Part shown: piece after piece, positions 1 to 53,108 of the stretch
Numbering within the stretch: position 1 is the first letter of the stretch
Layout: every line of letters starts with the position of its first letter
From: Acidobacteriaceae bacterium
Lineage (GTDB): Bacteria; Acidobacteriota; Terriglobia; Terriglobales; Acidobacteriaceae
NCBI GenBank assembly: GCA_003151985.1
Contig: PLZC01000254.1
Coordinates: forward strand, 7,459 to 60,566
Length of the DNA: 53,108 nt
Reading direction: 5' to 3'
Made by a program: the position numbers and the translations under genes
The notes under the pieces: generated by a model
Told to the model about the DNA's origin: nothing
Databases searched by the model: none
Seen by the model: only the letters and a program-made list of their open reading frames with translations

Positions 1-9
1 CGCGTAAGT

Positions 10-29
10 CGTTGATAATACGTTGATAA
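10..29 (+). repeat. Direct repeat CGTTGATAA x2 next to the tRNA-Asn fragment
   Basis: CGTTGATAA occurs at 10-18 and 21-29, an 11-base period, just before the tRNA-derived core. Short direct repeats at one helical turn beside a tRNA core are typical of integrase arm-type sites. That role is inferred. Confidence 0.45.
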
Positions 30-34
30 ATGTT

Positions 35-79
35 CTGTTAACCGAAGGGTTGTAGATTCGAGTCCTACCTGAGGAGCCA
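35..79 (+). tRNA. tRNA-Asn(GTT) 3' fragment (probable attachment site remnant)
   Basis: The segment starts exactly at the anticodon loop (CTGTTAA, anticodon GTT) and runs through a variable loop, a T-arm with loop TTCGAGT, and an acceptor 3' strand ending GCCA. This is the 3' half of a bacterial tRNA-Asn. No D-arm, 5' acceptor strand or matching 5' anticodon-stem strand precedes it: CCGAA would need TTCGG, but ATGTT is present. The T-stem also carries A where the invariant G53 should be. It is therefore not a functional tRNA. Such halves are left when an element integrates into the 3' end of a tRNA gene. Orientation implies that the element lies to the left of base 35. Confidence 0.75.
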
Positions 80-424
80 AAGAATCAATAACTTAGCTTC
101 CATTGCGCTCTGATTGCGCTCCGTTCCCCCCCCCCAAAAAAAGCAAGCTGAGACACTTTGACGCCCACTGCCGTAGTCATCTCATCCGTTTCAACATCCC
201 CATAAATGTTCATCGTGATTCTGATGTCCGCCCCGCGGCATCCACCGCCGCAGCGACCGGGGAATTCAGGCCGATGCCTACTGTGGCCGGGTTGCCTCCA
301 CCGGCTGGAATCTCCAAATAAGGCGCTCATGGATGCCTCCAGAGTGGTGGGATACTCCGAAGGTTATTCCATTCACGCCTTCCACGGGCTATCAAGGGAT
401 ATCAGAGGCGAAGCCCTTGGCTAG
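80..424. other. Intergenic region without a recognisable gene
   Basis: No open frame here has protein-like composition or a convincing ribosome site. A homopolymer tract of about ten C followed by seven A lies near 126-142. The segment lies downstream of the leftward TonB receptor gene, but I see no clear terminator hairpin. Confidence 0.5.
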
Positions 425-3400
425 TTAGAAGGTGATCCTGCCAATCAAACGGATTTCCCGGTTGCCGCTGATGCCTTCCTGTGAATAGCTGGCATTCTTC
501 AGACCAAAGGCGGCATTGTATTGGATTGCGCTTAGGCCTCCGGTCCCGTTTCCGACGGAAGTGAAGGGTTGCAGCGCCGGCTGTGGAGGCCCTCCCGGTG
601 ACCCGACTCCCGGAGCGAGTGGGGTTCCATCGGAAACGCCATCGACGCTGGCTGGTGTCAGCGCATTAAGCGCTCCGATGTTCCCAAATGAATCAGGCGA
701 AGTGGGCGAAAGCATGGCATGGTTGAAGACGTTGTCGAAGTCTGCGCCAAACTTCACAGCAATGTGGTCGTTGACCCGGAATTGCTTATGTACGCCCAGG
801 TTCACGCCCCAGGTTGACGGGCCGGTTAGAGCGTTGCGCCTGGCAACAGTTGGATTAGACCAGTAAGTGGAACCTATGTCCGGCGGCTGGAAGGCAGCGG
901 TCGCTGTAGGGTTCCCAAGACCGTCGGTTGGTTCTGCCGCGAACTGGTTCAATTTATTCTTCCCGGCATACGGGTTGCTGATGACATTGGCGCGGAATTG
1001 TGCAGATTCATCGCCAACCGCGTCCTCAGCTCCCGAAGCGATGTTGCCCGGCATCACAGGATCGCAGTCATTACAAGACCACGACGGCGAAAATCCGACC
1101 CCCGACTTTGCGAACATATTAGTCGTGGTTTGCCATCCGCCAATGATGGAATTGGTGATTTTGCTCGCGGTAGCGGCATAGCGTTGGCCATGTCCAAAGG
1201 GAAGATCGTAGACGGCGTAGGCAACGACCCGATGCGGGGACACGTACGAGTCCCGCGTATAGTCGAACTTCGGATTAAACGGGTCATAGTTGTTTCCGCC
1301 AAGGCTGTCGAAACCAACGTCCGGGGCCGAAGACTTCTGCTCGAGATAGGTATAGGCGGCGCTGAACGTGAGCCCTTTCGCCTTGCGCTCAGCCTGGAAC
1401 TGCACTGAATTAGTCAAGCTCTTGCCGTGATTTCCAAAGCCGGTGACATAATCTCCAAGCATGGGAAACTTGATGCGAGCGTTGTCTGCGTCGGAATATT
1501 GGCAATCTCCCGAGTTCAAAGGATCGCAACTGTTGTAAAGGCCCGTATAGGGTTGCGGCTGCAGGCCGACGTAGGGTTCACCGCCCTGCGTAGTTCCGAA
1601 GGGATTGTCGCTGGCATTGATCATGTCAAGATCGTTGCCGATGATCAGGCCTTGTTGAGCCGAACCAATATACGAGAGCCGCAGCGTTGTCTGCCATGTC
1701 AAATTCTGTTCAAACGTGGCATTCCACTCCATCAGCCGAGGGTTCTTGATCCCGACCGGAACATAGTTGGCGGTTGGATAGTTGCCGAAAGAATATACTT
1801 TGCCGCCGTTGATGGGCGTATTCCCCGATGTATCGGAAGTGCTGGTTGGCCAGGGCGAGATTGGCGTGGCGCTCGACGATATGTAGGCGATTTTATCGTT
1901 GAATGTGTTCGTCGAGAGAGGATCGCGAATGATGTGCGCCGACGACGTCGGATAGTAAAGTCCGAAACCGCCGCGCAGAACCTGTTTGCCAGTGATGCGA
2001 TACGCCCATCCGGCACGAGGCCCGAAGTCAAACCGATCTGGCCTGACCAGGCCGCGGCCAACTCCAAGGCCGGAGTTCGCTGCAAGGACATAGCCGATTC
2101 CATTCGGAGGAGGAGCCAGTTCGGTGGATTGAAGGTATTTCAGAGTCTTGGCCGACGAAAGAATATAGCGGCCGACCTGACCTGTACTCCCGTCTGTGTA
2201 GTTGGGGTCGAAGTTGGCCATGATGTCGTTCTTATCCACGTACGGGGTGTACCTGTCGTAGCGGAAGCCGAGATTCAGGGTGAGCCGCTTATTCAGGTTG
2301 AAATCATCCTGCGCGTAATAAGCCATCTCCCAGTTTGAAACATCCATTGCGGGCCGCGGAAGATCGACGTATTGAACCGTGTGGGGCGCATTGCCGAGCA
2401 GGAAGTTGGTGTACCCCGTAAGATTGGAGCCGTTGTAACTCATCACGCCTTGTGGAGTGTTGCGCAACGACGCGAAGCTATCAACCGCCTCATTGCGAAC
2501 AAAGTCGGCGCCGAATTTCAACGCGTGGCGGCCCTTCAGCCAGCTAACAGTATCTCCAAAGGTCATCAGGTGTTGAGTGAGATCGCGATCGGAACTCCGG
2601 GAATCATCGCCCAGGGTGGCAACGCCGCCGCCGAAGCTGATGTTGGGGTTCCCGAACAGTCCCATCGATGACGTTCCAATGGCATTACCAAAGCCCGTAA
2701 GATCGCCAGGGGAGAAACCGATGCTGGTCAGGAAACTGCTCACGGTGGTGTTGTCGCGGTAGAACAAGTCCTGGATGTTGTAGCCGCCGCGCGCCTCATT
2801 GACCAGATTCCCAGTAAAGACGTGGGTATAGGAGAGTGAAAGCACGGAGTTGTTTCGGTAGTGCTGATTGAGCCCCAGGCCTGTGTAAGGAAAGGAGACT
2901 GCGGATTCACCACTGTTTTCAGCCGAACCGTGGTAGACCCCGTAGATACGGTTTTTATCGTTGAAGTCGTGATCGATGCGGAGGTCGCCCATCTGGACCT
3001 TGTCAGATCCCGGCAACGTCGCCGAATAGTAATTAAGGCGACCGGTCGCAGGATTTACGTTGGTGTCAGGAAAATTGCTTGGGAAGTAAAGGCTGACCAA
3101 CTTCGACGTAATCGGATTCTGCGCTTTGGCTGGAACGCCCGTGACCACCGTGTAGGGAGTACCGGAAGCAGGGGTGCAGGTCCCCGTCTCTATTCCGCCC
3201 GGAGTTGTTCCTCCCGGCGAGTCCCCGACAATCGCACTCAGTGCCGGATCGTTGCAAGGATTGACCTCGGAAAAGTCGCCGCCCTGCACTCTGGGGGACA
3301 ACACACCGGTATTGTTCAACTCCTGAATGGGATTGGCTGAATCCCAGAACTCAAAGGCCGTGAAGAAGAAGGTGTTCTTCAGCTTGGGAATCGGGCCGCC

Positions 3401-4237
3401 CCAGGATCCGCCGACTTGAGTGTCGTTGGAACGCGTTTTCGTGAATCCCATCGGCGTGGCAGCCAGAGCTGAATTCACGTTGTTGTAAAAGAGAGAGCCG
3501 TGATTATGAGCTCCGCCGCTCTTGGTATTTACGCGGATATTGAGGACGCCGGAGTATTCTGCGCTGAATGAATTCGAGAGGACGTTCAGCTCTCCCACCG
3601 ACTCCAGCGAGGGTTCGCTGGAGGTCTGCGATCCAAAAATGCCCCCACTGTTGCGCTGGCCATCCAAGGAGAAACTGAAGCCATAGCTCTGTGTGCCGAC
3701 CCCTTTGAAACTGCCATTTCCGCCCGAGCCCTGCGTGATGCTGGGATCGATGTAGAGAAACTGATTGATGTCACGGCTATCACGCGGGAGTTCAATCACG
3801 GCCGTGGGATCCAGCGTCTGGCTAAGGGTGGAGTTTTCTGTGTTGATCCCCACCGCTTCAGAGGTGACCTCTACGTTGACAGTCTGCGTTGCCGGATGAA
3901 GCACGACATTATCCTGCGCAACATCGGAGCCATTCAGCACAATTCCGTTGACTACGCTGGTCTCGAATCCCTGCGCCGAAACCCTGGCACTGTACTGTCC
4001 CGGGGCTAGATCGGGCGCGTCGAAGCTGCCGTGCGCGTCGGTTTTGAACGGGTAAACCTTGAGAGTGCCCAGGTTGGTAATCTGCACCTGAGCGTCGGGA
4101 ACAAGCGCTCCACTGGAGTCGGTGACGATTCCACGGATTGTGCCAAGATCCGAGCCCTGTGCAAACAAACTCGGAGTGTAGACTGCGAAACACACTGCGA
4201 GGACCGCGAGGCACGACAAGACCCTGCGAGGCGTCAT
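425..4237 (-). CDS. Oar-like TonB-dependent outer-membrane receptor
   Basis: This 1270-residue outer-membrane protein probably imports a glycan fragment or acts as an Oar-type porin. Residues 1-26 are a signal peptide. Residues 30-115 are a carboxypeptidase-regulatory-like beta-sandwich (GTIRGIVTDSSGALVPDAQV). A plug-like region follows (IELPRDSRDINQFLYIDPS), then a long beta-barrel rich in Asn, Gly and aromatic residues, ending in phenylalanine (LIGRITF) as outer-membrane barrels do. The length is typical of the acidobacterial Oar-like family and longer than classical TonB receptors. The start is supported by AAGGAA about six bases before the ATG. The gene is divergent from the propeller gene at 4512, with a shared upstream region carrying putative DeoR-family operators. 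The ligand is unknown; neighbours suggest a carbohydrate. Confidence 0.9.
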   Translation of the reverse strand: MTPRRVLSCLAVLAVCFAVYTPSLFAQGSDLGTIRGIVTDSSGALVPDAQVQITNLGTLKVYPFKTDAHGSFDAPDLAPGQYSARVSAQGFETSVVNGIVLNGSDVAQDNVVLHPATQTVNVEVTSEAVGINTENSTLSQTLDPTAVIELPRDSRDINQFLYIDPSITQGSGGNGSFKGVGTQSYGFSFSLDGQRNSGGIFGSQTSSEPSLESVGELNVLSNSFSAEYSGVLNIRVNTKSGGAHNHGSLFYNNVNSALAATPMGFTKTRSNDTQVGGSWGGPIPKLKNTFFFTAFEFWDSANPIQELNNTGVLSPRVQGGDFSEVNPCNDPALSAIVGDSPGGTTPGGIETGTCTPASGTPYTVVTGVPAKAQNPITSKLVSLYFPSNFPDTNVNPATGRLNYYSATLPGSDKVQMGDLRIDHDFNDKNRIYGVYHGSAENSGESAVSFPYTGLGLNQHYRNNSVLSLSYTHVFTGNLVNEARGGYNIQDLFYRDNTTVSSFLTSIGFSPGDLTGFGNAIGTSSMGLFGNPNISFGGGVATLGDDSRSSDRDLTQHLMTFGDTVSWLKGRHALKFGADFVRNEAVDSFASLRNTPQGVMSYNGSNLTGYTNFLLGNAPHTVQYVDLPRPAMDVSNWEMAYYAQDDFNLNKRLTLNLGFRYDRYTPYVDKNDIMANFDPNYTDGSTGQVGRYILSSAKTLKYLQSTELAPPPNGIGYVLAANSGLGVGRGLVRPDRFDFGPRAGWAYRITGKQVLRGGFGLYYPTSSAHIIRDPLSTNTFNDKIAYISSSATPISPWPTSTSDTSGNTPINGGKVYSFGNYPTANYVPVGIKNPRLMEWNATFEQNLTWQTTLRLSYIGSAQQGLIIGNDLDMINASDNPFGTTQGGEPYVGLQPQPYTGLYNSCDPLNSGDCQYSDADNARIKFPMLGDYVTGFGNHGKSLTNSVQFQAERKAKGLTFSAAYTYLEQKSSAPDVGFDSLGGNNYDPFNPKFDYTRDSYVSPHRVVAYAVYDLPFGHGQRYAATASKITNSIIGGWQTTTNMFAKSGVGFSPSWSCNDCDPVMPGNIASGAEDAVGDESAQFRANVISNPYAGKNKLNQFAAEPTDGLGNPTATAAFQPPDIGSTYWSNPTVARRNALTGPSTWGVNLGVHKQFRVNDHIAVKFGADFDNVFNHAMLSPTSPDSFGNIGALNALTPASVDGVSDGTPLAPGVGSPGGPPQPALQPFTSVGNGTGGLSAIQYNAAFGLKNASYSQEGISGNREIRLIGRITF

Positions 4238-4304
4238 ATTCGATTCCTTCTTGTGAATTGCGGATTATTATCGTCCAGTATTGAACTGGCAGGTAAGGTA
4301 TCAC

Positions 4305-4345
4305 ATTCTCGAAAATAAAAGCGATCCGAAAGAGATATGAAAGGT
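4305..4345. promoter_or_regulatory. Putative DeoR/AgaR-type operator upstream of the TonB receptor
   Basis: AATAAAAGC lies at 4314-4322, followed by CGAAAG and GAAAGG elements. On the other strand it reads as repeated CTTTC/TTTTATT steps, resembling known AgaR operators built from repeated TTTCRTTTY units. It is assigned by comparison with the other sites in this window. Confidence 0.4.
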
Positions 4346-4458
4346 AATTCCTGCGCAACGACCTGAAAGCCAATGGCTTGCGGGCAGCCCCCAGAGTCGG
4401 CGCAAGGCCAGAATCTCCACTCCCGCAACACTAAGGGCATTTATGTTGACAAGCTTCT

Positions 4459-4492
4459 ACGAAAGCAATAAAACGAAAACTAACGAAATCGT
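4459..4492. promoter_or_regulatory. Putative DeoR/AgaR-type operator upstream of the propeller operon
   Basis: The segment contains CGAAAG, AATAAAACG (4467-4475), AAAAC and ACGAAATCG in succession. Read on the other strand it gives TTTCG, TTTTCG and TTTTATTGCTTTCG, the closest match in the window to the AgaR family operator pattern. It lies 20-50 bases before the start at 4512. Confidence 0.5.
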
Positions 4493-4511
4493 GCGGGCGG
4501 TCACAAGATAA

Positions 4512-6800
4512 ATGAAGCGATATGCCGAAACCCTGGCGGGGTGCGCAATCGCACTTTGCCTGGTGAGCCAAATGGCGTGCGCAAGCGAATTCAAGGTCGT
4601 GGGCCCGGGGGGCGGCGGCGCCATGTTCCACGCCACGATCAACCCGCACGATGCCAACGAGGTGCTGGTGGCCTGTGATATGACGGGGGCCTACATCACC
4701 CATGACAGCGGCCGTTCCTGGCGCATGTTCAATCTGCGCGGCGCGGTTCGGTTCTTCGCCTTCGATCCTCAGCAACCGCACGTCATCTATGCAACCACCA
4801 AAGCATTGTGGCGCAGTAACGACGACGGCGAGACGTGGGACCTAGTGTGGCCGAGGCCATCCACAGTGCACGGCGTCGAAATGAACTCCGACCATGCCAA
4901 CGAAACCATCCTCTCCGATTCAGATTCTCTTGGATCGATCGTAGCGTTGGCTGTCGATCCCGCCGACTCACACACCCTGACTGCCGCGGCGGCCAATGAT
5001 GGGAAAACGGCACTCTACGATTCAAAGGACGATGGCCGCACCTGGGAGAAGCTGGCAGTTCTCCCCGATGCTCTCAAAGAGATGCGGTACGACTCGCCGT
5101 CGGTGGACATCTGGATCGACCCTCATTCTCCGGCGGGTAAGCGCGATATCTACGCGGCGGAAGGAAAGGGCGTCCTGGTGCGGCGTTCCGGCAAGTGGCA
5201 GCACCACCCGGCTCCGGCGGGAATCACGTTTCTCGATGTCAGCGCGGGCTTCTTTTCGAGCGGTGGTGTGAGACTGTATGCCGCCGCAGACACGGGAGTC
5301 TTTATTTCAAACGACGGAGCCGCAACCTGGACGGCTGCTTCGTTGCCGGGCAAGGGCGCGCAGGTTCGCGCCATCGCCACGAGCCTGAATCATCCCGAAG
5401 CCGCCTACGCCTCCTACAGTCATCTTGGACTGAACGGCAGATCCTGGATGGGCGTAGCGAAGACCAAAGATGGCGGCGCAACCTGGGCTTTAGTCTGGCA
5501 GGAGGACAAGACGGTTGCGCCGAACCTGCAGGACGCTTGGCTGGCCGAGCAGTTCGGTCCGGACTGGGGAGAGAACCCACTTGGGCTCGGCGTGGCCCCG
5601 CAGGATCCAAACCTCGCGTATGGCACCGATTTTGGCCGGACGATGAAGACCGCGGACGGCGGGGCAAACTGGGAGGCAGTCTATTCCGGCAAGGTACAGG
5701 GCGCAGGTTGGGCAAGCACCGGCCTTGACGTCACCACCAGCTACGGCTATCTCTTCGATCCGCTCGATTCGCATCGACGCTTCATTCCCACGACGGACAT
5801 CGGATTGTTTCGCAGCGAGGACGACGGCCACTCCTGGACCCGCTCGATGTCCGGTGTTCCCGAGGCGTGGTCCAATACTGCCTATTGGATGGCGTTCGAT
5901 CCCAGCATCCCCGGCAAGATGTGGGCAGTTATGAGCGGAACGCACGACCTGCCTCGCCCGAAGATGTGGCGAAAGACCGCTACCGCAACCTATCAGGGCG
6001 GAGTGTGCGTAAGTTCGGATGGCGGCCGAACCTGGAAACCTTCAAACGCGGGGATGCCGGAGACCGCGCCGACCCACATCCTGCTCGACCCGTCGAGTCC
6101 TGTTGGAAAAAGAGTTCTCTGGGTCGCCGCCATGGGCCGCGGGATCTACAAAAGCACGGACGACGGCGTTACGTGGACCTTGAAGAACAAGGGCATTTTG
6201 CAGAATGAGCCACTCGCCTGGCGATTGGCTCGCGCAGGCGACGGTACTCTGTACGTCGTGATCGCACGGCGGAGCGAAAATGGAAGCATCGGCACGGACG
6301 GCGACGGAGCCATCTACACGTCCACCGACGGCGCGGAGTCATGGACACCCGTAAGTCCGCCCGCAGGGACCAACGCACCGAGCGGTCTTGCGATCGATCC
6401 GCATGATCCCCAGCGCCTGTACCTCGCGACATGGGGCCGGGCGGTCGGGATGCACGGCACCGGGGGCGGAATCTATCTCTCATCCGATGCCGGCCGCACC
6501 TGGAAAAGTGCCCTCGATCGCGACCAGCACGTCTATGACGTAACCATCGATCCTCGCAATACAAATGTGCTTTATGCAGCCGGCTTTGAGTCTTCTGCGT
6601 GGCGCTCGAATGACCGGGGAGAGCACTGGGCGCGCATCCCTGGCTACAACTTCAAGTGGGGCCACCGCGTCATGCCCGACCTCATGAATCCCAACATGAT
6701 CTACATCAGCACCTTCGGCGGCGGAGTGTGGCACGGTCCATCTGATGGCGCACAAGGTCACGCGGATATTACGACTCCCGCGCTGCAACCTGGCCACTGA
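4512..6800 (+). CDS. Exported Asp-box beta-propeller protein, GH74-like (putative glycoside hydrolase)
   Basis: This 762-residue secreted protein has a signal peptide (about residues 1-24) and about twelve Asp-box (BNR) motifs of the form S-x-D-x-G-x-T-W, for example SNDDGETW, SKDDGRTW and SSDGGRTW, spread over the whole length. That number and length fit two seven-bladed propellers as in GH74 xyloglucanases. The N-terminus VGPGGGGAMF...CDMTGAY resembles the GH74 start, where a catalytic Asp sits in a TDVGGAY-type motif; here the candidate is Asp56. Two paralogues occur at 27507 and 31685. It precedes the glycosidase-like gene at 6825 by 24 bases, probably as one operon. Alternatives are a sialidase-like or sortilin-like binding protein. 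The enzymatic role is inferred. Confidence 0.8.
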   Translation: MKRYAETLAGCAIALCLVSQMACASEFKVVGPGGGGAMFHATINPHDANEVLVACDMTGAYITHDSGRSWRMFNLRGAVRFFAFDPQQPHVIYATTKALWRSNDDGETWDLVWPRPSTVHGVEMNSDHANETILSDSDSLGSIVALAVDPADSHTLTAAAANDGKTALYDSKDDGRTWEKLAVLPDALKEMRYDSPSVDIWIDPHSPAGKRDIYAAEGKGVLVRRSGKWQHHPAPAGITFLDVSAGFFSSGGVRLYAAADTGVFISNDGAATWTAASLPGKGAQVRAIATSLNHPEAAYASYSHLGLNGRSWMGVAKTKDGGATWALVWQEDKTVAPNLQDAWLAEQFGPDWGENPLGLGVAPQDPNLAYGTDFGRTMKTADGGANWEAVYSGKVQGAGWASTGLDVTTSYGYLFDPLDSHRRFIPTTDIGLFRSEDDGHSWTRSMSGVPEAWSNTAYWMAFDPSIPGKMWAVMSGTHDLPRPKMWRKTATATYQGGVCVSSDGGRTWKPSNAGMPETAPTHILLDPSSPVGKRVLWVAAMGRGIYKSTDDGVTWTLKNKGILQNEPLAWRLARAGDGTLYVVIARRSENGSIGTDGDGAIYTSTDGAESWTPVSPPAGTNAPSGLAIDPHDPQRLYLATWGRAVGMHGTGGGIYLSSDAGRTWKSALDRDQHVYDVTIDPRNTNVLYAAGFESSAWRSNDRGEHWARIPGYNFKWGHRVMPDLMNPNMIYISTFGGGVWHGPSDGAQGHADITTPALQPGH

Positions 6801-6824
6801 TCATTAACCTTTCAGGAGAATCCG

Positions 6825-8405
6825 ATGGACCGTCGAGACGTATTGAAGACCGCTGCTTTGCTACCTTTGTTGCATAGCATCCATGCGCTTGCGGAAGATC
6901 AGAAACACCTGTGGCAGGGTTACGCCTTCAACTCTGTTTTTCAATCCAAAGATCGTCTCAATCAAGGTCCATTCGACATCGATCAGGACGACGGTTGGCA
7001 AACCATTCTTGCCACCTCGCCTTCGGAGAAACCGATTCGCAATCCGGGCATCGGACTGCTTGGCTATACACGGGAGGAGAGCGGTCCGTCCATCGCGGTG
7101 CGCGAAGGGCGTCAGACATTGGAAGATCATGTGGAAAAAATGGCTAGCCTTCCTTTTGTCGATACGCTCTATATCCGTTGCGATTGGCGTAACGTGCAGA
7201 AGCAGTCTGGCCGGCTAGATCTCGATCCGGTGTGGGACCTGACTCTCGCAGCCGCCAAACGTCATGGGCTGCGAGTCGCCTTCAGGATTCAGAGTTCCAA
7301 CACGGTGTTTCAGCCAAAGCAACTCGCGCTGCCAGAGTTCCTGCGTGCGCGTGTTCCTTTCGTCGACATAGGACCCATGGGCAAGTACGGCGATAGCGAT
7401 GGCGCCATTTTAGACCGCGCCAACGGACATTATTTCGAGCCTCGCTACGATCATCCGGAGTATCAAACAGCTCTCGCCGAATTGAACCGCCTGCTTGCCG
7501 AGCGCTTCGATGGCAACCCGCTCATCGAATTTGTCGACGTCATGCATATTGGGTTCTGGGGTGAAGGTCACTTCGGCGGCTATCCGAGTCCATTCCCCGA
7601 CTTCCAGACGGCGCAGCGCACTCTGAACCAGATGGTCCGCATGCAATTGGAAACATGGAAGAAGACTCCGCTGGCCATGAACACGCAACCGGATATCAGC
7701 AATACGGGCAACCGGCAAGCATTGGAAATCGCGGTGCAGGGAGGCGCCTGGGTCCGTTCCGATAGCATCATCGTTGAAGAACCAATTCAAATTGAAGAGT
7801 TGGCAAATCGTCCTCCCTGGCTGGCGGCAATCCTCGAAGACGGATACCTGCGCAATTACGACGCTGCCAAGCTCGTCGTGGACGCGGCCGGGGTAAACGA
7901 GCTGGAAAACTATATGCTCCATGTTCTCGATCTGAAAGCGAATTACTGGTCGCTATGGACCGAGTCAGAGAACCTCGCCAGATACAACGAACGCTATCCT
8001 CGCGGTTTTGAGCGTCTGCGCACTCACATGGGCTACAGATTGAGGCCCTCCTGGGTTTGGCAACGCAAACGCTTCGATACATCGGAGCTTGTCGTGGCCA
8101 TCTCCAACAGTGGGGTTGCGGGGGTTCCGGGTGTGCTCTGGCTGACAGCCAAGAGCACCGACGGCAGCATCAGTCTGCACGGTTCCCTCGATCCCGGACA
8201 TCCCATTGGCGGTGCTCTCCGCATGGGTTCTTTTGTCCTCCCAAAGGGTTATGTTGGACCAATCGAACTGTTGGCAGAGATCGAAATACGACCGGGTGTT
8301 TTGAAACCCATTGTGTGGGCCTGTGAACAACCTCTCAACCCGGACGGATCCATATCCGTGGAAATCAAATCGATGAACGACCCGAACTGGCGCAAATCCA
8401 TCTGA
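6825..8405 (+). CDS. Exported putative glycosidase (TIM-barrel-like, DUF4832/beta-galactosidase-like)
   Basis: This 526-residue protein has a good ribosome site (AGGAG six bases before ATG) and a Tat-like N-terminus (DRRDVLKTAALLPL). The core has features of a clan-A-type barrel: a strand-like segment with an Arg (LYIRCDWRNVQ near residue 125), EFVDVMHIGFWGEGHFGG near 235-252 with an acidic residue at a strand end, and a later IVEEPI segment. The C-terminal roughly 120 residues look like a beta-sandwich (SWVWQRKRFDTSELVVAI...). I place it loosely with putative beta-galactosidase/DUF4832-type proteins but cannot name a family with certainty. It is co-oriented with and 24 bases after the Asp-box propeller, so both probably act on the same periplasmic glycan. 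Confidence 0.65.
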   Translation: MDRRDVLKTAALLPLLHSIHALAEDQKHLWQGYAFNSVFQSKDRLNQGPFDIDQDDGWQTILATSPSEKPIRNPGIGLLGYTREESGPSIAVREGRQTLEDHVEKMASLPFVDTLYIRCDWRNVQKQSGRLDLDPVWDLTLAAAKRHGLRVAFRIQSSNTVFQPKQLALPEFLRARVPFVDIGPMGKYGDSDGAILDRANGHYFEPRYDHPEYQTALAELNRLLAERFDGNPLIEFVDVMHIGFWGEGHFGGYPSPFPDFQTAQRTLNQMVRMQLETWKKTPLAMNTQPDISNTGNRQALEIAVQGGAWVRSDSIIVEEPIQIEELANRPPWLAAILEDGYLRNYDAAKLVVDAAGVNELENYMLHVLDLKANYWSLWTESENLARYNERYPRGFERLRTHMGYRLRPSWVWQRKRFDTSELVVAISNSGVAGVPGVLWLTAKSTDGSISLHGSLDPGHPIGGALRMGSFVLPKGYVGPIELLAEIEIRPGVLKPIVWACEQPLNPDGSISVEIKSMNDPNWRKSI

Positions 8406-8579
8406 ACCCGCATTTGCATGAGGCTAAACGCAGTGACAAAGACTCTCCCATTACTCGTCCGGCTCGCTATCGCGACTGCGGTGGCGTCCGCTGTCGCCGG
8501 GGCCAGCAGAAAATGATCTTGGCCCGCTGGGTTTATGTCAGCCGAGACTTCCGATGCCGGGCTCCGCACGATGATCCGT

Positions 8580-9512
8580 TCAGACGGTTGAATACTTCCG
8601 GCACAGAGCCCGGATTTCATCGACCAACTTGGGCACGCCTGTGGCGGGAAGCGGACTGCCGGGATAACTGGCTTCATATTCGGCCGATACATAACCCTGG
8701 TGGCCGGCCTGCGCGAAGATCTGCCAAACCCTATCCATATCCACAGTACTGTGATCGTAAAAGTGGTCGCGGATGTGGATGTTGGTGGCGTAGGGGATGC
8801 ATGCGGCAATCTGCGCGTATGCGTCTTGATTCGGCGTGGGGATGAAATTTGTGATATCGAGATTGATGCCGGCATAGGGCGAATTGACGCGCTGGATGAT
8901 TTCAACACAGAGGTCTGCGCTCTGCGTCACGCCTTCGTGGTCTTCAACCCCAAGCGCGATGCCCTTTTTGCCGGAGTAGTCACATGCGGCCTTCATCGCT
9001 TCGACCATCCAATCGACAGCGTCCTTCAGGCTTGCGCCGTGCGGCAGCACGCCGGCAAAGATCCTCAGATGAGAAGCGCCCAACCTGTCTGTGACATCGA
9101 CCCACTTTTTAATTTGCTCCAGGCTTTCGGCGCGCTTTTGAGTATCGGCCTGGACCATGCTGACTCCGCATGCGGCGCCGGAGAAAGCCACTGCATGTTG
9201 ATAGGCAAGATGCCGCAGGCTGTGCAAATACTCAGGATCTGTAGATTTCAAGTAATACACCGTCATGTCGACGCCAGCCAAGCGTAGATCTGCTGCCTTG
9301 AGGATAAAATCCTCCAACGTCATGGGGCCGTGCCTCAGCTCTTTGTCGTAGGAATAAGCACAGCACCCGGGCAACAACCTTGTCAGCTTGGAATTGCCGG
9401 GATTCGCATCCGGTTGGGTCGAGGTGGTTGCCTTTGCCCCAACGGAACTCATGCCTGCGCCTGCCAGGGCTCCCAGTCCAACGGCTTTCACAAACTGACG
9501 GCGATTGACCAT
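8580..9512 (-). CDS. Tat-exported sugar phosphate isomerase/epimerase-like TIM barrel (xylose isomerase-like)
   Basis: This 310-residue protein belongs to the AP-endonuclease-2/xylose-isomerase-like barrel superfamily. A twin-arginine signal (NRRQFVKAVGLGALAGAG) opens the protein. Likely metal ligands sit at strand ends in order: Glu in GVEDHEG, Asp in GINLDITN, His in NIHIRDH and Glu in SAEYEASY. I chose ATG 9512, which puts the Tat motif at the N-terminus and has GGAGG 13 bases upstream. An in-frame ATG at 9551 overlaps the upstream stop as ATGA and is the alternative. It ends the operon 13805-to-8580. Exported relatives occur with Gfo/Idh/MocA dehydrogenases in glycoside-oxidising pathways, so action on a keto-sugar in the periplasm is plausible. 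Confidence 0.8.
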   Translation of the reverse strand: MVNRRQFVKAVGLGALAGAGMSSVGAKATTSTQPDANPGNSKLTRLLPGCCAYSYDKELRHGPMTLEDFILKAADLRLAGVDMTVYYLKSTDPEYLHSLRHLAYQHAVAFSGAACGVSMVQADTQKRAESLEQIKKWVDVTDRLGASHLRIFAGVLPHGASLKDAVDWMVEAMKAACDYSGKKGIALGVEDHEGVTQSADLCVEIIQRVNSPYAGINLDITNFIPTPNQDAYAQIAACIPYATNIHIRDHFYDHSTVDMDRVWQIFAQAGHQGYVSAEYEASYPGSPLPATGVPKLVDEIRALCRKYSTV

Positions 9513-9547
9513 GGAACGCTTCTTGCCTCCGAAGTCGTACGGGGCTT

Positions 9548-11650
9548 TCATTTTAGTCGCGCTTGCAGTGTAGCCCCAGACGGCATGAGAAGCGCAATAG
9601 GCCACTGCTCTTGACCTTGAGCTACCAGTGTCGACCAATTCAGAATGGGCGCGGACGCGGGCGCAAGGATGGTCACGTGCGGGTCGACTTGCTGGAATCG
9701 AATCGCCAGGCTGTATGCTTCACCGCTGGCGGCCAGCGATAGCGGTAGATGCGGATCCCGGTTAAGCACAAAGAGTTCGGCAATCTTGATATCGTCCATC
9801 AGTTGAAGAAAATAGGGCCGGCCGGTTAGCAGGGAGTTATAAACATAATCAGACAATACGCTCCCCCGGGGATTGACATAGGCTTGGTCGAAGTCACCTT
9901 GTGCCGGGGAAGAAGCGTCGGAGAAATCGACGCGATAGTTCATGCGAGTCTCGCCCAATCCGCGAAAGTCGAATGAAAATACTTCATACCCTTCACTTAC
10001 CAACCTGGATACTTGGGGCCAGTCCTTTTCCGATGCTTTTCCGTCAAGGCTGAACCAGAGGACAGTTCCCTTGGGATGCCGGGCCTCGCTGTGAAAGTGG
10101 AGAAGAGGCATCTCCAGATAGGTGCTGTGGTGAAGCACGTAACGATCTATATGCACTTTCCCGGCGGTGTAGCTGCCTCGGGCTTCCCATCGTAGTTCCA
10201 TGGGCGGTGCGGACCCTGCATACGGACGGACCGCCCATGAGGCAACATCGGGATCCATTTCATCGCGGTAGAGTTCTGCCAGCGTCTTCAGGCTGCGGTG
10301 CGAGGGGTCGACGGAATAAGCGGCTATCAACTGCAGAAGCGTGCGACTCTCAGGATAGTCAACCAATACTTGTCCGCTTTTTGTCACGCGAAGGTCGTCA
10401 TCGCTGAACTCAGTAACTGCGGCAAGGCCGTGGCGCATAGGCGTCCCGTTGAACCGATCGAGGAACCGCAACGCTGCTTCCTGGTTGCTCAGAGAATACT
10501 CGTGCCGGTTGTAGCTTTCGACGAATTCGACCCGGTCACCGTGTCCAAAGCGCTTGTAAAAAGAACTAACTTCGGAGTAAGTCGAGCGAGCGCCCTGCAC
10601 AGGGAAAAAGTCGAGAGTGGCGGCTGCCACCATCATCGCGCGCGGATAAAGCATCAATAACATCCCCGCATGATCTACACCCTTTGATATTAGTCCGAAG
10701 AGATCCTGTTCCGGATCACTGTCGGGATCGGCAAAGATGCGGTTCTCCGCCCGCATGGGAAGAGCAGTGATATAGCAGGATGGAATCACAACCTTGATGC
10801 GCTCGTCGAGCGCACCCAGCAATGCCGTCTGGAATCCGCCGCCGCTGGTTCCCGTGATGCTTATCCTCTCGCCGTCGACGTCGCGGCGGGTGAGCAGATA
10901 GTCCACCGCGCGCATGCCATCCCAGATCTCCCAGCGGGCCAGATTTGTCCCGGCAAGATAGGCCAGGTTTCCCATAACGGCGTGCTCGGCGCAGACAAGG
11001 TTGTAACGGCTCTTCTTTGCCTTTAAATCCCAGAACTGGCTTCGTTCGCCCTGCCCGACCGGATCCCAACTAATAACCAGGTAGCCGCGCAACACCAACC
11101 TCTGGCACAGGGCCTGGTAGTGATCCTTTCCGTTGGACGCATGTCCCGCGGGAACCAGGATGGCGGGATGCACCTTATCGCCGTTGTCGGGCACATATAC
11201 CAGCGCCGTCACATAGGAGCCCGGAAGGCTCTGATAGATGAGCTTCTCGATATGAAATCCAGCGGCCGTGATGGAGCCGGTTATCGCCGCGTGCATGTCT
11301 GTCTTTTTTTTTGGAAGTCCGCCGATCATCTCCAGCAGGGAAGCTCTCAACTCTGCGCGCAATTTCAGAAGGTCGCCTTCGTTCCTTACCTTCGACCACC
11401 GTTCGCGGCGAAGCGCATCCTCATTCCACGCGAGTGCGGTTTGATACAGGAGATAGGGCGTAATTTGCGGGCCTTCCGCACCTGAAGGAGGTAAGACGCG
11501 AAAGGCCTCCGCTGGAAGGGTTCCTTCTTGCGGCGCAGCAAGCGGCTGCGTGGCTGCTTTAACTTGGTTGGTGATCGATTGATCCTGGGCCGTAGCTGTC
11601 GCGACCCACATCATTGCCATTGCCACGCCGTACGCCAGCCGCAGATTCAC
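9548..11650 (-). CDS. Exported alpha/beta-hydrolase, acetylxylan-esterase-like
   Basis: This roughly 700-residue secreted alpha/beta-hydrolase has a hydrophobic signal sequence ending near ATATAQ. The nucleophile elbow GTSGGG (Ser near residue 269 from this start) follows the segment WDGMRAVDYLLTRRDV, as in acetylxylan esterase and related S9/CE-type hydrolases, and an earlier WDPVGQGER segment fits the oxyanion region. A likely catalytic His is in YNRHEYS. The second half (about residues 450-700) looks like a second, degenerate hydrolase domain (SFDFRGLGETR) with no clear nucleophile. GTG 11650 is preferred because CAGGAG lies nine bases upstream; a TTG at 11671 is the longer option. It is inferred to remove acetyl or other esters from plant polysaccharide for its operon partners. 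Confidence 0.75.
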   Translation of the reverse strand: MNLRLAYGVAMAMMWVATATAQDQSITNQVKAATQPLAAPQEGTLPAEAFRVLPPSGAEGPQITPYLLYQTALAWNEDALRRERWSKVRNEGDLLKLRAELRASLLEMIGGLPKKKTDMHAAITGSITAAGFHIEKLIYQSLPGSYVTALVYVPDNGDKVHPAILVPAGHASNGKDHYQALCQRLVLRGYLVISWDPVGQGERSQFWDLKAKKSRYNLVCAEHAVMGNLAYLAGTNLARWEIWDGMRAVDYLLTRRDVDGERISITGTSGGGFQTALLGALDERIKVVIPSCYITALPMRAENRIFADPDSDPEQDLFGLISKGVDHAGMLLMLYPRAMMVAAATLDFFPVQGARSTYSEVSSFYKRFGHGDRVEFVESYNRHEYSLSNQEAALRFLDRFNGTPMRHGLAAVTEFSDDDLRVTKSGQVLVDYPESRTLLQLIAAYSVDPSHRSLKTLAELYRDEMDPDVASWAVRPYAGSAPPMELRWEARGSYTAGKVHIDRYVLHHSTYLEMPLLHFHSEARHPKGTVLWFSLDGKASEKDWPQVSRLVSEGYEVFSFDFRGLGETRMNYRVDFSDASSPAQGDFDQAYVNPRGSVLSDYVYNSLLTGRPYFLQLMDDIKIAELFVLNRDPHLPLSLAASGEAYSLAIRFQQVDPHVTILAPASAPILNWSTLVAQGQEQWPIALLMPSGATLQARLK

Positions 11651-11691
11651 GGATTCAGTCTCCTGAGTCAAGAAAAGAACTCGAAACCAGT

Positions 11692-12405
11692 CTATTTTGA
11701 CTTGTCTGTGACCAACTCAAGCAGCCCGAATTTCTCCGGTGTATGAAAGGTCTCGCTCATGGGAGCCTTCCAGGTAACAGATTTGTGGCGGCCGGGCGGA
11801 CCCTGGCTGCGAAACAGGTTCGCGCGAAAGGTCCTGCCGGCAACGGGCGGGCGCGTATCCAATGCGGTGAAGGGAATGCGCATGGCGCCATACCAGATCT
11901 TTGCCTTGGCGTCGATGCGCGCGGCCACCTGGATCCCGGAGTTCCAGGTCCATCCCAGCGTGTGATCCGGCAGATCGAGGTTGATGTCAAGATCGACCCA
12001 TTCACCTTGCGGCGACAACTCAAATTCCTTATATCTGCGAATATGGTCAAAGTCGGAGCCGATAAACAATTCGGCGACATCCCAATTCCAAAGCTCATTG
12101 GTCTCTTGCGCCGGATGCGGAGAAGGGTTCAGGTAAAGCTCTTCGTAAGGGCATTCGAACAGCAGGTAAAGATTGTTCTTCGTCCACCGGGACCTTACGT
12201 TGGTTCGATACGCCGATTCCATTTTGCCCCAGTTGTCGACTTCCGCGTAGACCGAGGGCGCTCCCTGCCAGAACGCTGACCGCGGATTGGTGTCGAGTAC
12301 TACGTCCTCATTGGCAAAACCGCTCCTGAACGCGCTATCAACGTCTGTACTTGCCTGGATTGCGCCGCACAGCAAAAGCAGACACGAAGCGAAAAGGATT
12401 TTCAT
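11692..12405 (-). CDS. Secreted CBM9-like carbohydrate-binding protein
   Basis: This 237-residue exported protein has a signal peptide (MKILFASCLLLLCGAIQA). Its core has the order of the CBM9/DOMON-like beta-sandwich: an entry segment with SAFWQGAP, AYRTNVRSRWTKNNLYLLFECPY, then WNWDVAELFIGSDFDHIRRYKEFELSPQGEWVD in shortened form, and GAMRIPFTALD near the end. This pattern is common in stand-alone CBM9-like proteins of Acidobacteriota and Planctomycetota. ATG 12405 is used because it begins the signal peptide; an upstream frame extension to 12447 is not signal-like. It lies between the oxidoreductase (12477) and the esterase (11650) in one operon. It probably binds sugar in the periplasm or outside the cell; no catalytic role is evident. 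Confidence 0.75.
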   Translation of the reverse strand: MKILFASCLLLLCGAIQASTDVDSAFRSGFANEDVVLDTNPRSAFWQGAPSVYAEVDNWGKMESAYRTNVRSRWTKNNLYLLFECPYEELYLNPSPHPAQETNELWNWDVAELFIGSDFDHIRRYKEFELSPQGEWVDLDINLDLPDHTLGWTWNSGIQVAARIDAKAKIWYGAMRIPFTALDTRPPVAGRTFRANLFRSQGPPGRHKSVTWKAPMSETFHTPEKFGLLELVTDKSK

Positions 12406-12476
12406 GGGGTAATACCCTCGGTGAAAAACGCTCACGAAGCTCCTCATTTATGATAGGACGCCTGCAAGCAGCCGCG

Positions 12477-13805
12477 TCAAAGATGGGGCGCCCAGCCTTT
12501 TTCGTAGTCGCGGGCCCACCTTTTCATCGCTTCCGGGTCGTTCTGAATTTTCCCGCCCTGCGGATCAACCTGCAATTCCCGGTTCATCTCCCATGCGATG
12601 TTGGACAGTTGAAGCATGGTGACAACGATGTTGCCCTGTTCGATAGGTGCGTGCAGCTTCTCTCCCTTGCGGATGGCCGCAATGAAATTGGCAAAGTGGG
12701 CATTGGTAGGAGAATCGCCGTCGAACTTGTCATAGAACGGGATGGCGCTGTCCTCCTTGAACTCGTTCGTCTTATCTCCCTTGAGGTCATAGACCTCATA
12801 GCCGGCGCCGCCATCCCCATAAATAAACACCGAGCCCGTGGTGCCCATCACAATCAATCCCGAATCGTGGCCGTAGTACTTCATGCCGTTGCAGGATTTG
12901 CCCTCCCAGGAGATCATCTTGTCGCCGTAATCGAAGCTTGTGACCAGGGTGTCGTAAAACTCCCAATCGTCCTTGAACTGGAATCTTCCGCCCAGCGAGG
13001 TAACACGATTCGGGTAGTCGACGCCAAGCGCCCAGCGGCAAAGATCGATGCTGTGCGTTCCGTTGTTCAGAGCCTCGCCGGTGCCCCAACGCTTGAACCA
13101 GTGCCAGTTATACGGATGAATATTATCCTTGTACGGCCTGCGCGGCGCGGGTCCCTGCCAGAGGTCCCAATCGAGCTCCGGTGGTACTGGCGCCTCCTTG
13201 CCTGTTCCAATCGACTTTCGCACATTGCCGTACCAGCCTTTGGCGAAGTAGGCTCTGCCGATCAGCCCATTGTGTATCTTGTCGACGGCCTCGATGGTGA
13301 GCTGGCAAGATCGTTGCTGCGTCCCCTGCTGCACATGCTTTTGATACTTTCGTTGAGCCTGAACCAGCAGCGCCCCCTCGGCGGGATTGTGGCTGCATGG
13401 CTTTTCAACATAGACGTGCTTGCCCGCCTGAAGGGCGGCTATCGCCAGAGGAGCGTGCCAATGGTCGGGAGTGGCGATGGTGATCGCGTCCACGTCGTTT
13501 TGCTGGAGGACCTGGCGAAAGTCTTTGTCGCTGGCTGGAGCATAGCCCAGTTCATGTTCCGCGATGCCTGCAAACTTTGCTCGAATCTTGCCATCCACGT
13601 CGCAGATATGGGACACACGGGCGGTATCCTTGTTTGCCATGAGCGCTGAAAGATGGGCATAGCCACGCCAGCGCAGACCCATAATCGCGAAGTTGAGACG
13701 ATCGTTGGAGCCGAGGATCTGGCCGTAACTCCTGGCGGTGGAGCCGATAGCCAAACCCGCCGCCCCGGCTGCAAATATATCTAGAAACTCACGTCGACTT
13801 ATCAC
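12477..13805 (-). CDS. Tat-exported Gfo/Idh/MocA family oxidoreductase
   Basis: This 442-residue NAD(P)-type sugar oxidoreductase starts at GTG with GGAG seven bases upstream. The N-terminus is a twin-arginine signal (SRREFLDIFAAGAAGLAIG). The Rossmann part reads LNFAIMGLRWRGYAHL, with a degenerate glycine loop. The family lysine is in YVEKP (residues 134-136), and ALNNGTHSIDLCRWALG matches the C-terminal active-site region with its His-x3-Asp-type pattern. It heads a four-gene leftward operon with a CBM9-like protein, an esterase and a xylose-isomerase-like protein. Tat export suggests it folds with its cofactor in the cytoplasm and works in the periplasm. Oxidising or rearranging a glycosidic sugar is inferred from known exported members. 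Confidence 0.88.
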   Translation of the reverse strand: MISRREFLDIFAAGAAGLAIGSTARSYGQILGSNDRLNFAIMGLRWRGYAHLSALMANKDTARVSHICDVDGKIRAKFAGIAEHELGYAPASDKDFRQVLQQNDVDAITIATPDHWHAPLAIAALQAGKHVYVEKPCSHNPAEGALLVQAQRKYQKHVQQGTQQRSCQLTIEAVDKIHNGLIGRAYFAKGWYGNVRKSIGTGKEAPVPPELDWDLWQGPAPRRPYKDNIHPYNWHWFKRWGTGEALNNGTHSIDLCRWALGVDYPNRVTSLGGRFQFKDDWEFYDTLVTSFDYGDKMISWEGKSCNGMKYYGHDSGLIVMGTTGSVFIYGDGGAGYEVYDLKGDKTNEFKEDSAIPFYDKFDGDSPTNAHFANFIAAIRKGEKLHAPIEQGNIVVTMLQLSNIAWEMNRELQVDPQGGKIQNDPEAMKRWARDYEKGWAPHL

Positions 13806-14016
13806 AAGTGACTCCGCACCGAGTCCCGCAGTTTATTCTCAACTGCAAAACTAAAGATGTCGTGGCATCGAGTATACACAAGGGTGACGGGCACCGGCTC
13901 TTTGACGCTTTGCTGATCCGGGTGCAACCATCTATCTGGGTTTGTAGGCGGCGCACGAGTTGGATCGAAAGAAAGCAGAGCGCGCGGTAACAGACTGGAA
14001 GGAAAACGGGTGAAGC

Positions 14017-15441
14017 ATGACCAATGCGCGGGACTCCGGAACCAATCGCAGAACGTTTATGAAACAGGCAACGGGAACCATGCTTGCGGCGGGAATGGAC
14101 GCACGTTCCTATGGGCGGGTAATGGGCGCGAACGATCGCATCCGGCTGGCTCAACTCGGATGCGGTGCGCGCAGCCATGGCCATGTGCACATGGTGCAGA
14201 TGGCATCACGGCAGATTCCTGTTGAAACGGTCGCCGTTTGTGACATATGGAGCCTGGCTCGGGATCGGCGTGCGGCCCAGGTAAAAGAAGCCTTCCATCT
14301 CGATCCGCAATCCTATAAGTACTCCGAGGAGATGCTCGCCCGAAAGGACATCGATGGCGTGATGATCGCCACGGGCGACTTCCAGCATGCAAGGCTATGC
14401 GCGGAAGTGGTGCGGGCGGGCAAGGACTGTTACGTCGAGAAGCCGTTTGCCAATGTTCTATCCGAGGCGAAAGAGACTCGCGACGCAGTGAAGGCTTCCA
14501 AACAGGTTGTGCAGATGGGGGCGCAGCACCGCAGCGAGCCATACCAGCTAGCCGTTCGCGACATCGTTCGCTCCGGCCGCATCGGCCCCATTGTCCATAT
14601 TGAACAGGAGTGGAATGTGAATGAGGAACGTTGGCGGTTTGTAGACATGGATACCGGCAACTCTGACGCAATGGAGCAGGATCGAAATCTGGAATGGAAG
14701 AATTGGCTGTTCGAGAGAAAGTCGAAGCTGCGCAAAGAGGATACCGACTGGGACCGGTGCCTGCTGGGCAAGCCGCACCGTCCTTTCAATCCACATGTCT
14801 ATCTGGAATTCCGTCTCTATAAGGATTATTCCTCCGGGATCTTCGATCAGTGGATGAGCCACGGTTGCGACTTGGTGCACCTGTGGACGGACGAGACTTA
14901 TCCCGAGAGCGTTATGGCGAGTGGCGGGATCTACGCGTGGAAAGACGGACGCGAGAATCCCGATACGTGCGTGGCCGCGGTCACCTATCCCAAGGGCTTT
15001 CTTTACACCTACAAAAGCGTATTTGGAAATAGCTTCCGCAGCTTCTCCAGGATCCAAGGCCGCGACGGCACCATCGCGAACTATGGCGGCGAAGGCGCTT
15101 CCCTCTTCACGGTAAGCAAGGAAGGGGGCAGGGATGAATGGCAAGGATCCGCGGAAACCAGGAGAATGCCTGTCATAAGTCCAGCTATCGACCAAGAAGA
15201 AATCGTTAAGGTCCCCGGCGCCCCGCCGCCCGACTCGAACGGCCCTGATGACGACAGCGTGGTCCATCTCATGAACTGGCTCAAGGCCATGCAGTCGCGA
15301 AGCCAGCCGAACGCCAACGTGGATCACGGGTTCTCTCATTCGATTGTGACCATCATGGCCGCGCAATCGTACTGGAGCGGCAAGAGACTTTACTGGAATC
15401 CCAAGACGGAAGAGATCGTCGATCAGCCTCCAGCAGGTTGA
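14017..15441 (+). CDS. Second Tat-exported Gfo/Idh/MocA family oxidoreductase
   Basis: This 474-residue paralogue of the protein at 12477 is transcribed divergently from it. It has a Tat signal (NRRTFMKQATGTMLAAGM), a Rossmann glycine loop (AQLGCGARSHGH), the family lysine in YVEKP (141-143), QMGAQHR after it as in the family, and WMSHGCDLVHLW in the C-terminal half. The two oxidoreductases differ strongly outside the motifs, so they probably act on different sugars or steps rather than being a recent duplication. The 211-base divergent region may co-regulate both, but I saw no motif like the DeoR-type sites elsewhere in the window. Its stop is eight bases from the convergent gene at 15450. 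Confidence 0.88.
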   Translation: MTNARDSGTNRRTFMKQATGTMLAAGMDARSYGRVMGANDRIRLAQLGCGARSHGHVHMVQMASRQIPVETVAVCDIWSLARDRRAAQVKEAFHLDPQSYKYSEEMLARKDIDGVMIATGDFQHARLCAEVVRAGKDCYVEKPFANVLSEAKETRDAVKASKQVVQMGAQHRSEPYQLAVRDIVRSGRIGPIVHIEQEWNVNEERWRFVDMDTGNSDAMEQDRNLEWKNWLFERKSKLRKEDTDWDRCLLGKPHRPFNPHVYLEFRLYKDYSSGIFDQWMSHGCDLVHLWTDETYPESVMASGGIYAWKDGRENPDTCVAAVTYPKGFLYTYKSVFGNSFRSFSRIQGRDGTIANYGGEGASLFTVSKEGGRDEWQGSAETRRMPVISPAIDQEEIVKVPGAPPPDSNGPDDDSVVHLMNWLKAMQSRSQPNANVDHGFSHSIVTIMAAQSYWSGKRLYWNPKTEEIVDQPPAG

Positions 15442-15449
15442 GACTCTTC

Positions 15450-16745
15450 TCAAGGAATTGATAGCTGGATGTGGGTGACCCCGAAGGTCTCGAGCCAACT
15501 GTAAAGCTCTTCTGGTCCTATAGGGAGTTCCGGGTTCCATCCCAGGTTCTTGCCCGCGGGCGGAATCACATAGGCTGTGTCTTGATGTTCCGAGATGCAG
15601 AGACAAAGGGTCTGTTCCTGCTCGGGATACCTGGAAGCAGCAAGCCAGGCGTAGCGGGCGAGAATTGCTGCGTCGACAGCGCTATTCTCAGGATCGTCTA
15701 CGTCGGGAAGCGAACTGATTTTCTGCTGATTCTCAAACACGGCAATGCTGGTGAACAGCTTGGGTTTGCTTCGCATGCCAAACCGGGCAACAATCGCCTG
15801 CGGTCGAGCGCGGCGAAGCGCCTCGCAGATCGCCCATTCGACGAAAGCATTGGAGAAGATGAGTGCACCGTTCCCGCTGAGAAAGAGGTCGATGACAAAC
15901 TTTCTCAGCCTTGGATCGTTGGCAATTTCTGCAGGCCAGAGACCCCAGCCATCCCAGGACTCGAGCCGGAGAGAGGCGATGATTTCATCTGTGGCGCGAA
16001 TGTTCTTGGGCGCTTTATTCAGTTCCGCGAGGAATCTGTCGCGAAACGGCTTGAGTGCCGCATATCCCAAGGAAGAAGCGGCAATCGGTGAGCGATGATA
16101 GAGCGTACTGCCCAGTTTTGCTTCCGCGTCAATGAACCATAGATCGGAGCTATCGAAGCTGCCTTGGCGCGCTGCCTGTGTTGCTCCCTCGGCCTGGCTT
16201 GACAGGCCCTTCAGCACCAGTTCGCAGAGTCTTTCCGAGTCACCGGAAATCTTGACCGCATGACCGCGAGGACCCCACTGTTTCCAGGCAGAGTGCGCGT
16301 CGACCGGCAGGCTGCGGGGAAGAACGAGTAGCATCAACCGTGCCTGTTTGGCATGAAACGGTGTAGCGTCGCGTACAGAGGCGTTGAGAGCATCGAAGAC
16401 CCTTTGCACCTCACGGCGCCACTCGCCATAGTATTTTGACCGTGCCAGTTGCGATGCGTTTTCTATCGTGTCGTAAGCCTGGGAAAAATTCCAATCCTTG
16501 ACGCGCATCTTTGTTTCGAGCGCCCATAGCGGCGCAGTGAGCGCGCCAAGGCCCGAGGGACTCAGCGTTTCCACGCCTTTCATCAAGCTGGCGACGATGT
16601 GTTTCTCGAACGGGAACAGCGTGGCCCACTGACTCAACTGTTGATTCAATGCAGGGCGCATTGTAACCGGCAATCGGTCGATCAAGCGGCGATACGCATC
16701 CGGGCCGGTTGCTCCGTTCTGCGCCAGGCCGGGCCGTTCATTCAT
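15450..16745 (-). CDS. Hypothetical cytosolic protein paired with a phosphatase-like gene
   Basis: I do not recognise this 431-residue protein. It has no signal peptide or membrane span. The N-terminal half is helical and charged. The middle holds SSDLWFIDAEAKLGSTLYHRSP and LESWDGWGLWPAEIAND. The C-terminal half has LSGNGALIFSNAFVEWAICEALRR and an acidic DVDDPENSAVDA stretch. A ribosome site (GGAG five bases before the ATG) and the 12-base gap after the gene at 16758 show it is the second gene of a two-gene leftward operon. The partner is exported and this one is not, so it may be an accessory or a cytosolic enzyme of the same pathway. No function is claimed. Confidence 0.7.
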   Translation of the reverse strand: MNERPGLAQNGATGPDAYRRLIDRLPVTMRPALNQQLSQWATLFPFEKHIVASLMKGVETLSPSGLGALTAPLWALETKMRVKDWNFSQAYDTIENASQLARSKYYGEWRREVQRVFDALNASVRDATPFHAKQARLMLLVLPRSLPVDAHSAWKQWGPRGHAVKISGDSERLCELVLKGLSSQAEGATQAARQGSFDSSDLWFIDAEAKLGSTLYHRSPIAASSLGYAALKPFRDRFLAELNKAPKNIRATDEIIASLRLESWDGWGLWPAEIANDPRLRKFVIDLFLSGNGALIFSNAFVEWAICEALRRARPQAIVARFGMRSKPKLFTSIAVFENQQKISSLPDVDDPENSAVDAAILARYAWLAASRYPEQEQTLCLCISEHQDTAYVIPPAGKNLGWNPELPIGPEELYSWLETFGVTHIQLSIP

Positions 16746-16757
16746 GGTTGCTCCAAT

Positions 16758-17933
16758 TCATGCGGACAGTGCGGGCAGCGGCTTTCCCGGAAGGTCCAGG
16801 CCCTTGATTCCAAACATGGCGGCAATGGTAGGACACAGGTCTATGTGCTCAACGGGACGCTCTATCACGTCGGCGGCCCGCGCGGCTTCTCCCAGGCACA
16901 TCATCCATGTCAGGCTGGTGGAATCGTCACTCGACCGGTGATTGAAAAAGCCATTGGTGTTTGAACCATCGAAATCGCGCCCGAATTCGGGAAGAACGAA
17001 GAGCGTCGTTCTTCCTCTGTAAGCGGGAAGCTCCTCAACCAGATTCCAGAGTTCGTAGACAAGGCGATCCATTGTGCGGATGCCGGCAAGATGCATCGAG
17101 TAGGACCCAAAATGCGCCACCTCCACGTCGGAGAATGTAATTGCGAGTAACGAGGGCGCAAAACGCCGCATCACTTCCTCGCTGATAAGAAACGTAAATT
17201 CATCTCCGGTGACGGGCGCATTTGTGCGCACCAGTTCCTCGATTGCCTGGTGCATGGAGGCTTGCATGCGGAGGTCGAGCATCGATTCATCGCCTGAGAC
17301 AGACCAGCCAAGTCCCTCATAGTTGTCAGCATGTTGCAGTATGGCTTCAAGCTCATGCTGCATGGCGGCTCGATCGGCGCTATGTTCGGGGTGTCCCTGT
17401 GAAGCCGCTTGAATTACTGCATTGATAAGCAATTGCTTGGGAAACACTACGTTGGCGCCATATCGAGGCCCGAACTCACGTATCGAACTGGCGCCAATTC
17501 GGTTGGTGAGGGCCTTATTGCTGGAGATTAACCACGCATCATCCTGGGAGAGTTCCATGCGTTTGCGCAGGTACTCGAAGAGCGTGGGGTTGGCGGGCGG
17601 TGACTGTCCCCAATCGTCCAGCCTTTGCCAATTCCCTGTAAGAATGCTGGAGATCGTGTTGTAGTGGGATGTCACCCCGGCGTTTCGAATATGGGGATAA
17701 AAAACGCTTCGCGGCAACAGGTCATGGTAAAGATGGGGAATGTTTACTAGTCCGGTATCGAGAAATGTTTCCGCACGGCGAATTCCGCCGCAAGTCACAA
17801 TGATGACTTTTCGATCGCCTTTCCGGGATGCATTGCCCGGCTCGGCGGCAAAGGTTGATCTGGCGGCTAAGGCGAGGTGGTCCACGAGCAAGAGCGAGGC
17901 CGCCTTCAGGAGATTCCGTCGAGAGGCATCCAT
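16758..17933 (-). CDS. Tat-exported alkaline-phosphatase-superfamily protein
   Basis: This 391-residue protein has a twin-arginine signal (SRRNLLKAASLLL) and the metallohydrolase layout of the alkaline phosphatase/sulfatase clan. VIIVTCGGIRRAETF sits at the usual first metal and nucleophile position. SDVEVAHFGSYSMH supplies an Asp and His pair, LPEFGRDFDG follows with FFNHRSSDDS, and VEHIDLCPTIAAMFG is the conserved C-terminal metal-binding block. The Asp/Thr pair normally seen at the nucleophile strand is altered to TCGG, so phosphatase activity is not assured. It is close to DUF1501-type and phosphoglycerate-mutase-like exported proteins. GGAG four bases upstream supports the ATG. The following gene begins 12 bases after its stop. 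It probably acts on phospho- or sulfo-sugars in the periplasm. Confidence 0.7.
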   Translation of the reverse strand: MDASRRNLLKAASLLLVDHLALAARSTFAAEPGNASRKGDRKVIIVTCGGIRRAETFLDTGLVNIPHLYHDLLPRSVFYPHIRNAGVTSHYNTISSILTGNWQRLDDWGQSPPANPTLFEYLRKRMELSQDDAWLISSNKALTNRIGASSIREFGPRYGANVVFPKQLLINAVIQAASQGHPEHSADRAAMQHELEAILQHADNYEGLGWSVSGDESMLDLRMQASMHQAIEELVRTNAPVTGDEFTFLISEEVMRRFAPSLLAITFSDVEVAHFGSYSMHLAGIRTMDRLVYELWNLVEELPAYRGRTTLFVLPEFGRDFDGSNTNGFFNHRSSDDSTSLTWMMCLGEAARAADVIERPVEHIDLCPTIAAMFGIKGLDLPGKPLPALSA

Positions 17934-18026
17934 AGCACTCCATGATTTGTCCGTAGATTCGCGGCCCCCGCGGGAGTGGAGTCCCTTCCACTAATTAACT
18001 CAACTCTACAACAACTTCTAAAACAG

Positions 18027-18062
18027 AATCTTCCGCAGGCGCTTTCACGCCCGCGGAAGATT
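18027..18062 (-). terminator. Rho-independent-type terminator for the second TonB receptor
   Basis: A 15-base stem with one mismatch (AATCTTCCGC-A-GGCG against CGCC-C-GCGGAAGATT) surrounds a six-base loop, about 50 bases beyond the stop at 18111. On the minus strand the stem is followed by a T-rich stretch (CTGTTTTAG). It separates the receptor from the phosphatase-like gene. Confidence 0.7.
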
Positions 18063-18110
18063 CGGCCTGCGAGTTTTAGGTGCTTTCACGCCAACTGGTT
18101 ATTTGCCGAA

Positions 18111-21100
18111 TTAGAACACATACTTCGCGGCAAGTTGGAAGAATCGAGCATCGGGCGTGTAATTCTGGAAATTCTGAACGGAAGTGATCTGGCCGCCGGT
18201 CGGATTGAGACTGGTATCGGACGGACTGTTCCACGATGGGTGATTGAAGAGGTTGAAGGCGTCCGCACGGAACTGCAGATACTCCTCGTGCCGAGTCCTG
18301 AAGTTCTTGAAAGCGGACATATTGACACGCTCATAGCCCGGCCCATAGATCTGGTTTGACTTTCCGCCGAAATACTTGATGGCATTCGCAGTGCCGGTCA
18401 AGTATGAATTAGGAGTGCCCGGAACATTCCACGAGAGACTTGGGTCGTTTCCCGGAACCGGGTCGCCAAACGCGCAGGGATTGTACCAATTCGTTCTGTT
18501 TTTCACCGAGGTCGGGCATGCACCGGTGTCGGGGTTCGACGCAGGCACGGCGCCTCCGCCATGGTACGGATCGCCAAGCTTAATCGCGTTGATTTGGTTA
18601 GCGCCATTGGCGGCGACAAAGTTACCGCCTGGGGTAATGTTGATCGGGTTGCCAGTCTGCGCTGCCCAGGTCAGACTCGTTGACCAGCCGCCCACGATGT
18701 AGTCCGCCGGGCCCCCGACATGCATGAACTTCCGGCCTTTACCGAACGGCAAATCATACATGCCATTCACTGTGATGCGCTGACGGGCGTCGTAATTGGC
18801 ATTGGTAAATTCGTTCTTGAGTGGAATGAGACTCGTGTTCCGATAGCCCGGACCGCCTCCTATCCCAGGATTCGAAGCATCGTCCAGGGCGTGCGACCAC
18901 GTATAGGTGGCAAGGTAGTTCAAGCCGCCGGAGAAGCGCTTTTCGAGTTTTGCCTGCAAACCGTTGTACATGCTTTCCCCGATATATTGCTGGTCGCCTG
19001 TACCCTGCGAGACGCCCGGGAACGGGGATGTGCTGTAGTAGTTTTGATTACTGGTTACGGCAAGGGCGCTGCCGATGGGATTGGTGCCAGCATACGTGTG
19101 CTTGGCTGTGTTGCCAACATACCCGATCGTTGCAATCATGTCCTTCGTCAATTCGCGCTCGAACGACAAGTTGTAACTTTCTGTGTATGGAGTCTTGGGG
19201 TTGACGTCGGACATATTGATGCCGGGTTCGCCGGCATAGTTGGCGATGCCACCATTGCTGAGATAGCTCGACATGCCTGTCTCGAGAGTTGTTCCGAATG
19301 GCAGCGCCGATCCATTCGCTGTATCTGGGAGTGCTGAAGATGGGCATTGGCTGTTAGGGTTGGTTGCTCCACTTTGAACAGTTGGCAGGCAGGCTCCAGA
19401 ACCAAGATAGGCGTTGTAGAGGACAGAGGTGTACGAGAAAGGATAGTTGACAGTCAGCTCGGCGCCTCCAGGGGCTTCAATCGCCCCGTAGAATATGCCG
19501 TAGCCGGCGCGCGCTACCGTTTTCGGATCGACCCTGTAGGAAAGCCCGATGCGTGGTGCGAAGTTACCCTTCTGAGAATGCACCAAAGACAAATTGTTGT
19601 CGCTGACGTATGCGACGCTGATGTGCTGGGCCGCAAGCAGGTTCAAAAAATTGGCCGGAAGCAAGTTTGCGCCCTGATTCTTGGAGGACAGTTGATAAAC
19701 GCCCGTGCCGGCGGCCGACCCGGAATTGGAGCCGGCGCCCTCCGCAGTCAGACCGGCTTGGCTGATTACAAAATTGGCAACATCGCCCACCTTGCTGCTC
19801 ACCGGCTGGATGTAGTCGTACCTGACGCCGAGGTTCACGGTTAGCCTGGAGTTGACGCGCCAGTCATCCTGAGCATACGCGGAACGATACCAGCGATAGT
19901 AGCTAGTATCCCAGCCCGGAGACAGCCCAACGTTACTCATGTTGTCGTTGAACAGGTCCGCCACGCCTCCGCCAGTATTGCCGATCCCGTACTCGGAGGA
20001 GAATCCGCCGCTGAAGGAGTCTCTTCCGCGAGGATACTGAGCCTGGCTGAAGGATGTGCGAATGCTCTCAAGTTGGATACCGAACTTGAGGGAATGGCTC
20101 CCGAAAGTCTTGGTCAGGTTGTCGAGAATCTGGTAGATGTTTTGACGCTCCACGGAAGGGACGTCACGTCGCGCACCAGCCGCGCTAATAGAAACATTGC
20201 CACGGATTGGGATGTACGGGAGGCCGCCGTTTGGTTCTGGATAACCCGTAAAAGGCACGCCGTTCATCCCGGGGATCAGGGTGCTCGCCGGGACATGGGA
20301 GTTCGACTGAAGGAACTGGTAATCGCCCCAGTTATATCCAAAGCGAAACTCGTTGACGAGGTTGGGATTGAAGAGATGGGTTTCGCTGGCCATGAAGTTC
20401 TCGGCCAGGTTGAAATTGGTGGCGCCATGAAAGCTGCCTACATCGTTACCGCCATCGATGATCGGCCCCAGCGGAGGAGTGTAGGTGACTTGGTCATGCG
20501 TGTAACTAAAACGCGCGAAGGTCTGGTCTTTGGCGCTGATATTCCAATCCAGGCGCTGATCCCACTGCCAGGTATCATCGTGGACGGGCAGATTCGGGCT
20601 GTAGTTGTTATACAAGAGGCCGGCGCCCGGTGTGTTGAAATTGGCGTCGGTCCAACCTCCGGCATTCGGTTTGGGATAAGCAGCAAGGATCTCACTGGCC
20701 ACCGTGCTCATTTGGCCTGCCGGCGTCGCGGTCGGCTCGCCGGGGGCAAGAACGTTTGTGGTGGAGAGAGCCGGACACGCAATCGGAAACGGTGTTCCGC
20801 CTGAGGGCTGGCAGGTCGTGGTCGTTGGATTGAGTCCAGGGGTGTTGCCGTTCGGATTCGGAAACGCGCCGCCGGTCTGCGTCAATGGAAGCGCACCGGC
20901 AGTGTTCGGCGCAAACACTCCAACGGGAACGCTCTTGCCCGTGAGGGCAGGATTAAAGAACTCGGAGAAGTCCCCTTTGCGCATGCTGGCTGTGGGTACG
21001 GTCAGACCCGGGCTGGGCTGCGCAAAAGCGATGCGGTTTGCCTCCGCATCTCCAAAGTAGAAGATCTTGTTCTTCCAGAGCGGCAGGCCGAGCGTGGCTC

Positions 21101-21986
21101 CAAACTGGTTTTCATGATAGGCAGGGATGGAGGTCGCGTCCCAGTCCTGCGCATCGAACTTCGTATTCCGCACATACTCCCAAACATCTCCGTGGATCTT
21201 GTTGGTGCCGGATTTGATGCTGGCGTTGAGCACGGCTCCGGCCGAGTGGCCGAACTCCGCGCTGTAGTTGGAAGTGCTGATATTGAATTCCTGGAGCGCA
21301 TCCGGTGGAGGTCTCACATTGTAGCTGGCCCCATTCTGGAAGTCATCGACATTCACGTTGTTGTCGACTCCATCCAGGATGAAGTTGTTTTGCGTAGTAC
21401 GTTGGCCATTGGCGGAGAAATCTCCCGTACCTCCGCCACGGGCAGTGCCGTTGGCGAAGGATGGATCGACGCCAACTGCCAACTGCGCGATGTACACCCA
21501 GTTGCGCCCGTTGAGCGGTGTGTCGTTGATCGCATCAGTGCTCATGCTTTGACCGACGGAAGACGACTCGGTCTGGAGAGGAGGAGGGGCGGACGTTACG
21601 GTTACGGTCTCCTGTACCTGGCCGGGTTTTAGGGTGATATCGATGCTCAAGCGGTCCTGGATATTTACCCGCACTTTCTCCTGGGTCGTTGTCTCAAACC
21701 CTGGAGCTGTGGCGCTGACCGTGTAGTTGCCGATCTTGATCGGGGAAAAGACATATTCCCCTTTTCCATCCGATTGGCCCTGCAATACGAAATTCGTGTC
21801 GGTATTGGTGAGCGTCACTTGGGCGTGGGGGATGACCGCGCCACTTGCGTCTTTCACCACACCGGTAACGGCTCCCTGGTCAACCTGGCATAATGCAGTT
21901 CGCGCTGAAAATACGCAGCAAAAGCCAAGCACTAGCAAGAGAGCGATAACGCGCCGGTTTGCCTGCCCCAATTGATCGATTCCCAT
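18111..21986 (-). CDS. Oar-like TonB-dependent outer-membrane receptor
   Basis: This 1291-residue receptor is the second of its kind in the window and differs widely from the one at 425. The signal peptide reads NRRVIALLLVLGFCCVFSARTALCQ. A carboxypeptidase-regulatory-like domain follows (GAVTGVVKDASGAVIPHAQV), then a plug-like region (DTPLNGRNWVYIAQLAVG) and a long barrel ending in phenylalanine (FQLAAKYVF). The frame is open upstream to 22388, but ATG 21986 starts the signal peptide and has GAGGAAA just before it, so the extension is rejected. A strong terminator follows at 18027. The upstream region carries two AATAAAA-type motifs, suggesting control by the neighbouring DeoR-family protein. 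It probably imports the glycan processed by this locus. Confidence 0.9.
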   Translation of the reverse strand: MGIDQLGQANRRVIALLLVLGFCCVFSARTALCQVDQGAVTGVVKDASGAVIPHAQVTLTNTDTNFVLQGQSDGKGEYVFSPIKIGNYTVSATAPGFETTTQEKVRVNIQDRLSIDITLKPGQVQETVTVTSAPPPLQTESSSVGQSMSTDAINDTPLNGRNWVYIAQLAVGVDPSFANGTARGGGTGDFSANGQRTTQNNFILDGVDNNVNVDDFQNGASYNVRPPPDALQEFNISTSNYSAEFGHSAGAVLNASIKSGTNKIHGDVWEYVRNTKFDAQDWDATSIPAYHENQFGATLGLPLWKNKIFYFGDAEANRIAFAQPSPGLTVPTASMRKGDFSEFFNPALTGKSVPVGVFAPNTAGALPLTQTGGAFPNPNGNTPGLNPTTTTCQPSGGTPFPIACPALSTTNVLAPGEPTATPAGQMSTVASEILAAYPKPNAGGWTDANFNTPGAGLLYNNYSPNLPVHDDTWQWDQRLDWNISAKDQTFARFSYTHDQVTYTPPLGPIIDGGNDVGSFHGATNFNLAENFMASETHLFNPNLVNEFRFGYNWGDYQFLQSNSHVPASTLIPGMNGVPFTGYPEPNGGLPYIPIRGNVSISAAGARRDVPSVERQNIYQILDNLTKTFGSHSLKFGIQLESIRTSFSQAQYPRGRDSFSGGFSSEYGIGNTGGGVADLFNDNMSNVGLSPGWDTSYYRWYRSAYAQDDWRVNSRLTVNLGVRYDYIQPVSSKVGDVANFVISQAGLTAEGAGSNSGSAAGTGVYQLSSKNQGANLLPANFLNLLAAQHISVAYVSDNNLSLVHSQKGNFAPRIGLSYRVDPKTVARAGYGIFYGAIEAPGGAELTVNYPFSYTSVLYNAYLGSGACLPTVQSGATNPNSQCPSSALPDTANGSALPFGTTLETGMSSYLSNGGIANYAGEPGINMSDVNPKTPYTESYNLSFERELTKDMIATIGYVGNTAKHTYAGTNPIGSALAVTSNQNYYSTSPFPGVSQGTGDQQYIGESMYNGLQAKLEKRFSGGLNYLATYTWSHALDDASNPGIGGGPGYRNTSLIPLKNEFTNANYDARQRITVNGMYDLPFGKGRKFMHVGGPADYIVGGWSTSLTWAAQTGNPINITPGGNFVAANGANQINAIKLGDPYHGGGAVPASNPDTGACPTSVKNRTNWYNPCAFGDPVPGNDPSLSWNVPGTPNSYLTGTANAIKYFGGKSNQIYGPGYERVNMSAFKNFRTRHEEYLQFRADAFNLFNHPSWNSPSDTSLNPTGGQITSVQNFQNYTPDARFFQLAAKYVF

Positions 21987-22094
21987 TTTCCTCGGTCCTC
22001 TTCTGCGGGTTGAAACCGCTGTTTTGGCTGTAATTTGAGCATGCCGCCATCTTTGACTTACAGAGTTAATGGGGAACAATAACATACAAAGCAG

Positions 22095-22140
22095 GTCAAA
22101 GGCAATAAAACATAATACGAAAGTAAATAAAAGAACGCGC
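22095..22140. promoter_or_regulatory. Putative DeoR/AgaR-type operator upstream of the second TonB receptor
   Basis: AATAAAACA (22104-22112) and AATAAAAG (22126-22133) lie one to two helical turns apart, with ACGAAAG between them. The other strand reads CTTTCG, ATGTTTTATTGCCTTT, nearly the same as the site before agaS and the one before 4512. Confidence 0.5.
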
Positions 22141-22433
22141 AATACCTTCTCGGAAGAGCGCTTGCCCTTACGATTTTCGGTCAGCGACCTCACGCCATCC
22201 TCCGGAGGAGGGATATTATCCCCGAACAATGCCGGGGCAACCGGATTGACCGGCGGATTTTGCGTCCAGCACGGCAATGGGCTCATTCCAACGTTGGGCC
22301 GGTTTGGAGGTTGGCCAGCGAAAGGGGAAATCGGCTGTCGCCTTCTCGACGGGGGCGGAAAGCTCTGCGGCGCTTCTGGGCATCGCATCGCGCGGAGCTA
22401 TCTGGCGGACAGCGGGCAGACAGCGCAATCTCT

Positions 22434-23228
22434 TTATGCCTGGATGACCTCGATACCAAGCGCTCGCAGCGCCTTGACAAACTCCTGTGGCGCTTTGGTG
22501 TCGGTGATCAAGCGATGGATTTGGTTGGTGGAACCGATTCGAGAAACACTCCGCCGGCCAAGCTTGCTGGAATCTGCCACCACGGTGATTTCCTTGGCTA
22601 CCCCCATTAGAAGGCCGTTTAGATGAGCCTCCAGCACATCCGGTGTAGTTAGACCGTGCTCCAAATCAAATCCATCAACAGCCAGAAAGAGCCGATCCGC
22701 ATGCAGGTCGTGCAACATCGCCTCCGCCTGTGGCCCGACAAACGACAGCGAGACAGGGCGCAGCACACCTCCAATGCCAATGACAGAAACCCCGGGGGCA
22801 TCTGCGAGCTCCGAGATGACACTCATGGCGTTGGAGATGACGGTAATCCCATGGATCGCGCGGTCTCTTAGCTGGCGTGCGACCTCAGTGGTAGTGGTGC
22901 CGGAGTCGAGAATGATCACATCGCCAGGCTGAACCAGTTTCGCAGCCGCTCGGCCTATTTGGACCTTCTCCGCTCGATGCACAGATGCCTTGAGGCGGAG
23001 TGGATAGTCACGAGTGGGTTCCAACTGCCGTACCGCGCCGCCATGGGACCGCACGACAGCGCCGGTAGCGCCCAGCGCATCCAAGTCCGACCGGACGGTA
23101 ACCGCCGAAATCGCAAAATGTTCCACCAGGTCTCGAACCGTGATTTGCCCTTTCTGTTCCAGCAAATCAAGGATCTTCCGGCGTCGCTGCTCTGGCAGCA
23201 ACGGATTGGCGCTGTTGGCACGTGGCAT
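22434..23228 (-). CDS. DeoR/GlpR-family sugar-responsive transcriptional repressor
   Basis: This 264-residue regulator has an N-terminal winged helix (RRRKILDLLEQKGQ, ITVRDLVEHFAISAVTVRSD) followed by the family's R-SHGGAV linker. Its C-terminal DeoR sensor domain resembles ribose-5-phosphate isomerase: ILDSGTTTTEVARQL, TVISNAMSVISEL, LFLAVDGFDLEHGLTTPD. Members bind a phosphorylated sugar and then release their operators. ATG 23228 gives the usual N-terminus (LLPEQRRRKIL); a TTG at 23264 would add 12 residues. It lies between the second receptor and the AgaS-type isomerase, the arrangement of agaR and agaS in aga clusters. It is the best candidate for the factor that binds the repeated TTTTATT-type motifs in this window. 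The inducer is not known. Confidence 0.88.
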   Translation of the reverse strand: MPRANSANPLLPEQRRRKILDLLEQKGQITVRDLVEHFAISAVTVRSDLDALGATGAVVRSHGGAVRQLEPTRDYPLRLKASVHRAEKVQIGRAAAKLVQPGDVIILDSGTTTTEVARQLRDRAIHGITVISNAMSVISELADAPGVSVIGIGGVLRPVSLSFVGPQAEAMLHDLHADRLFLAVDGFDLEHGLTTPDVLEAHLNGLLMGVAKEITVVADSSKLGRRSVSRIGSTNQIHRLITDTKAPQEFVKALRALGIEVIQA

Positions 23229-23477
23229 CCTTAGAAGGATAAGGACATCCGAATCCTTAGTCAACTCTTTTCGTTAAAATGGTCCCTTTCTACGCTTGTG
23301 CTTGCTTTCCTTAGCGATCAGAATTGAGCTTAGATCGATGGCGCATCGTGACAACCGAAGTGGGACACACTTGCGGGCGAGTGCTTCTCATGGCGGCGCC
23401 TGGGATGCCCTTCGGAATACTATCCGTAACGTGGTTATTTGTTATCGACTTACGGAGAGCGCGATCAAAGACTCACG

Positions 23478-23489
23478 CTTCGTACGAAG
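23478..23489. repeat. Perfect 12-base palindrome in the deoR-agaS divergent region
   Basis: CTTCGTACGAAG is perfectly self-complementary and sits in the 450-base non-coding region between the repressor and the isomerase. It could be an operator half of some regulator; this is speculative. Confidence 0.3.
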
Positions 23490-23607
23490 ATAAACATCCT
23501 CAGCTTGGCGCTCAATTGAACCTGATTCGAATCGCTGGCAACGAAGGATATTAAGTGTCGGCGGGTTCATTCTTGGCGAAATGAAGCCCCGTTCATTCTC
23601 GTTCCAT

Positions 23608-23660
23608 CCCTCTTTAATTTTCCTTTACTTTAATACTTTATGTGTTTTATTATCTTTTCT
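23608..23660. promoter_or_regulatory. Putative DeoR/AgaR-type operator and promoter of the agaS-like gene
   Basis: This AT-rich stretch has repeated CTTTA steps and GTTTTATT (23644-23651) followed by ATCTTTTC. It matches the motif on the opposite strand at 22095-22140. It lies 20-70 bases before the GTG start at 23679, an apt place for repression. Confidence 0.5.
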
Positions 23661-23678
23661 GCTATGCTGGAGGTAATT

Positions 23679-24914
23679 GTGCGTAAGCTCGCGGTTTCAG
23701 AAACTGTGTACGATCAGCCTTGGCTTGCCGCCATCGCCATGGACCAGATAGAAGTCGCTGATTTGCTTGGACCGACCATAGAAAAACAACGAAAATCAGG
23801 ATATTTTGACACTTTGCACGAAATACTGCAGCAGCCGGCAACGTGGATGGAAACGGGCAAAGAACTCGCGGCAATGTCCGTCGACTTGCAGCAAACTATT
23901 GGGGGGGTCAGAACGCTGGTCCTTACCGGCTCCGGCAGCTCTGAGTATGCGGGAGATTGCGTTCGGCTTCTTTTGCAGAACAGGCTATCGATTCCAGCCC
24001 AGACCATAGGCGGCGGGATGTTGTTGACGCATGGCGGCAGAGCGATTGCCCCCGTGCGCCCGGGACTTATGGTCTCATTCGGCCGGTCGGGGGACAGCCC
24101 GGAGAGTGTCGAGGCCATTTCAATCATATTGAATACTGAACCTGACATAAGGCATCTGGTCATCACATGCAACTCGGAAGGGCGTCTGGCGAAGGAATTT
24201 GAAAACGATCCGTGCGTCAAAGTCGTTTTGCTTGCCGAACCAACCAATGACCGCAGCCTGGTAATGACCAGCAGTTTTACAAATATGGTGCTGGCGGCTG
24301 CATTCCTGGGGATGTTGAGAACGCCGGACAAGTATATTGCTCTTGTGCAGGGCCTCAGCAGGACGGCCGAAGAACTGCTTTGCAGATATGTCGACACTCT
24401 CGCTGACTTGGCAAGGCGGGACTTCGATCGTGTGTTTTACCTGGCAAGCGGCCCACGCCTGGGCGCCGCCCGCGAGTCGGCCCTCAAGATGGTCGAGATG
24501 ACTGCCGGGAGAGTGTTCGCAACGAGCGAAACATACCTGGGTCTGCGCCACGGTTTGATGAGCGCGGTTCACCCGGACACGTTTGTCGTTTGCTTTCTTT
24601 CATCAGACCCGCTGGTCCGCGCATACGAGTGCGACCTTATTCGTGAGCTGAACGAGAAGCAGCTCGGATTCGCAAAGCTCATCTTCGGCGAGGACATTCC
24701 GCCCGATCTGGCCCGGGGCGGAGATGTAATGATCGATTGCCCCGGTCTGACGAGTTTGGGCGACGAGAATATGCCGGTCCTTGACGTGATTCTAGGACAA
24801 CTGCTCGGCTTCTTTCGCTGTATCAAGGAAGGCTTGCAGCCGGATTCTCCCTCAACCGATGGAGTGATCAACCGGGTTGTACAGGAGTTCAAATTGCACC
24901 GCGCTGCGCGCTGA
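23679..24914 (+). CDS. agaS: SIS-domain sugar-phosphate isomerase/deaminase, AgaS type
   Basis: This 411-residue cytosolic enzyme has two SIS domains. The first holds LVLTGSGSSEYAGDC and VSFGRSGDSPESVEA, the second YLASGPRLGAARESALKMVEMTAGRVFATSETYLGLRHG. The order and the TGSGSS/SFGRSGDSPES motifs fit the AgaS family, which converts galactosamine-6-phosphate to tagatose-6-phosphate with ammonia release, or isomerises related ketose/aldose phosphates. GTG 23679 is chosen because GGAGG lies five bases upstream; an ATG at 23664 and a further open frame to 23640 lack one. The stop is eight bases from the convergent alpha-galactosidase-like gene. The DeoR-family gene is divergent. The gene suggests that GalN- or GalNAc-bearing sugars are a final product of this locus; exact substrate unproven. 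Confidence 0.82.
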   Translation: MRKLAVSETVYDQPWLAAIAMDQIEVADLLGPTIEKQRKSGYFDTLHEILQQPATWMETGKELAAMSVDLQQTIGGVRTLVLTGSGSSEYAGDCVRLLLQNRLSIPAQTIGGGMLLTHGGRAIAPVRPGLMVSFGRSGDSPESVEAISIILNTEPDIRHLVITCNSEGRLAKEFENDPCVKVVLLAEPTNDRSLVMTSSFTNMVLAAAFLGMLRTPDKYIALVQGLSRTAEELLCRYVDTLADLARRDFDRVFYLASGPRLGAARESALKMVEMTAGRVFATSETYLGLRHGLMSAVHPDTFVVCFLSSDPLVRAYECDLIRELNEKQLGFAKLIFGEDIPPDLARGGDVMIDCPGLTSLGDENMPVLDVILGQLLGFFRCIKEGLQPDSPSTDGVINRVVQEFKLHRAAR

Positions 24915-24922
24915 AGAAGACC

Positions 24923-27403
24923 CTACTTTATCTCGCTATACCGAGTCTTTTCGGCTGGGTTGTAGCTCGTTGGTATTGTCCCGGTAATAGAAATGCCGGC
25001 CGTGCTCTGCGCCTTGCGTCCATTTAGCCCCTCGGCTGTGATCCTCACCGCGTACTCGCCGGCATGAGTGTACGCGTGGTGCACCTGGGCGCCATCCGCG
25101 CTCACGCCGTCACCGAACTCCCAATGGTACTCAAACAGGGGTGCATCATTGTTGGCTGCAGAGGTATGAAAGTCCACGAGAACGCCGGCGAGTCCAGCGG
25201 CCGGGGCTTGGAGATTGAAGGCAGGAGCCGCATCGGGCGCAGATGTATCGATCAGCTTCAGCATACGAACGGAATGCGGTGCAAGCGTAATCGTCAATGC
25301 GCCGTTTTCAACCGCCGCCGCGCCGCCTCGCAACACATAGGCCGCGGTGTACGAGCCGTTTGCTTTCAGCCCCAGGGCATCCGATCCAAAAGTGTGGCTG
25401 CGCGTCTCCTCGGTCCAGTTGAATACGGTGAGAATCCGCTGCCGCGGGTCTTCCTTAAGTAGGAAAACACTCGGCATCTTGTCCTCTGACTGATAGGTCA
25501 TCAGGTCGATAGGCACGGATGCGCGACCCAACCGGGCCATGTCGAGCAGATCCGCATTCTTTACCAATGCGACACGTTCCGGCGAAGCGCCAAGCGTGGG
25601 CAGATCGTCGCCGATCTCAAACATGCCGCCGGAGATGGCCGACAGCGCGATGGAAGCCTCAGCCTCGTCCAACGTTAGCGGAACCTTGTTGCCATGCCAG
25701 CCCCTGTCCCCGATAACCTGCTTCGAGACGGTAAACGCGTCTGGATCGGAGATGTAGAAATTTCGGTTCATATAGTACCGCGCCGCAACGCCGGTAGCTG
25801 CATCGTGTATAGATCCAAATGTGTGTCCGGTGTCCTGCCCGATGCGCCCGGCGTTCACAATCCCCACTGGCGTGAGCATGAAGCTGCCATCCTTATCGAG
25901 AACAACATCGTCTCCCACCGTCGAACGAATGATCTCCAGTCCTATGCGCAGCGCCTCAAGCGCCGTTGTATTGGGACGGTAGTGAACCCCCTCCACCGCC
26001 GAGGTATCCATGAAGTCCATTTTGATGAAGCGCGTGCCCCAGTCCTTCACAAGCGTGCGATAGGTGTATCGCAAATAATCCTGCGCTCCGGGATTAGTCG
26101 TATCCAGCGCATACAGATCATCGGTCTTCGGACCGACCTTGCCAATGTGAATCGGCTCTCCGGCCAGGTTGTGCACCAGCCAGTCCTTATGGTGCTCATA
26201 GACCCACGAGCGCTCCGACACCTCGAAGGGCGCCACCCAGAGTCCAAACGTGATTCCCTGACTTTCAATCAGGTGGGCCGCATATCCTACGCCCCTGGGA
26301 AATAAGGCGCCGTCCGGAGTTGCGTACTCACCGCGCGCATACTGGTACCCCTCATCTATCTGGAAGTATCTGTACCCAAGTGGCTCGAGATTTTGCGCCA
26401 TCCACGCGGCATTGGTGAGGACAGCATTCTGCGTCACACCGTAGTAGTAGGCCGTCCAGCTCCACCAGCCAATGGGAGTAGGCGTGGAAACAGGCGGTTT
26501 GTGCAGAATCCGAATCGCGCGACCGTAGTTTTCAAGCTGTTCGTGGTAATCGGACCCAATGGCGAACATCAGCCGCTCCGAAGTCATGCTCGCCCCGGCC
26601 GGCACGAGTACGCGGAAAGGATCGGAGTGCCCGGACGGGAAGCCCTGGCTCAGGTCTCCCATCGCCGAGTCGGATCCGGCGTCCGAAACCTCGTACGAAA
26701 GCAAATGCGCATCGGCGCCTGAGGTGCTCCGCAGGTGAAAGCCGGTTAGCAACCTGTCGGCAGTGAGCGCTCCCAGGAAAAAGCTTTCGCCGCTCTTCCG
26801 GTTGTAGATGAGTTGGCTTCCGAAGCCCAGGTGGACGCCATCGTCTGGCTCACCAAGATCCATCAATTTCACAGGGTTTTCGGTAAAGTCGTCGGAAAGA
26901 ACACGGTCCGCCGAGGCAGGACCGTTCAACTGCACCACCTGGCTGGCGATGCTCTTCACCACGCTCAGTGCATGCACCTCGAGGGGCTTGCCGGTCGAGT
27001 TCCTTACGCTCACAGCGATGTCTCCCCAGGGCCGGTCCTTATACACGCGAAACTCGCAAACCAGGTCGGGCGTGCCGGGCAACCCGGTGTGCGTGATCGT
27101 CAAAAGATCGCCCGATCCCAACTCGTCGCGAAAAGGGGCAATCGATCTCAAATGCCGGGGAAACATTGAGGATCTAAGTGTTCCTCCAGCCGTATCTGCC
27201 TCGACCTCTGAACGAAGGACTTTACCAGGAATCGCCGTTGACCGCAAAGAATAGAAACCGTCGCCGAATGCTTCAACCGTGAGACTGCCGCCATGGATCG
27301 AGTCACGCTCAGAGGGGGACTGTCCCTGTGCCGCGCTTCCAAGCCAGACAGGCAGAGTAGAAAGCACAAGCAGCAATGCAAGCTTCGAATTCGTCCGTCT
27401 CAT
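24923..27403 (-). CDS. Exported alpha-galactosidase-like glycosidase (clan GH-D) with C-terminal PKD domain
   Basis: This 826-residue secreted enzyme has a signal peptide (SKLALLLVLSTLPVWLGSAAQG), an N-terminal beta-sandwich, and a TIM barrel with clan GH-D features: PIGWWSWTAYYYG, YFQIDEGYQ, GITFGLWVAPFEV, and RFIKMDFMD carrying the likely nucleophile Asp463. GRIGQDTGHTFG carries the likely acid/base Asp524. A C-terminal beta domain is followed by a PKD domain (YHWEFGDGVSADGAQVHHAYTH shortened here to its WEFGDG core) near residues 750-826. ATG 27403 has AGGAG ten bases before it; the frame is open to 27496 without a signal-like start. It is the last gene of the leftward cluster 34051-to-24923. 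Melibiose-type or alpha-GalNAc linkages are both possible in this clan. Confidence 0.82.
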   Translation of the reverse strand: MRRTNSKLALLLVLSTLPVWLGSAAQGQSPSERDSIHGGSLTVEAFGDGFYSLRSTAIPGKVLRSEVEADTAGGTLRSSMFPRHLRSIAPFRDELGSGDLLTITHTGLPGTPDLVCEFRVYKDRPWGDIAVSVRNSTGKPLEVHALSVVKSIASQVVQLNGPASADRVLSDDFTENPVKLMDLGEPDDGVHLGFGSQLIYNRKSGESFFLGALTADRLLTGFHLRSTSGADAHLLSYEVSDAGSDSAMGDLSQGFPSGHSDPFRVLVPAGASMTSERLMFAIGSDYHEQLENYGRAIRILHKPPVSTPTPIGWWSWTAYYYGVTQNAVLTNAAWMAQNLEPLGYRYFQIDEGYQYARGEYATPDGALFPRGVGYAAHLIESQGITFGLWVAPFEVSERSWVYEHHKDWLVHNLAGEPIHIGKVGPKTDDLYALDTTNPGAQDYLRYTYRTLVKDWGTRFIKMDFMDTSAVEGVHYRPNTTALEALRIGLEIIRSTVGDDVVLDKDGSFMLTPVGIVNAGRIGQDTGHTFGSIHDAATGVAARYYMNRNFYISDPDAFTVSKQVIGDRGWHGNKVPLTLDEAEASIALSAISGGMFEIGDDLPTLGASPERVALVKNADLLDMARLGRASVPIDLMTYQSEDKMPSVFLLKEDPRQRILTVFNWTEETRSHTFGSDALGLKANGSYTAAYVLRGGAAAVENGALTITLAPHSVRMLKLIDTSAPDAAPAFNLQAPAAGLAGVLVDFHTSAANNDAPLFEYHWEFGDGVSADGAQVHHAYTHAGEYAVRITAEGLNGRKAQSTAGISITGTIPTSYNPAEKTRYSEIK

Positions 27404-27506
27404 CACAAATGATCTCCTATCGAAGCAAATTGGCCACGATTCTGTTGCCAACCTGCGGTGCCGCGCGAGAACTGCGGCTTTCAATTTAGTCCACATGCAT
27501 CAGGTC

Positions 27507-29849
27507 TCAGCGAGCCACGGCGATAGGAACCCGGGATTGGTCGGCCTCGGGCGGGATTGCAGAGCCCGCGGCCGGTCCGTGCCACACTCCGCCGCCGTAC
27601 GTGGTGATGTAGATTTGCGTGGCGTCGTTGGGGTCGAGAATAACTCGATGGCCCCACTTGAAGTCGTAACCCCTGATGCGCGCCCAATGGACCCCGCGGT
27701 CCGTTGACCGATAGGCCGCGGCGTCAAAACCGGCCATGTAGAGAGTGTCGGGATTGTGCGGGTCGATGGTCAGGTCATAGACGTGCTGCGACTTTGTAAA
27801 GAGGGGTTGCCAGGTCTTGCCTCCATTATCGGAGGCATACACGCCGCCGTTCCGGTCCGCGTCATCTTCTTCCTGTCCCCACGCAGTGAGATAGAGCCGC
27901 TGCGGGTCGCGCGGATCGATTTCCAGACCGGTCGGCCCCGTGACACCTGCAGGCAGTTCGACGCGCTGCCAGTGATCCGCCTTGTCGGTTGAGCGGTAGA
28001 GCGTCCCGACTCCGGACGGAGAGCGCTCTTTGCCCTCGCTGCGACGGGATACAACGAGGTAGAGCGACCCGTCCTGAGACGGAGTGACGCGCCAGGCGAA
28101 CGGTTCTTCGCCAACGATTCCGGTGTTCTTTTCGCTCCAGGTGCGGCCGTTGTCGGTCGACTTGTACACTCCGCGGCCAAAGGCGCACGCGTAGAGGGTG
28201 CGGCTGCCGGCGGGGCTGGAGGGATCGAGAAGAATGTGGGTGATGGAATCCGGTGGAAGGCCTGTCCCGCTCGGCTGCCAGTGGTTGCCGCCATCGGTTG
28301 ATACGGCCACGCCACCGGTAAAATGTCGCGGGCTGCGGCTTCGCCACATCTTGGGACGAGGAAGATCGTGCGCGCCGCTGAAGGCCCCCCAAACGAGGCC
28401 GCGCTGGGTCGGGTCGAAGGCGAGCCAGTAGGTGGTGTTGCGCCAGGCCTCGGGGACTCCTTCAGTGGTGCTTCGCCAGGATTGCCCGCGATCCGCGCTC
28501 TGAAAGAGGCCCATGTCCGTGTTGTCCATGTAGATGTGGCGCAAATCGAAGGGATCGAATTGCACGCCGTAGTTTGTGGTTACATCGAGGCCGCGTGAGG
28601 TCCAACGGTCGTCGCCGGCTCGCTTGGAGTTCATCTCCTGCCAGGTTGCCCCGCCGTCGAGAGTGCGATATGTGCGGAAGAGGTCGCTCGCGTAGACAAC
28701 GTCCGGGTTGGCAGGCGCCACCGCCAGGCTGTAGGGCGTGTCAAACCAGATGTTCTCGTTCCCCTGCCCGGCACGCTGTTCGATCCAGGTTGCGTCCAGG
28801 TTTGTGGATGGCTGGTTCGATTCTTTGAATACGATCTTCCACGTGTGGCCGCCGTCCGTGGTCTTGGCGATGCCGTTGAACAGGTTCGCTTTCCCCTCAC
28901 CGATTTGAAGGCCGCGAAACCCTGCATAAGCGAATTCCGGATGGCGGTCGCTGGCCGCAATGGCCTCAAACTTGCCGGCCGTTTGTTGGAGTTCGAGCGT
29001 GACCGTTGCAAAGTGCCGGCCGGAATCCTGGGAAAGGTAGACTTTTCCGTCCTGGCCGGTCGCATAGATCCAGACCGAGTCTTTGGATTGGCCGGCGCTG
29101 GCCGCCCGGAAGCCGGATGGAATGCCGCCCAGCTCAGTCGAGCTTCCATCGGGCGCGATGCGATAGGCGACAGAGCCGGACAATGCGATCAGACCGTAAT
29201 CCTTCGCAGCGAGGAATAGGACGCTTTGGGGCAAGGTTGCCAGGCGATTCCAGGAGATTCCGCCGTCTGCAGAGGAGACGACTACCGCGGGTTGTCCCTT
29301 GCGATGAAAAGCAAGATAAAGGTGCTCCGGCCCCTTGCCGCCATCTTTCGGCGGAGCGATTGCAAGTGCAGAAATATCGCCGCCGGGATAGGCTGGATCG
29401 CTCGAGGTCAGACTATAGTCGGAGTGATCGCCGAGTTGATGTTCGACCGTGTTGCTGCCGGGGCTGGGAAATACCATCTTCCAGGTTCGCCCGGCGTCGC
29501 TCGTCCGCCATAGGGCCGCGTTCCCGGCATAAATTACCTGTGGGTCCACGGGATCGAATGCGAGTACATCGATGCCGCCGCGGAGATTGAACATGTGCCA
29601 TGACAGGCCGTCGTCGCTGGTCACGTACCCGCCGGTCATATCGCAATGTTCAACAACAAGATGCGAATTGAAGGGACTAATCGTTGGCCCGATGGTGGTG
29701 CCGCCCCCGCCGGGGCCGACTATCTCCCAGCCGCCGGAGCCTGGCTCTTGCGCGAAGCCGGCAAGCGAGGTGAAAGCCAGAAGGATCGCGAAACTCAACC
29801 CTTGTCCGATACCGATATTCAACCGCATTTTCATTGTTCCCGCTTTCAT
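27507..29849 (-). CDS. Exported Asp-box beta-propeller protein, GH74-like (paralogue 2)
   Basis: This 780-residue secreted protein has about twelve Asp-box motifs (TSDAGRTW, SADGGISW, TTDGGHTW, STDNGRTW and others) along its length, as expected for a double propeller. The mature N-terminus WEIVGPGGGGTTIG leads to HCDMTGGY with Asp70, equal to the candidate catalytic Asp of the protein at 4512. It is very similar to the protein at 31685 over nearly the entire length, including runs such as AGFRGLQIGEGK and LFNGIAKTTDGGHTWKIVF. The start is placed at 29849 because the paralogue also begins MKA there; ATG 29834 is possible. It ends 104 bases before the alpha-galactosidase-like start, with the glycosidase-like gene upstream overlapping its extended frame. 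Confidence 0.8.
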   Translation of the reverse strand: MKAGTMKMRLNIGIGQGLSFAILLAFTSLAGFAQEPGSGGWEIVGPGGGGTTIGPTISPFNSHLVVEHCDMTGGYVTSDDGLSWHMFNLRGGIDVLAFDPVDPQVIYAGNAALWRTSDAGRTWKMVFPSPGSNTVEHQLGDHSDYSLTSSDPAYPGGDISALAIAPPKDGGKGPEHLYLAFHRKGQPAVVVSSADGGISWNRLATLPQSVLFLAAKDYGLIALSGSVAYRIAPDGSSTELGGIPSGFRAASAGQSKDSVWIYATGQDGKVYLSQDSGRHFATVTLELQQTAGKFEAIAASDRHPEFAYAGFRGLQIGEGKANLFNGIAKTTDGGHTWKIVFKESNQPSTNLDATWIEQRAGQGNENIWFDTPYSLAVAPANPDVVYASDLFRTYRTLDGGATWQEMNSKRAGDDRWTSRGLDVTTNYGVQFDPFDLRHIYMDNTDMGLFQSADRGQSWRSTTEGVPEAWRNTTYWLAFDPTQRGLVWGAFSGAHDLPRPKMWRSRSPRHFTGGVAVSTDGGNHWQPSGTGLPPDSITHILLDPSSPAGSRTLYACAFGRGVYKSTDNGRTWSEKNTGIVGEEPFAWRVTPSQDGSLYLVVSRRSEGKERSPSGVGTLYRSTDKADHWQRVELPAGVTGPTGLEIDPRDPQRLYLTAWGQEEDDADRNGGVYASDNGGKTWQPLFTKSQHVYDLTIDPHNPDTLYMAGFDAAAYRSTDRGVHWARIRGYDFKWGHRVILDPNDATQIYITTYGGGVWHGPAAGSAIPPEADQSRVPIAVAR

Positions 29850-29896
29850 AGGCATCGGACGGACTGCCGGACCGTTAACCCGATCTGGGCCGACCG

Positions 29897-31630
29897 CTAC
29901 GGACGCTTCGAAACAAGATCTCCGAATGCCCCCAGAAGCTTGTACTTGGTCGACCACGTTGTGTACATGATCCCGGCCGCGTTCGGCGTGCCATCCATTG
30001 CTTCCAGCCAGCCTTCGGGATCCTTGAGGTCCTCTCCATCGTAGTAGGATCCAGCAATCGTCTTGAAGCCTCGCGATGAAAAGAAGTCCAGGCTCTCACG
30101 CCGCTTGTCGAAATACCACAGGATCAATCCCATATCCTTCGGCAGATACTGCCACGTGTTCTCCAGCGACCCGTCGACGAAGTAATACTGGCGAACCGAG
30201 TTGTGGTTGGGGTCGAACATATCCGACCATATGTAGACTTCGGCTTTTGGGTTGGCCGCGCGCACTTGGTTGTAGAGCCACTGCGTCACTTGGCCGAGAA
30301 GCTCCGCCGCAGGCAAATTCCTGCTTCGGCATGCCTCGCAACGGTTAAGCAGGCGTACCTCATCGATGCCCAGGAAATATCGCTTCGGGGCCAGGTACTT
30401 CTCAATCAGCGGAATCTGCTGCTTCCATATTTCGTACGTCTGTGCCTCCGACGGACACGCGGAGACCTGATCGTTATAGATGGTTGTGCCGTGATAGTAG
30501 CTGACGCGCAACCGTGCGCCATTCTTGATCCGGGTCGCTGGAACCAAGCGAATGGAGGGCATTTCGTGAGTCCATTGGAAATCGAGATTCGGGTCGCTTA
30601 CTACGGCAAAGTCGCGGCCCTCCTCGGCGACGATTCCGGTGGCCTCGTCGTGCACAGTCAGAGGCGTGCCCTTGCGCCGGACCACGTTCATCAGGCCCAC
30701 CTCTTCGATCGCCACATCGTCAACCCAGACCTTGCCTTTTACGCCTTCGAAGACACCGAAGTTCAACTCTATGCGATCGGCGTACCAACTGTTGAATGCG
30801 GTTGTCACCTGTCGCCAGTCTGAAGTTGGAGCCGGAGCGGGCGGTTCGAAGGGACACAAGTCGCGCCCATCGGACGTGAACGCCTTGATGCTGAACAGCC
30901 CTGCCGGGTCAACATCTTCCGTTTTGACCCATGCGCTCACGCGATAGCACCTATTGGGGGTCACGCGAATCGCCTGCACCACTCGTGCGATGCCTGCCTT
31001 CGTATCGCCGAAGTTCTCGATCCGCAGTGAGGCCTTGCCGCCATGAGAAGCATTTGTGTCGACGAAGGTCTTCTTGCCAGGATCGTCCTGTTTATCGAAA
31101 GCGCTGAACCGGTCGCCTTCAAATTGTTCAAAGCCGCCGTTTTCGAGCTTTGCCGGCGAGTCCGCGACAAAGCGGGCCACTCCATCCTGCACGACGAACA
31201 GAGCGTCCTTTACCAGCATGCCTTCAGCCAGATTCTTGTTGTGTTCCAGGATGGCTCCGCCGTAGCCGATGTTGAATCCGGACGGAATGATTTCAAGATG
31301 ATAGCTATCGGCAATCGCCTTGACCTTGCGCAGACGTTCCAGGTATTCCGGCGGCCAGAGGCCGATGCGGTCCATGCCCGACAAGACAATCGCAGTCAAG
31401 CCATGTTCCGATGCCGTCCGCGCGATTTCACGCACTTCCTCAACGTCCTTGTCGGTTTTGAAGGAGCTGCTCACGTAGACCCAACGGTCAGGGTAGATTT
31501 TCTTCTGCTTCGCTGCGTCAAGGCCCATTCGCGCAAAAGCGGGCGCGCTCATTCCTGTCGCGAGCATTGTGCCCGCCGCCAGCTTCACAAAAGTGCGACG
31601 GTCAGTTCCGTAGTTTGAGTCGTATGTCAT
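29897..31630 (-). CDS. Tat-exported putative glycosidase with inserted carbohydrate-binding-like domain
   Basis: This 577-residue protein has a Tat signal (DRRTFVKLAAGTMLATGM). Residues about 45-140 begin a barrel (RWVYVSSSFKTDKDVEEV, GLTAIVLSGMDRIGLWP, LEIIPSGFNIGYGG). Residues about 160-290 look like an inserted jelly-roll CBM: NGGFEQFEGD, GKASLRIENFG, CYRVSAWVKTEDV, YADRIELNFGVFEG and VWVDDVAIEEV. The barrel then resumes with RYFLGIDEVRLLNRCEAC and VYIWSDMFDPNHN, placing acidic residues at strand ends as in retaining barrels. I cannot assign a GH family; distant resemblance to GH20-like barrels is possible. It lies between two propeller paralogues in one leftward operon. Ribosome site GGTGG precedes the ATG by four bases. 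Periplasmic glycan cleavage is inferred. Confidence 0.68.
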   Translation of the reverse strand: MTYDSNYGTDRRTFVKLAAGTMLATGMSAPAFARMGLDAAKQKKIYPDRWVYVSSSFKTDKDVEEVREIARTASEHGLTAIVLSGMDRIGLWPPEYLERLRKVKAIADSYHLEIIPSGFNIGYGGAILEHNKNLAEGMLVKDALFVVQDGVARFVADSPAKLENGGFEQFEGDRFSAFDKQDDPGKKTFVDTNASHGGKASLRIENFGDTKAGIARVVQAIRVTPNRCYRVSAWVKTEDVDPAGLFSIKAFTSDGRDLCPFEPPAPAPTSDWRQVTTAFNSWYADRIELNFGVFEGVKGKVWVDDVAIEEVGLMNVVRRKGTPLTVHDEATGIVAEEGRDFAVVSDPNLDFQWTHEMPSIRLVPATRIKNGARLRVSYYHGTTIYNDQVSACPSEAQTYEIWKQQIPLIEKYLAPKRYFLGIDEVRLLNRCEACRSRNLPAAELLGQVTQWLYNQVRAANPKAEVYIWSDMFDPNHNSVRQYYFVDGSLENTWQYLPKDMGLILWYFDKRRESLDFFSSRGFKTIAGSYYDGEDLKDPEGWLEAMDGTPNAAGIMYTTWSTKYKLLGAFGDLVSKRP

Positions 31631-31684
31631 GATCCACCTGCTTCCATTCCTGGGGAGGGCTCCTTAAGCGAAGTGTCTGTGCCG

Positions 31685-34051
31685 TTAGTGGGCGACCGGT
31701 ACGGGAGTCACAACAGCCTCGGGTGGATTCGCGGCGCCAACTGCCGGGCCGTGCCACACTCCGCCGCCGTATGTGGTGATGTAGATTTGGGTTTGGTCGT
31801 TGGGGTCGATGAGAATTCGGTTGCCTTGCTTGAAGTCATAGCCCTTGATGCGTGTCCAATGAGCGCCACGATCCGTCGAGCGGTAGGCGGCAACGTCGGA
31901 GCCAGTGAAGTAGAGCGTGTCGGGATGGTTCGGATCGATAGTCACGTCGTAGACGTGCTGCAGTTCCGTGAAGAGGGCCCGCCAGGTCTTGCCTCCGTCA
32001 TCGCTGGCAAAGACACCGCCGTTCTCATCGGCGGCCTCGCCCATCCGGCCCCAGGCGCTGAGGTAGAGGCGCAGAGAATCGCGTGGGTCAATCTCCAGTC
32101 CGGTTGGCCCGGTCACGCCAGCAGGGAGCGCGATGCGTTGCCAGTGTTCCGCCTTGTCCGTCGAGCGGTAAACCGCTCCAGCTCCAGACAATGAGCGGTC
32201 CAAGCCCTCGCTGCGACGGGAGACGACAAGGTAGAGAGACCCGTCCTGGGACGCAGTGATGCGCCAGGCGAGAGGTTCTTCGCCGATAATGCCGTTGTTC
32301 TTCCTGGTCCAGCTTCGGCCGTTGTCAGTGGACTTGTAAACGCCCAGACCAAACGCGCAAGCATACAGAACGCGATTGCCGGCGGGACTCGCTGGGTCGA
32401 GGAGAATGTGGGTAATTGAGTGCGTCGGAATTCCCGGTCCGCTGGGCTCCCAGTGATTGCCGCCGTCGGTTGAGACGCCAACGCCGCCGGTGAACTGCCC
32501 GGTGCCGCGGCCTCGCCACATCTTGGGGTGAGGCAGATCGTGAGTGCCGCTGAAGGCTGCCCAGATGAGACCTCGCTGGCTGGGATCGAAAGCGAGCCAG
32601 TAGGTGGTGTTGCGCCAATCTTCAGAAATACCCTCTGACGTGCTGCGCCAGGATTTTCCCCCGTTCGTGCTCTGGAAGAGTCCCATGTCGGTGTTATCGA
32701 TAAAGATGTGCTGCGAATCGAAGGGGTCGAACTGCACGCCGTAGTTGGTTGTTAAATCGACGCCGCGAGAGACCCAACTGCCGTCGTCCAATCCCTTTGA
32801 ATTCGTCTCCTGCCAGATTGCGCCGCCGTCCAGCGTGCGATACGTGCGGAACAGGTCGGTCGCATAAACGACCGCGGGGTTATTGGGCGCCACACCCAGG
32901 CCGGAAGGCGCGTCGAACCAGATTGAAGTGTTCTCCTGCCTCGCGCGCTGCTCCACCCATGTCCCGCTCAGATTGGCCGCAGCGTGGTCCGATTCCTTGA
33001 AAACAATCTTCCACGTGTGCCCGCCGTCCGTGGTCTTGGCGATGCCGTTGAACAGGTTCTCCTTGCCCTCGCCGATTTGAAGCCCGCGGAAGCCGGCATA
33101 GGCAAATTCCGGATGACGATCGCAAGCGGCGATGGCTTCAAAGTTGCCGGCCGTTTGTTGGAGTTTGGGCGTGACCGGTCGAAAGTGCAGGCCGGAATCC
33201 TGGGAGAGATAGACCTTTCCGTCCTGGCCCGTTGCATAGATCCAGACCGCGCCACCGGAATGTGCCGAGCTTGCCGCTCGAATCCCGGATGGGATGCTGC
33301 CCAATTCAGTGGTGCTTCCATCGTTAGCGATGCGGTAGGCACCAGATCCGGATAGGACGATCAGGCCGGAGTCCTGCGAGGTGAGTAGCAGGACACGCTG
33401 GGGCAGGGTTGCCACACGCGTCCAGGAAATGCCGCCGTCCGCGGAGGCAACAATCACCGCTACATCGGGCTGGCCGCTCACATCGATGCGGGAATGGCCC
33501 CTCGGTTGAAAGGAGAGATAAAGATGCTCCCGCCCTTCTTGGCCATCTTTCCCGGGAGCGATGACGATGGCAGTGATATCCCCTCCAGGGTAGGCTGGAT
33601 CGCCCGAGGTCAGGCTGTAGTTCGCGCGGTCGCCGATCTGGTGCTCGACAGTGTTGCGAGCGGGGTTGGGGAAGACCATCTTCCACGTCTGCCCCAGGTC
33701 GCTGCTGCGCCACAGGGCAGCATTCGCAGCGTAGATCGTTCGCGGGTCCACCGGATCGAAGGCGAATGCCGAGATCCCCTCGCGGAGATTGAACATGTGC
33801 CAGGAAAGGCCGCTGTTGAGGGTAACATAGTCGCCGGTCATGTCCGAGGCCTCAACGGCAATCCGGGAATCGTGAGGACTGATCGTCGGGTAGTAGGTTG
33901 TGCCGCCTCCGCCGGGACCGATGATTTTCCAGCTAGTAGCGCCCGGCTTTTGGGTGGATCCGGCGAGCGTGACAATGGAAAGCAGAATTGCGAGACCCGG
34001 CGTCAGGCTTCCGTACCTTTTCGACCTCATCCGCCAGGCCCTCGCTTTCAT
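31685..34051 (-). CDS. Exported Asp-box beta-propeller protein, GH74-like (paralogue 3)
   Basis: This 788-residue secreted protein is a close paralogue of the protein at 27507 and a distant one of that at 4512. It carries about twelve Asp-box motifs (SSDLGQTW, SADGGISW, TTDGGHTW, STDNGRSW, SDDGGKTW). The N-terminal candidate catalytic Asp is again residue 70, but in SDMTGDY rather than CDMTG, so the Cys is not essential to the family while the Asp is constant. Start 34051 follows GGAAAG and aligns with the paralogue start. It heads the leftward operon with the genes at 29897, 27507 and probably 24923. Its promoter region is shared with the divergent gene at 34271 and holds two TTTTATT-type motifs. 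Hydrolysis of a beta-glucan backbone or binding are both possible. Confidence 0.8.
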   Translation of the reverse strand: MKARAWRMRSKRYGSLTPGLAILLSIVTLAGSTQKPGATSWKIIGPGGGGTTYYPTISPHDSRIAVEASDMTGDYVTLNSGLSWHMFNLREGISAFAFDPVDPRTIYAANAALWRSSDLGQTWKMVFPNPARNTVEHQIGDRANYSLTSGDPAYPGGDITAIVIAPGKDGQEGREHLYLSFQPRGHSRIDVSGQPDVAVIVASADGGISWTRVATLPQRVLLLTSQDSGLIVLSGSGAYRIANDGSTTELGSIPSGIRAASSAHSGGAVWIYATGQDGKVYLSQDSGLHFRPVTPKLQQTAGNFEAIAACDRHPEFAYAGFRGLQIGEGKENLFNGIAKTTDGGHTWKIVFKESDHAAANLSGTWVEQRARQENTSIWFDAPSGLGVAPNNPAVVYATDLFRTYRTLDGGAIWQETNSKGLDDGSWVSRGVDLTTNYGVQFDPFDSQHIFIDNTDMGLFQSTNGGKSWRSTSEGISEDWRNTTYWLAFDPSQRGLIWAAFSGTHDLPHPKMWRGRGTGQFTGGVGVSTDGGNHWEPSGPGIPTHSITHILLDPASPAGNRVLYACAFGLGVYKSTDNGRSWTRKNNGIIGEEPLAWRITASQDGSLYLVVSRRSEGLDRSLSGAGAVYRSTDKAEHWQRIALPAGVTGPTGLEIDPRDSLRLYLSAWGRMGEAADENGGVFASDDGGKTWRALFTELQHVYDVTIDPNHPDTLYFTGSDVAAYRSTDRGAHWTRIKGYDFKQGNRILIDPNDQTQIYITTYGGGVWHGPAVGAANPPEAVVTPVPVAH

Positions 34052-34177
34052 GGCTTTCCGACTGACATCCCGCATTACCCTGAATTTTGATCCGTGCAGT
34101 CTCTCAAAGTACAAGTATATGAAGGATTATACATAGTAAAAGACGACAAAAGTAGGCATAAGAATAATGTATACTTG

Positions 34178-34215
34178 CCAAATAAAACACTCCGTTCGAA
34201 ATAAAACGAACGAAG
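34178..34215. promoter_or_regulatory. Putative DeoR/AgaR-type operator between divergent propeller and DUF5107 genes
   Basis: AATAAAAC occurs at 34181-34188 and again at 34200-34207. The second copy lies inside an inverted repeat, CGTTCG (34193-34198) with CGAACG (34207-34212). Position in the divergent promoter region and similarity to four other sites support a regulatory role. Confidence 0.5.
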
Positions 34216-34270
34216 CACAGTTCCATTCTCTGCTGCCTGAACGAAGGGCTTCGCGAGGAAACGGGGATTC

Positions 34271-37200
34271 ATGAAGGTATCGTCTTGCTTGGCCTTGTTG
34301 TTGGCCGGAACAACGCTCTCTGCGGTTTGCCAACCTGCTGCAACTCAAGTGAAGGTCTGGCAAGGCACGCTTGCCCTGGCCGCCTATGAAGAGGGCCAGC
34401 CGGATCCGAACCCTCCGTTCGATAGCTATCAGACAAACAGCTTCAACTATCCCTATACGCTGAGAACGAACCTCACCGGCGTGAAGGCAGACCACGCGTG
34501 GCGTGCGATATTTCTCGAGAATGAATATCTGAAGTGCTCCGTGTTGCCGGATATCGGCGGCCACCTCTACACGTGCATCGACAAGATCAGCGGCCAGCCG
34601 ATGTTCTACGCCAACCCTTCGATCAAGAAAGCACAGATCGGGTACCGCGGAGCTTGGGCCGCATTCGGCATCGAATTCAACTTTCCCGTCTCGCATAATT
34701 GGGTCTCCATGTCGCCGGTGGACTTTGCCTATGCGTCCCATGACGACGGAAGTGCGTCGGTTTGGGTGGGCAACATCGATCGACCATACGGCATGCAATG
34801 GGGAGTGGAACTGGTCTTGAGGCCCGGCTCCACGCTATTGGAAGAGAAGGTGACCCTCTGTAACCGCAGCGACATTCGTCATCGCTACTATTGGTGGAAC
34901 AACGCCGGCATCCAGGTATGGGACGATTCGCGTGTTGAATACCCCATGCGCTTTGTCGCCGCTCATGGGTTCGCGGACGTACATCCATGGCCAATCGACG
35001 CGGAGGGCAAGGACCTGAGAATTATCAAGAATCAGACCGACGGACCAGTGTCGGTCTTCGCGCATGGAACCCATGAACCGTTCATGGGCATCTGGCATCC
35101 CCACACGAAGACAGGGATCGTTCATTACGCAGAATATGGCGACCTGCCAGGCAAGAAGATCTGGTCATGGGGCGTCGATAAGGCGGACCTTGAATGGCGC
35201 ACCAATCTTTCCGATAACAACAGCGCTTACGCTGAAGTGCAGGCGGGCCTCTTCCGCAATCAGGAAACATATGCGTTTCTAGAGCCGGGGCAGACCATTC
35301 GCTTTAGCGAATTCTGGATGCCGGCGCGTGGGACGGGTGGAATATCCCGGGCGAATAAAACTGGCGTGGTTCATTTCGATGTGCAAGGCTCCAATGTCGC
35401 AGTGGCGTTGAATGTGAATGAACGCATACAAGGCGCGCAGGTTTCACTGACGCAGAATGGAACCTCTCTCTGGGCTGGAACCACGGACCTGACGCCGGAG
35501 ACAACCTGGACACATTCTGTCCCAATCAATGAACCGGCCGGAAAGATAACGTTCGAGTTGAAGGATCGCACGGGCGACTCGCTATTGAAGCAGACCGACG
35601 GCGAGTACGATTGGGACCCGGTATCGACGATTAAAACGGGGCGTAACGAAGCGTTGCGGTTTCCTGAGCCGGCGGCCAGGACTACAGACGACTGGCTGCA
35701 GGTGGGCAGAAATCAGGAGTTGGGCGGAAAGGCTGTAGTTGCACTTGCAACATATGAGAGCGCGCTCAAGAAGTATCCGCAAAGCCAGTCGCTCGAGGTT
35801 GCCGCAGGAAGATTGGCCGCGTCTTTACAGCGATTCGGCGAAGCAGAACGATTGCTGATTCCGGCGCAAATGCGTGAGACGTCCAATTCAGAGATAGGCT
35901 ATTACCTGGGAATTGCCGAAGAGGGACTGGGACACGCGCGCGAGGCCCAGGCATCTTATGAGGTCGCTTACCGTCAAGCTGACCTACGCGCCCCGGCTGC
36001 GATCCGCCTGGCAGAATTGCGGGCGCGGGAAGGCGACCTGCGGAGTGCAGCGCTCTTCTTGCAATCGGCCGTGGAAGCACAGCCCGCCAACGTTCGTGCA
36101 CAAGAGGAATTGGAGGCCGTACTCCGCGCGTTGGGGAAAGACTCTGAAGCGGACCGTTTGGCGAGTCTGAGTCTAAGCGCGAACCCGCTGAGCGCCTTCT
36201 TGAAAGAAGACACCGTGAAAACGGACCTGCAATCCATGGCGGCCGATCCTTACCGCGTCCTTCGAGTGGCGGCTGAGTACATGCAGCTTGGCCTCTATAA
36301 AAAGGCTCTGACCGTTCTCGATCGAACCTATCCTTCTGTGCCCGCAGACCAAAGTGAACCTTGCTCGGTGTTGCCACAGAAGCACCCATTGGTGCTCTAC
36401 TACGCCGCGTACTGCAAGCAAAAACTCGGCGCCGATGCGCGGCAGAACTGGCAGGCAGCGTCAGAGCTTTCCGTGAAACTCGTATTCCCTTCCACGGATA
36501 CCGACAGAATTGTATTGGACGCCGCTCTGGCCGCGAACGATAGAGATGCCACCGTTCATTACCTGCTCGGCACCCTGCTCTTTTCCAAGGGGCAAATCGA
36601 CCAGGGGATGGCCCATTGGGAGAAGGCAAAACAGCTTGCTCCAAACTTGCAGGTCATCGATGTGGACATGGGAAATGCGTTGCTGAGGATGAAAGGCGAC
36701 CCAAAAAGCGCGCTGGCCGCATTCCGTGAGGCGATTCGCAATGACCAGGAAAACCCGGAAGGTTACGCCGGCCTGGATGAAGCAATGAGCGTGACGGGAG
36801 CCTCGGCCGCAGAGCGTGCAACCGTCCTGTCTCAATATCCTTCCGCCGACGCCAAAGATTCAAAGATGCCTGCGAGCCTGGTCTATCAGCTTGCGTTGAC
36901 GCGGGCTGAAGCGGCGCAGTACGGACCCGCTCTCGCGCTTTTCAAGGATCGATTCTTCGCCAGCGAAGAGGGGGGAACAACATCCGGACAGGTCTTGTTC
37001 GAGGTCAAGTTGATGCAGGCTGAAGCGTGGGCCAAGGCACACAACTGCACCGAGGCACAAGGTCTGCTTGACGGCAAGAACCTGGATGGAAGCTCGCCGC
37101 GGGAGTACCTGAAACTCGCTGAAATTGCACGCAGTTGCGGCCGCACTAAGGAGTCCGAGGACCTGTTGCGTAAAGCCGCGACAGGCGTCGATGAGGCGGA

Positions 37201-37477
37201 TCTGGTTTGGGCGCTCCAGGCGCAGAAATCGCTGGGCACTTACGATCAGGCAATGGCGGACGAGCGGCTTACCGCGACGCTGGCTGAAGCGGAGAGGAGC
37301 CTGGCGGCCAGTACACACTCCGGCTATTGGCAGTTTACGGTTGGCATCCTGGAAGCTGCTCTCAATCAACGGGAGCAGGCGAGAGAATCGTTCCAGAAGA
37401 CCCTGATTCTTGCCGATAACCATATGTCTCACCACCTTGCGCGGGAGGCTTTGGCAAACATGGCGGCGGGCAAATAG
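34271..37477 (+). CDS. Exported DUF5107 protein with C-terminal TPR repeats
   Basis: This 1068-residue protein has a signal peptide (SCLALLLAGTTLSAVCQ). Residues about 30-370 match the DUF5107 pattern: YPYTLRTNLTG, LENEYLKCSVLPDIGGHLYTCIDKISGQPMFY in parts, GIEFNFPVSHNW, HRYYWWNNAGIQVWDD, PFMGIWHPHTKTGIVHYAEYGDLPGKKIW in parts, and EVQAGLFRNQETYAFLEPGQT. This beta-rich domain resembles galactose-mutarotase-like sandwiches. From about residue 470 to the end are TPR-type helical repeats (ALATYESALKKYPQSQSLEVAAGRL, YLGIAEEGLGHAREAQASY). DUF5107 proteins are found in glycan loci and may be glycoside-active enzymes, but I know no settled reaction. It is divergent from the propeller operon and shares its putative operator. 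A terminator-like structure follows at 37529. Confidence 0.85.
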   Translation: MKVSSCLALLLAGTTLSAVCQPAATQVKVWQGTLALAAYEEGQPDPNPPFDSYQTNSFNYPYTLRTNLTGVKADHAWRAIFLENEYLKCSVLPDIGGHLYTCIDKISGQPMFYANPSIKKAQIGYRGAWAAFGIEFNFPVSHNWVSMSPVDFAYASHDDGSASVWVGNIDRPYGMQWGVELVLRPGSTLLEEKVTLCNRSDIRHRYYWWNNAGIQVWDDSRVEYPMRFVAAHGFADVHPWPIDAEGKDLRIIKNQTDGPVSVFAHGTHEPFMGIWHPHTKTGIVHYAEYGDLPGKKIWSWGVDKADLEWRTNLSDNNSAYAEVQAGLFRNQETYAFLEPGQTIRFSEFWMPARGTGGISRANKTGVVHFDVQGSNVAVALNVNERIQGAQVSLTQNGTSLWAGTTDLTPETTWTHSVPINEPAGKITFELKDRTGDSLLKQTDGEYDWDPVSTIKTGRNEALRFPEPAARTTDDWLQVGRNQELGGKAVVALATYESALKKYPQSQSLEVAAGRLAASLQRFGEAERLLIPAQMRETSNSEIGYYLGIAEEGLGHAREAQASYEVAYRQADLRAPAAIRLAELRAREGDLRSAALFLQSAVEAQPANVRAQEELEAVLRALGKDSEADRLASLSLSANPLSAFLKEDTVKTDLQSMAADPYRVLRVAAEYMQLGLYKKALTVLDRTYPSVPADQSEPCSVLPQKHPLVLYYAAYCKQKLGADARQNWQAASELSVKLVFPSTDTDRIVLDAALAANDRDATVHYLLGTLLFSKGQIDQGMAHWEKAKQLAPNLQVIDVDMGNALLRMKGDPKSALAAFREAIRNDQENPEGYAGLDEAMSVTGASAAERATVLSQYPSADAKDSKMPASLVYQLALTRAEAAQYGPALALFKDRFFASEEGGTTSGQVLFEVKLMQAEAWAKAHNCTEAQGLLDGKNLDGSSPREYLKLAEIARSCGRTKESEDLLRKAATGVDEADLVWALQAQKSLGTYDQAMADERLTATLAEAERSLAASTHSGYWQFTVGILEAALNQREQARESFQKTLILADNHMSHHLAREALANMAAGK

Positions 37478-37528
37478 CCGGACTTCGGACTGGCGTGAAG
37501 CCTCCCGGGGGAAACACGTACAAGGAGG

Positions 37529-37557
37529 GCGTTTGCGGGCAAAGCGCACGCTTTTTT
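37529..37557 (+). terminator. Likely rho-independent terminator of the DUF5107 gene
   Basis: GCGT and ACGC flank an inner TTTG/CAAA pairing around CGGG, and six T follow (37552-37557). It lies about 50 bases after the stop at 37477 in the right orientation. Confidence 0.5.
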
Positions 37558-37888
37558 GCTCGAAAACGTGCCTGCTTCTTGTTCAGGCTTCCGCACAGAA
37601 GAGTCACTGGGCTTCCGCCGACGATAAGATCGCGAAGCACATCGTCAAGGGACGTCACTGACGCTAGCCTCGCTCGTCGCTCGAAGCACCATGACGAGCC
37701 GCGTATTGTTCTCAACCATAAGTTGATCTAACGCTACTTCACCGGCATCCGGTACCAATGTTCGTCGCTCCATCGGCATGAACCGGAGACCGCCAGAGCC
37801 TGTTCAACTTTTAACTCGCTTTGCATCATAGGCAAAGTATCAGTCGTGGTTCACCAAAAGTACCCAAAGTGAAGGAGACGAAACTCAA
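37558..37888. other. Intergenic region without a recognisable gene
   Basis: Open frames on both strands here are short, have poor ribosome sites and unlikely composition. The region separates the glycan locus from the debris-like segment on the right. I see no mobile-element terminus at the boundary. Confidence 0.4.
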
Positions 37889-38128
37889 ATGCTTGATGTT
37901 GTCGAATTCTTAACGAAGTTCTTGATGGAACTTGAGCGCCTAGTCCCCAATCGCGGAAATCGTCACATGATCAGCACCACTGAGAATGGCAAACTCGAAA
38001 TCCGTATCGGCGCTGGTGATTGGTATCGCATTTCCGACGGCGTGATTGATGACGCCGATCCGATTGCGGCCGCCCGATCAATAGCGTTGGCGCCGTCGCA
38101 TTGGGAAAATGCAACTGGAGACGGGTAA
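37889..38128 (+). CDS. Small hypothetical protein
   Basis: This 79-residue acidic protein (MLDVVEFLTKFLMELERLVPNR start) is preceded by GAAGGAG eleven bases before the ATG. A helical N-terminus is followed by a beta-rich segment (NGKLEIRIGAGDWYRISD) and an Asp/Ala-rich end. I do not recognise a family. It stands alone, co-oriented with the other small genes to its right. Composition and ribosome site favour a real gene. Confidence 0.5.
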   Translation: MLDVVEFLTKFLMELERLVPNRGNRHMISTTENGKLEIRIGAGDWYRISDGVIDDADPIAAARSIALAPSHWENATGDG

Positions 38129-38275
38129 ATCCACCACCGCACTGCGCAATCTAGCCTAGAATCGTTCGCCGCAGTTCCAACGACCCAGAACTTTCCCCAA
38201 ACCGATTTCCAAGCAAAGAATGTCAGGTCGCGGACCGCGTCCCCGCACTGCCTGCGAACGGAAGTATTAATTCAA

Positions 38276-38734
38276 ATGAAAGAGGGTCTTATTAAGATGA
38301 ACAGAAGTCCACATCCCTTATGCATGAATCAATCAATCGCCTATACTCGAGTGGCAGGAGCCGCGAACTGGGCTGCAAAAAGGAAGCGCCGCGCGGGCAC
38401 AATCTGCAGTTCCTGCAATAACCCGCTGCCTCCGCCGCACAAGCCCGGCTTGAAACGGTGCACTGAGTGCGCCGGAAGGCACCTTGTCCACCTGTCGTTC
38501 GTCCATAGCGGTGCATGGCATTGTTTCTTCAGGTCGGACGGGCAAAGGGTGCCACTTCCGAGGCAGCTAATCTTTCGTGACGCCGCCAAGATCTATGAGA
38601 TCGCTAGACGTGGCAATGGATTGTCAGACGACTCAGCTCGGCGGTGGCTCGATTGCTGCATAAGAATTGGGAGGGGAAATATTTTGTTACGGCTCTCCAA
38701 TGAACAATATCGAGCGGTGCGCGATCTTGGTTAG
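38276..38734 (+). CDS. Hypothetical protein with zinc-ribbon-like motif
   Basis: This 152-residue basic protein has two Cys pairs, CSSCNNPLPPPHKPGLKRC and TEC, forming a C-x2-C-x15-C-x2-C zinc-ribbon-like unit around residues 45-67. A mixed C-terminal part follows (RQLIFRDAAKIYEIARRGNGLS, RLSNEQYRAVRDLG). This could bind nucleic acid. ATG 38276 or 38297 could be the start. No family is recognised. It is flanked by orphan genes and a recombinase remnant, so it is probably carried by a former mobile element. Confidence 0.5.
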   Translation: MKEGLIKMNRSPHPLCMNQSIAYTRVAGAANWAAKRKRRAGTICSSCNNPLPPPHKPGLKRCTECAGRHLVHLSFVHSGAWHCFFRSDGQRVPLPRQLIFRDAAKIYEIARRGNGLSDDSARRWLDCCIRIGRGNILLRLSNEQYRAVRDLG

Positions 38735-38997
38735 TACCGCACGAGCTGCGGCGCCGGCAAATCGTCTTGAGTTATGGAGGTGTTGAATAGCAATAGATGC
38801 AAATCTCGACGAAAATTGAGAATCGAGATTGAAATATACGGCCCGACGACCGTTAACGGCGAGTAAGTCCTTAACTAATATGGAAAATCTAAAGGTCATT
38901 CAAATGTTGCCAGTGCTGGGTGATAAGGCGCCGCGCTTACGGAACCTCTGAACGTACGCCGTGAGAGACGGTGCTTTTCAACGGGGCATAGTCATTC

Positions 38998-39201
38998 GTG
39001 TTTCGTGCCATCGATCAAATAGGCCGCATCTCGCGATCCGAACTCGACCTGCATCCAGATAGCGTGGGTTACATCATCAAACGTGCCGCGGTCCGATGTG
39101 GGACGAAGGTCGAGGACATCGCAGGGCACCGTCTCCGCTCCGGGGCAATCACCCGGGCGGCCCGCAATGTCTTCCATAATCTATTCCGCGCATCTCTATA
39201 G
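38998..39201 (+). pseudogene. Tyrosine recombinase C-terminal remnant
   Basis: The 67-residue frame contains HPDSVGYIIKRAAVRCGTKVEDIAGHRLRSG in parts, which matches the block before and around the second catalytic arginine of phage-type integrases (GH-x-LR-S/A-G). The upstream catalytic region and the tyrosine-bearing C-terminus are absent; the frame ends soon after ITRAARN. It is a broken piece of an integrase and marks an older integration event. It is not the same sequence as the recombinases at 44614, 46476 or 48772. Confidence 0.65.
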
Positions 39202-39637
39202 TGTTGAACAGAACCATGTCCGCGCCTTCATCCTCGCCTTCCGCGACGGCGGCACATGGCACGATCTCGCGCGTCGGTGCTTCCCGGGCTACATCGCGAC
39301 CAGCGTTCTTCAGTGCCAGGCCTGCTCCTCGCAACGGCTAGTGATCCACTTTTGGATCACCGAAGAGGCAAATGCCAGAGCCGAGCGGTCACCGACCATG
39401 ACCGCGCTCAAGGAATTGGTGCACCGGCTCACCAGAGATTCCCACGATCTCGGCGTCTTCGCATTCGAGCCCAGCCTTGAGAAAGACCATCGCGTTCTCG
39501 ATTCATTTCGGTCGATGACGGCTCACTTCGCAGGTGAACCCGCCAATGGACCCTTTCTCTTCAATCGGACCGGAGACAGCAGGCACTATCCCCGGTCCGC
39601 GCCGGCAGTTCCCTCAAATATATGGGAGGGTCCTTGA
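39167..39637 (+). CDS. Small protein resembling the antibiotic-biosynthesis-monooxygenase (ABM) fold
   Basis: The protein has about 156 residues. The first 70 read like an ABM-type ferredoxin-like fold: HLYSVEQNHVRAFILAFRDGGTW, RRCFPGYIATSVLQ and RLVIHFWITEEANARAE, the pattern of small acidobacterial and proteobacterial proteins with PGY-x-x-T and a W near the strand end. The remainder (about residues 75-156) is unlike the family. The start overlaps the recombinase remnant, so the true N-terminus may have been lost. A role as monooxygenase-like or stress protein cannot be shown. Confidence 0.4.
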   Translation: MSSIIYSAHLYSVEQNHVRAFILAFRDGGTWHDLARRCFPGYIATSVLQCQACSSQRLVIHFWITEEANARAERSPTMTALKELVHRLTRDSHDLGVFAFEPSLEKDHRVLDSFRSMTAHFAGEPANGPFLFNRTGDSRHYPRSAPAVPSNIWEGP

Positions 39638-39722
39638 ACAACTGCGCCTGTCTAGCCTAAATCCCAAATCCCACTTCACAACCCAACCGCTTTGAACTCA
39701 CCTCTTCAATCAGGAGCACTTT

Positions 39723-40061
39723 ATGCCTCTTTTCCTAGAACTCCGCGACGGGCATTCGTCTGTCGACCATGAGTCTCATATACCCGGCGAACTAGGCCCG
39801 ATAGTCGGACCATTTATCTCTGTTCGTCTCCTTCGCGATGAGGTCCGCGTTGCCACGAGTAGTCGCGAACACCTGCTTCTCCGAGTTGCTGATTGGATCT
39901 TCTACGACAATCGCTTCTTCTCAGACATCGCGATCATTCCCTCCGAACAGATAAGTCACGGACGTACGCGTCGCCTACGGCCGTTCGACCCCCTTCTTGC
40001 GGACTTTTCGACATTCGCCGGAAGTGTGAACGTGTCGTCCAAGTCCTCCTGCGGGGAATAA
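39723..40061 (+). CDS. Small hypothetical protein
   Basis: This 112-residue protein has AGGAG eight bases before its ATG. It starts MPLFLELRDGHSSVDHESH and contains ISVRLLRDEVRVATSSREHLLLRVADWIFYDNRFFSDIAIIP in parts, a beta-alpha mixture. No family is recognised and there are no transmembrane segments. The clear ribosome site argues for a real gene. It is co-oriented with the neighbours in this orphan-rich stretch. Confidence 0.5.
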   Translation: MPLFLELRDGHSSVDHESHIPGELGPIVGPFISVRLLRDEVRVATSSREHLLLRVADWIFYDNRFFSDIAIIPSEQISHGRTRRLRPFDPLLADFSTFAGSVNVSSKSSCGE

Positions 40062-40339
40062 TCAGCCAATCAAATAGCGCTAATGCGCGCGAGACGAACA
40101 ATGAACGCCGAAATGATAACAGCTCGGCTTTTGCCGAATCCATTTCTCTTGAAGAGGAGGTAGACAAAACCACCGTATGAGTCTGGGTGGTGCAACTGAT
40201 GAGCTTTGCAGTATAGCCAGAACCGAACTGATCATAAGCTTAATAACACAGCGCCAAGTTCGTTTTGGTAAACCTTTGAGGTAATTGGCGTTATGACTTC
40301 GCATGAGACATGGCGGTAACCCCACAGAAAGAACCTTAA

Positions 40340-40600
40340 ATGTTGGATCTTCTTTCCTTTTCTATTCATTCTTCTCTTGCCACGAAAGCCGGCGCTTTCG
40401 TCAACTTGTTCGTTGACGGGGCACTGGTATACGTCTTGGTTTTTCTTCCGCAGGGTGAAATAGGCTTCTATAGCTGGCATCCGATAAGACGGATCCTTGC
40501 CGTGATCTTCTTTCCCTCTGTCCTCCTCTATTTGTTGATTACCGCTTGCTGCTGCGGCGATTGCAGCGCTTGCTGTCATCGCTGCGATGACGACGACTAG
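40340..40600 (+). CDS. Small membrane protein with Cys-rich acidic tail
   Basis: This 86-residue protein has two hydrophobic segments (AGAFVNLFVDGALVYVLVFL; ILAVIFFPSVLLYLLITA) and a tail of clustered cysteines ending in four Asp (CCCGDCSACCHRCDDDD). The tail could bind metal or be palmitoylated-like, but neither is shown. The ribosome site is weak. It may be a small stress or membrane protein; I do not recognise a family. Confidence 0.4.
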   Translation: MLDLLSFSIHSSLATKAGAFVNLFVDGALVYVLVFLPQGEIGFYSWHPIRRILAVIFFPSVLLYLLITACCCGDCSACCHRCDDDD

Positions 40601-41115
40601 CTGTCCAATCCGCGATCAGGTGCTAACCGGTCCGAAGTCGACTGACTCACCAGTTCAGACCATTTAGTTGCAACCACATATCGGTGTTGCAGGCGGATTC
40701 GCGCTCTTGATGGCTGCAGACGACCGTTTGCTCCTCCCAGGAGAGCACGAGTATTCCGTTGGCATTGACGAGACAAACTGGGTTGCTTCTTCTGTGGTCT
40801 CGCCGCCGTGGCCGCTTTCGCCGCAAAACGTGGCGAGTTTAGTGCCGTATCGGAATCGGGACCCCGCACGCCAGTCAATTCCGCAACGCGGCGGCGGTGG
40901 CCATTCACAATGCTTCAAAGATTCCCAGACTTTTAGGCATGGTCAATGAACCGCCAATTGCGGATTACTCTTTTTTAGTTGAGCAGCCCGCCGAAAGCTT
41001 CGCGCCGCCCACGTAACATAAACGGTGTCTCACGCCTCCAACCCAATGAAAGGATCATATGAATATTTCTTCGGAAACAAGAATCAACGATTTTTCCCTC
41101 TCGGGACTCGCGCTC
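40601..41115. other. Region without a supported gene
   Basis: Overlapping open frames exist on both strands around 40660-40950, but neither has a ribosome site or known motifs. The right end contains the truncated 3' end of the reductase-like pseudogene at 41116. Confidence 0.4.
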
Positions 41116-42175
41116 TTAAATGCCCTGTTTGGCGATGCCCGAAAGAAACATCGCGGCTTGCCCCGCTGAGTTGCCACCACCCACCACGATCACGTCATCG
41201 TCGCGGCACAGCAAGGATTCCATCGCGGTTGCCGCATAATAGATTCCGCGATTTTCAAACTGGCTATAGTTTGCAACCGAAAGTCTGCGGTACTGCGCCC
41301 CGGAGGCCACGACCACAGAGCGCGAGCAGACGGGAGCACCGCCCGCCAGTGTCAGTTTATGGATGCCATCGATCTGCTCCGCCGTGATTACATCTCTGGA
41401 GATTGCCAATCGCACTCCAAACTTCAGCGCCTGCAACTGGGCGCGACTCGCAAGGCGTTGGCCGGAGATCCCCGTGGGGAAGCCGAGATAGTTTTCAATC
41501 TTTGAACTGGTGCCTGCCTGACCTCCGGGTGCGATGCCCTCGATCACAATGGTGCAGAGCCCTTCAGACGCCGCATAGACAGCAGCAGCGAGACCTGAGG
41601 GGCCAGCCCCGACGACTGTCACGTCATAAATCATATGCGGGTCAGGAAGCTCGGTGATGCCTAGCTCATCGGCGAGTTGCGTGATGGTGGGCCGATGCAA
41701 GGTGCGTCCATCGGAGAGGACGACAGCCGGAAGAGTAGGGTCATGGTCGGATCGGGAATCACCGACCTGAATCGATACCTCTTCTGTCGTTTCGACTATT
41801 CTGTGCGGATACGTGTTGCGGAGGAGGAAGCGCTGGAGTTGTATCGTCTCTACATCGCCGGCGAATCCCCTGAGCACAACTCCCCCGCCAGCTTCTTTGA
41901 TGATGCCAATGCGACGCCAGATAGTCGCCTGCATAATGAGATTCGCGATATCGCCCTCCGCGCGCATGAGTCGCTGCAGTCCTCTACGCGGTATGCGAAG
42001 AAGGTGGCTCTCCCCAACTGTCCGCGCTTCTACGAGCGATCCCTGAGAGTTCAGGAGATTCAACTCGCCGGAGAAGTCGAACCTTTGATGGTGGGCGATG
42101 ATTTTGGACTCTCCACTTAAGGCAGGAAGAGACATATCGATTTGCCCGTCAAGAACGACAAACATATCGACCTCC
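41116..42175 (-). pseudogene. Truncated cNMP-binding / thioredoxin-reductase-like FAD protein
   Basis: The frame encodes the middle of a two-domain protein. An N-terminal cyclic-nucleotide-binding-like domain (FVVLDGQIDMSLP, FSGELNLL) is followed by a thioredoxin-reductase-like flavoprotein with the FAD motif VVGAGPSGLAAAVYA, the GGQAG and ENYLGFP segments, and the NAD(P) motif VVGGGNSAGQAA. Known members are about 550 residues. Here the end is lost just after the NADPH-binding motif (MFLSGIAKQGI, stop), and the start of the cNMP domain is missing. The 5' truncation coincides with the start of an opposing permease fragment, so a deletion or rearrangement joined them. It is unlikely to be functional. 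Confidence 0.75.
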
Positions 42176-42683
42176 CGCTCATCCGGCAGAGATTTCCGGC
42201 GCCCTCGAGCGTACCATCCGCGGGCTCGATGCGGGCTTGCCATTCATTGTAAGGACGTGGAACCACGAGATGGGCTGGGCGTTGTTTGCTGCCCGGGTGG
42301 CTACAGTGGCGCTCGGAGTCCTGGGGATGCTCGGCGCCATGCTGGCCGTGACAGGAATCTTCGGCATGGCCTCCTACACCGTGAGCAAGCGGCTGCGCGA
42401 ACTGGGGATTCGCATGGCGCTCGGTGCGCGGCGGAACCAGGTATTGCGTGCGGCCCTGAGTCGAGCATTTGTGGTGCTGGCTGTGGGATCGGTAGCCGGC
42501 GTGGTGCTGGGCGTTCTGGCTTCGAAAGTGCTTTTGTACATCGTGTACCAGGCCGCGCCGAAGGAACCGGTGGTCCTGGCCGGTGTGGTTTTCACAATGC
42601 TGGTCCTGGGGCTGGTCGCGGCGTGGATTCCAGCGCAAAAGGCACTTGCCGTGAATCCCGTGATGTTGATGCGCGAAGAGTGA
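42176..42683 (+). pseudogene. C-terminal fragment of a MacB/FtsX-type ABC permease
   Basis: Only the last roughly 165 residues remain. The open frame runs in from about 42176 (LERTIRGLDAGLPF). It has three hydrophobic spans, the MacB/FtsX signature GIFGMASYTVSKRLRELGIRMALGA, given here in full only as IRMALGA with its flanks, and the terminal PAQKALAVNPVMLMREE typical of the acidobacterial permeases of this type. Complete proteins have about 800 residues. The lost part begins where the reductase pseudogene on the opposite strand starts, so both were cut by the same event. Confidence 0.75.
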
Positions 42684-42930
42684 AGAAGGTGCTATCAATC
42701 TGCCGCGGGGGGAATGAAGAACCATTCACGCAGACTAGCCTCGATAACGCCTAAGGGTCTTGAATTGGTATTGTGCCTGGTTGGTCGCACGATTGCGGCT
42801 TAGGATGACATGCATTGGAGTAGCGGAGTGTGCTGTCGACCGGGGTTGTTGGCGAGTTGGCGGTTTTACGTCCATAGGGACCAGAGCCCAAGGTAAAAAG
42901 AAGACGACTAATGAGATGGTCCGCCGCTTG

Positions 42931-42953
42931 CATCCTCTGACTGACAGAGGATG
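42931..42953 (+). repeat. Perfect 9-base-pair hairpin upstream of the IS110 transposase fragment
   Basis: CATCCTCTG and CAGAGGATG flank a five-base loop (ACTGA), 30 bases before the transposase start. IS110-group elements carry structured non-coding RNA in this upstream segment, so it could be part of a bridge-RNA region; it could also be a simple terminator. Confidence 0.6.
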
Positions 42954-42983
42954 TGGGTAGCAGTTATGAGGAGGATCATCATC

Positions 42984-43559
42984 ATGCAGATTCATTCGGT
43001 TGGCATCGACCTTGGGAAGACGACCTTTCACTGGGTGGCGCTGGGGGCAGCCGGCAAGGTGCTCGTGCGCAAGAAGTTCACACGGAAGCAACTACTGGCC
43101 TATACCGCGAACATGCAGACCTCGCTGATCGGCCTAGAGGCCTGCTCAGGTGCGCATTTTCTCGGACGGGCTCTGCGGAAGCAGGGACACGAGGTTCGAC
43201 TGATCGCAGCCCAGTTCGCCAAGCCGTTTGTGAAGTCCAACAAGAACGACTTCGTCGATGCGGAGGCGATCGCCGAGGCAGTTGAACGCAAGAACATGCG
43301 CTTCGTCCCGATCAAGACGGACGACCAACTGGATCTGCAGGCGATTCATCGTGTGCGCGACCGGCTCATCTCCCGTCGTACGGCGGTGATCAACCCTCCT
43401 TCACATGGCGGCGGCACGGGCAGCGAGTGCGAAAAGATCGCCACCTCCCTGCTCAAGTGTATCGACACCTGCATCGACACAAAACATGAGAAGGTCCGAA
43501 GGGTTCGCATCCGCAAAATCAACATCGATATCGAGCTTGACGAAGGCTGCCAGGATTAG
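42984..43559 (+). pseudogene. IS110-family transposase, 3'-truncated
   Basis: The N-terminal RuvC-like DEDD domain is clear: SVGIDLGKTTFHWVAL with the first Asp, SLIGLEACSGAHFLGRAL with the Glu, and FVKSNKNDFVDAEAIAEAV with the Asp pair. A GAGGAGG ribosome site lies about ten bases before the ATG. The homologous sequence stops near 43390 (RRTAVINPP), where full-length proteins continue into the helical and serine-bearing Tnp_20 domain. What follows (HGGGTGSECEKIATS...) is unrelated. A normal length is about 330-400 residues; only about 135 residues are genuine. It is an inactive relic. Confidence 0.8.
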
Positions 43560-43751
43560 TCACCCCGGACCATGCTCCACGGCAAAAAGCGGTCCGGAGC
43601 GGGTGCGACACAACTCCTGTGGAAACGCGCTTGTCGTCACTAGGCGGTATAGTCGCCTTATCGGACAGTGACACAAATAGGTGCGTTTTACCGGTCCGAA
43701 TAGCCAACGCTAAGGGACAATATCGCTGACAAACAATGGGATCCGTTATAA

Positions 43752-43991
43752 GCCGGGGAGACCTTCGATCTTCTCGCGTACCAAGCGACGCGGGACACAT
43801 TCACCGAGCGAGTCGGCAACATTGGGAGAATCTCCGACCTGTTTGTCTGCCGAGTCGCTCAGGATCTCATGGCTGGATACGCCCAGGATGAGATTGCCCT
43901 CCGGCTGGGTTGCAATCCCTCGATATTGCGCAATCGCTTGGCACGGTATCGGCATGGAAACAACCCAGCATCGGAACCGATGGTTACGTGA
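43752..43991 (+). pseudogene. Possible helix-turn-helix (sigma-region-4-like) fragment
   Basis: An open frame without a proper start carries DLMAGYAQDEIALRLGC and SILRNRLARYRHG, the spacing of a sigma-70 region 4 or similar helix-turn-helix. It follows a stop at 43749-43751 and ends at a TGA at 43989-43991. No complete gene can be built from it. It may be a remnant of a regulator or of a transposon protein. Confidence 0.3.
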
Positions 43992-44613
43992 TTCGACAAA
44001 GTTTTTTGAATGGATGCGACAAAACACCTAGTTTGAACTCGCTATATTACTAGAGGGGATTTCAGGTGAGGTTTGGAAGGCCCGAATCTCCATGAGAATG
44101 GGGAGAAGCGTTGCCGGCTTTCGCTATCTTGAGCGGCGGTGGTTGTAAGGCCGAGAAACCTCCGACCGCCCGTATTTGACCTGCCCTTCCCTACTTCTCC
44201 ATTTAAACAATTTGTGCGGACCTCCGCGGCTTGGTTGGCCCCGTACAAAACCTCCTCTCGCGATGACCAACGCGGAATGGCGGCGCGCTGCGGTGCCGGA
44301 TCATATCGTTGATGGCCTGTGAAGTTCGTCGGAACTTAACTTTTTCGCTGCCATTGGTTCCGGCATTTACGGGGCCCGCCTGGCAAGTTCCCAATTCGCG
44401 ACTCCCTGCCAGGACCATCCGCACGGACTCTCTGTATGACCCGCTCCAAGTCAGATTGTTCCGTGTGCAATCGATCCGGACAATACCCGATTCTCTGATT
44501 AGGTTTTTTGAATATGCGACGGCGTACGCAACGGTCTCAGCGCCAAATATGGCGTGCAGCCAAATCGCAGACGTCTGCCCAATCCCATCTCTCGATCTTC
44601 ACGGAGGCAAGGA
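43992..44613. other. Upstream region of the recombinase pair, no gene seen
   Basis: Open frames are short and compositionally poor on both strands. The region should contain the promoter, and possibly a recombination site, of the tandem recombinase genes that begin at 44614. I could not identify either. Confidence 0.4.
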
Positions 44614-46383
44614 ATGAGTTCCTGCATTGATTCAACGCTTCTTCCTCACCAACTGCGACCGCAGACCATCGATACTGTCGCAGAAGCCCTCTCGGCGACC
44701 GAGCGCAAGTACAAGGGGCCTTCACAGAACTCGCCGGCGATAAAGAGACTCTTAAGCGCGCTGCGGACCACCTGTAAGCACCTGTCCAAAATGCTCGGGG
44801 TACCGATAGAAAGCACTCATCTTAACGATCTGGTCGAGATTGATTCACGTTTGATCGCATACATCAAGGGGCTAGACGGTGATCATCAGTCTGCGGTTCA
44901 GTATGTATGCAACAAGAACAAGCTGCTCGACCTTGCCCATGAACTCGGTGGCTGGGCTTCGAGGGCATATATGCTGCGCAAGTCGTGGTTGCCTATCCGA
45001 CTGGCCCTGAAGGGAAAAGCTCGTGGCTGCATCGGGATTATCGAATACGCTATTGCGCACGGCCGGATGCCGGGGAACCTCACCGTGGAATTCATGGAGG
45101 ACTGGAGGCGGGCCATGCTTGGGCGCGGTCGCTCGCTGTTAACCGTCTCAGTCGAGGAGTCTCATTTCCGAACCACGCTGCGGGAAGGGCTGCAGCATTT
45201 GTTCCCGGCCTTCATCCTGGCCATCAAAAGGCCGCCAGAGCTGCTCATGCGCCTGGAGGAACTTCCAGAATCCCTACGAGATGAAATCCTCGAAGTGGTT
45301 CATTGGAAGACAGTCGACGAGGATCTTGACGATCGGGATGCAGATCTCATGATTCGCCCAGTGACGGGCGAGAATCTGCTTAAATATCTGTTGCAGCTTT
45401 GCGGATACGCAATACGAGAGCTTGAACTCCGCGGAATCCTCCATCTCCGCCAGTTAATGACTGAAGAGATCGTCTGTGGATTTGTGGATCTCCTGCTTAA
45501 AGATGGCCGTTGCAGAGCGAGAAGCATAATTTCCAAGCTAAGCACCATCCACTTTCTGACCCTGACATACCCAAAATTGAAGGGCAAAGACCAGAGCTGG
45601 TTTCGCGCCAAGCTGGACACCTTGCGCAAGGAGCAAAACGGCCGCGTGCAAGCCCGCAAGCTTGATGGCAATCCCGATTACGAGTCAGTCGCCGCGATTG
45701 CGTCGAAATTGCTCGCTCTCCGCCAGGCACCTAATGAGCTTACCGAGGTTGAACTCGCGTGGCTAACCCATGATGCTCTAGTTTTCTTAACCACCCTGGC
45801 GAATCCTCATCAATCAAGAAACATTTGCAAAGCGCGCATACACTTTCGTAAGCGCCTGAACATCTTCGAAAGTGAAATTTCTTCGGAGTTACTTTCCCAA
45901 ATCAAGCTTCCTGCGTGGGCGAAAGAAGTTCGCGATAAAGATCCTCGTGCGACCTTTGTTGTTTATCACGCCGTGGAGATGGAGACCAAGGCGGGTCAAG
46001 AGATATGGGAATGCTTCCCGCAGGAAGCTCTTAGTTTGTACAAGGAATATGTTCAGCACTACCGCCCCGTGCTCCTGCGCGGCTACGATCCAAATTCCAC
46101 CAGCCTCTTCTTTGCAAGAAATCGGAAACAACTCACGCAGAAGAGCCTTCTGAATCTTGTGTCCCGCCTCAGCATTCGGTATACGGGCAAGCGCATGACG
46201 GTCAAACTGTTCCGCGACCTGGTCGGTGCGAACATGCTGGCCAGCGGGGCCACGGTGGAAGAAGTCGCAGCGCGCTTATGGCAAATCGATCCAAACACGA
46301 CAGTACGGTATTACATCGGCGGCTATAACTCCTCCGATGCAGTTGCCGCACTGGAAGATGAACTCGCTGCGCTAGCGGCGTAG
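44614..46383 (+). CDS. Divergent tyrosine recombinase, large (first of a tandem pair)
   Basis: This 589-residue protein has a strong ribosome site (GGAGG six bases before ATG), so the open frame further upstream is not used. The C-terminal part fits the tyrosine-recombinase catalytic core: HQSRNICKARI for the first Arg, KRMTVKLFRDLVGANMLASG for the second Arg (about residue 534) with Lys in place of the usual His, ARLWQIDPNTTVRYYIGGY with Gln in place of the second His and Tyr at about 566-567. The N-terminal 300 residues are helical and unlike standard core-binding domains. It is followed 92 bases later by a similar-sized recombinase. It probably cuts and joins DNA at a site in this region, perhaps as a heteromer with its neighbour. 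Confidence 0.7.
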   Translation: MSSCIDSTLLPHQLRPQTIDTVAEALSATERKYKGPSQNSPAIKRLLSALRTTCKHLSKMLGVPIESTHLNDLVEIDSRLIAYIKGLDGDHQSAVQYVCNKNKLLDLAHELGGWASRAYMLRKSWLPIRLALKGKARGCIGIIEYAIAHGRMPGNLTVEFMEDWRRAMLGRGRSLLTVSVEESHFRTTLREGLQHLFPAFILAIKRPPELLMRLEELPESLRDEILEVVHWKTVDEDLDDRDADLMIRPVTGENLLKYLLQLCGYAIRELELRGILHLRQLMTEEIVCGFVDLLLKDGRCRARSIISKLSTIHFLTLTYPKLKGKDQSWFRAKLDTLRKEQNGRVQARKLDGNPDYESVAAIASKLLALRQAPNELTEVELAWLTHDALVFLTTLANPHQSRNICKARIHFRKRLNIFESEISSELLSQIKLPAWAKEVRDKDPRATFVVYHAVEMETKAGQEIWECFPQEALSLYKEYVQHYRPVLLRGYDPNSTSLFFARNRKQLTQKSLLNLVSRLSIRYTGKRMTVKLFRDLVGANMLASGATVEEVAARLWQIDPNTTVRYYIGGYNSSDAVAALEDELAALAA

Positions 46384-46475
46384 GAGCACCCCACTTCATA
46401 GTTCAACGGCCAAGTGCCGGACTCGTAGCATACGGAACCGGTATGCGGCCACCACGCCCAAACAAAGGAGACCCT

Positions 46476-48209
46476 ATGACTGTACTGATGGAAAATGCGC
46501 ATGCGTTCGAAGAACGCACCCAACTCACCGCATGCGACGAGAGTATGCAAGCGGTCCTAACCGCGATCCGGTATGACCTATCGCTGGATCCTGCCAGGAC
46601 CGAGAAACAGAGCAAAAAGCGGATGGAGGGTTTAGCCACCGTGGTGAACCACATGGCGAAGAGTCTTGGGACGACTCCGGAGCAACTGACGGTAAGTGAG
46701 GCGGTCGAAAACGAATCAACCTTTCTTGACTACGTGGCTCAGAGCAGCCTTTCGGCCGCAAGCAAGGAGCAATTACCGGTCAACCGCAACGCGGTGTTGC
46801 GTTATGCCCGGAAGTTTGGGTTCTCGCCGACGAGTTTCAGCATCTTCGAGGAATGGGAGCCGATTTTGGCAGTGGTCGGCGCTGGAAACGGCGCCAGCGC
46901 CATTGCGAACGACGCCATCCGGCGCAAGCGTCATCCGGTCGACTTTTCTGAGGCGGATCTCAGTATATGGGCAGACGCCTCGCTGGATGCCGGGAGAAGC
47001 TATTGCTATGTAAGGCAGGCGCAATCGGCCTTCCTGACCGCAATCCGGAATGCTGGCTCACACGTACAAAGCCGCCTTCCGCAGCTTGACGTGGCCGTTC
47101 GCAAGCTTCCGGGATACAGGCTACGGATCAAGGATATGCCGGAATCGCTTCGCGCCGAAATAACCGCAATGGTCGAAGCGGCGCGAGCTCAAGCCACACT
47201 CAGTACGGTAAGCATGTCGCCAGAGACGAAACACGAAATCATTGGGCACTTCGAGGGCTTCTGTGGATATGCAGTCCGGGTACCCGGAATGAACGTAGAA
47301 GATCTTGACCCTCTATTAAACGAACCGTTCGTGAAACAATTCGCATTTTGGCTCCACAACGACCGGCAACTGAAACGGACATCAGTTGTGGGGAGTCTGA
47401 GCAGAATCTTTTCGGTGCTTAAGGTCTGTCCGGAGTTTAAAGATCGCGACTTCAGTTGGATTTATAACATATATCGCAAACTGAGGAAGGAACCGGAGAG
47501 CGCCCTCAAGGAACGAAGGAGACAACACTATATCGCGTATCAGGAGCTTGCAGCGATTCCAGGACGAATGCGTTCTGAGCGCATGGCCCTCCGGAACCCT
47601 TCTCCTATTTCTTTGGGGTTTCGAATCATGGACGAGTTGCTTCTCACCTTCCTGATCCTGGCTCAGTATCCACCCCGTTTTGTCCGGGGGGCCGTAATCG
47701 GTCGCAACATATTCAAGGGCCCCATTCCCACAAGTGGGCCGCCGTTTAAGATTCCGACGTGGGCGCAAGAGTTGCTCCGCAAGGATCCCGGCACTCGCTT
47801 CTGGCAGTTTTGCTACGAGTCCAAGGAGGGACAACTTGTTCGCGGCCTAGTTCTGCGACAGGTGATTCCCTTGCTCGAACTCTACGTCAATCATTCCCGG
47901 CCATTGTTGATTGGCGCGGGCAACGACCCGGGAACTGTCTTCATTCACAGATCGCGAGGTCCCCTTTCGAGCTTCCGGCTCGGACAGCACGTCGGCAACC
48001 TTACGCGGCGGTACACAAAGATGCGCGTGACGCCGACCGCGATCCGTAGCAGCTTCGCTTACTACTGGCGGGAGATGCACCCTGACACGGATGCAGCCTT
48101 GGCCGCCATTCAGTGGGTCCAGTATCCCACCATCAAGATGCGTTATGACGAGGAGTCCCGTCAGCAACGCCGCGCGAGGGTGAATCGCCGCAAGAACCGG
48201 TACTCCTGA
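46476..48209 (+). CDS. Divergent tyrosine recombinase, large (second of a tandem pair)
   Basis: This 577-residue protein starts at an ATG with AGGAG five bases upstream. It resembles its neighbour in size, helical N-terminal half and C-terminal layout: PPRFVRGAVIGRNIF (first Arg), MRVTPTAIRSSFAYYW (second Arg about residue 524, with Thr at the usual His position), AAIQWVQYPTIKMRYDEES (Tyr about 557). The tail is very basic (RRARVNRRKNRYS). Overall identity to the first protein looks low, so this is an old pair and not a recent duplication. Tandem large recombinases are known in Tn554-type and RIT-type elements; whether this belongs to either is uncertain. A decayed copy of its C-terminus follows. 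Confidence 0.7.
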   Translation: MTVLMENAHAFEERTQLTACDESMQAVLTAIRYDLSLDPARTEKQSKKRMEGLATVVNHMAKSLGTTPEQLTVSEAVENESTFLDYVAQSSLSAASKEQLPVNRNAVLRYARKFGFSPTSFSIFEEWEPILAVVGAGNGASAIANDAIRRKRHPVDFSEADLSIWADASLDAGRSYCYVRQAQSAFLTAIRNAGSHVQSRLPQLDVAVRKLPGYRLRIKDMPESLRAEITAMVEAARAQATLSTVSMSPETKHEIIGHFEGFCGYAVRVPGMNVEDLDPLLNEPFVKQFAFWLHNDRQLKRTSVVGSLSRIFSVLKVCPEFKDRDFSWIYNIYRKLRKEPESALKERRRQHYIAYQELAAIPGRMRSERMALRNPSPISLGFRIMDELLLTFLILAQYPPRFVRGAVIGRNIFKGPIPTSGPPFKIPTWAQELLRKDPGTRFWQFCYESKEGQLVRGLVLRQVIPLLELYVNHSRPLLIGAGNDPGTVFIHRSRGPLSSFRLGQHVGNLTRRYTKMRVTPTAIRSSFAYYWREMHPDTDAALAAIQWVQYPTIKMRYDEESRQQRRARVNRRKNRYS

Positions 48210-48261
48210 AGTTAGGCGTCAGAGCGCATTTGATCGTAACCTCACGGTCTGCGAAACACGA

Positions 48262-48320
48262 ATTCAGTGGGTCCGGTACCCAGACAATCAAGATGCGTCA
48301 CCAAGAGAACTCCCGCCGCA
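48262..48320 (+). repeat. Decayed duplicate of the second recombinase's 3' end
   Basis: ATTCAGTGGGTCC (48262-48274) is identical to 48108-48120, and the following ATCAAGATGCGT and related bases also match, with one base inserted and the codon for the putative catalytic Tyr changed to His. It is too short to code for anything and is probably a relic of a third related recombinase. Confidence 0.6.
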
Positions 48321-48488
48321 GCGATGCGCTCGGGTGAGCGACCTCAGCAATCGCGCGACGAAGGAATCGCACTCTTGCAAGTCCTTCCCCGAACCCAATG
48401 CACTCTTCGTGTCAGCTGTGCTGCGGCGGTTACCAAGTGTCACGCAGAGAACCAAAACAAATCTCCCAATCTAACTTTGAGTCCTCGA

Positions 48489-48725
48489 ATGACTTCCGAT
48501 CTCTCCGATCCTCGGGCCGAACACGATCCGTTGCTGAATGCGAAGGAAGTCGCTGCTTGGCTTGGGGTCACCGAGGACTGGGTCTGGGATCACTCAACGC
48601 GGAGAGCGCCATTCCTCCCGGCAATCTGGCTTTCTGATGGCGCCCTGCGCTTTCGCCGCAATAGGATTGCCGAATTCATTGACGACAGGGAACGCCTTTC
48701 CGCCAAACGCCGGAAGCGCCGTTAA
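48489..48725 (+). CDS. Excisionase-like DNA-binding protein (MerR-type HTH_17)
   Basis: This 78-residue protein contains the AlpA/excisionase helix-turn-helix: DPLLNAKEVAAWLGVTEDWVW, then RAPFLPAIWLSDGALRFRRNRIAEFIDDRE as a wing in a typical small HTH_17 protein, and a basic C-terminus (AKRRKRR). ATG 48489 is chosen because the frame upstream carries no motif. It lies 46 bases before the integrase, the usual xis-int order. It would bend or recruit integrase at the attachment site during excision, or act as a regulator. Confidence 0.75.
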   Translation: MTSDLSDPRAEHDPLLNAKEVAAWLGVTEDWVWDHSTRRAPFLPAIWLSDGALRFRRNRIAEFIDDRERLSAKRRKRR

Positions 48726-48771
48726 GAGCGGTAACAGGTCGGCGGTTCTCACCACCGAAACTGAGGAACTA

Positions 48772-50058
48772 ATGGGTAAAGCAACGTACGGTACGGGATC
48801 CGTAAGGCCGCGGGGAAAGAAGTGGTACGGCTATCCACCCCGCATTCGAACAAAGGACCCTGTTACAGGTAATACAATCGGGTCGCGGAAGCCGATCGTC
48901 CTCGGGGCGAAGTCGAAGATGACCAAGACCGAAGCTCGTGACGCTCTGGCACGCGAGATCGCCAAGCGGCGGGGGTGGTTCAGAGCGAACGGGCAGATGA
49001 TGAACGATGGCTCTGTCACCCTCAACTGGTTTTGCAACAATCGCTATTTCCCGCTCAAGGAGGGGGATTGGAAGGAGGAAACTGCAAAGACGAAGAAGGG
49101 TCTGATCCAGACGAACATCCTGGATGATCTAGGCGAGATCCCATTAGCGAGCTTCGATCGGTTCACGCTTCAAATGCAAATGACCAAGCTGGCAAAAACC
49201 TGCTCCAAGGACACGGTGCTTCAGATGCGTGCGTATCTGCGCGACATGTTCGCCGAGGCGATGGATCAGGATTTCCTGTTCAAGGATCCTGCGGCGCGGG
49301 TCAAGATTCCACCGCAGCTTCGTGAAAGGGACACTACGACGCTCACCTGGGATCAGCTGCGCATGGCGCTCGAAGTTCTCTTTGAGCGCGACCGCATCGT
49401 TCTTGAGCTCGACATGACCGATGCCCTGCGGCCCAGCGAACTGTTTGCGCTGCGGTGGAAGTGCTTCGATTTCGAGAACTCTCGGCTGATCATCCAGGAG
49501 ACCGTTTACAAGGGCAAGATCCGGCCATGGGGCAAGACGCGCAAGAGTCTGACGCCGGTTCATCTTCCCCCGGTGCTGGTCTCCGACCTCAATGCGTGGA
49601 AGGCAAAGTGCCCGGATTCATCTCCGGAAGCCTTCATTTTTCGCAGCGATACCGGAAGCTTCCTCGACACTGGAAATTACAGGAAGCGGGTGCTTCATCA
49701 GATTGCGGAGATTCTGAATCTTCCAAACCTGACTTTCCAGATCATCCGCCGCACGATTGCGACGCTCAGCCAGACAAAAGGATCTGTCAAGTCGACACAG
49801 GGTCTATTGCGGCATGCGCGCACGCCAACCACCACCGATGGCTACATGCAAGTCATTCCGGAATGCGTCGAGCAGATGGTTGACTCGATCCACGGCGAGC
49901 TTCGGAAGTCGAGCACGGCTGCGGCTGATACGGCTAAGATGTCCACGAATCGGCGCGCTAAAGAACGACGTCGCCGCTTGGGAAAAAACACAAATTTGGC
50001 ACCAATTGGCACCAAATTGTCTTCGGCTGGCTTGGAGGACACCGACGTAACTTGTTGA
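48772..50058 (+). CDS. int: Phage/genomic-island-type tyrosine integrase
   Basis: This 428-residue integrase begins with MGKATYGTGSVRPRGKKWYG, a short beta arm-binding domain (AP2-like), then a core-binding helical region (about residues 75-185) and a catalytic domain: TDALRPSELFALRWKCFDF for the first Arg, FQIIRRTIATLSQTKG for the second Arg, LLRHARTPTTTDGYMQ with His and the nucleophilic Tyr near residue 358. The frame is open upstream to 48538, overlapping the excisionase-like gene, so ATG 48772 is used. The stop is 17 bases before a tRNA-Ala 3' fragment; tandem repeats in its last codons look like arm-type sites. It probably integrated the element into that tRNA gene. Confidence 0.9.
   Translation: MGKATYGTGSVRPRGKKWYGYPPRIRTKDPVTGNTIGSRKPIVLGAKSKMTKTEARDALAREIAKRRGWFRANGQMMNDGSVTLNWFCNNRYFPLKEGDWKEETAKTKKGLIQTNILDDLGEIPLASFDRFTLQMQMTKLAKTCSKDTVLQMRAYLRDMFAEAMDQDFLFKDPAARVKIPPQLRERDTTTLTWDQLRMALEVLFERDRIVLELDMTDALRPSELFALRWKCFDFENSRLIIQETVYKGKIRPWGKTRKSLTPVHLPPVLVSDLNAWKAKCPDSSPEAFIFRSDTGSFLDTGNYRKRVLHQIAEILNLPNLTFQIIRRTIATLSQTKGSVKSTQGLLRHARTPTTTDGYMQVIPECVEQMVDSIHGELRKSSTAAADTAKMSTNRRAKERRRRLGKNTNLAPIGTKLSSAGLEDTDVTC
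49996..50015. repeat. Tandem arm-type repeat TTGGCACCAA x2
   Basis: TTGGCACCAA occurs twice in perfect tandem (49996-50005 and 50006-50015) inside the last codons of the integrase gene, about 60 bases before the tRNA-derived core. This spacing is usual for integrase arm sites. Confidence 0.6.
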
Positions 50059-50074
50059 TTTTGATTGGGATATT

Positions 50075-50127
50075 TGGTGGACCTGATCGGGATCGAACCG
50101 ATGACCTCTTCCATGCCATGGAAGCAG
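50075..50127 (-). tRNA. tRNA-Ala(GGC) 3' half (attachment core)
   Basis: On the minus strand the sequence has an anticodon stem-loop (CTTCC, ATGGCAT, GGAAG; anticodon GGC), variable loop, intact T-arm (ATCGG, TTCGATC, CCGAT) and an acceptor 3' strand ending ACCA. The 5' half (D-arm, first acceptor strand) is absent: the adjoining sequence at 50128 and above does not fit. It is therefore an attachment core and not a working tRNA. The CCA end faces the integrase. Confidence 0.8.
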
Positions 50128-50162
50128 TCAAACCGCAAAATATAGACGGCACAGTACTTATG

Positions 50163-50224
50163 AACCGGCACAACCGGCAGAAACGGCCCAAGGGGCGCTA
50201 TTTGCGGGCAAAATGCGGGCAAAA
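50163..50224. repeat. Tandem arm-type repeats on the far side of the tRNA-Ala core
   Basis: AACCGGCA occurs at 50163-50170 and 50172-50179. TGCGGGCAAAA occurs in perfect tandem at 50203-50213 and 50214-50224. Together with the pair at 49996 they flank the tRNA core on both sides. Confidence 0.55.
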
Positions 50225-50401
50225 CTTAAACCAAGTGGCCAAAGGGCTGATCGTGTGGAATCAGCCCAGCACTTCTCGATGATTCATTCCTAACAAGCGG
50301 ACCTATGCGTGTGAGCTGGCACCGGGCGCCAACGCTCCAAGTAGGGTTGGCGAATCGCCGCCTGCGTCGAACGGAGCGGGCGTGCCTCCGGACTCAGCGC
50401 T

Positions 50402-51859
50402 ATGTCCCCGGCTAGTAGAATTTCACCAGTGACAAATCAAGACCTGCTGACACTCGTTCGACGAGGCGAATCCGAACAGCTTGAATTCAAGCAGAGCTCC
50501 GCTCAGTTTCCCAGGGCCGGCGAGACCCTTTGCGCCTTCATGAACGGTCGGGGCGGACAAGTGCTGATCGGGGTTCGGCCAGACGGTTCGGTTAAAGGTC
50601 AAACAATCGCGGATAAGACTTTTCAGGAACTGGCGCAGGTTCTGCGCCGCTTTGATCCTCCCATTCCGGTTGAAACCGAGCGGATTCCAGTGGGCGCGAA
50701 TGGCCTTGAAGTCCTGGTTTTGAAAGCCATTTCTACGGCTGACAGCCTGCCTTGCGCATACGATGGGCGTCCGTACCAGCGTGTCGGAACGACCACCTCG
50801 GTCATGCCACAGGAAACCTACCAGAGGATTCTCCTTGAACGCACGCATTCGCGGCATCGCTGGGAGAACGAAATTGCCGAAATAACGATCGATGAACTGG
50901 ACGCCCAGGAGATTCGGCGAACGATCCAAACCGGTATCGCGGGCGGCCGGCTGGCCGCCGATACCTCCGCCGACGATCTGACGGACGTCCTGGACAGATT
51001 GGGACTCCGAGTTCGCGGAGCCCTTGTCAATGCGGCTGTTGTCGTGTTCGGTCGCGAGTTTCTGCCCCATTACCCTCAATGCCAGCTGAGGCTTGCACGA
51101 TTTCGCGGCACCGACAAGAACGAGTTCCTGGACCAACGCCAGCTTCATGGACATACCTTCGATTTGCTATCCGAGGCGATGCAGTTTCTGACCCGGCATC
51201 TACCGGTCGCGGGCCGCATTGAACCTGGGGTGTTCGAGCGTGTTGATGAGCCGCTCTTTCCTCCGATCGCGCTGCGCGAAGCATTGGTCAATGCCTTCTG
51301 TCATCGGGATTACGCTCAGGCAGGTGGGGCAGTGAGCGTGGCAATATACGATGATCGCCTTGAGATATGGAGTTCCGGGGAACTTCCGCTCGGCATGAAG
51401 GTTGAGGATCTCAAGCGGGAGCATTTGTCGCGACCGCGAAATCCGTTGATCGCGGAGGTCTTTTACCGACGAGGGCTGGTTGAGCGCTGGGGACGAGGAA
51501 CGCAGAAGATTGTTGAATTATGTCTACGGGCCGGTCATCCGGAACCGGAGTTCTTGGAGGTCGCCGGAGCAGTAGGCGTTCGGTTCCTGCCGAGCGGGTA
51601 TGTGGCTCCTCTTCGCGTTGCACATGACCTTACGGATCGGCAGCGCCGAATCCTCCAGGTTATCGCCGGCGGAAAGGAGTCCTCGTTTGCCAATATCCGC
51701 GCACAAATCAATTCATCTGTTGCCGACCGTACTTTGCGGGACGATCTGCTTCATTTGAAAAGACTTGGCATGATTGATTCTCGCGGACACGGTCGAGGAG
51801 CCGTGTGGTTTTTGGGCGCAACGCAGAAGTTTGAGGGTGAACCGAATAAGGCGGAATAA
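50402..51859 (+). CDS. AlbA_2 (Schlafen-type) domain regulator with ATPase-like and winged-helix parts
   Basis: This 485-residue protein has an N-terminal AlbA_2 domain (SEQLEFKQSSAQFPRAGETLCAFMNGRGG in parts, then QVLIGVRPDGSVKG), a middle region with the HATPase_c_4-like block ALREALVNAFCHRDYAQ and VAIYDDRLEIWSSGELP, and a C-terminal winged helix (RQRRILQVIAGGKESSFANIRAQI, RTLRDDLLHLKRLGMIDSRG). This is the common divergent-AAA-4 or 'ATP-binding protein' family, often called transcriptional regulator and frequent in genomic islands and defence islands. ATG 50402 is used; GTG 50429 is possible. Its stop codon lies within a tandem repeat. It may regulate neighbouring genes or take part in a defence response; that is inference. 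Confidence 0.82.
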   Translation: MSPASRISPVTNQDLLTLVRRGESEQLEFKQSSAQFPRAGETLCAFMNGRGGQVLIGVRPDGSVKGQTIADKTFQELAQVLRRFDPPIPVETERIPVGANGLEVLVLKAISTADSLPCAYDGRPYQRVGTTTSVMPQETYQRILLERTHSRHRWENEIAEITIDELDAQEIRRTIQTGIAGGRLAADTSADDLTDVLDRLGLRVRGALVNAAVVVFGREFLPHYPQCQLRLARFRGTDKNEFLDQRQLHGHTFDLLSEAMQFLTRHLPVAGRIEPGVFERVDEPLFPPIALREALVNAFCHRDYAQAGGAVSVAIYDDRLEIWSSGELPLGMKVEDLKREHLSRPRNPLIAEVFYRRGLVERWGRGTQKIVELCLRAGHPEPEFLEVAGAVGVRFLPSGYVAPLRVAHDLTDRQRRILQVIAGGKESSFANIRAQINSSVADRTLRDDLLHLKRLGMIDSRGHGRGAVWFLGATQKFEGEPNKAE

Positions 51860-51896
51860 GGCGGTCGAATAAGGCGGAATAAGGCGGAAAAAGGCG
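51844..51896 (+). repeat. Tandem GAATAAGGCG repeats across the stop codon
   Basis: Four exact copies of GAATAAGGCG (51844-51853, 51854-51863, 51867-51876, 51877-51886) and one variant (51887-51896) occur, with a three-base insert between copies two and three. The stop of the AlbA_2 gene is in copy two. Confidence 0.8.
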
Positions 51897-52034
51897 ATCT
51901 GAGCAATTCCGGCAATGGTCACGCACCACCATCGGGCACGGTCTGTTGCCCGCAGCACGAGGCAAGCAAGAATAGACAATCGGGCTCCTTGTCTCATTCT
52001 ATCCACGCATTGATGCACTCGTCGGCCGGATGTT

Positions 52035-52337
52035 TCACAAACACCAGCTATCGAGCGGCTCGTGCCAGGTCACGCGGTCTAGAATTCGATGCCCTTGATT
52101 CTCAATCCACTGTTCGGCCACCCAACCTGCCGGCACGAGTATCAATAGCAGCAGACTTCCGCAAACAACTGTGAGGATCATCTCTCGAAGCGATAGCCAA
52201 GATGGGGTAAATTGTGCACCACAGTGAGGACAAACTTCATTCGTCCCGGCAGCCTTCTTCTCCTGCGGGGGCACTCGATTCCGCCATCGCGATGCCATAG
52301 CGTTGATCATCGTCTTGATCGTCTTGATCGTCTTCAT
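52035..52337 (-). CDS. Small membrane protein with zinc-ribbon motif, overlapping the upstream gene
   Basis: This 100-residue protein begins with a basic segment, carries a zinc-ribbon half (CPHCG) near residue 37, then one strong transmembrane helix (MILTVVCGSLLLLILVPAGWV). ATG 52337 is preferred because GGAGGAGG lies in the preceding bases, made by the GAG codons of the acidic tail of the gene on the same strand; it thus overlaps that gene by 101 bases in another frame. Start sites at 52358 or 52298 are possible. No family is recognised. Topology suggests a cytosolic zinc-binding end and a membrane anchor. Confidence 0.5.
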   Translation of the reverse strand: MKTIKTIKTMINAMASRWRNRVPPQEKKAAGTNEVCPHCGAQFTPSWLSLREMILTVVCGSLLLLILVPAGWVAEQWIENQGHRILDRVTWHEPLDSWCL

Positions 52338-53040
52338 CGCCTTCCTCCTCCTCTTCATCGCCGGAGGTCCCGTCTCCTACGGGTGCTGCATAGGCGGCCC
52401 GCTCGCGCTTGTCCCGCCGGACATCGAGCAGTTGTTCTCCAACCGTGTGTTTTGGGGCAAAGCAGTACTGGACGTACGCCTCGAAGAGGGCCTGATTCGG
52501 AATGCCCCGCTTCAAAACATCGGAATGATGGTGCTTGTACAGGTTCATCAACGCTTCCGGCGTGATGGTGTAGGATCTCCGCTTGCCGCGGCTGGCGATG
52601 GATGCCTGGAGCCAACCCTGTTCAATCCAGAAGACGATCTCCGCTTTTCGGACCCGGAGGGCACTTGCAAGGCTTTCCACCGAAAACAGATCACACCGGA
52701 TCTCGCGCAAGCTGAGGTGATTTCTCTTCAGCATGTTGCGGATCGCCTTCGGTGTCCGATTGACCTTTCTCGCTACCTCTTCGATCGAACGCTTCACAAG
52801 CTCCTCGCGAACGATCTCAAACTCGGTCTCGGTCCATCTTCGATGGTCTTGCTGTCCTTTGATTCCGTACTGGATGATGAAGCGCCAGCACGCTTCCTTT
52901 GGCCGCCCGCTGTGGCGCTGTAGGCGGACTACAAGCTGCTCAAGTTTGGATCCAGAAAGCACTTTGGCCTGAGCAGCCATGGCCATGGCTTCTGCGCTCC
53001 ACTCTGGGGAGCGCTCCGGCAATTTTGGGAGAGTTGCCAT
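52237..53040 (-). CDS. Hypothetical DNA-binding protein with acidic repeat tail
   Basis: This 267-residue protein has two helix-turn-helix-like segments: RRWTETEFEIVREELVKRSIEEVARKVNRTPKAIRNMLKR in parts (SANT/HTH-like, about residues 65-105) and SVESLASALRVRKAEIVFWIEQG (about 115-140) followed by a wing-like RGKRRSYTITPEALMNLY, as in MerR/excisionase-type domains. The C-terminus from about 220 is a low-complexity acidic run (EEEEEGDEDDQDDQDDDQ). It is unrecognised beyond DNA binding. It may control the adjacent small membrane protein, which begins inside its coding sequence. Bases 53041-53108 upstream hold nothing that I can recognise. Confidence 0.6.
   Translation of the reverse strand: MATLPKLPERSPEWSAEAMAMAAQAKVLSGSKLEQLVVRLQRHSGRPKEACWRFIIQYGIKGQQDHRRWTETEFEIVREELVKRSIEEVARKVNRTPKAIRNMLKRNHLSLREIRCDLFSVESLASALRVRKAEIVFWIEQGWLQASIASRGKRRSYTITPEALMNLYKHHHSDVLKRGIPNQALFEAYVQYCFAPKHTVGEQLLDVRRDKRERAAYAAPVGDGTSGDEEEEEGDEDDQDDQDDDQRYGIAMAESSAPAGEEGCRDE
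52312..52338. repeat. Three tandem 9-base repeats coding for the acidic tail
   Basis: GTCTTGATC occurs twice (52312-52320 and 52321-52329) and is followed by the variant GTCTTCATC (52330-52338). On the minus strand it encodes part of the Asp/Gln tail in one frame and a Lys-Thr-Ile repeat in the overlapping frame. Confidence 0.7.
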
Positions 53041-53108
53041 ACGCGCCTCGATAGCGATCTTCCCAAGGCCAAGAAGGTCATTTTCGAAAGTGGTTGAAGG
53101 TGCGGCAC

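Follow-up and report, generated by a model that had tools for sequence, protein, structure and literature searches.

Why should a soil bacterium keep, side by side, two very large tyrosine recombinases whose active sites have both been altered? Among mobile elements, Tn554, SE, GInt and RIT pose a like puzzle, for they depend on two or three such enzymes, of which one is dead or half-dead. The locus considered here raises it again. The window, by which I mean the whole stretch of 53,108 nucleotides that was analysed, carries on its plus strand gene A (44614..46383, 589 aa) and, just downstream, gene B (46476..48209, 577 aa). A preliminary description had announced two adjacent reading frames of these lengths, and both are indeed intact and uninterrupted. 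The two proteins are paralogs at 28% identity.

Are they recombinases at all? A reaches the Pfam model Phage_integrase at E 1.9e-4, a weak match that falls short of the gathering score. B matches nothing among the Pfam or PHROG models, and its sole match in NCBIfam is to an unrelated model (E 0.076). The profile of B, however, aligns nearly end to end with that of the canonical family (hhalign probability 100, E 2.4e-59, 522 columns), and the family profile finds XerD (1a0p) among PDB sequences at E 8.6e-6. For these two reasons A and B are, judged by their sequences, members of a little-known family of tyrosine recombinases of about 580 aa. Each has Arg-I, Arg-II and the nucleophilic Tyr in a catalytic domain at its C-terminus. 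Profiles of the A clade and the B clade, built from three sequences each, found no significant match to ordinary integrases. Nor did the N-terminal 230 residues find one in a profile search; the N-terminal region of one relative matched a SAM-like integrase domain (E 1.7e-4). Plasmid searches using A and B found nothing.

The pair is not confined to the window. The intact A-B tandem occurs in three genomes from two genera, namely the window, G726 (locus L036) and G887 (L099), with a truncated fourth pair in G053 (L050); three of the searches scored at most three candidates per genome, and their counts are lower bounds. The orthologs of A and B share 49-55% identity with their counterparts in the window. 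They form an A clade and a B clade, each with support 100/100 and with identical internal order. The ratio dN/dS between orthologs is 0.08-0.14 for A and 0.12-0.21 for B, with dS mostly saturated and two comparisons yielding no value; as read from their codons, A and B are each under purifying selection. The tandem pair is a derived form. Most relatives have one large recombinase, often accompanied by an ordinary integrase, and because single-partner and derived tandem forms are found side by side in one bacterial family, their roles can be compared. A further scan of genome contigs, made with the canonical alignment alone, used two patterns fitted to canonical members and would therefore miss genes of the A/B type. 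In IMG/VR the canonical alignment matched one contig and the mixed alignment none.

What, then, accompanies the pair? Beyond B lies a frameshifted remnant of a second copy of its C-terminal coding sequence (48262..48315, plus strand), one piece of which matches 48108-48127 at 90% identity and another 48129-48160 at 78%. There follows on the same strand a gene for a small, excisionase-like HTH protein (48414..48725, start codon not fixed; PHROG 66 excisionase, E 3.9e-6; HTH_17, E 0.0098, below the Pfam cut-off) and then one for an ordinary tyrosine integrase (48769..50058, 429 aa from this start; Phage_integrase, E 7.8e-10; PHROG 1 integrase, E 5.7e-39). The idea of a recombinase pair thus needs amending: there are two large tyrosine recombinases, but they are not the whole machine, for an HTH gene and an ordinary integrase follow (48414-50058). 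Beginning 16 nt past the integrase stop, on the minus strand, is the 3' half of a tRNA-Ala gene (50075..50124, anticodon GGC by inspection), a putative attachment core at which the window's island ends; an integrase adjoining a tRNA 3' end is the mark of a tRNA-site island. The same fragment lies downstream of the L103 integrase, where the arm beyond it (50125..50204) is partly conserved (79% over 139 nt, core included). No second tRNA-Ala core was found in the window, at the left end of the contig or in the rest of this genome, whose assembly is 73% complete.

An ordinary integrase lies on the same strand, at most 1.3 kb downstream, in 15 of 29 family loci (a census that leaves out the duplicates L055-L061 and L063-L065, the alphaproteobacterial L068 and L069, and L052, a match of about 63 residues). 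The other 14 have none; several of these are fragments or lie at contig ends, and at least six (L040, L042, L066, L104, L105 and L106) have more than 1.7 kb of downstream sequence. Ten of the 15 integrases are followed within 250 nt of the stop by an antisense tRNA 3' end (Lys, Asp, Met or Ala), and the integrase of L101 by a tRNA fragment oriented the opposite way. In three elements that have just one large recombinase, a perfect direct repeat, 23-24 nt of the tRNA-Lys 3' end, marks both bounds, at spacings of 7,052, 10,780 and 6,841 bp. Seven of ten integrase-side cores are without the tRNA's 5' half. If islands have been inserted in tandem, an intact tRNA is expected beyond the fragment, and it is there in two of five loci (G002 and G506); it is absent from the retrieved DNA of G499, G844 and G762. 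The right flank of the G002 island has no full counterpart, hence no empty site, in the other 79 genomes of the genus, two of which give weak partial matches. A gene of one HTH family stands upstream of the large gene in all eight loci examined there.

I propose, with a confidence somewhat above even, that A and B supply the large recombinases of an A-B-HTH-integrase module belonging to a site-specific integrative island. The ordinary integrase would recognize the 3' end of tRNA-Ala, and the large recombinase would be its partner, binding the element ends or the target and joining in strand exchange. Most relatives have just one such protein, its active site complete. In the tandem branch the partner would have been duplicated and split, A probably remaining catalytic (Arg-I, Lys, Lys-II, Arg-II, Tyr) and B, its active site impaired, turning into a conserved subunit that serves binding or architecture. 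That A and B form a heteromeric complex, as first suggested, is plausible. I infer the joint action of the proteins, the identity of the catalytic one and the mobility of the island.

An alternative view is that the pair is the machinery of a transposable element of its own, A and B acting jointly after the manner of Tn554 or SE, and that the HTH gene and tRNA-Ala integrase belong to a neighboring island. The window integrase is a distant relation of the integrases found in single-gene elements, sharing 21-25% identity with them. Against the integrases of G726 and G887, which in turn are not adjacent to a tRNA, BLAST at E 1e-3 gave no match. For these reasons the pair and the tRNA integrase could be accidental neighbors in the window. 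Against this, the order A-B-HTH-integrase is constant in three genomes and two genera, despite HTH genes and integrases of unlike types, and at nine loci besides the window a single large recombinase stands upstream of a tRNA-site integrase. Accidental neighborhood is a possibility to be taken seriously, though I think it unlikely.

The division of labor within the proposed module turns on the active sites. At the catalytic positions window A has R, K, Lys (II), R, Gln (III) and Tyr, and window B has R, K, Thr (II), R, Val (III) and Tyr, both conserved histidines being absent. The preliminary description was right that each protein keeps the two arginines and the tyrosine of the core, and right about Lys and Gln in A. 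For B it was nearly right: its Thr stands, and position III is the Val of QWV rather than the shifted Gln/Trp. Lys-II is present in all three A copies, while Gln-III is restricted to the window, the other two having His; Thr-II with Val or Ile at III is present in all three B copies. Since the recurrent changes are shared by orthologs only 49-55% identical, they go beyond chance. Lysine at position II is an accepted alternative in tyrosine recombinases ('His/Lys-II'), and an active site in A, with Lys replacing the first His, is plausible on its residues. B looks like a conserved helper whose catalytic center has been partly lost.

One might go further and suppose that A and B are regulators or target-site binders only, with no part in strand exchange. 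There is precedent, as described in PMC10293859, in TnsF of Tn6022, an inactive recombinase that serves as target selector, and B, without either His in any of its three copies and without the conserved Lys in two, would suit such a role. But both arginines and the tyrosine persist in each of the three intact pairs, in A as in B. Of its other catalytic residues A retains Lys-beta and Lys-II, with His-III in two copies out of three, and beyond the pairs the K-H-R-H-Y set is complete in 21 of 21 relatives (a comparison that leaves out two Roseomonas proteins and two short paralogs at L047). I regard binding alone as improbable. That the pair is a functionless leftover in decay, as the debris at 41-43.6 kb (a truncated IS110 transposase, a truncated reductase and an FtsX fragment), the broken B end at 48262-48315 and the truncated G053 pair might suggest, is scarcely credible and in its simple form is rejected, given two intact reading frames, dN/dS of 0.08-0.21 between orthologs and an active-site pattern that recurs across two genera.

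The best reading of the proposed module is an integration machine with several recombinases whose working resembles that of Tsy, SE or GInt elements, a likeness of function rather than of membership. In Tsy, according to PMC10293859, an ordinary tyrosine recombinase, an HTH protein and a larger tyrosine recombinase are all needed, both recombinase activities are essential, the TnsF-like proteins have a zinc-finger N-terminus and the target is comM. The same three kinds of protein are found here in one cassette. However, zinc-finger-like spacing occurs in one of 25 family members (L041) and in neither A nor B, and the apparent target here is a tRNA gene, its 3' end lying beside the integrase. 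The likeness to TnsF is one of described features.

Strand-biased circularizing elements (SE; IntA, Tfp, IntB and Srap), which circularize without an empty site, are reported from Gammaproteobacteria, and the targets named are not tRNA genes (PMC10214605). The likeness lies in an operon that encodes a small protein and several proteins of recombinase fold, among them Tfp, which lacks catalytic residues. On pAQU1 I take the four genes next to blaGMA-1 to be an SE module, assigned by order; their proteins do not match the family (E 0.15 or worse), and SE membership is rejected. GInt islands (GinABCD) encode, at one end of the island, a small HLH protein and three recombinases, one of which is short of a catalytic residue (PMC5385486). 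Three recombinases with one so impaired, a small protein, direct repeats and cargo are shared, but the small gene is last in ginABCD, whereas in the window it is third and the integrase last. A pHG1 operon, presumably GInt-like by its size and order and the only one compared, reached at best E 0.001 against the family.

Tn554 and its actinobacterial relatives have a long and a typical tyrosine recombinase side by side (PMC3414803). The likeness is one of gene arrangement, and the window differs in having a second large recombinase, an HTH gene and a tRNA site. RIT elements (RitABC) have three adjacent tyrosine recombinases, but these are shorter, 315-410 aa by the note to Table 1 of PMC10214605, where A and B have 577-589 aa. 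The RIT terminal inverted repeats of 34 bp are not found around the pair, where repeats, inverted or direct, are short: the enclosing arms are of 18 nt (38161/50908) and 14 nt (44066/49720). Two pHG1 trios I take to be RIT-like, the RitA/B/C labels being my own. Of their six proteins one matches the family HMM at E 5e-6 (15 bits) and five at E 0.004 or worse, which is no family-level match, and RIT membership is rejected. The preliminary view that the sizes and residues do not fit familiar paired elements is supported as far as the RIT-like and SE proteins tested go, none of which matches at family level.

Relatives by sequence are found in the alphaproteobacterial plasmid cassettes of Roseomonas, Pukyongiella and Azospirillum, in which an HTH gene precedes a tandem of large and short recombinases. 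In a set of 15 proteins searched, the two from Roseomonas match the family (E 4e-13 and 1e-21). The second gene is of 289-349 aa, split in two in Azospirillum, while here the second is large.

The notion of a novel mobile element is only partly right: relatives are tied to islands, but elements that pair an ordinary with a large recombinase are already known in Tn554, SE, GInt and Tsy. I offer more tentatively, and think doubtful, the idea of a new class of small islands with defence genes, mobilized by a heteromeric recombinase. An integrase of ordinary type, specific for a tRNA site, would act together with one partner of about 580 aa, and in the tandem branch with a pair of them; B would no longer catalyze and would serve as an architectural subunit, giving a three-recombinase synapse with a division of labor inside it. 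On this idea the single-partner relatives would ferry entire Cas9 or CBASS systems from one bacterium to another. The family is also a probable carrier, in Acidobacteriota, of compact defence systems (CBASS, type II CRISPR-Cas9, TIR-AIPR). Titles and the opening lines of abstracts revealed no literature on such defence islands in Acidobacteriota. No defence or other cargo was recognized in the window's own island; the three islands bounded by tRNA-Lys repeats carry CBASS, Cas9-CRISPR or TIR-AIPR genes.

Two intact genes stand in tandem on the plus strand of the window, A at 44614-46383 (589 aa) and, after a gap of 92 nt, B at 46476-48209 (577 aa). Their products are paralogs with 28% identity. 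Taken singly, A matches the Pfam Phage_integrase model weakly (E 1.9e-4) and B matches nothing among the Pfam and PHROG models. The case becomes clear once relatives are added: a profile of three B sequences aligns over 522 columns (E 2.4e-59) with that of the canonical members of the family, those with catalytic K-H-R-H-Y, and the family profile retrieves XerD from among PDB sequences (E 8.6e-6). By sequence, therefore, A and B are clearly tyrosine recombinases, and the preliminary description of two very large ones in tandem stands, both being intact and the family profiles agreeing. Directly after B, at 48262-48315, lies a frameshifted remnant of B's C-terminal coding sequence. The DNA to the left of the pair (41116-43559) is decayed: a reductase-like gene with a cNMP domain and an IS110 transposase are both truncated there, and FtsX is present as a fragment.

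A single large recombinase is commoner than the tandem pair. In 21 members outside of pairs (one heads a trio, two are partial), the Lys, both His, the second Arg and the Tyr are kept throughout, and the first Arg in 19. At each of the 8 loci examined on that side, the large gene is preceded by an HTH gene of one family. Of 29 loci, 15 have an ordinary integrase downstream, within 1.3 kb and on the same strand; among the remaining 14 are contig ends, fragments and absences with the sequence present (L040, L042, L066, L104, L105, L106). Beyond the integrase stop, 10 of the 15 have an antisense tRNA 3' end: tRNA-Lys in L037, L046, L048, L049 and L100, tRNA-Asp in L102 and L107, tRNA-Met in L041, and tRNA-Ala in L103 and the window. 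The tRNA fragment of L101 has the opposite orientation to these ten, none follows the integrase in L036, L038 or L099, and the sequence of L051 stops at the integrase end.

Downstream of A and B in the window, also on the plus strand, are genes for a small HTH protein (48414-48725; excisionase PHROG 66, E 3.9e-6) and for an integrase of the ordinary kind (48769-50058; Pfam E 7.8e-10). A tRNA-Ala gene is represented by its 3' half (50075-50124), which begins 16 nt past the integrase stop on the opposite strand. The arm to its right is partly common to the window and L103, from another genome, and beyond it is a gene for a Schlafen/AlbA_2 and RecG-C-like protein (50402-51859), which may be cargo of an adjacent island. 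Within the window's own putative island, no gene was recognised as defence cargo.

Judged by sequence, at least three of the related loci are islands. The tRNA-Lys core is repeated as a perfect 23-24-nt direct repeat in G002, a complete genome (L046 7645-14719, G002:C1; repeats 7,052 bp apart), in G499 (L049 7794-18596, G499:C17; 10,780 bp apart) and in G762 (L037 7385-14250, G762:C7; 23-nt repeats 6,841 bp apart). The far ends of the first two are alike over 128 bp at 87.5%. The G002 island, in tandem behind another integrase that adjoins the intact tRNA-Lys, carries a CBASS cyclase and a Cap15-type effector. That of G499 carries Cas9 (1254 aa) and Cas1 together with a CRISPR-like array whose repeats are 36 nt long; an inverted match of 21-22 nt to the repeat, at about 18369-18390 of L049, could be a tracrRNA anti-repeat. 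That of G762 has genes for a TIR-domain and an AIPR protein. A PADLOC scan of one to three neighbouring proteins at each of nine loci found clear defence genes in five: these three islands, and L039 (type I restriction-modification) and L102 (type IIG/ISP), where the genes lie near the locus and are not placed within island limits. Nothing clear appeared in that scan at L100, L103 or L040. At L048 (1-780, G499:C114), the second locus of G499, at an intact tRNA-Lys, two scanned proteins, both beyond the tRNA, had no match; this locus has a CRISPR-like array with a repeat nearly identical to that of L049.

Then there is the pair itself. A profile search of other Acidobacteriota, as the preliminary description had suggested, found A and B together in G726 and G887, both of another genus, and truncated in G053 (L050). 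A and B each form a clade with 100/100 support, and in both the window copy branches outside the other two. The matching branching orders suggest that A and B have remained paired. Ortholog comparisons give dN/dS values of 0.08-0.14 (A) and 0.12-0.21 (B); in most of these pairs dS is saturated or nearly so. The order A-B-HTH-integrase is common to all three loci. They differ in HTH type, the integrase of the window is not close to that of G726 and G887, and the latter has no adjoining tRNA.

The active sites of the three copies read R-K-K-R-(Q/H/H)-Y for A and R-(K/L/L)-T-R-(V/V/I)-Y for B. Both Arg and the Tyr are thus kept, as first described. In A, the Lys and Gln noted in place of His are present in the window copy, but the Gln is found there only, the other two having His. 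In B, the Thr at the first His position is correct, but the second holds Val rather than a shifted Gln or Trp. Tyrosine recombinases may normally have Lys as the alternative to His at this second position of the active site, which makes activity of A probable; the active site of B is probably impaired. At L047 (592-4133, G024:C201) a full canonical copy heads another tandem array, with two short paralogs behind it, in one of which Phe replaces the Tyr. Given this array besides the A-B pair, it seems that genes were duplicated and lost catalytic residues more than once.

SE proteins tested directly gave no family-level match, nor did the RIT-like proteins (best, one protein, E 5e-6), so the clear RIT match contemplated in the preliminary description did not appear. 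Tsy elements have the cassette plan in common with the window family, but their zinc fingers are not conserved here, with zinc-finger-like spacing in 1 of 25 members (L041) and in neither A nor B. According to PMC10293859, Tsy requires its ordinary recombinase, HTH protein and larger recombinase, and both recombinase activities are essential. By analogy, I propose that the large recombinase likely acts with the ordinary integrase on the island ends, with direction likely set by the HTH protein. By analogy with GinC of GInt and Tfp of SE, both lacking catalytic residues (PMC5385486; PMC10214605), the large partner of the tandem branch would have been split, probably into a catalytic A and an architectural B. 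GInt was compared through a single pHG1 operon (L110 184-4300), judged GInt-like by size and order alone, which gave a best E of 0.001. It encodes two consecutive proteins of 626 aa and one of 116 aa, one of the three being annotated as integrase. This operon is close to recombinase trios.

Matches to the recombinase family were found in 9 of 80 genomes of the window's genus (E 1e-10 or better, fragments among them), in at least 19 of 398 of the taxonomic family (E 1e-30; up to three candidates scored per genome), in at least 11 of 399 of the class sample (E 1e-15) and in at least 4 of 396 of the phylum sample, three of these being the generic catalytic stretch alone; all four surveys lie inside a single phylum. 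When two canonical patterns were used to scan across phyla, 11 loci matched, 10 from Acidobacteria and one from Verrucomicrobia, and IMG/VR yielded one matching contig. No description of these recombinases of about 580 aa was found in literature searches of open-licence papers, judged by titles and the starts of abstracts. Plasmid searches with A and with B gave zero matches; a canonical member gave three partial alphaproteobacterial ones. Cassettes of an HTH protein, a large and a short recombinase on alphaproteobacterial plasmids (L068, L115, L116, L117) are distant kin, among them the Roseomonas pair (L068), a relative of the window family.
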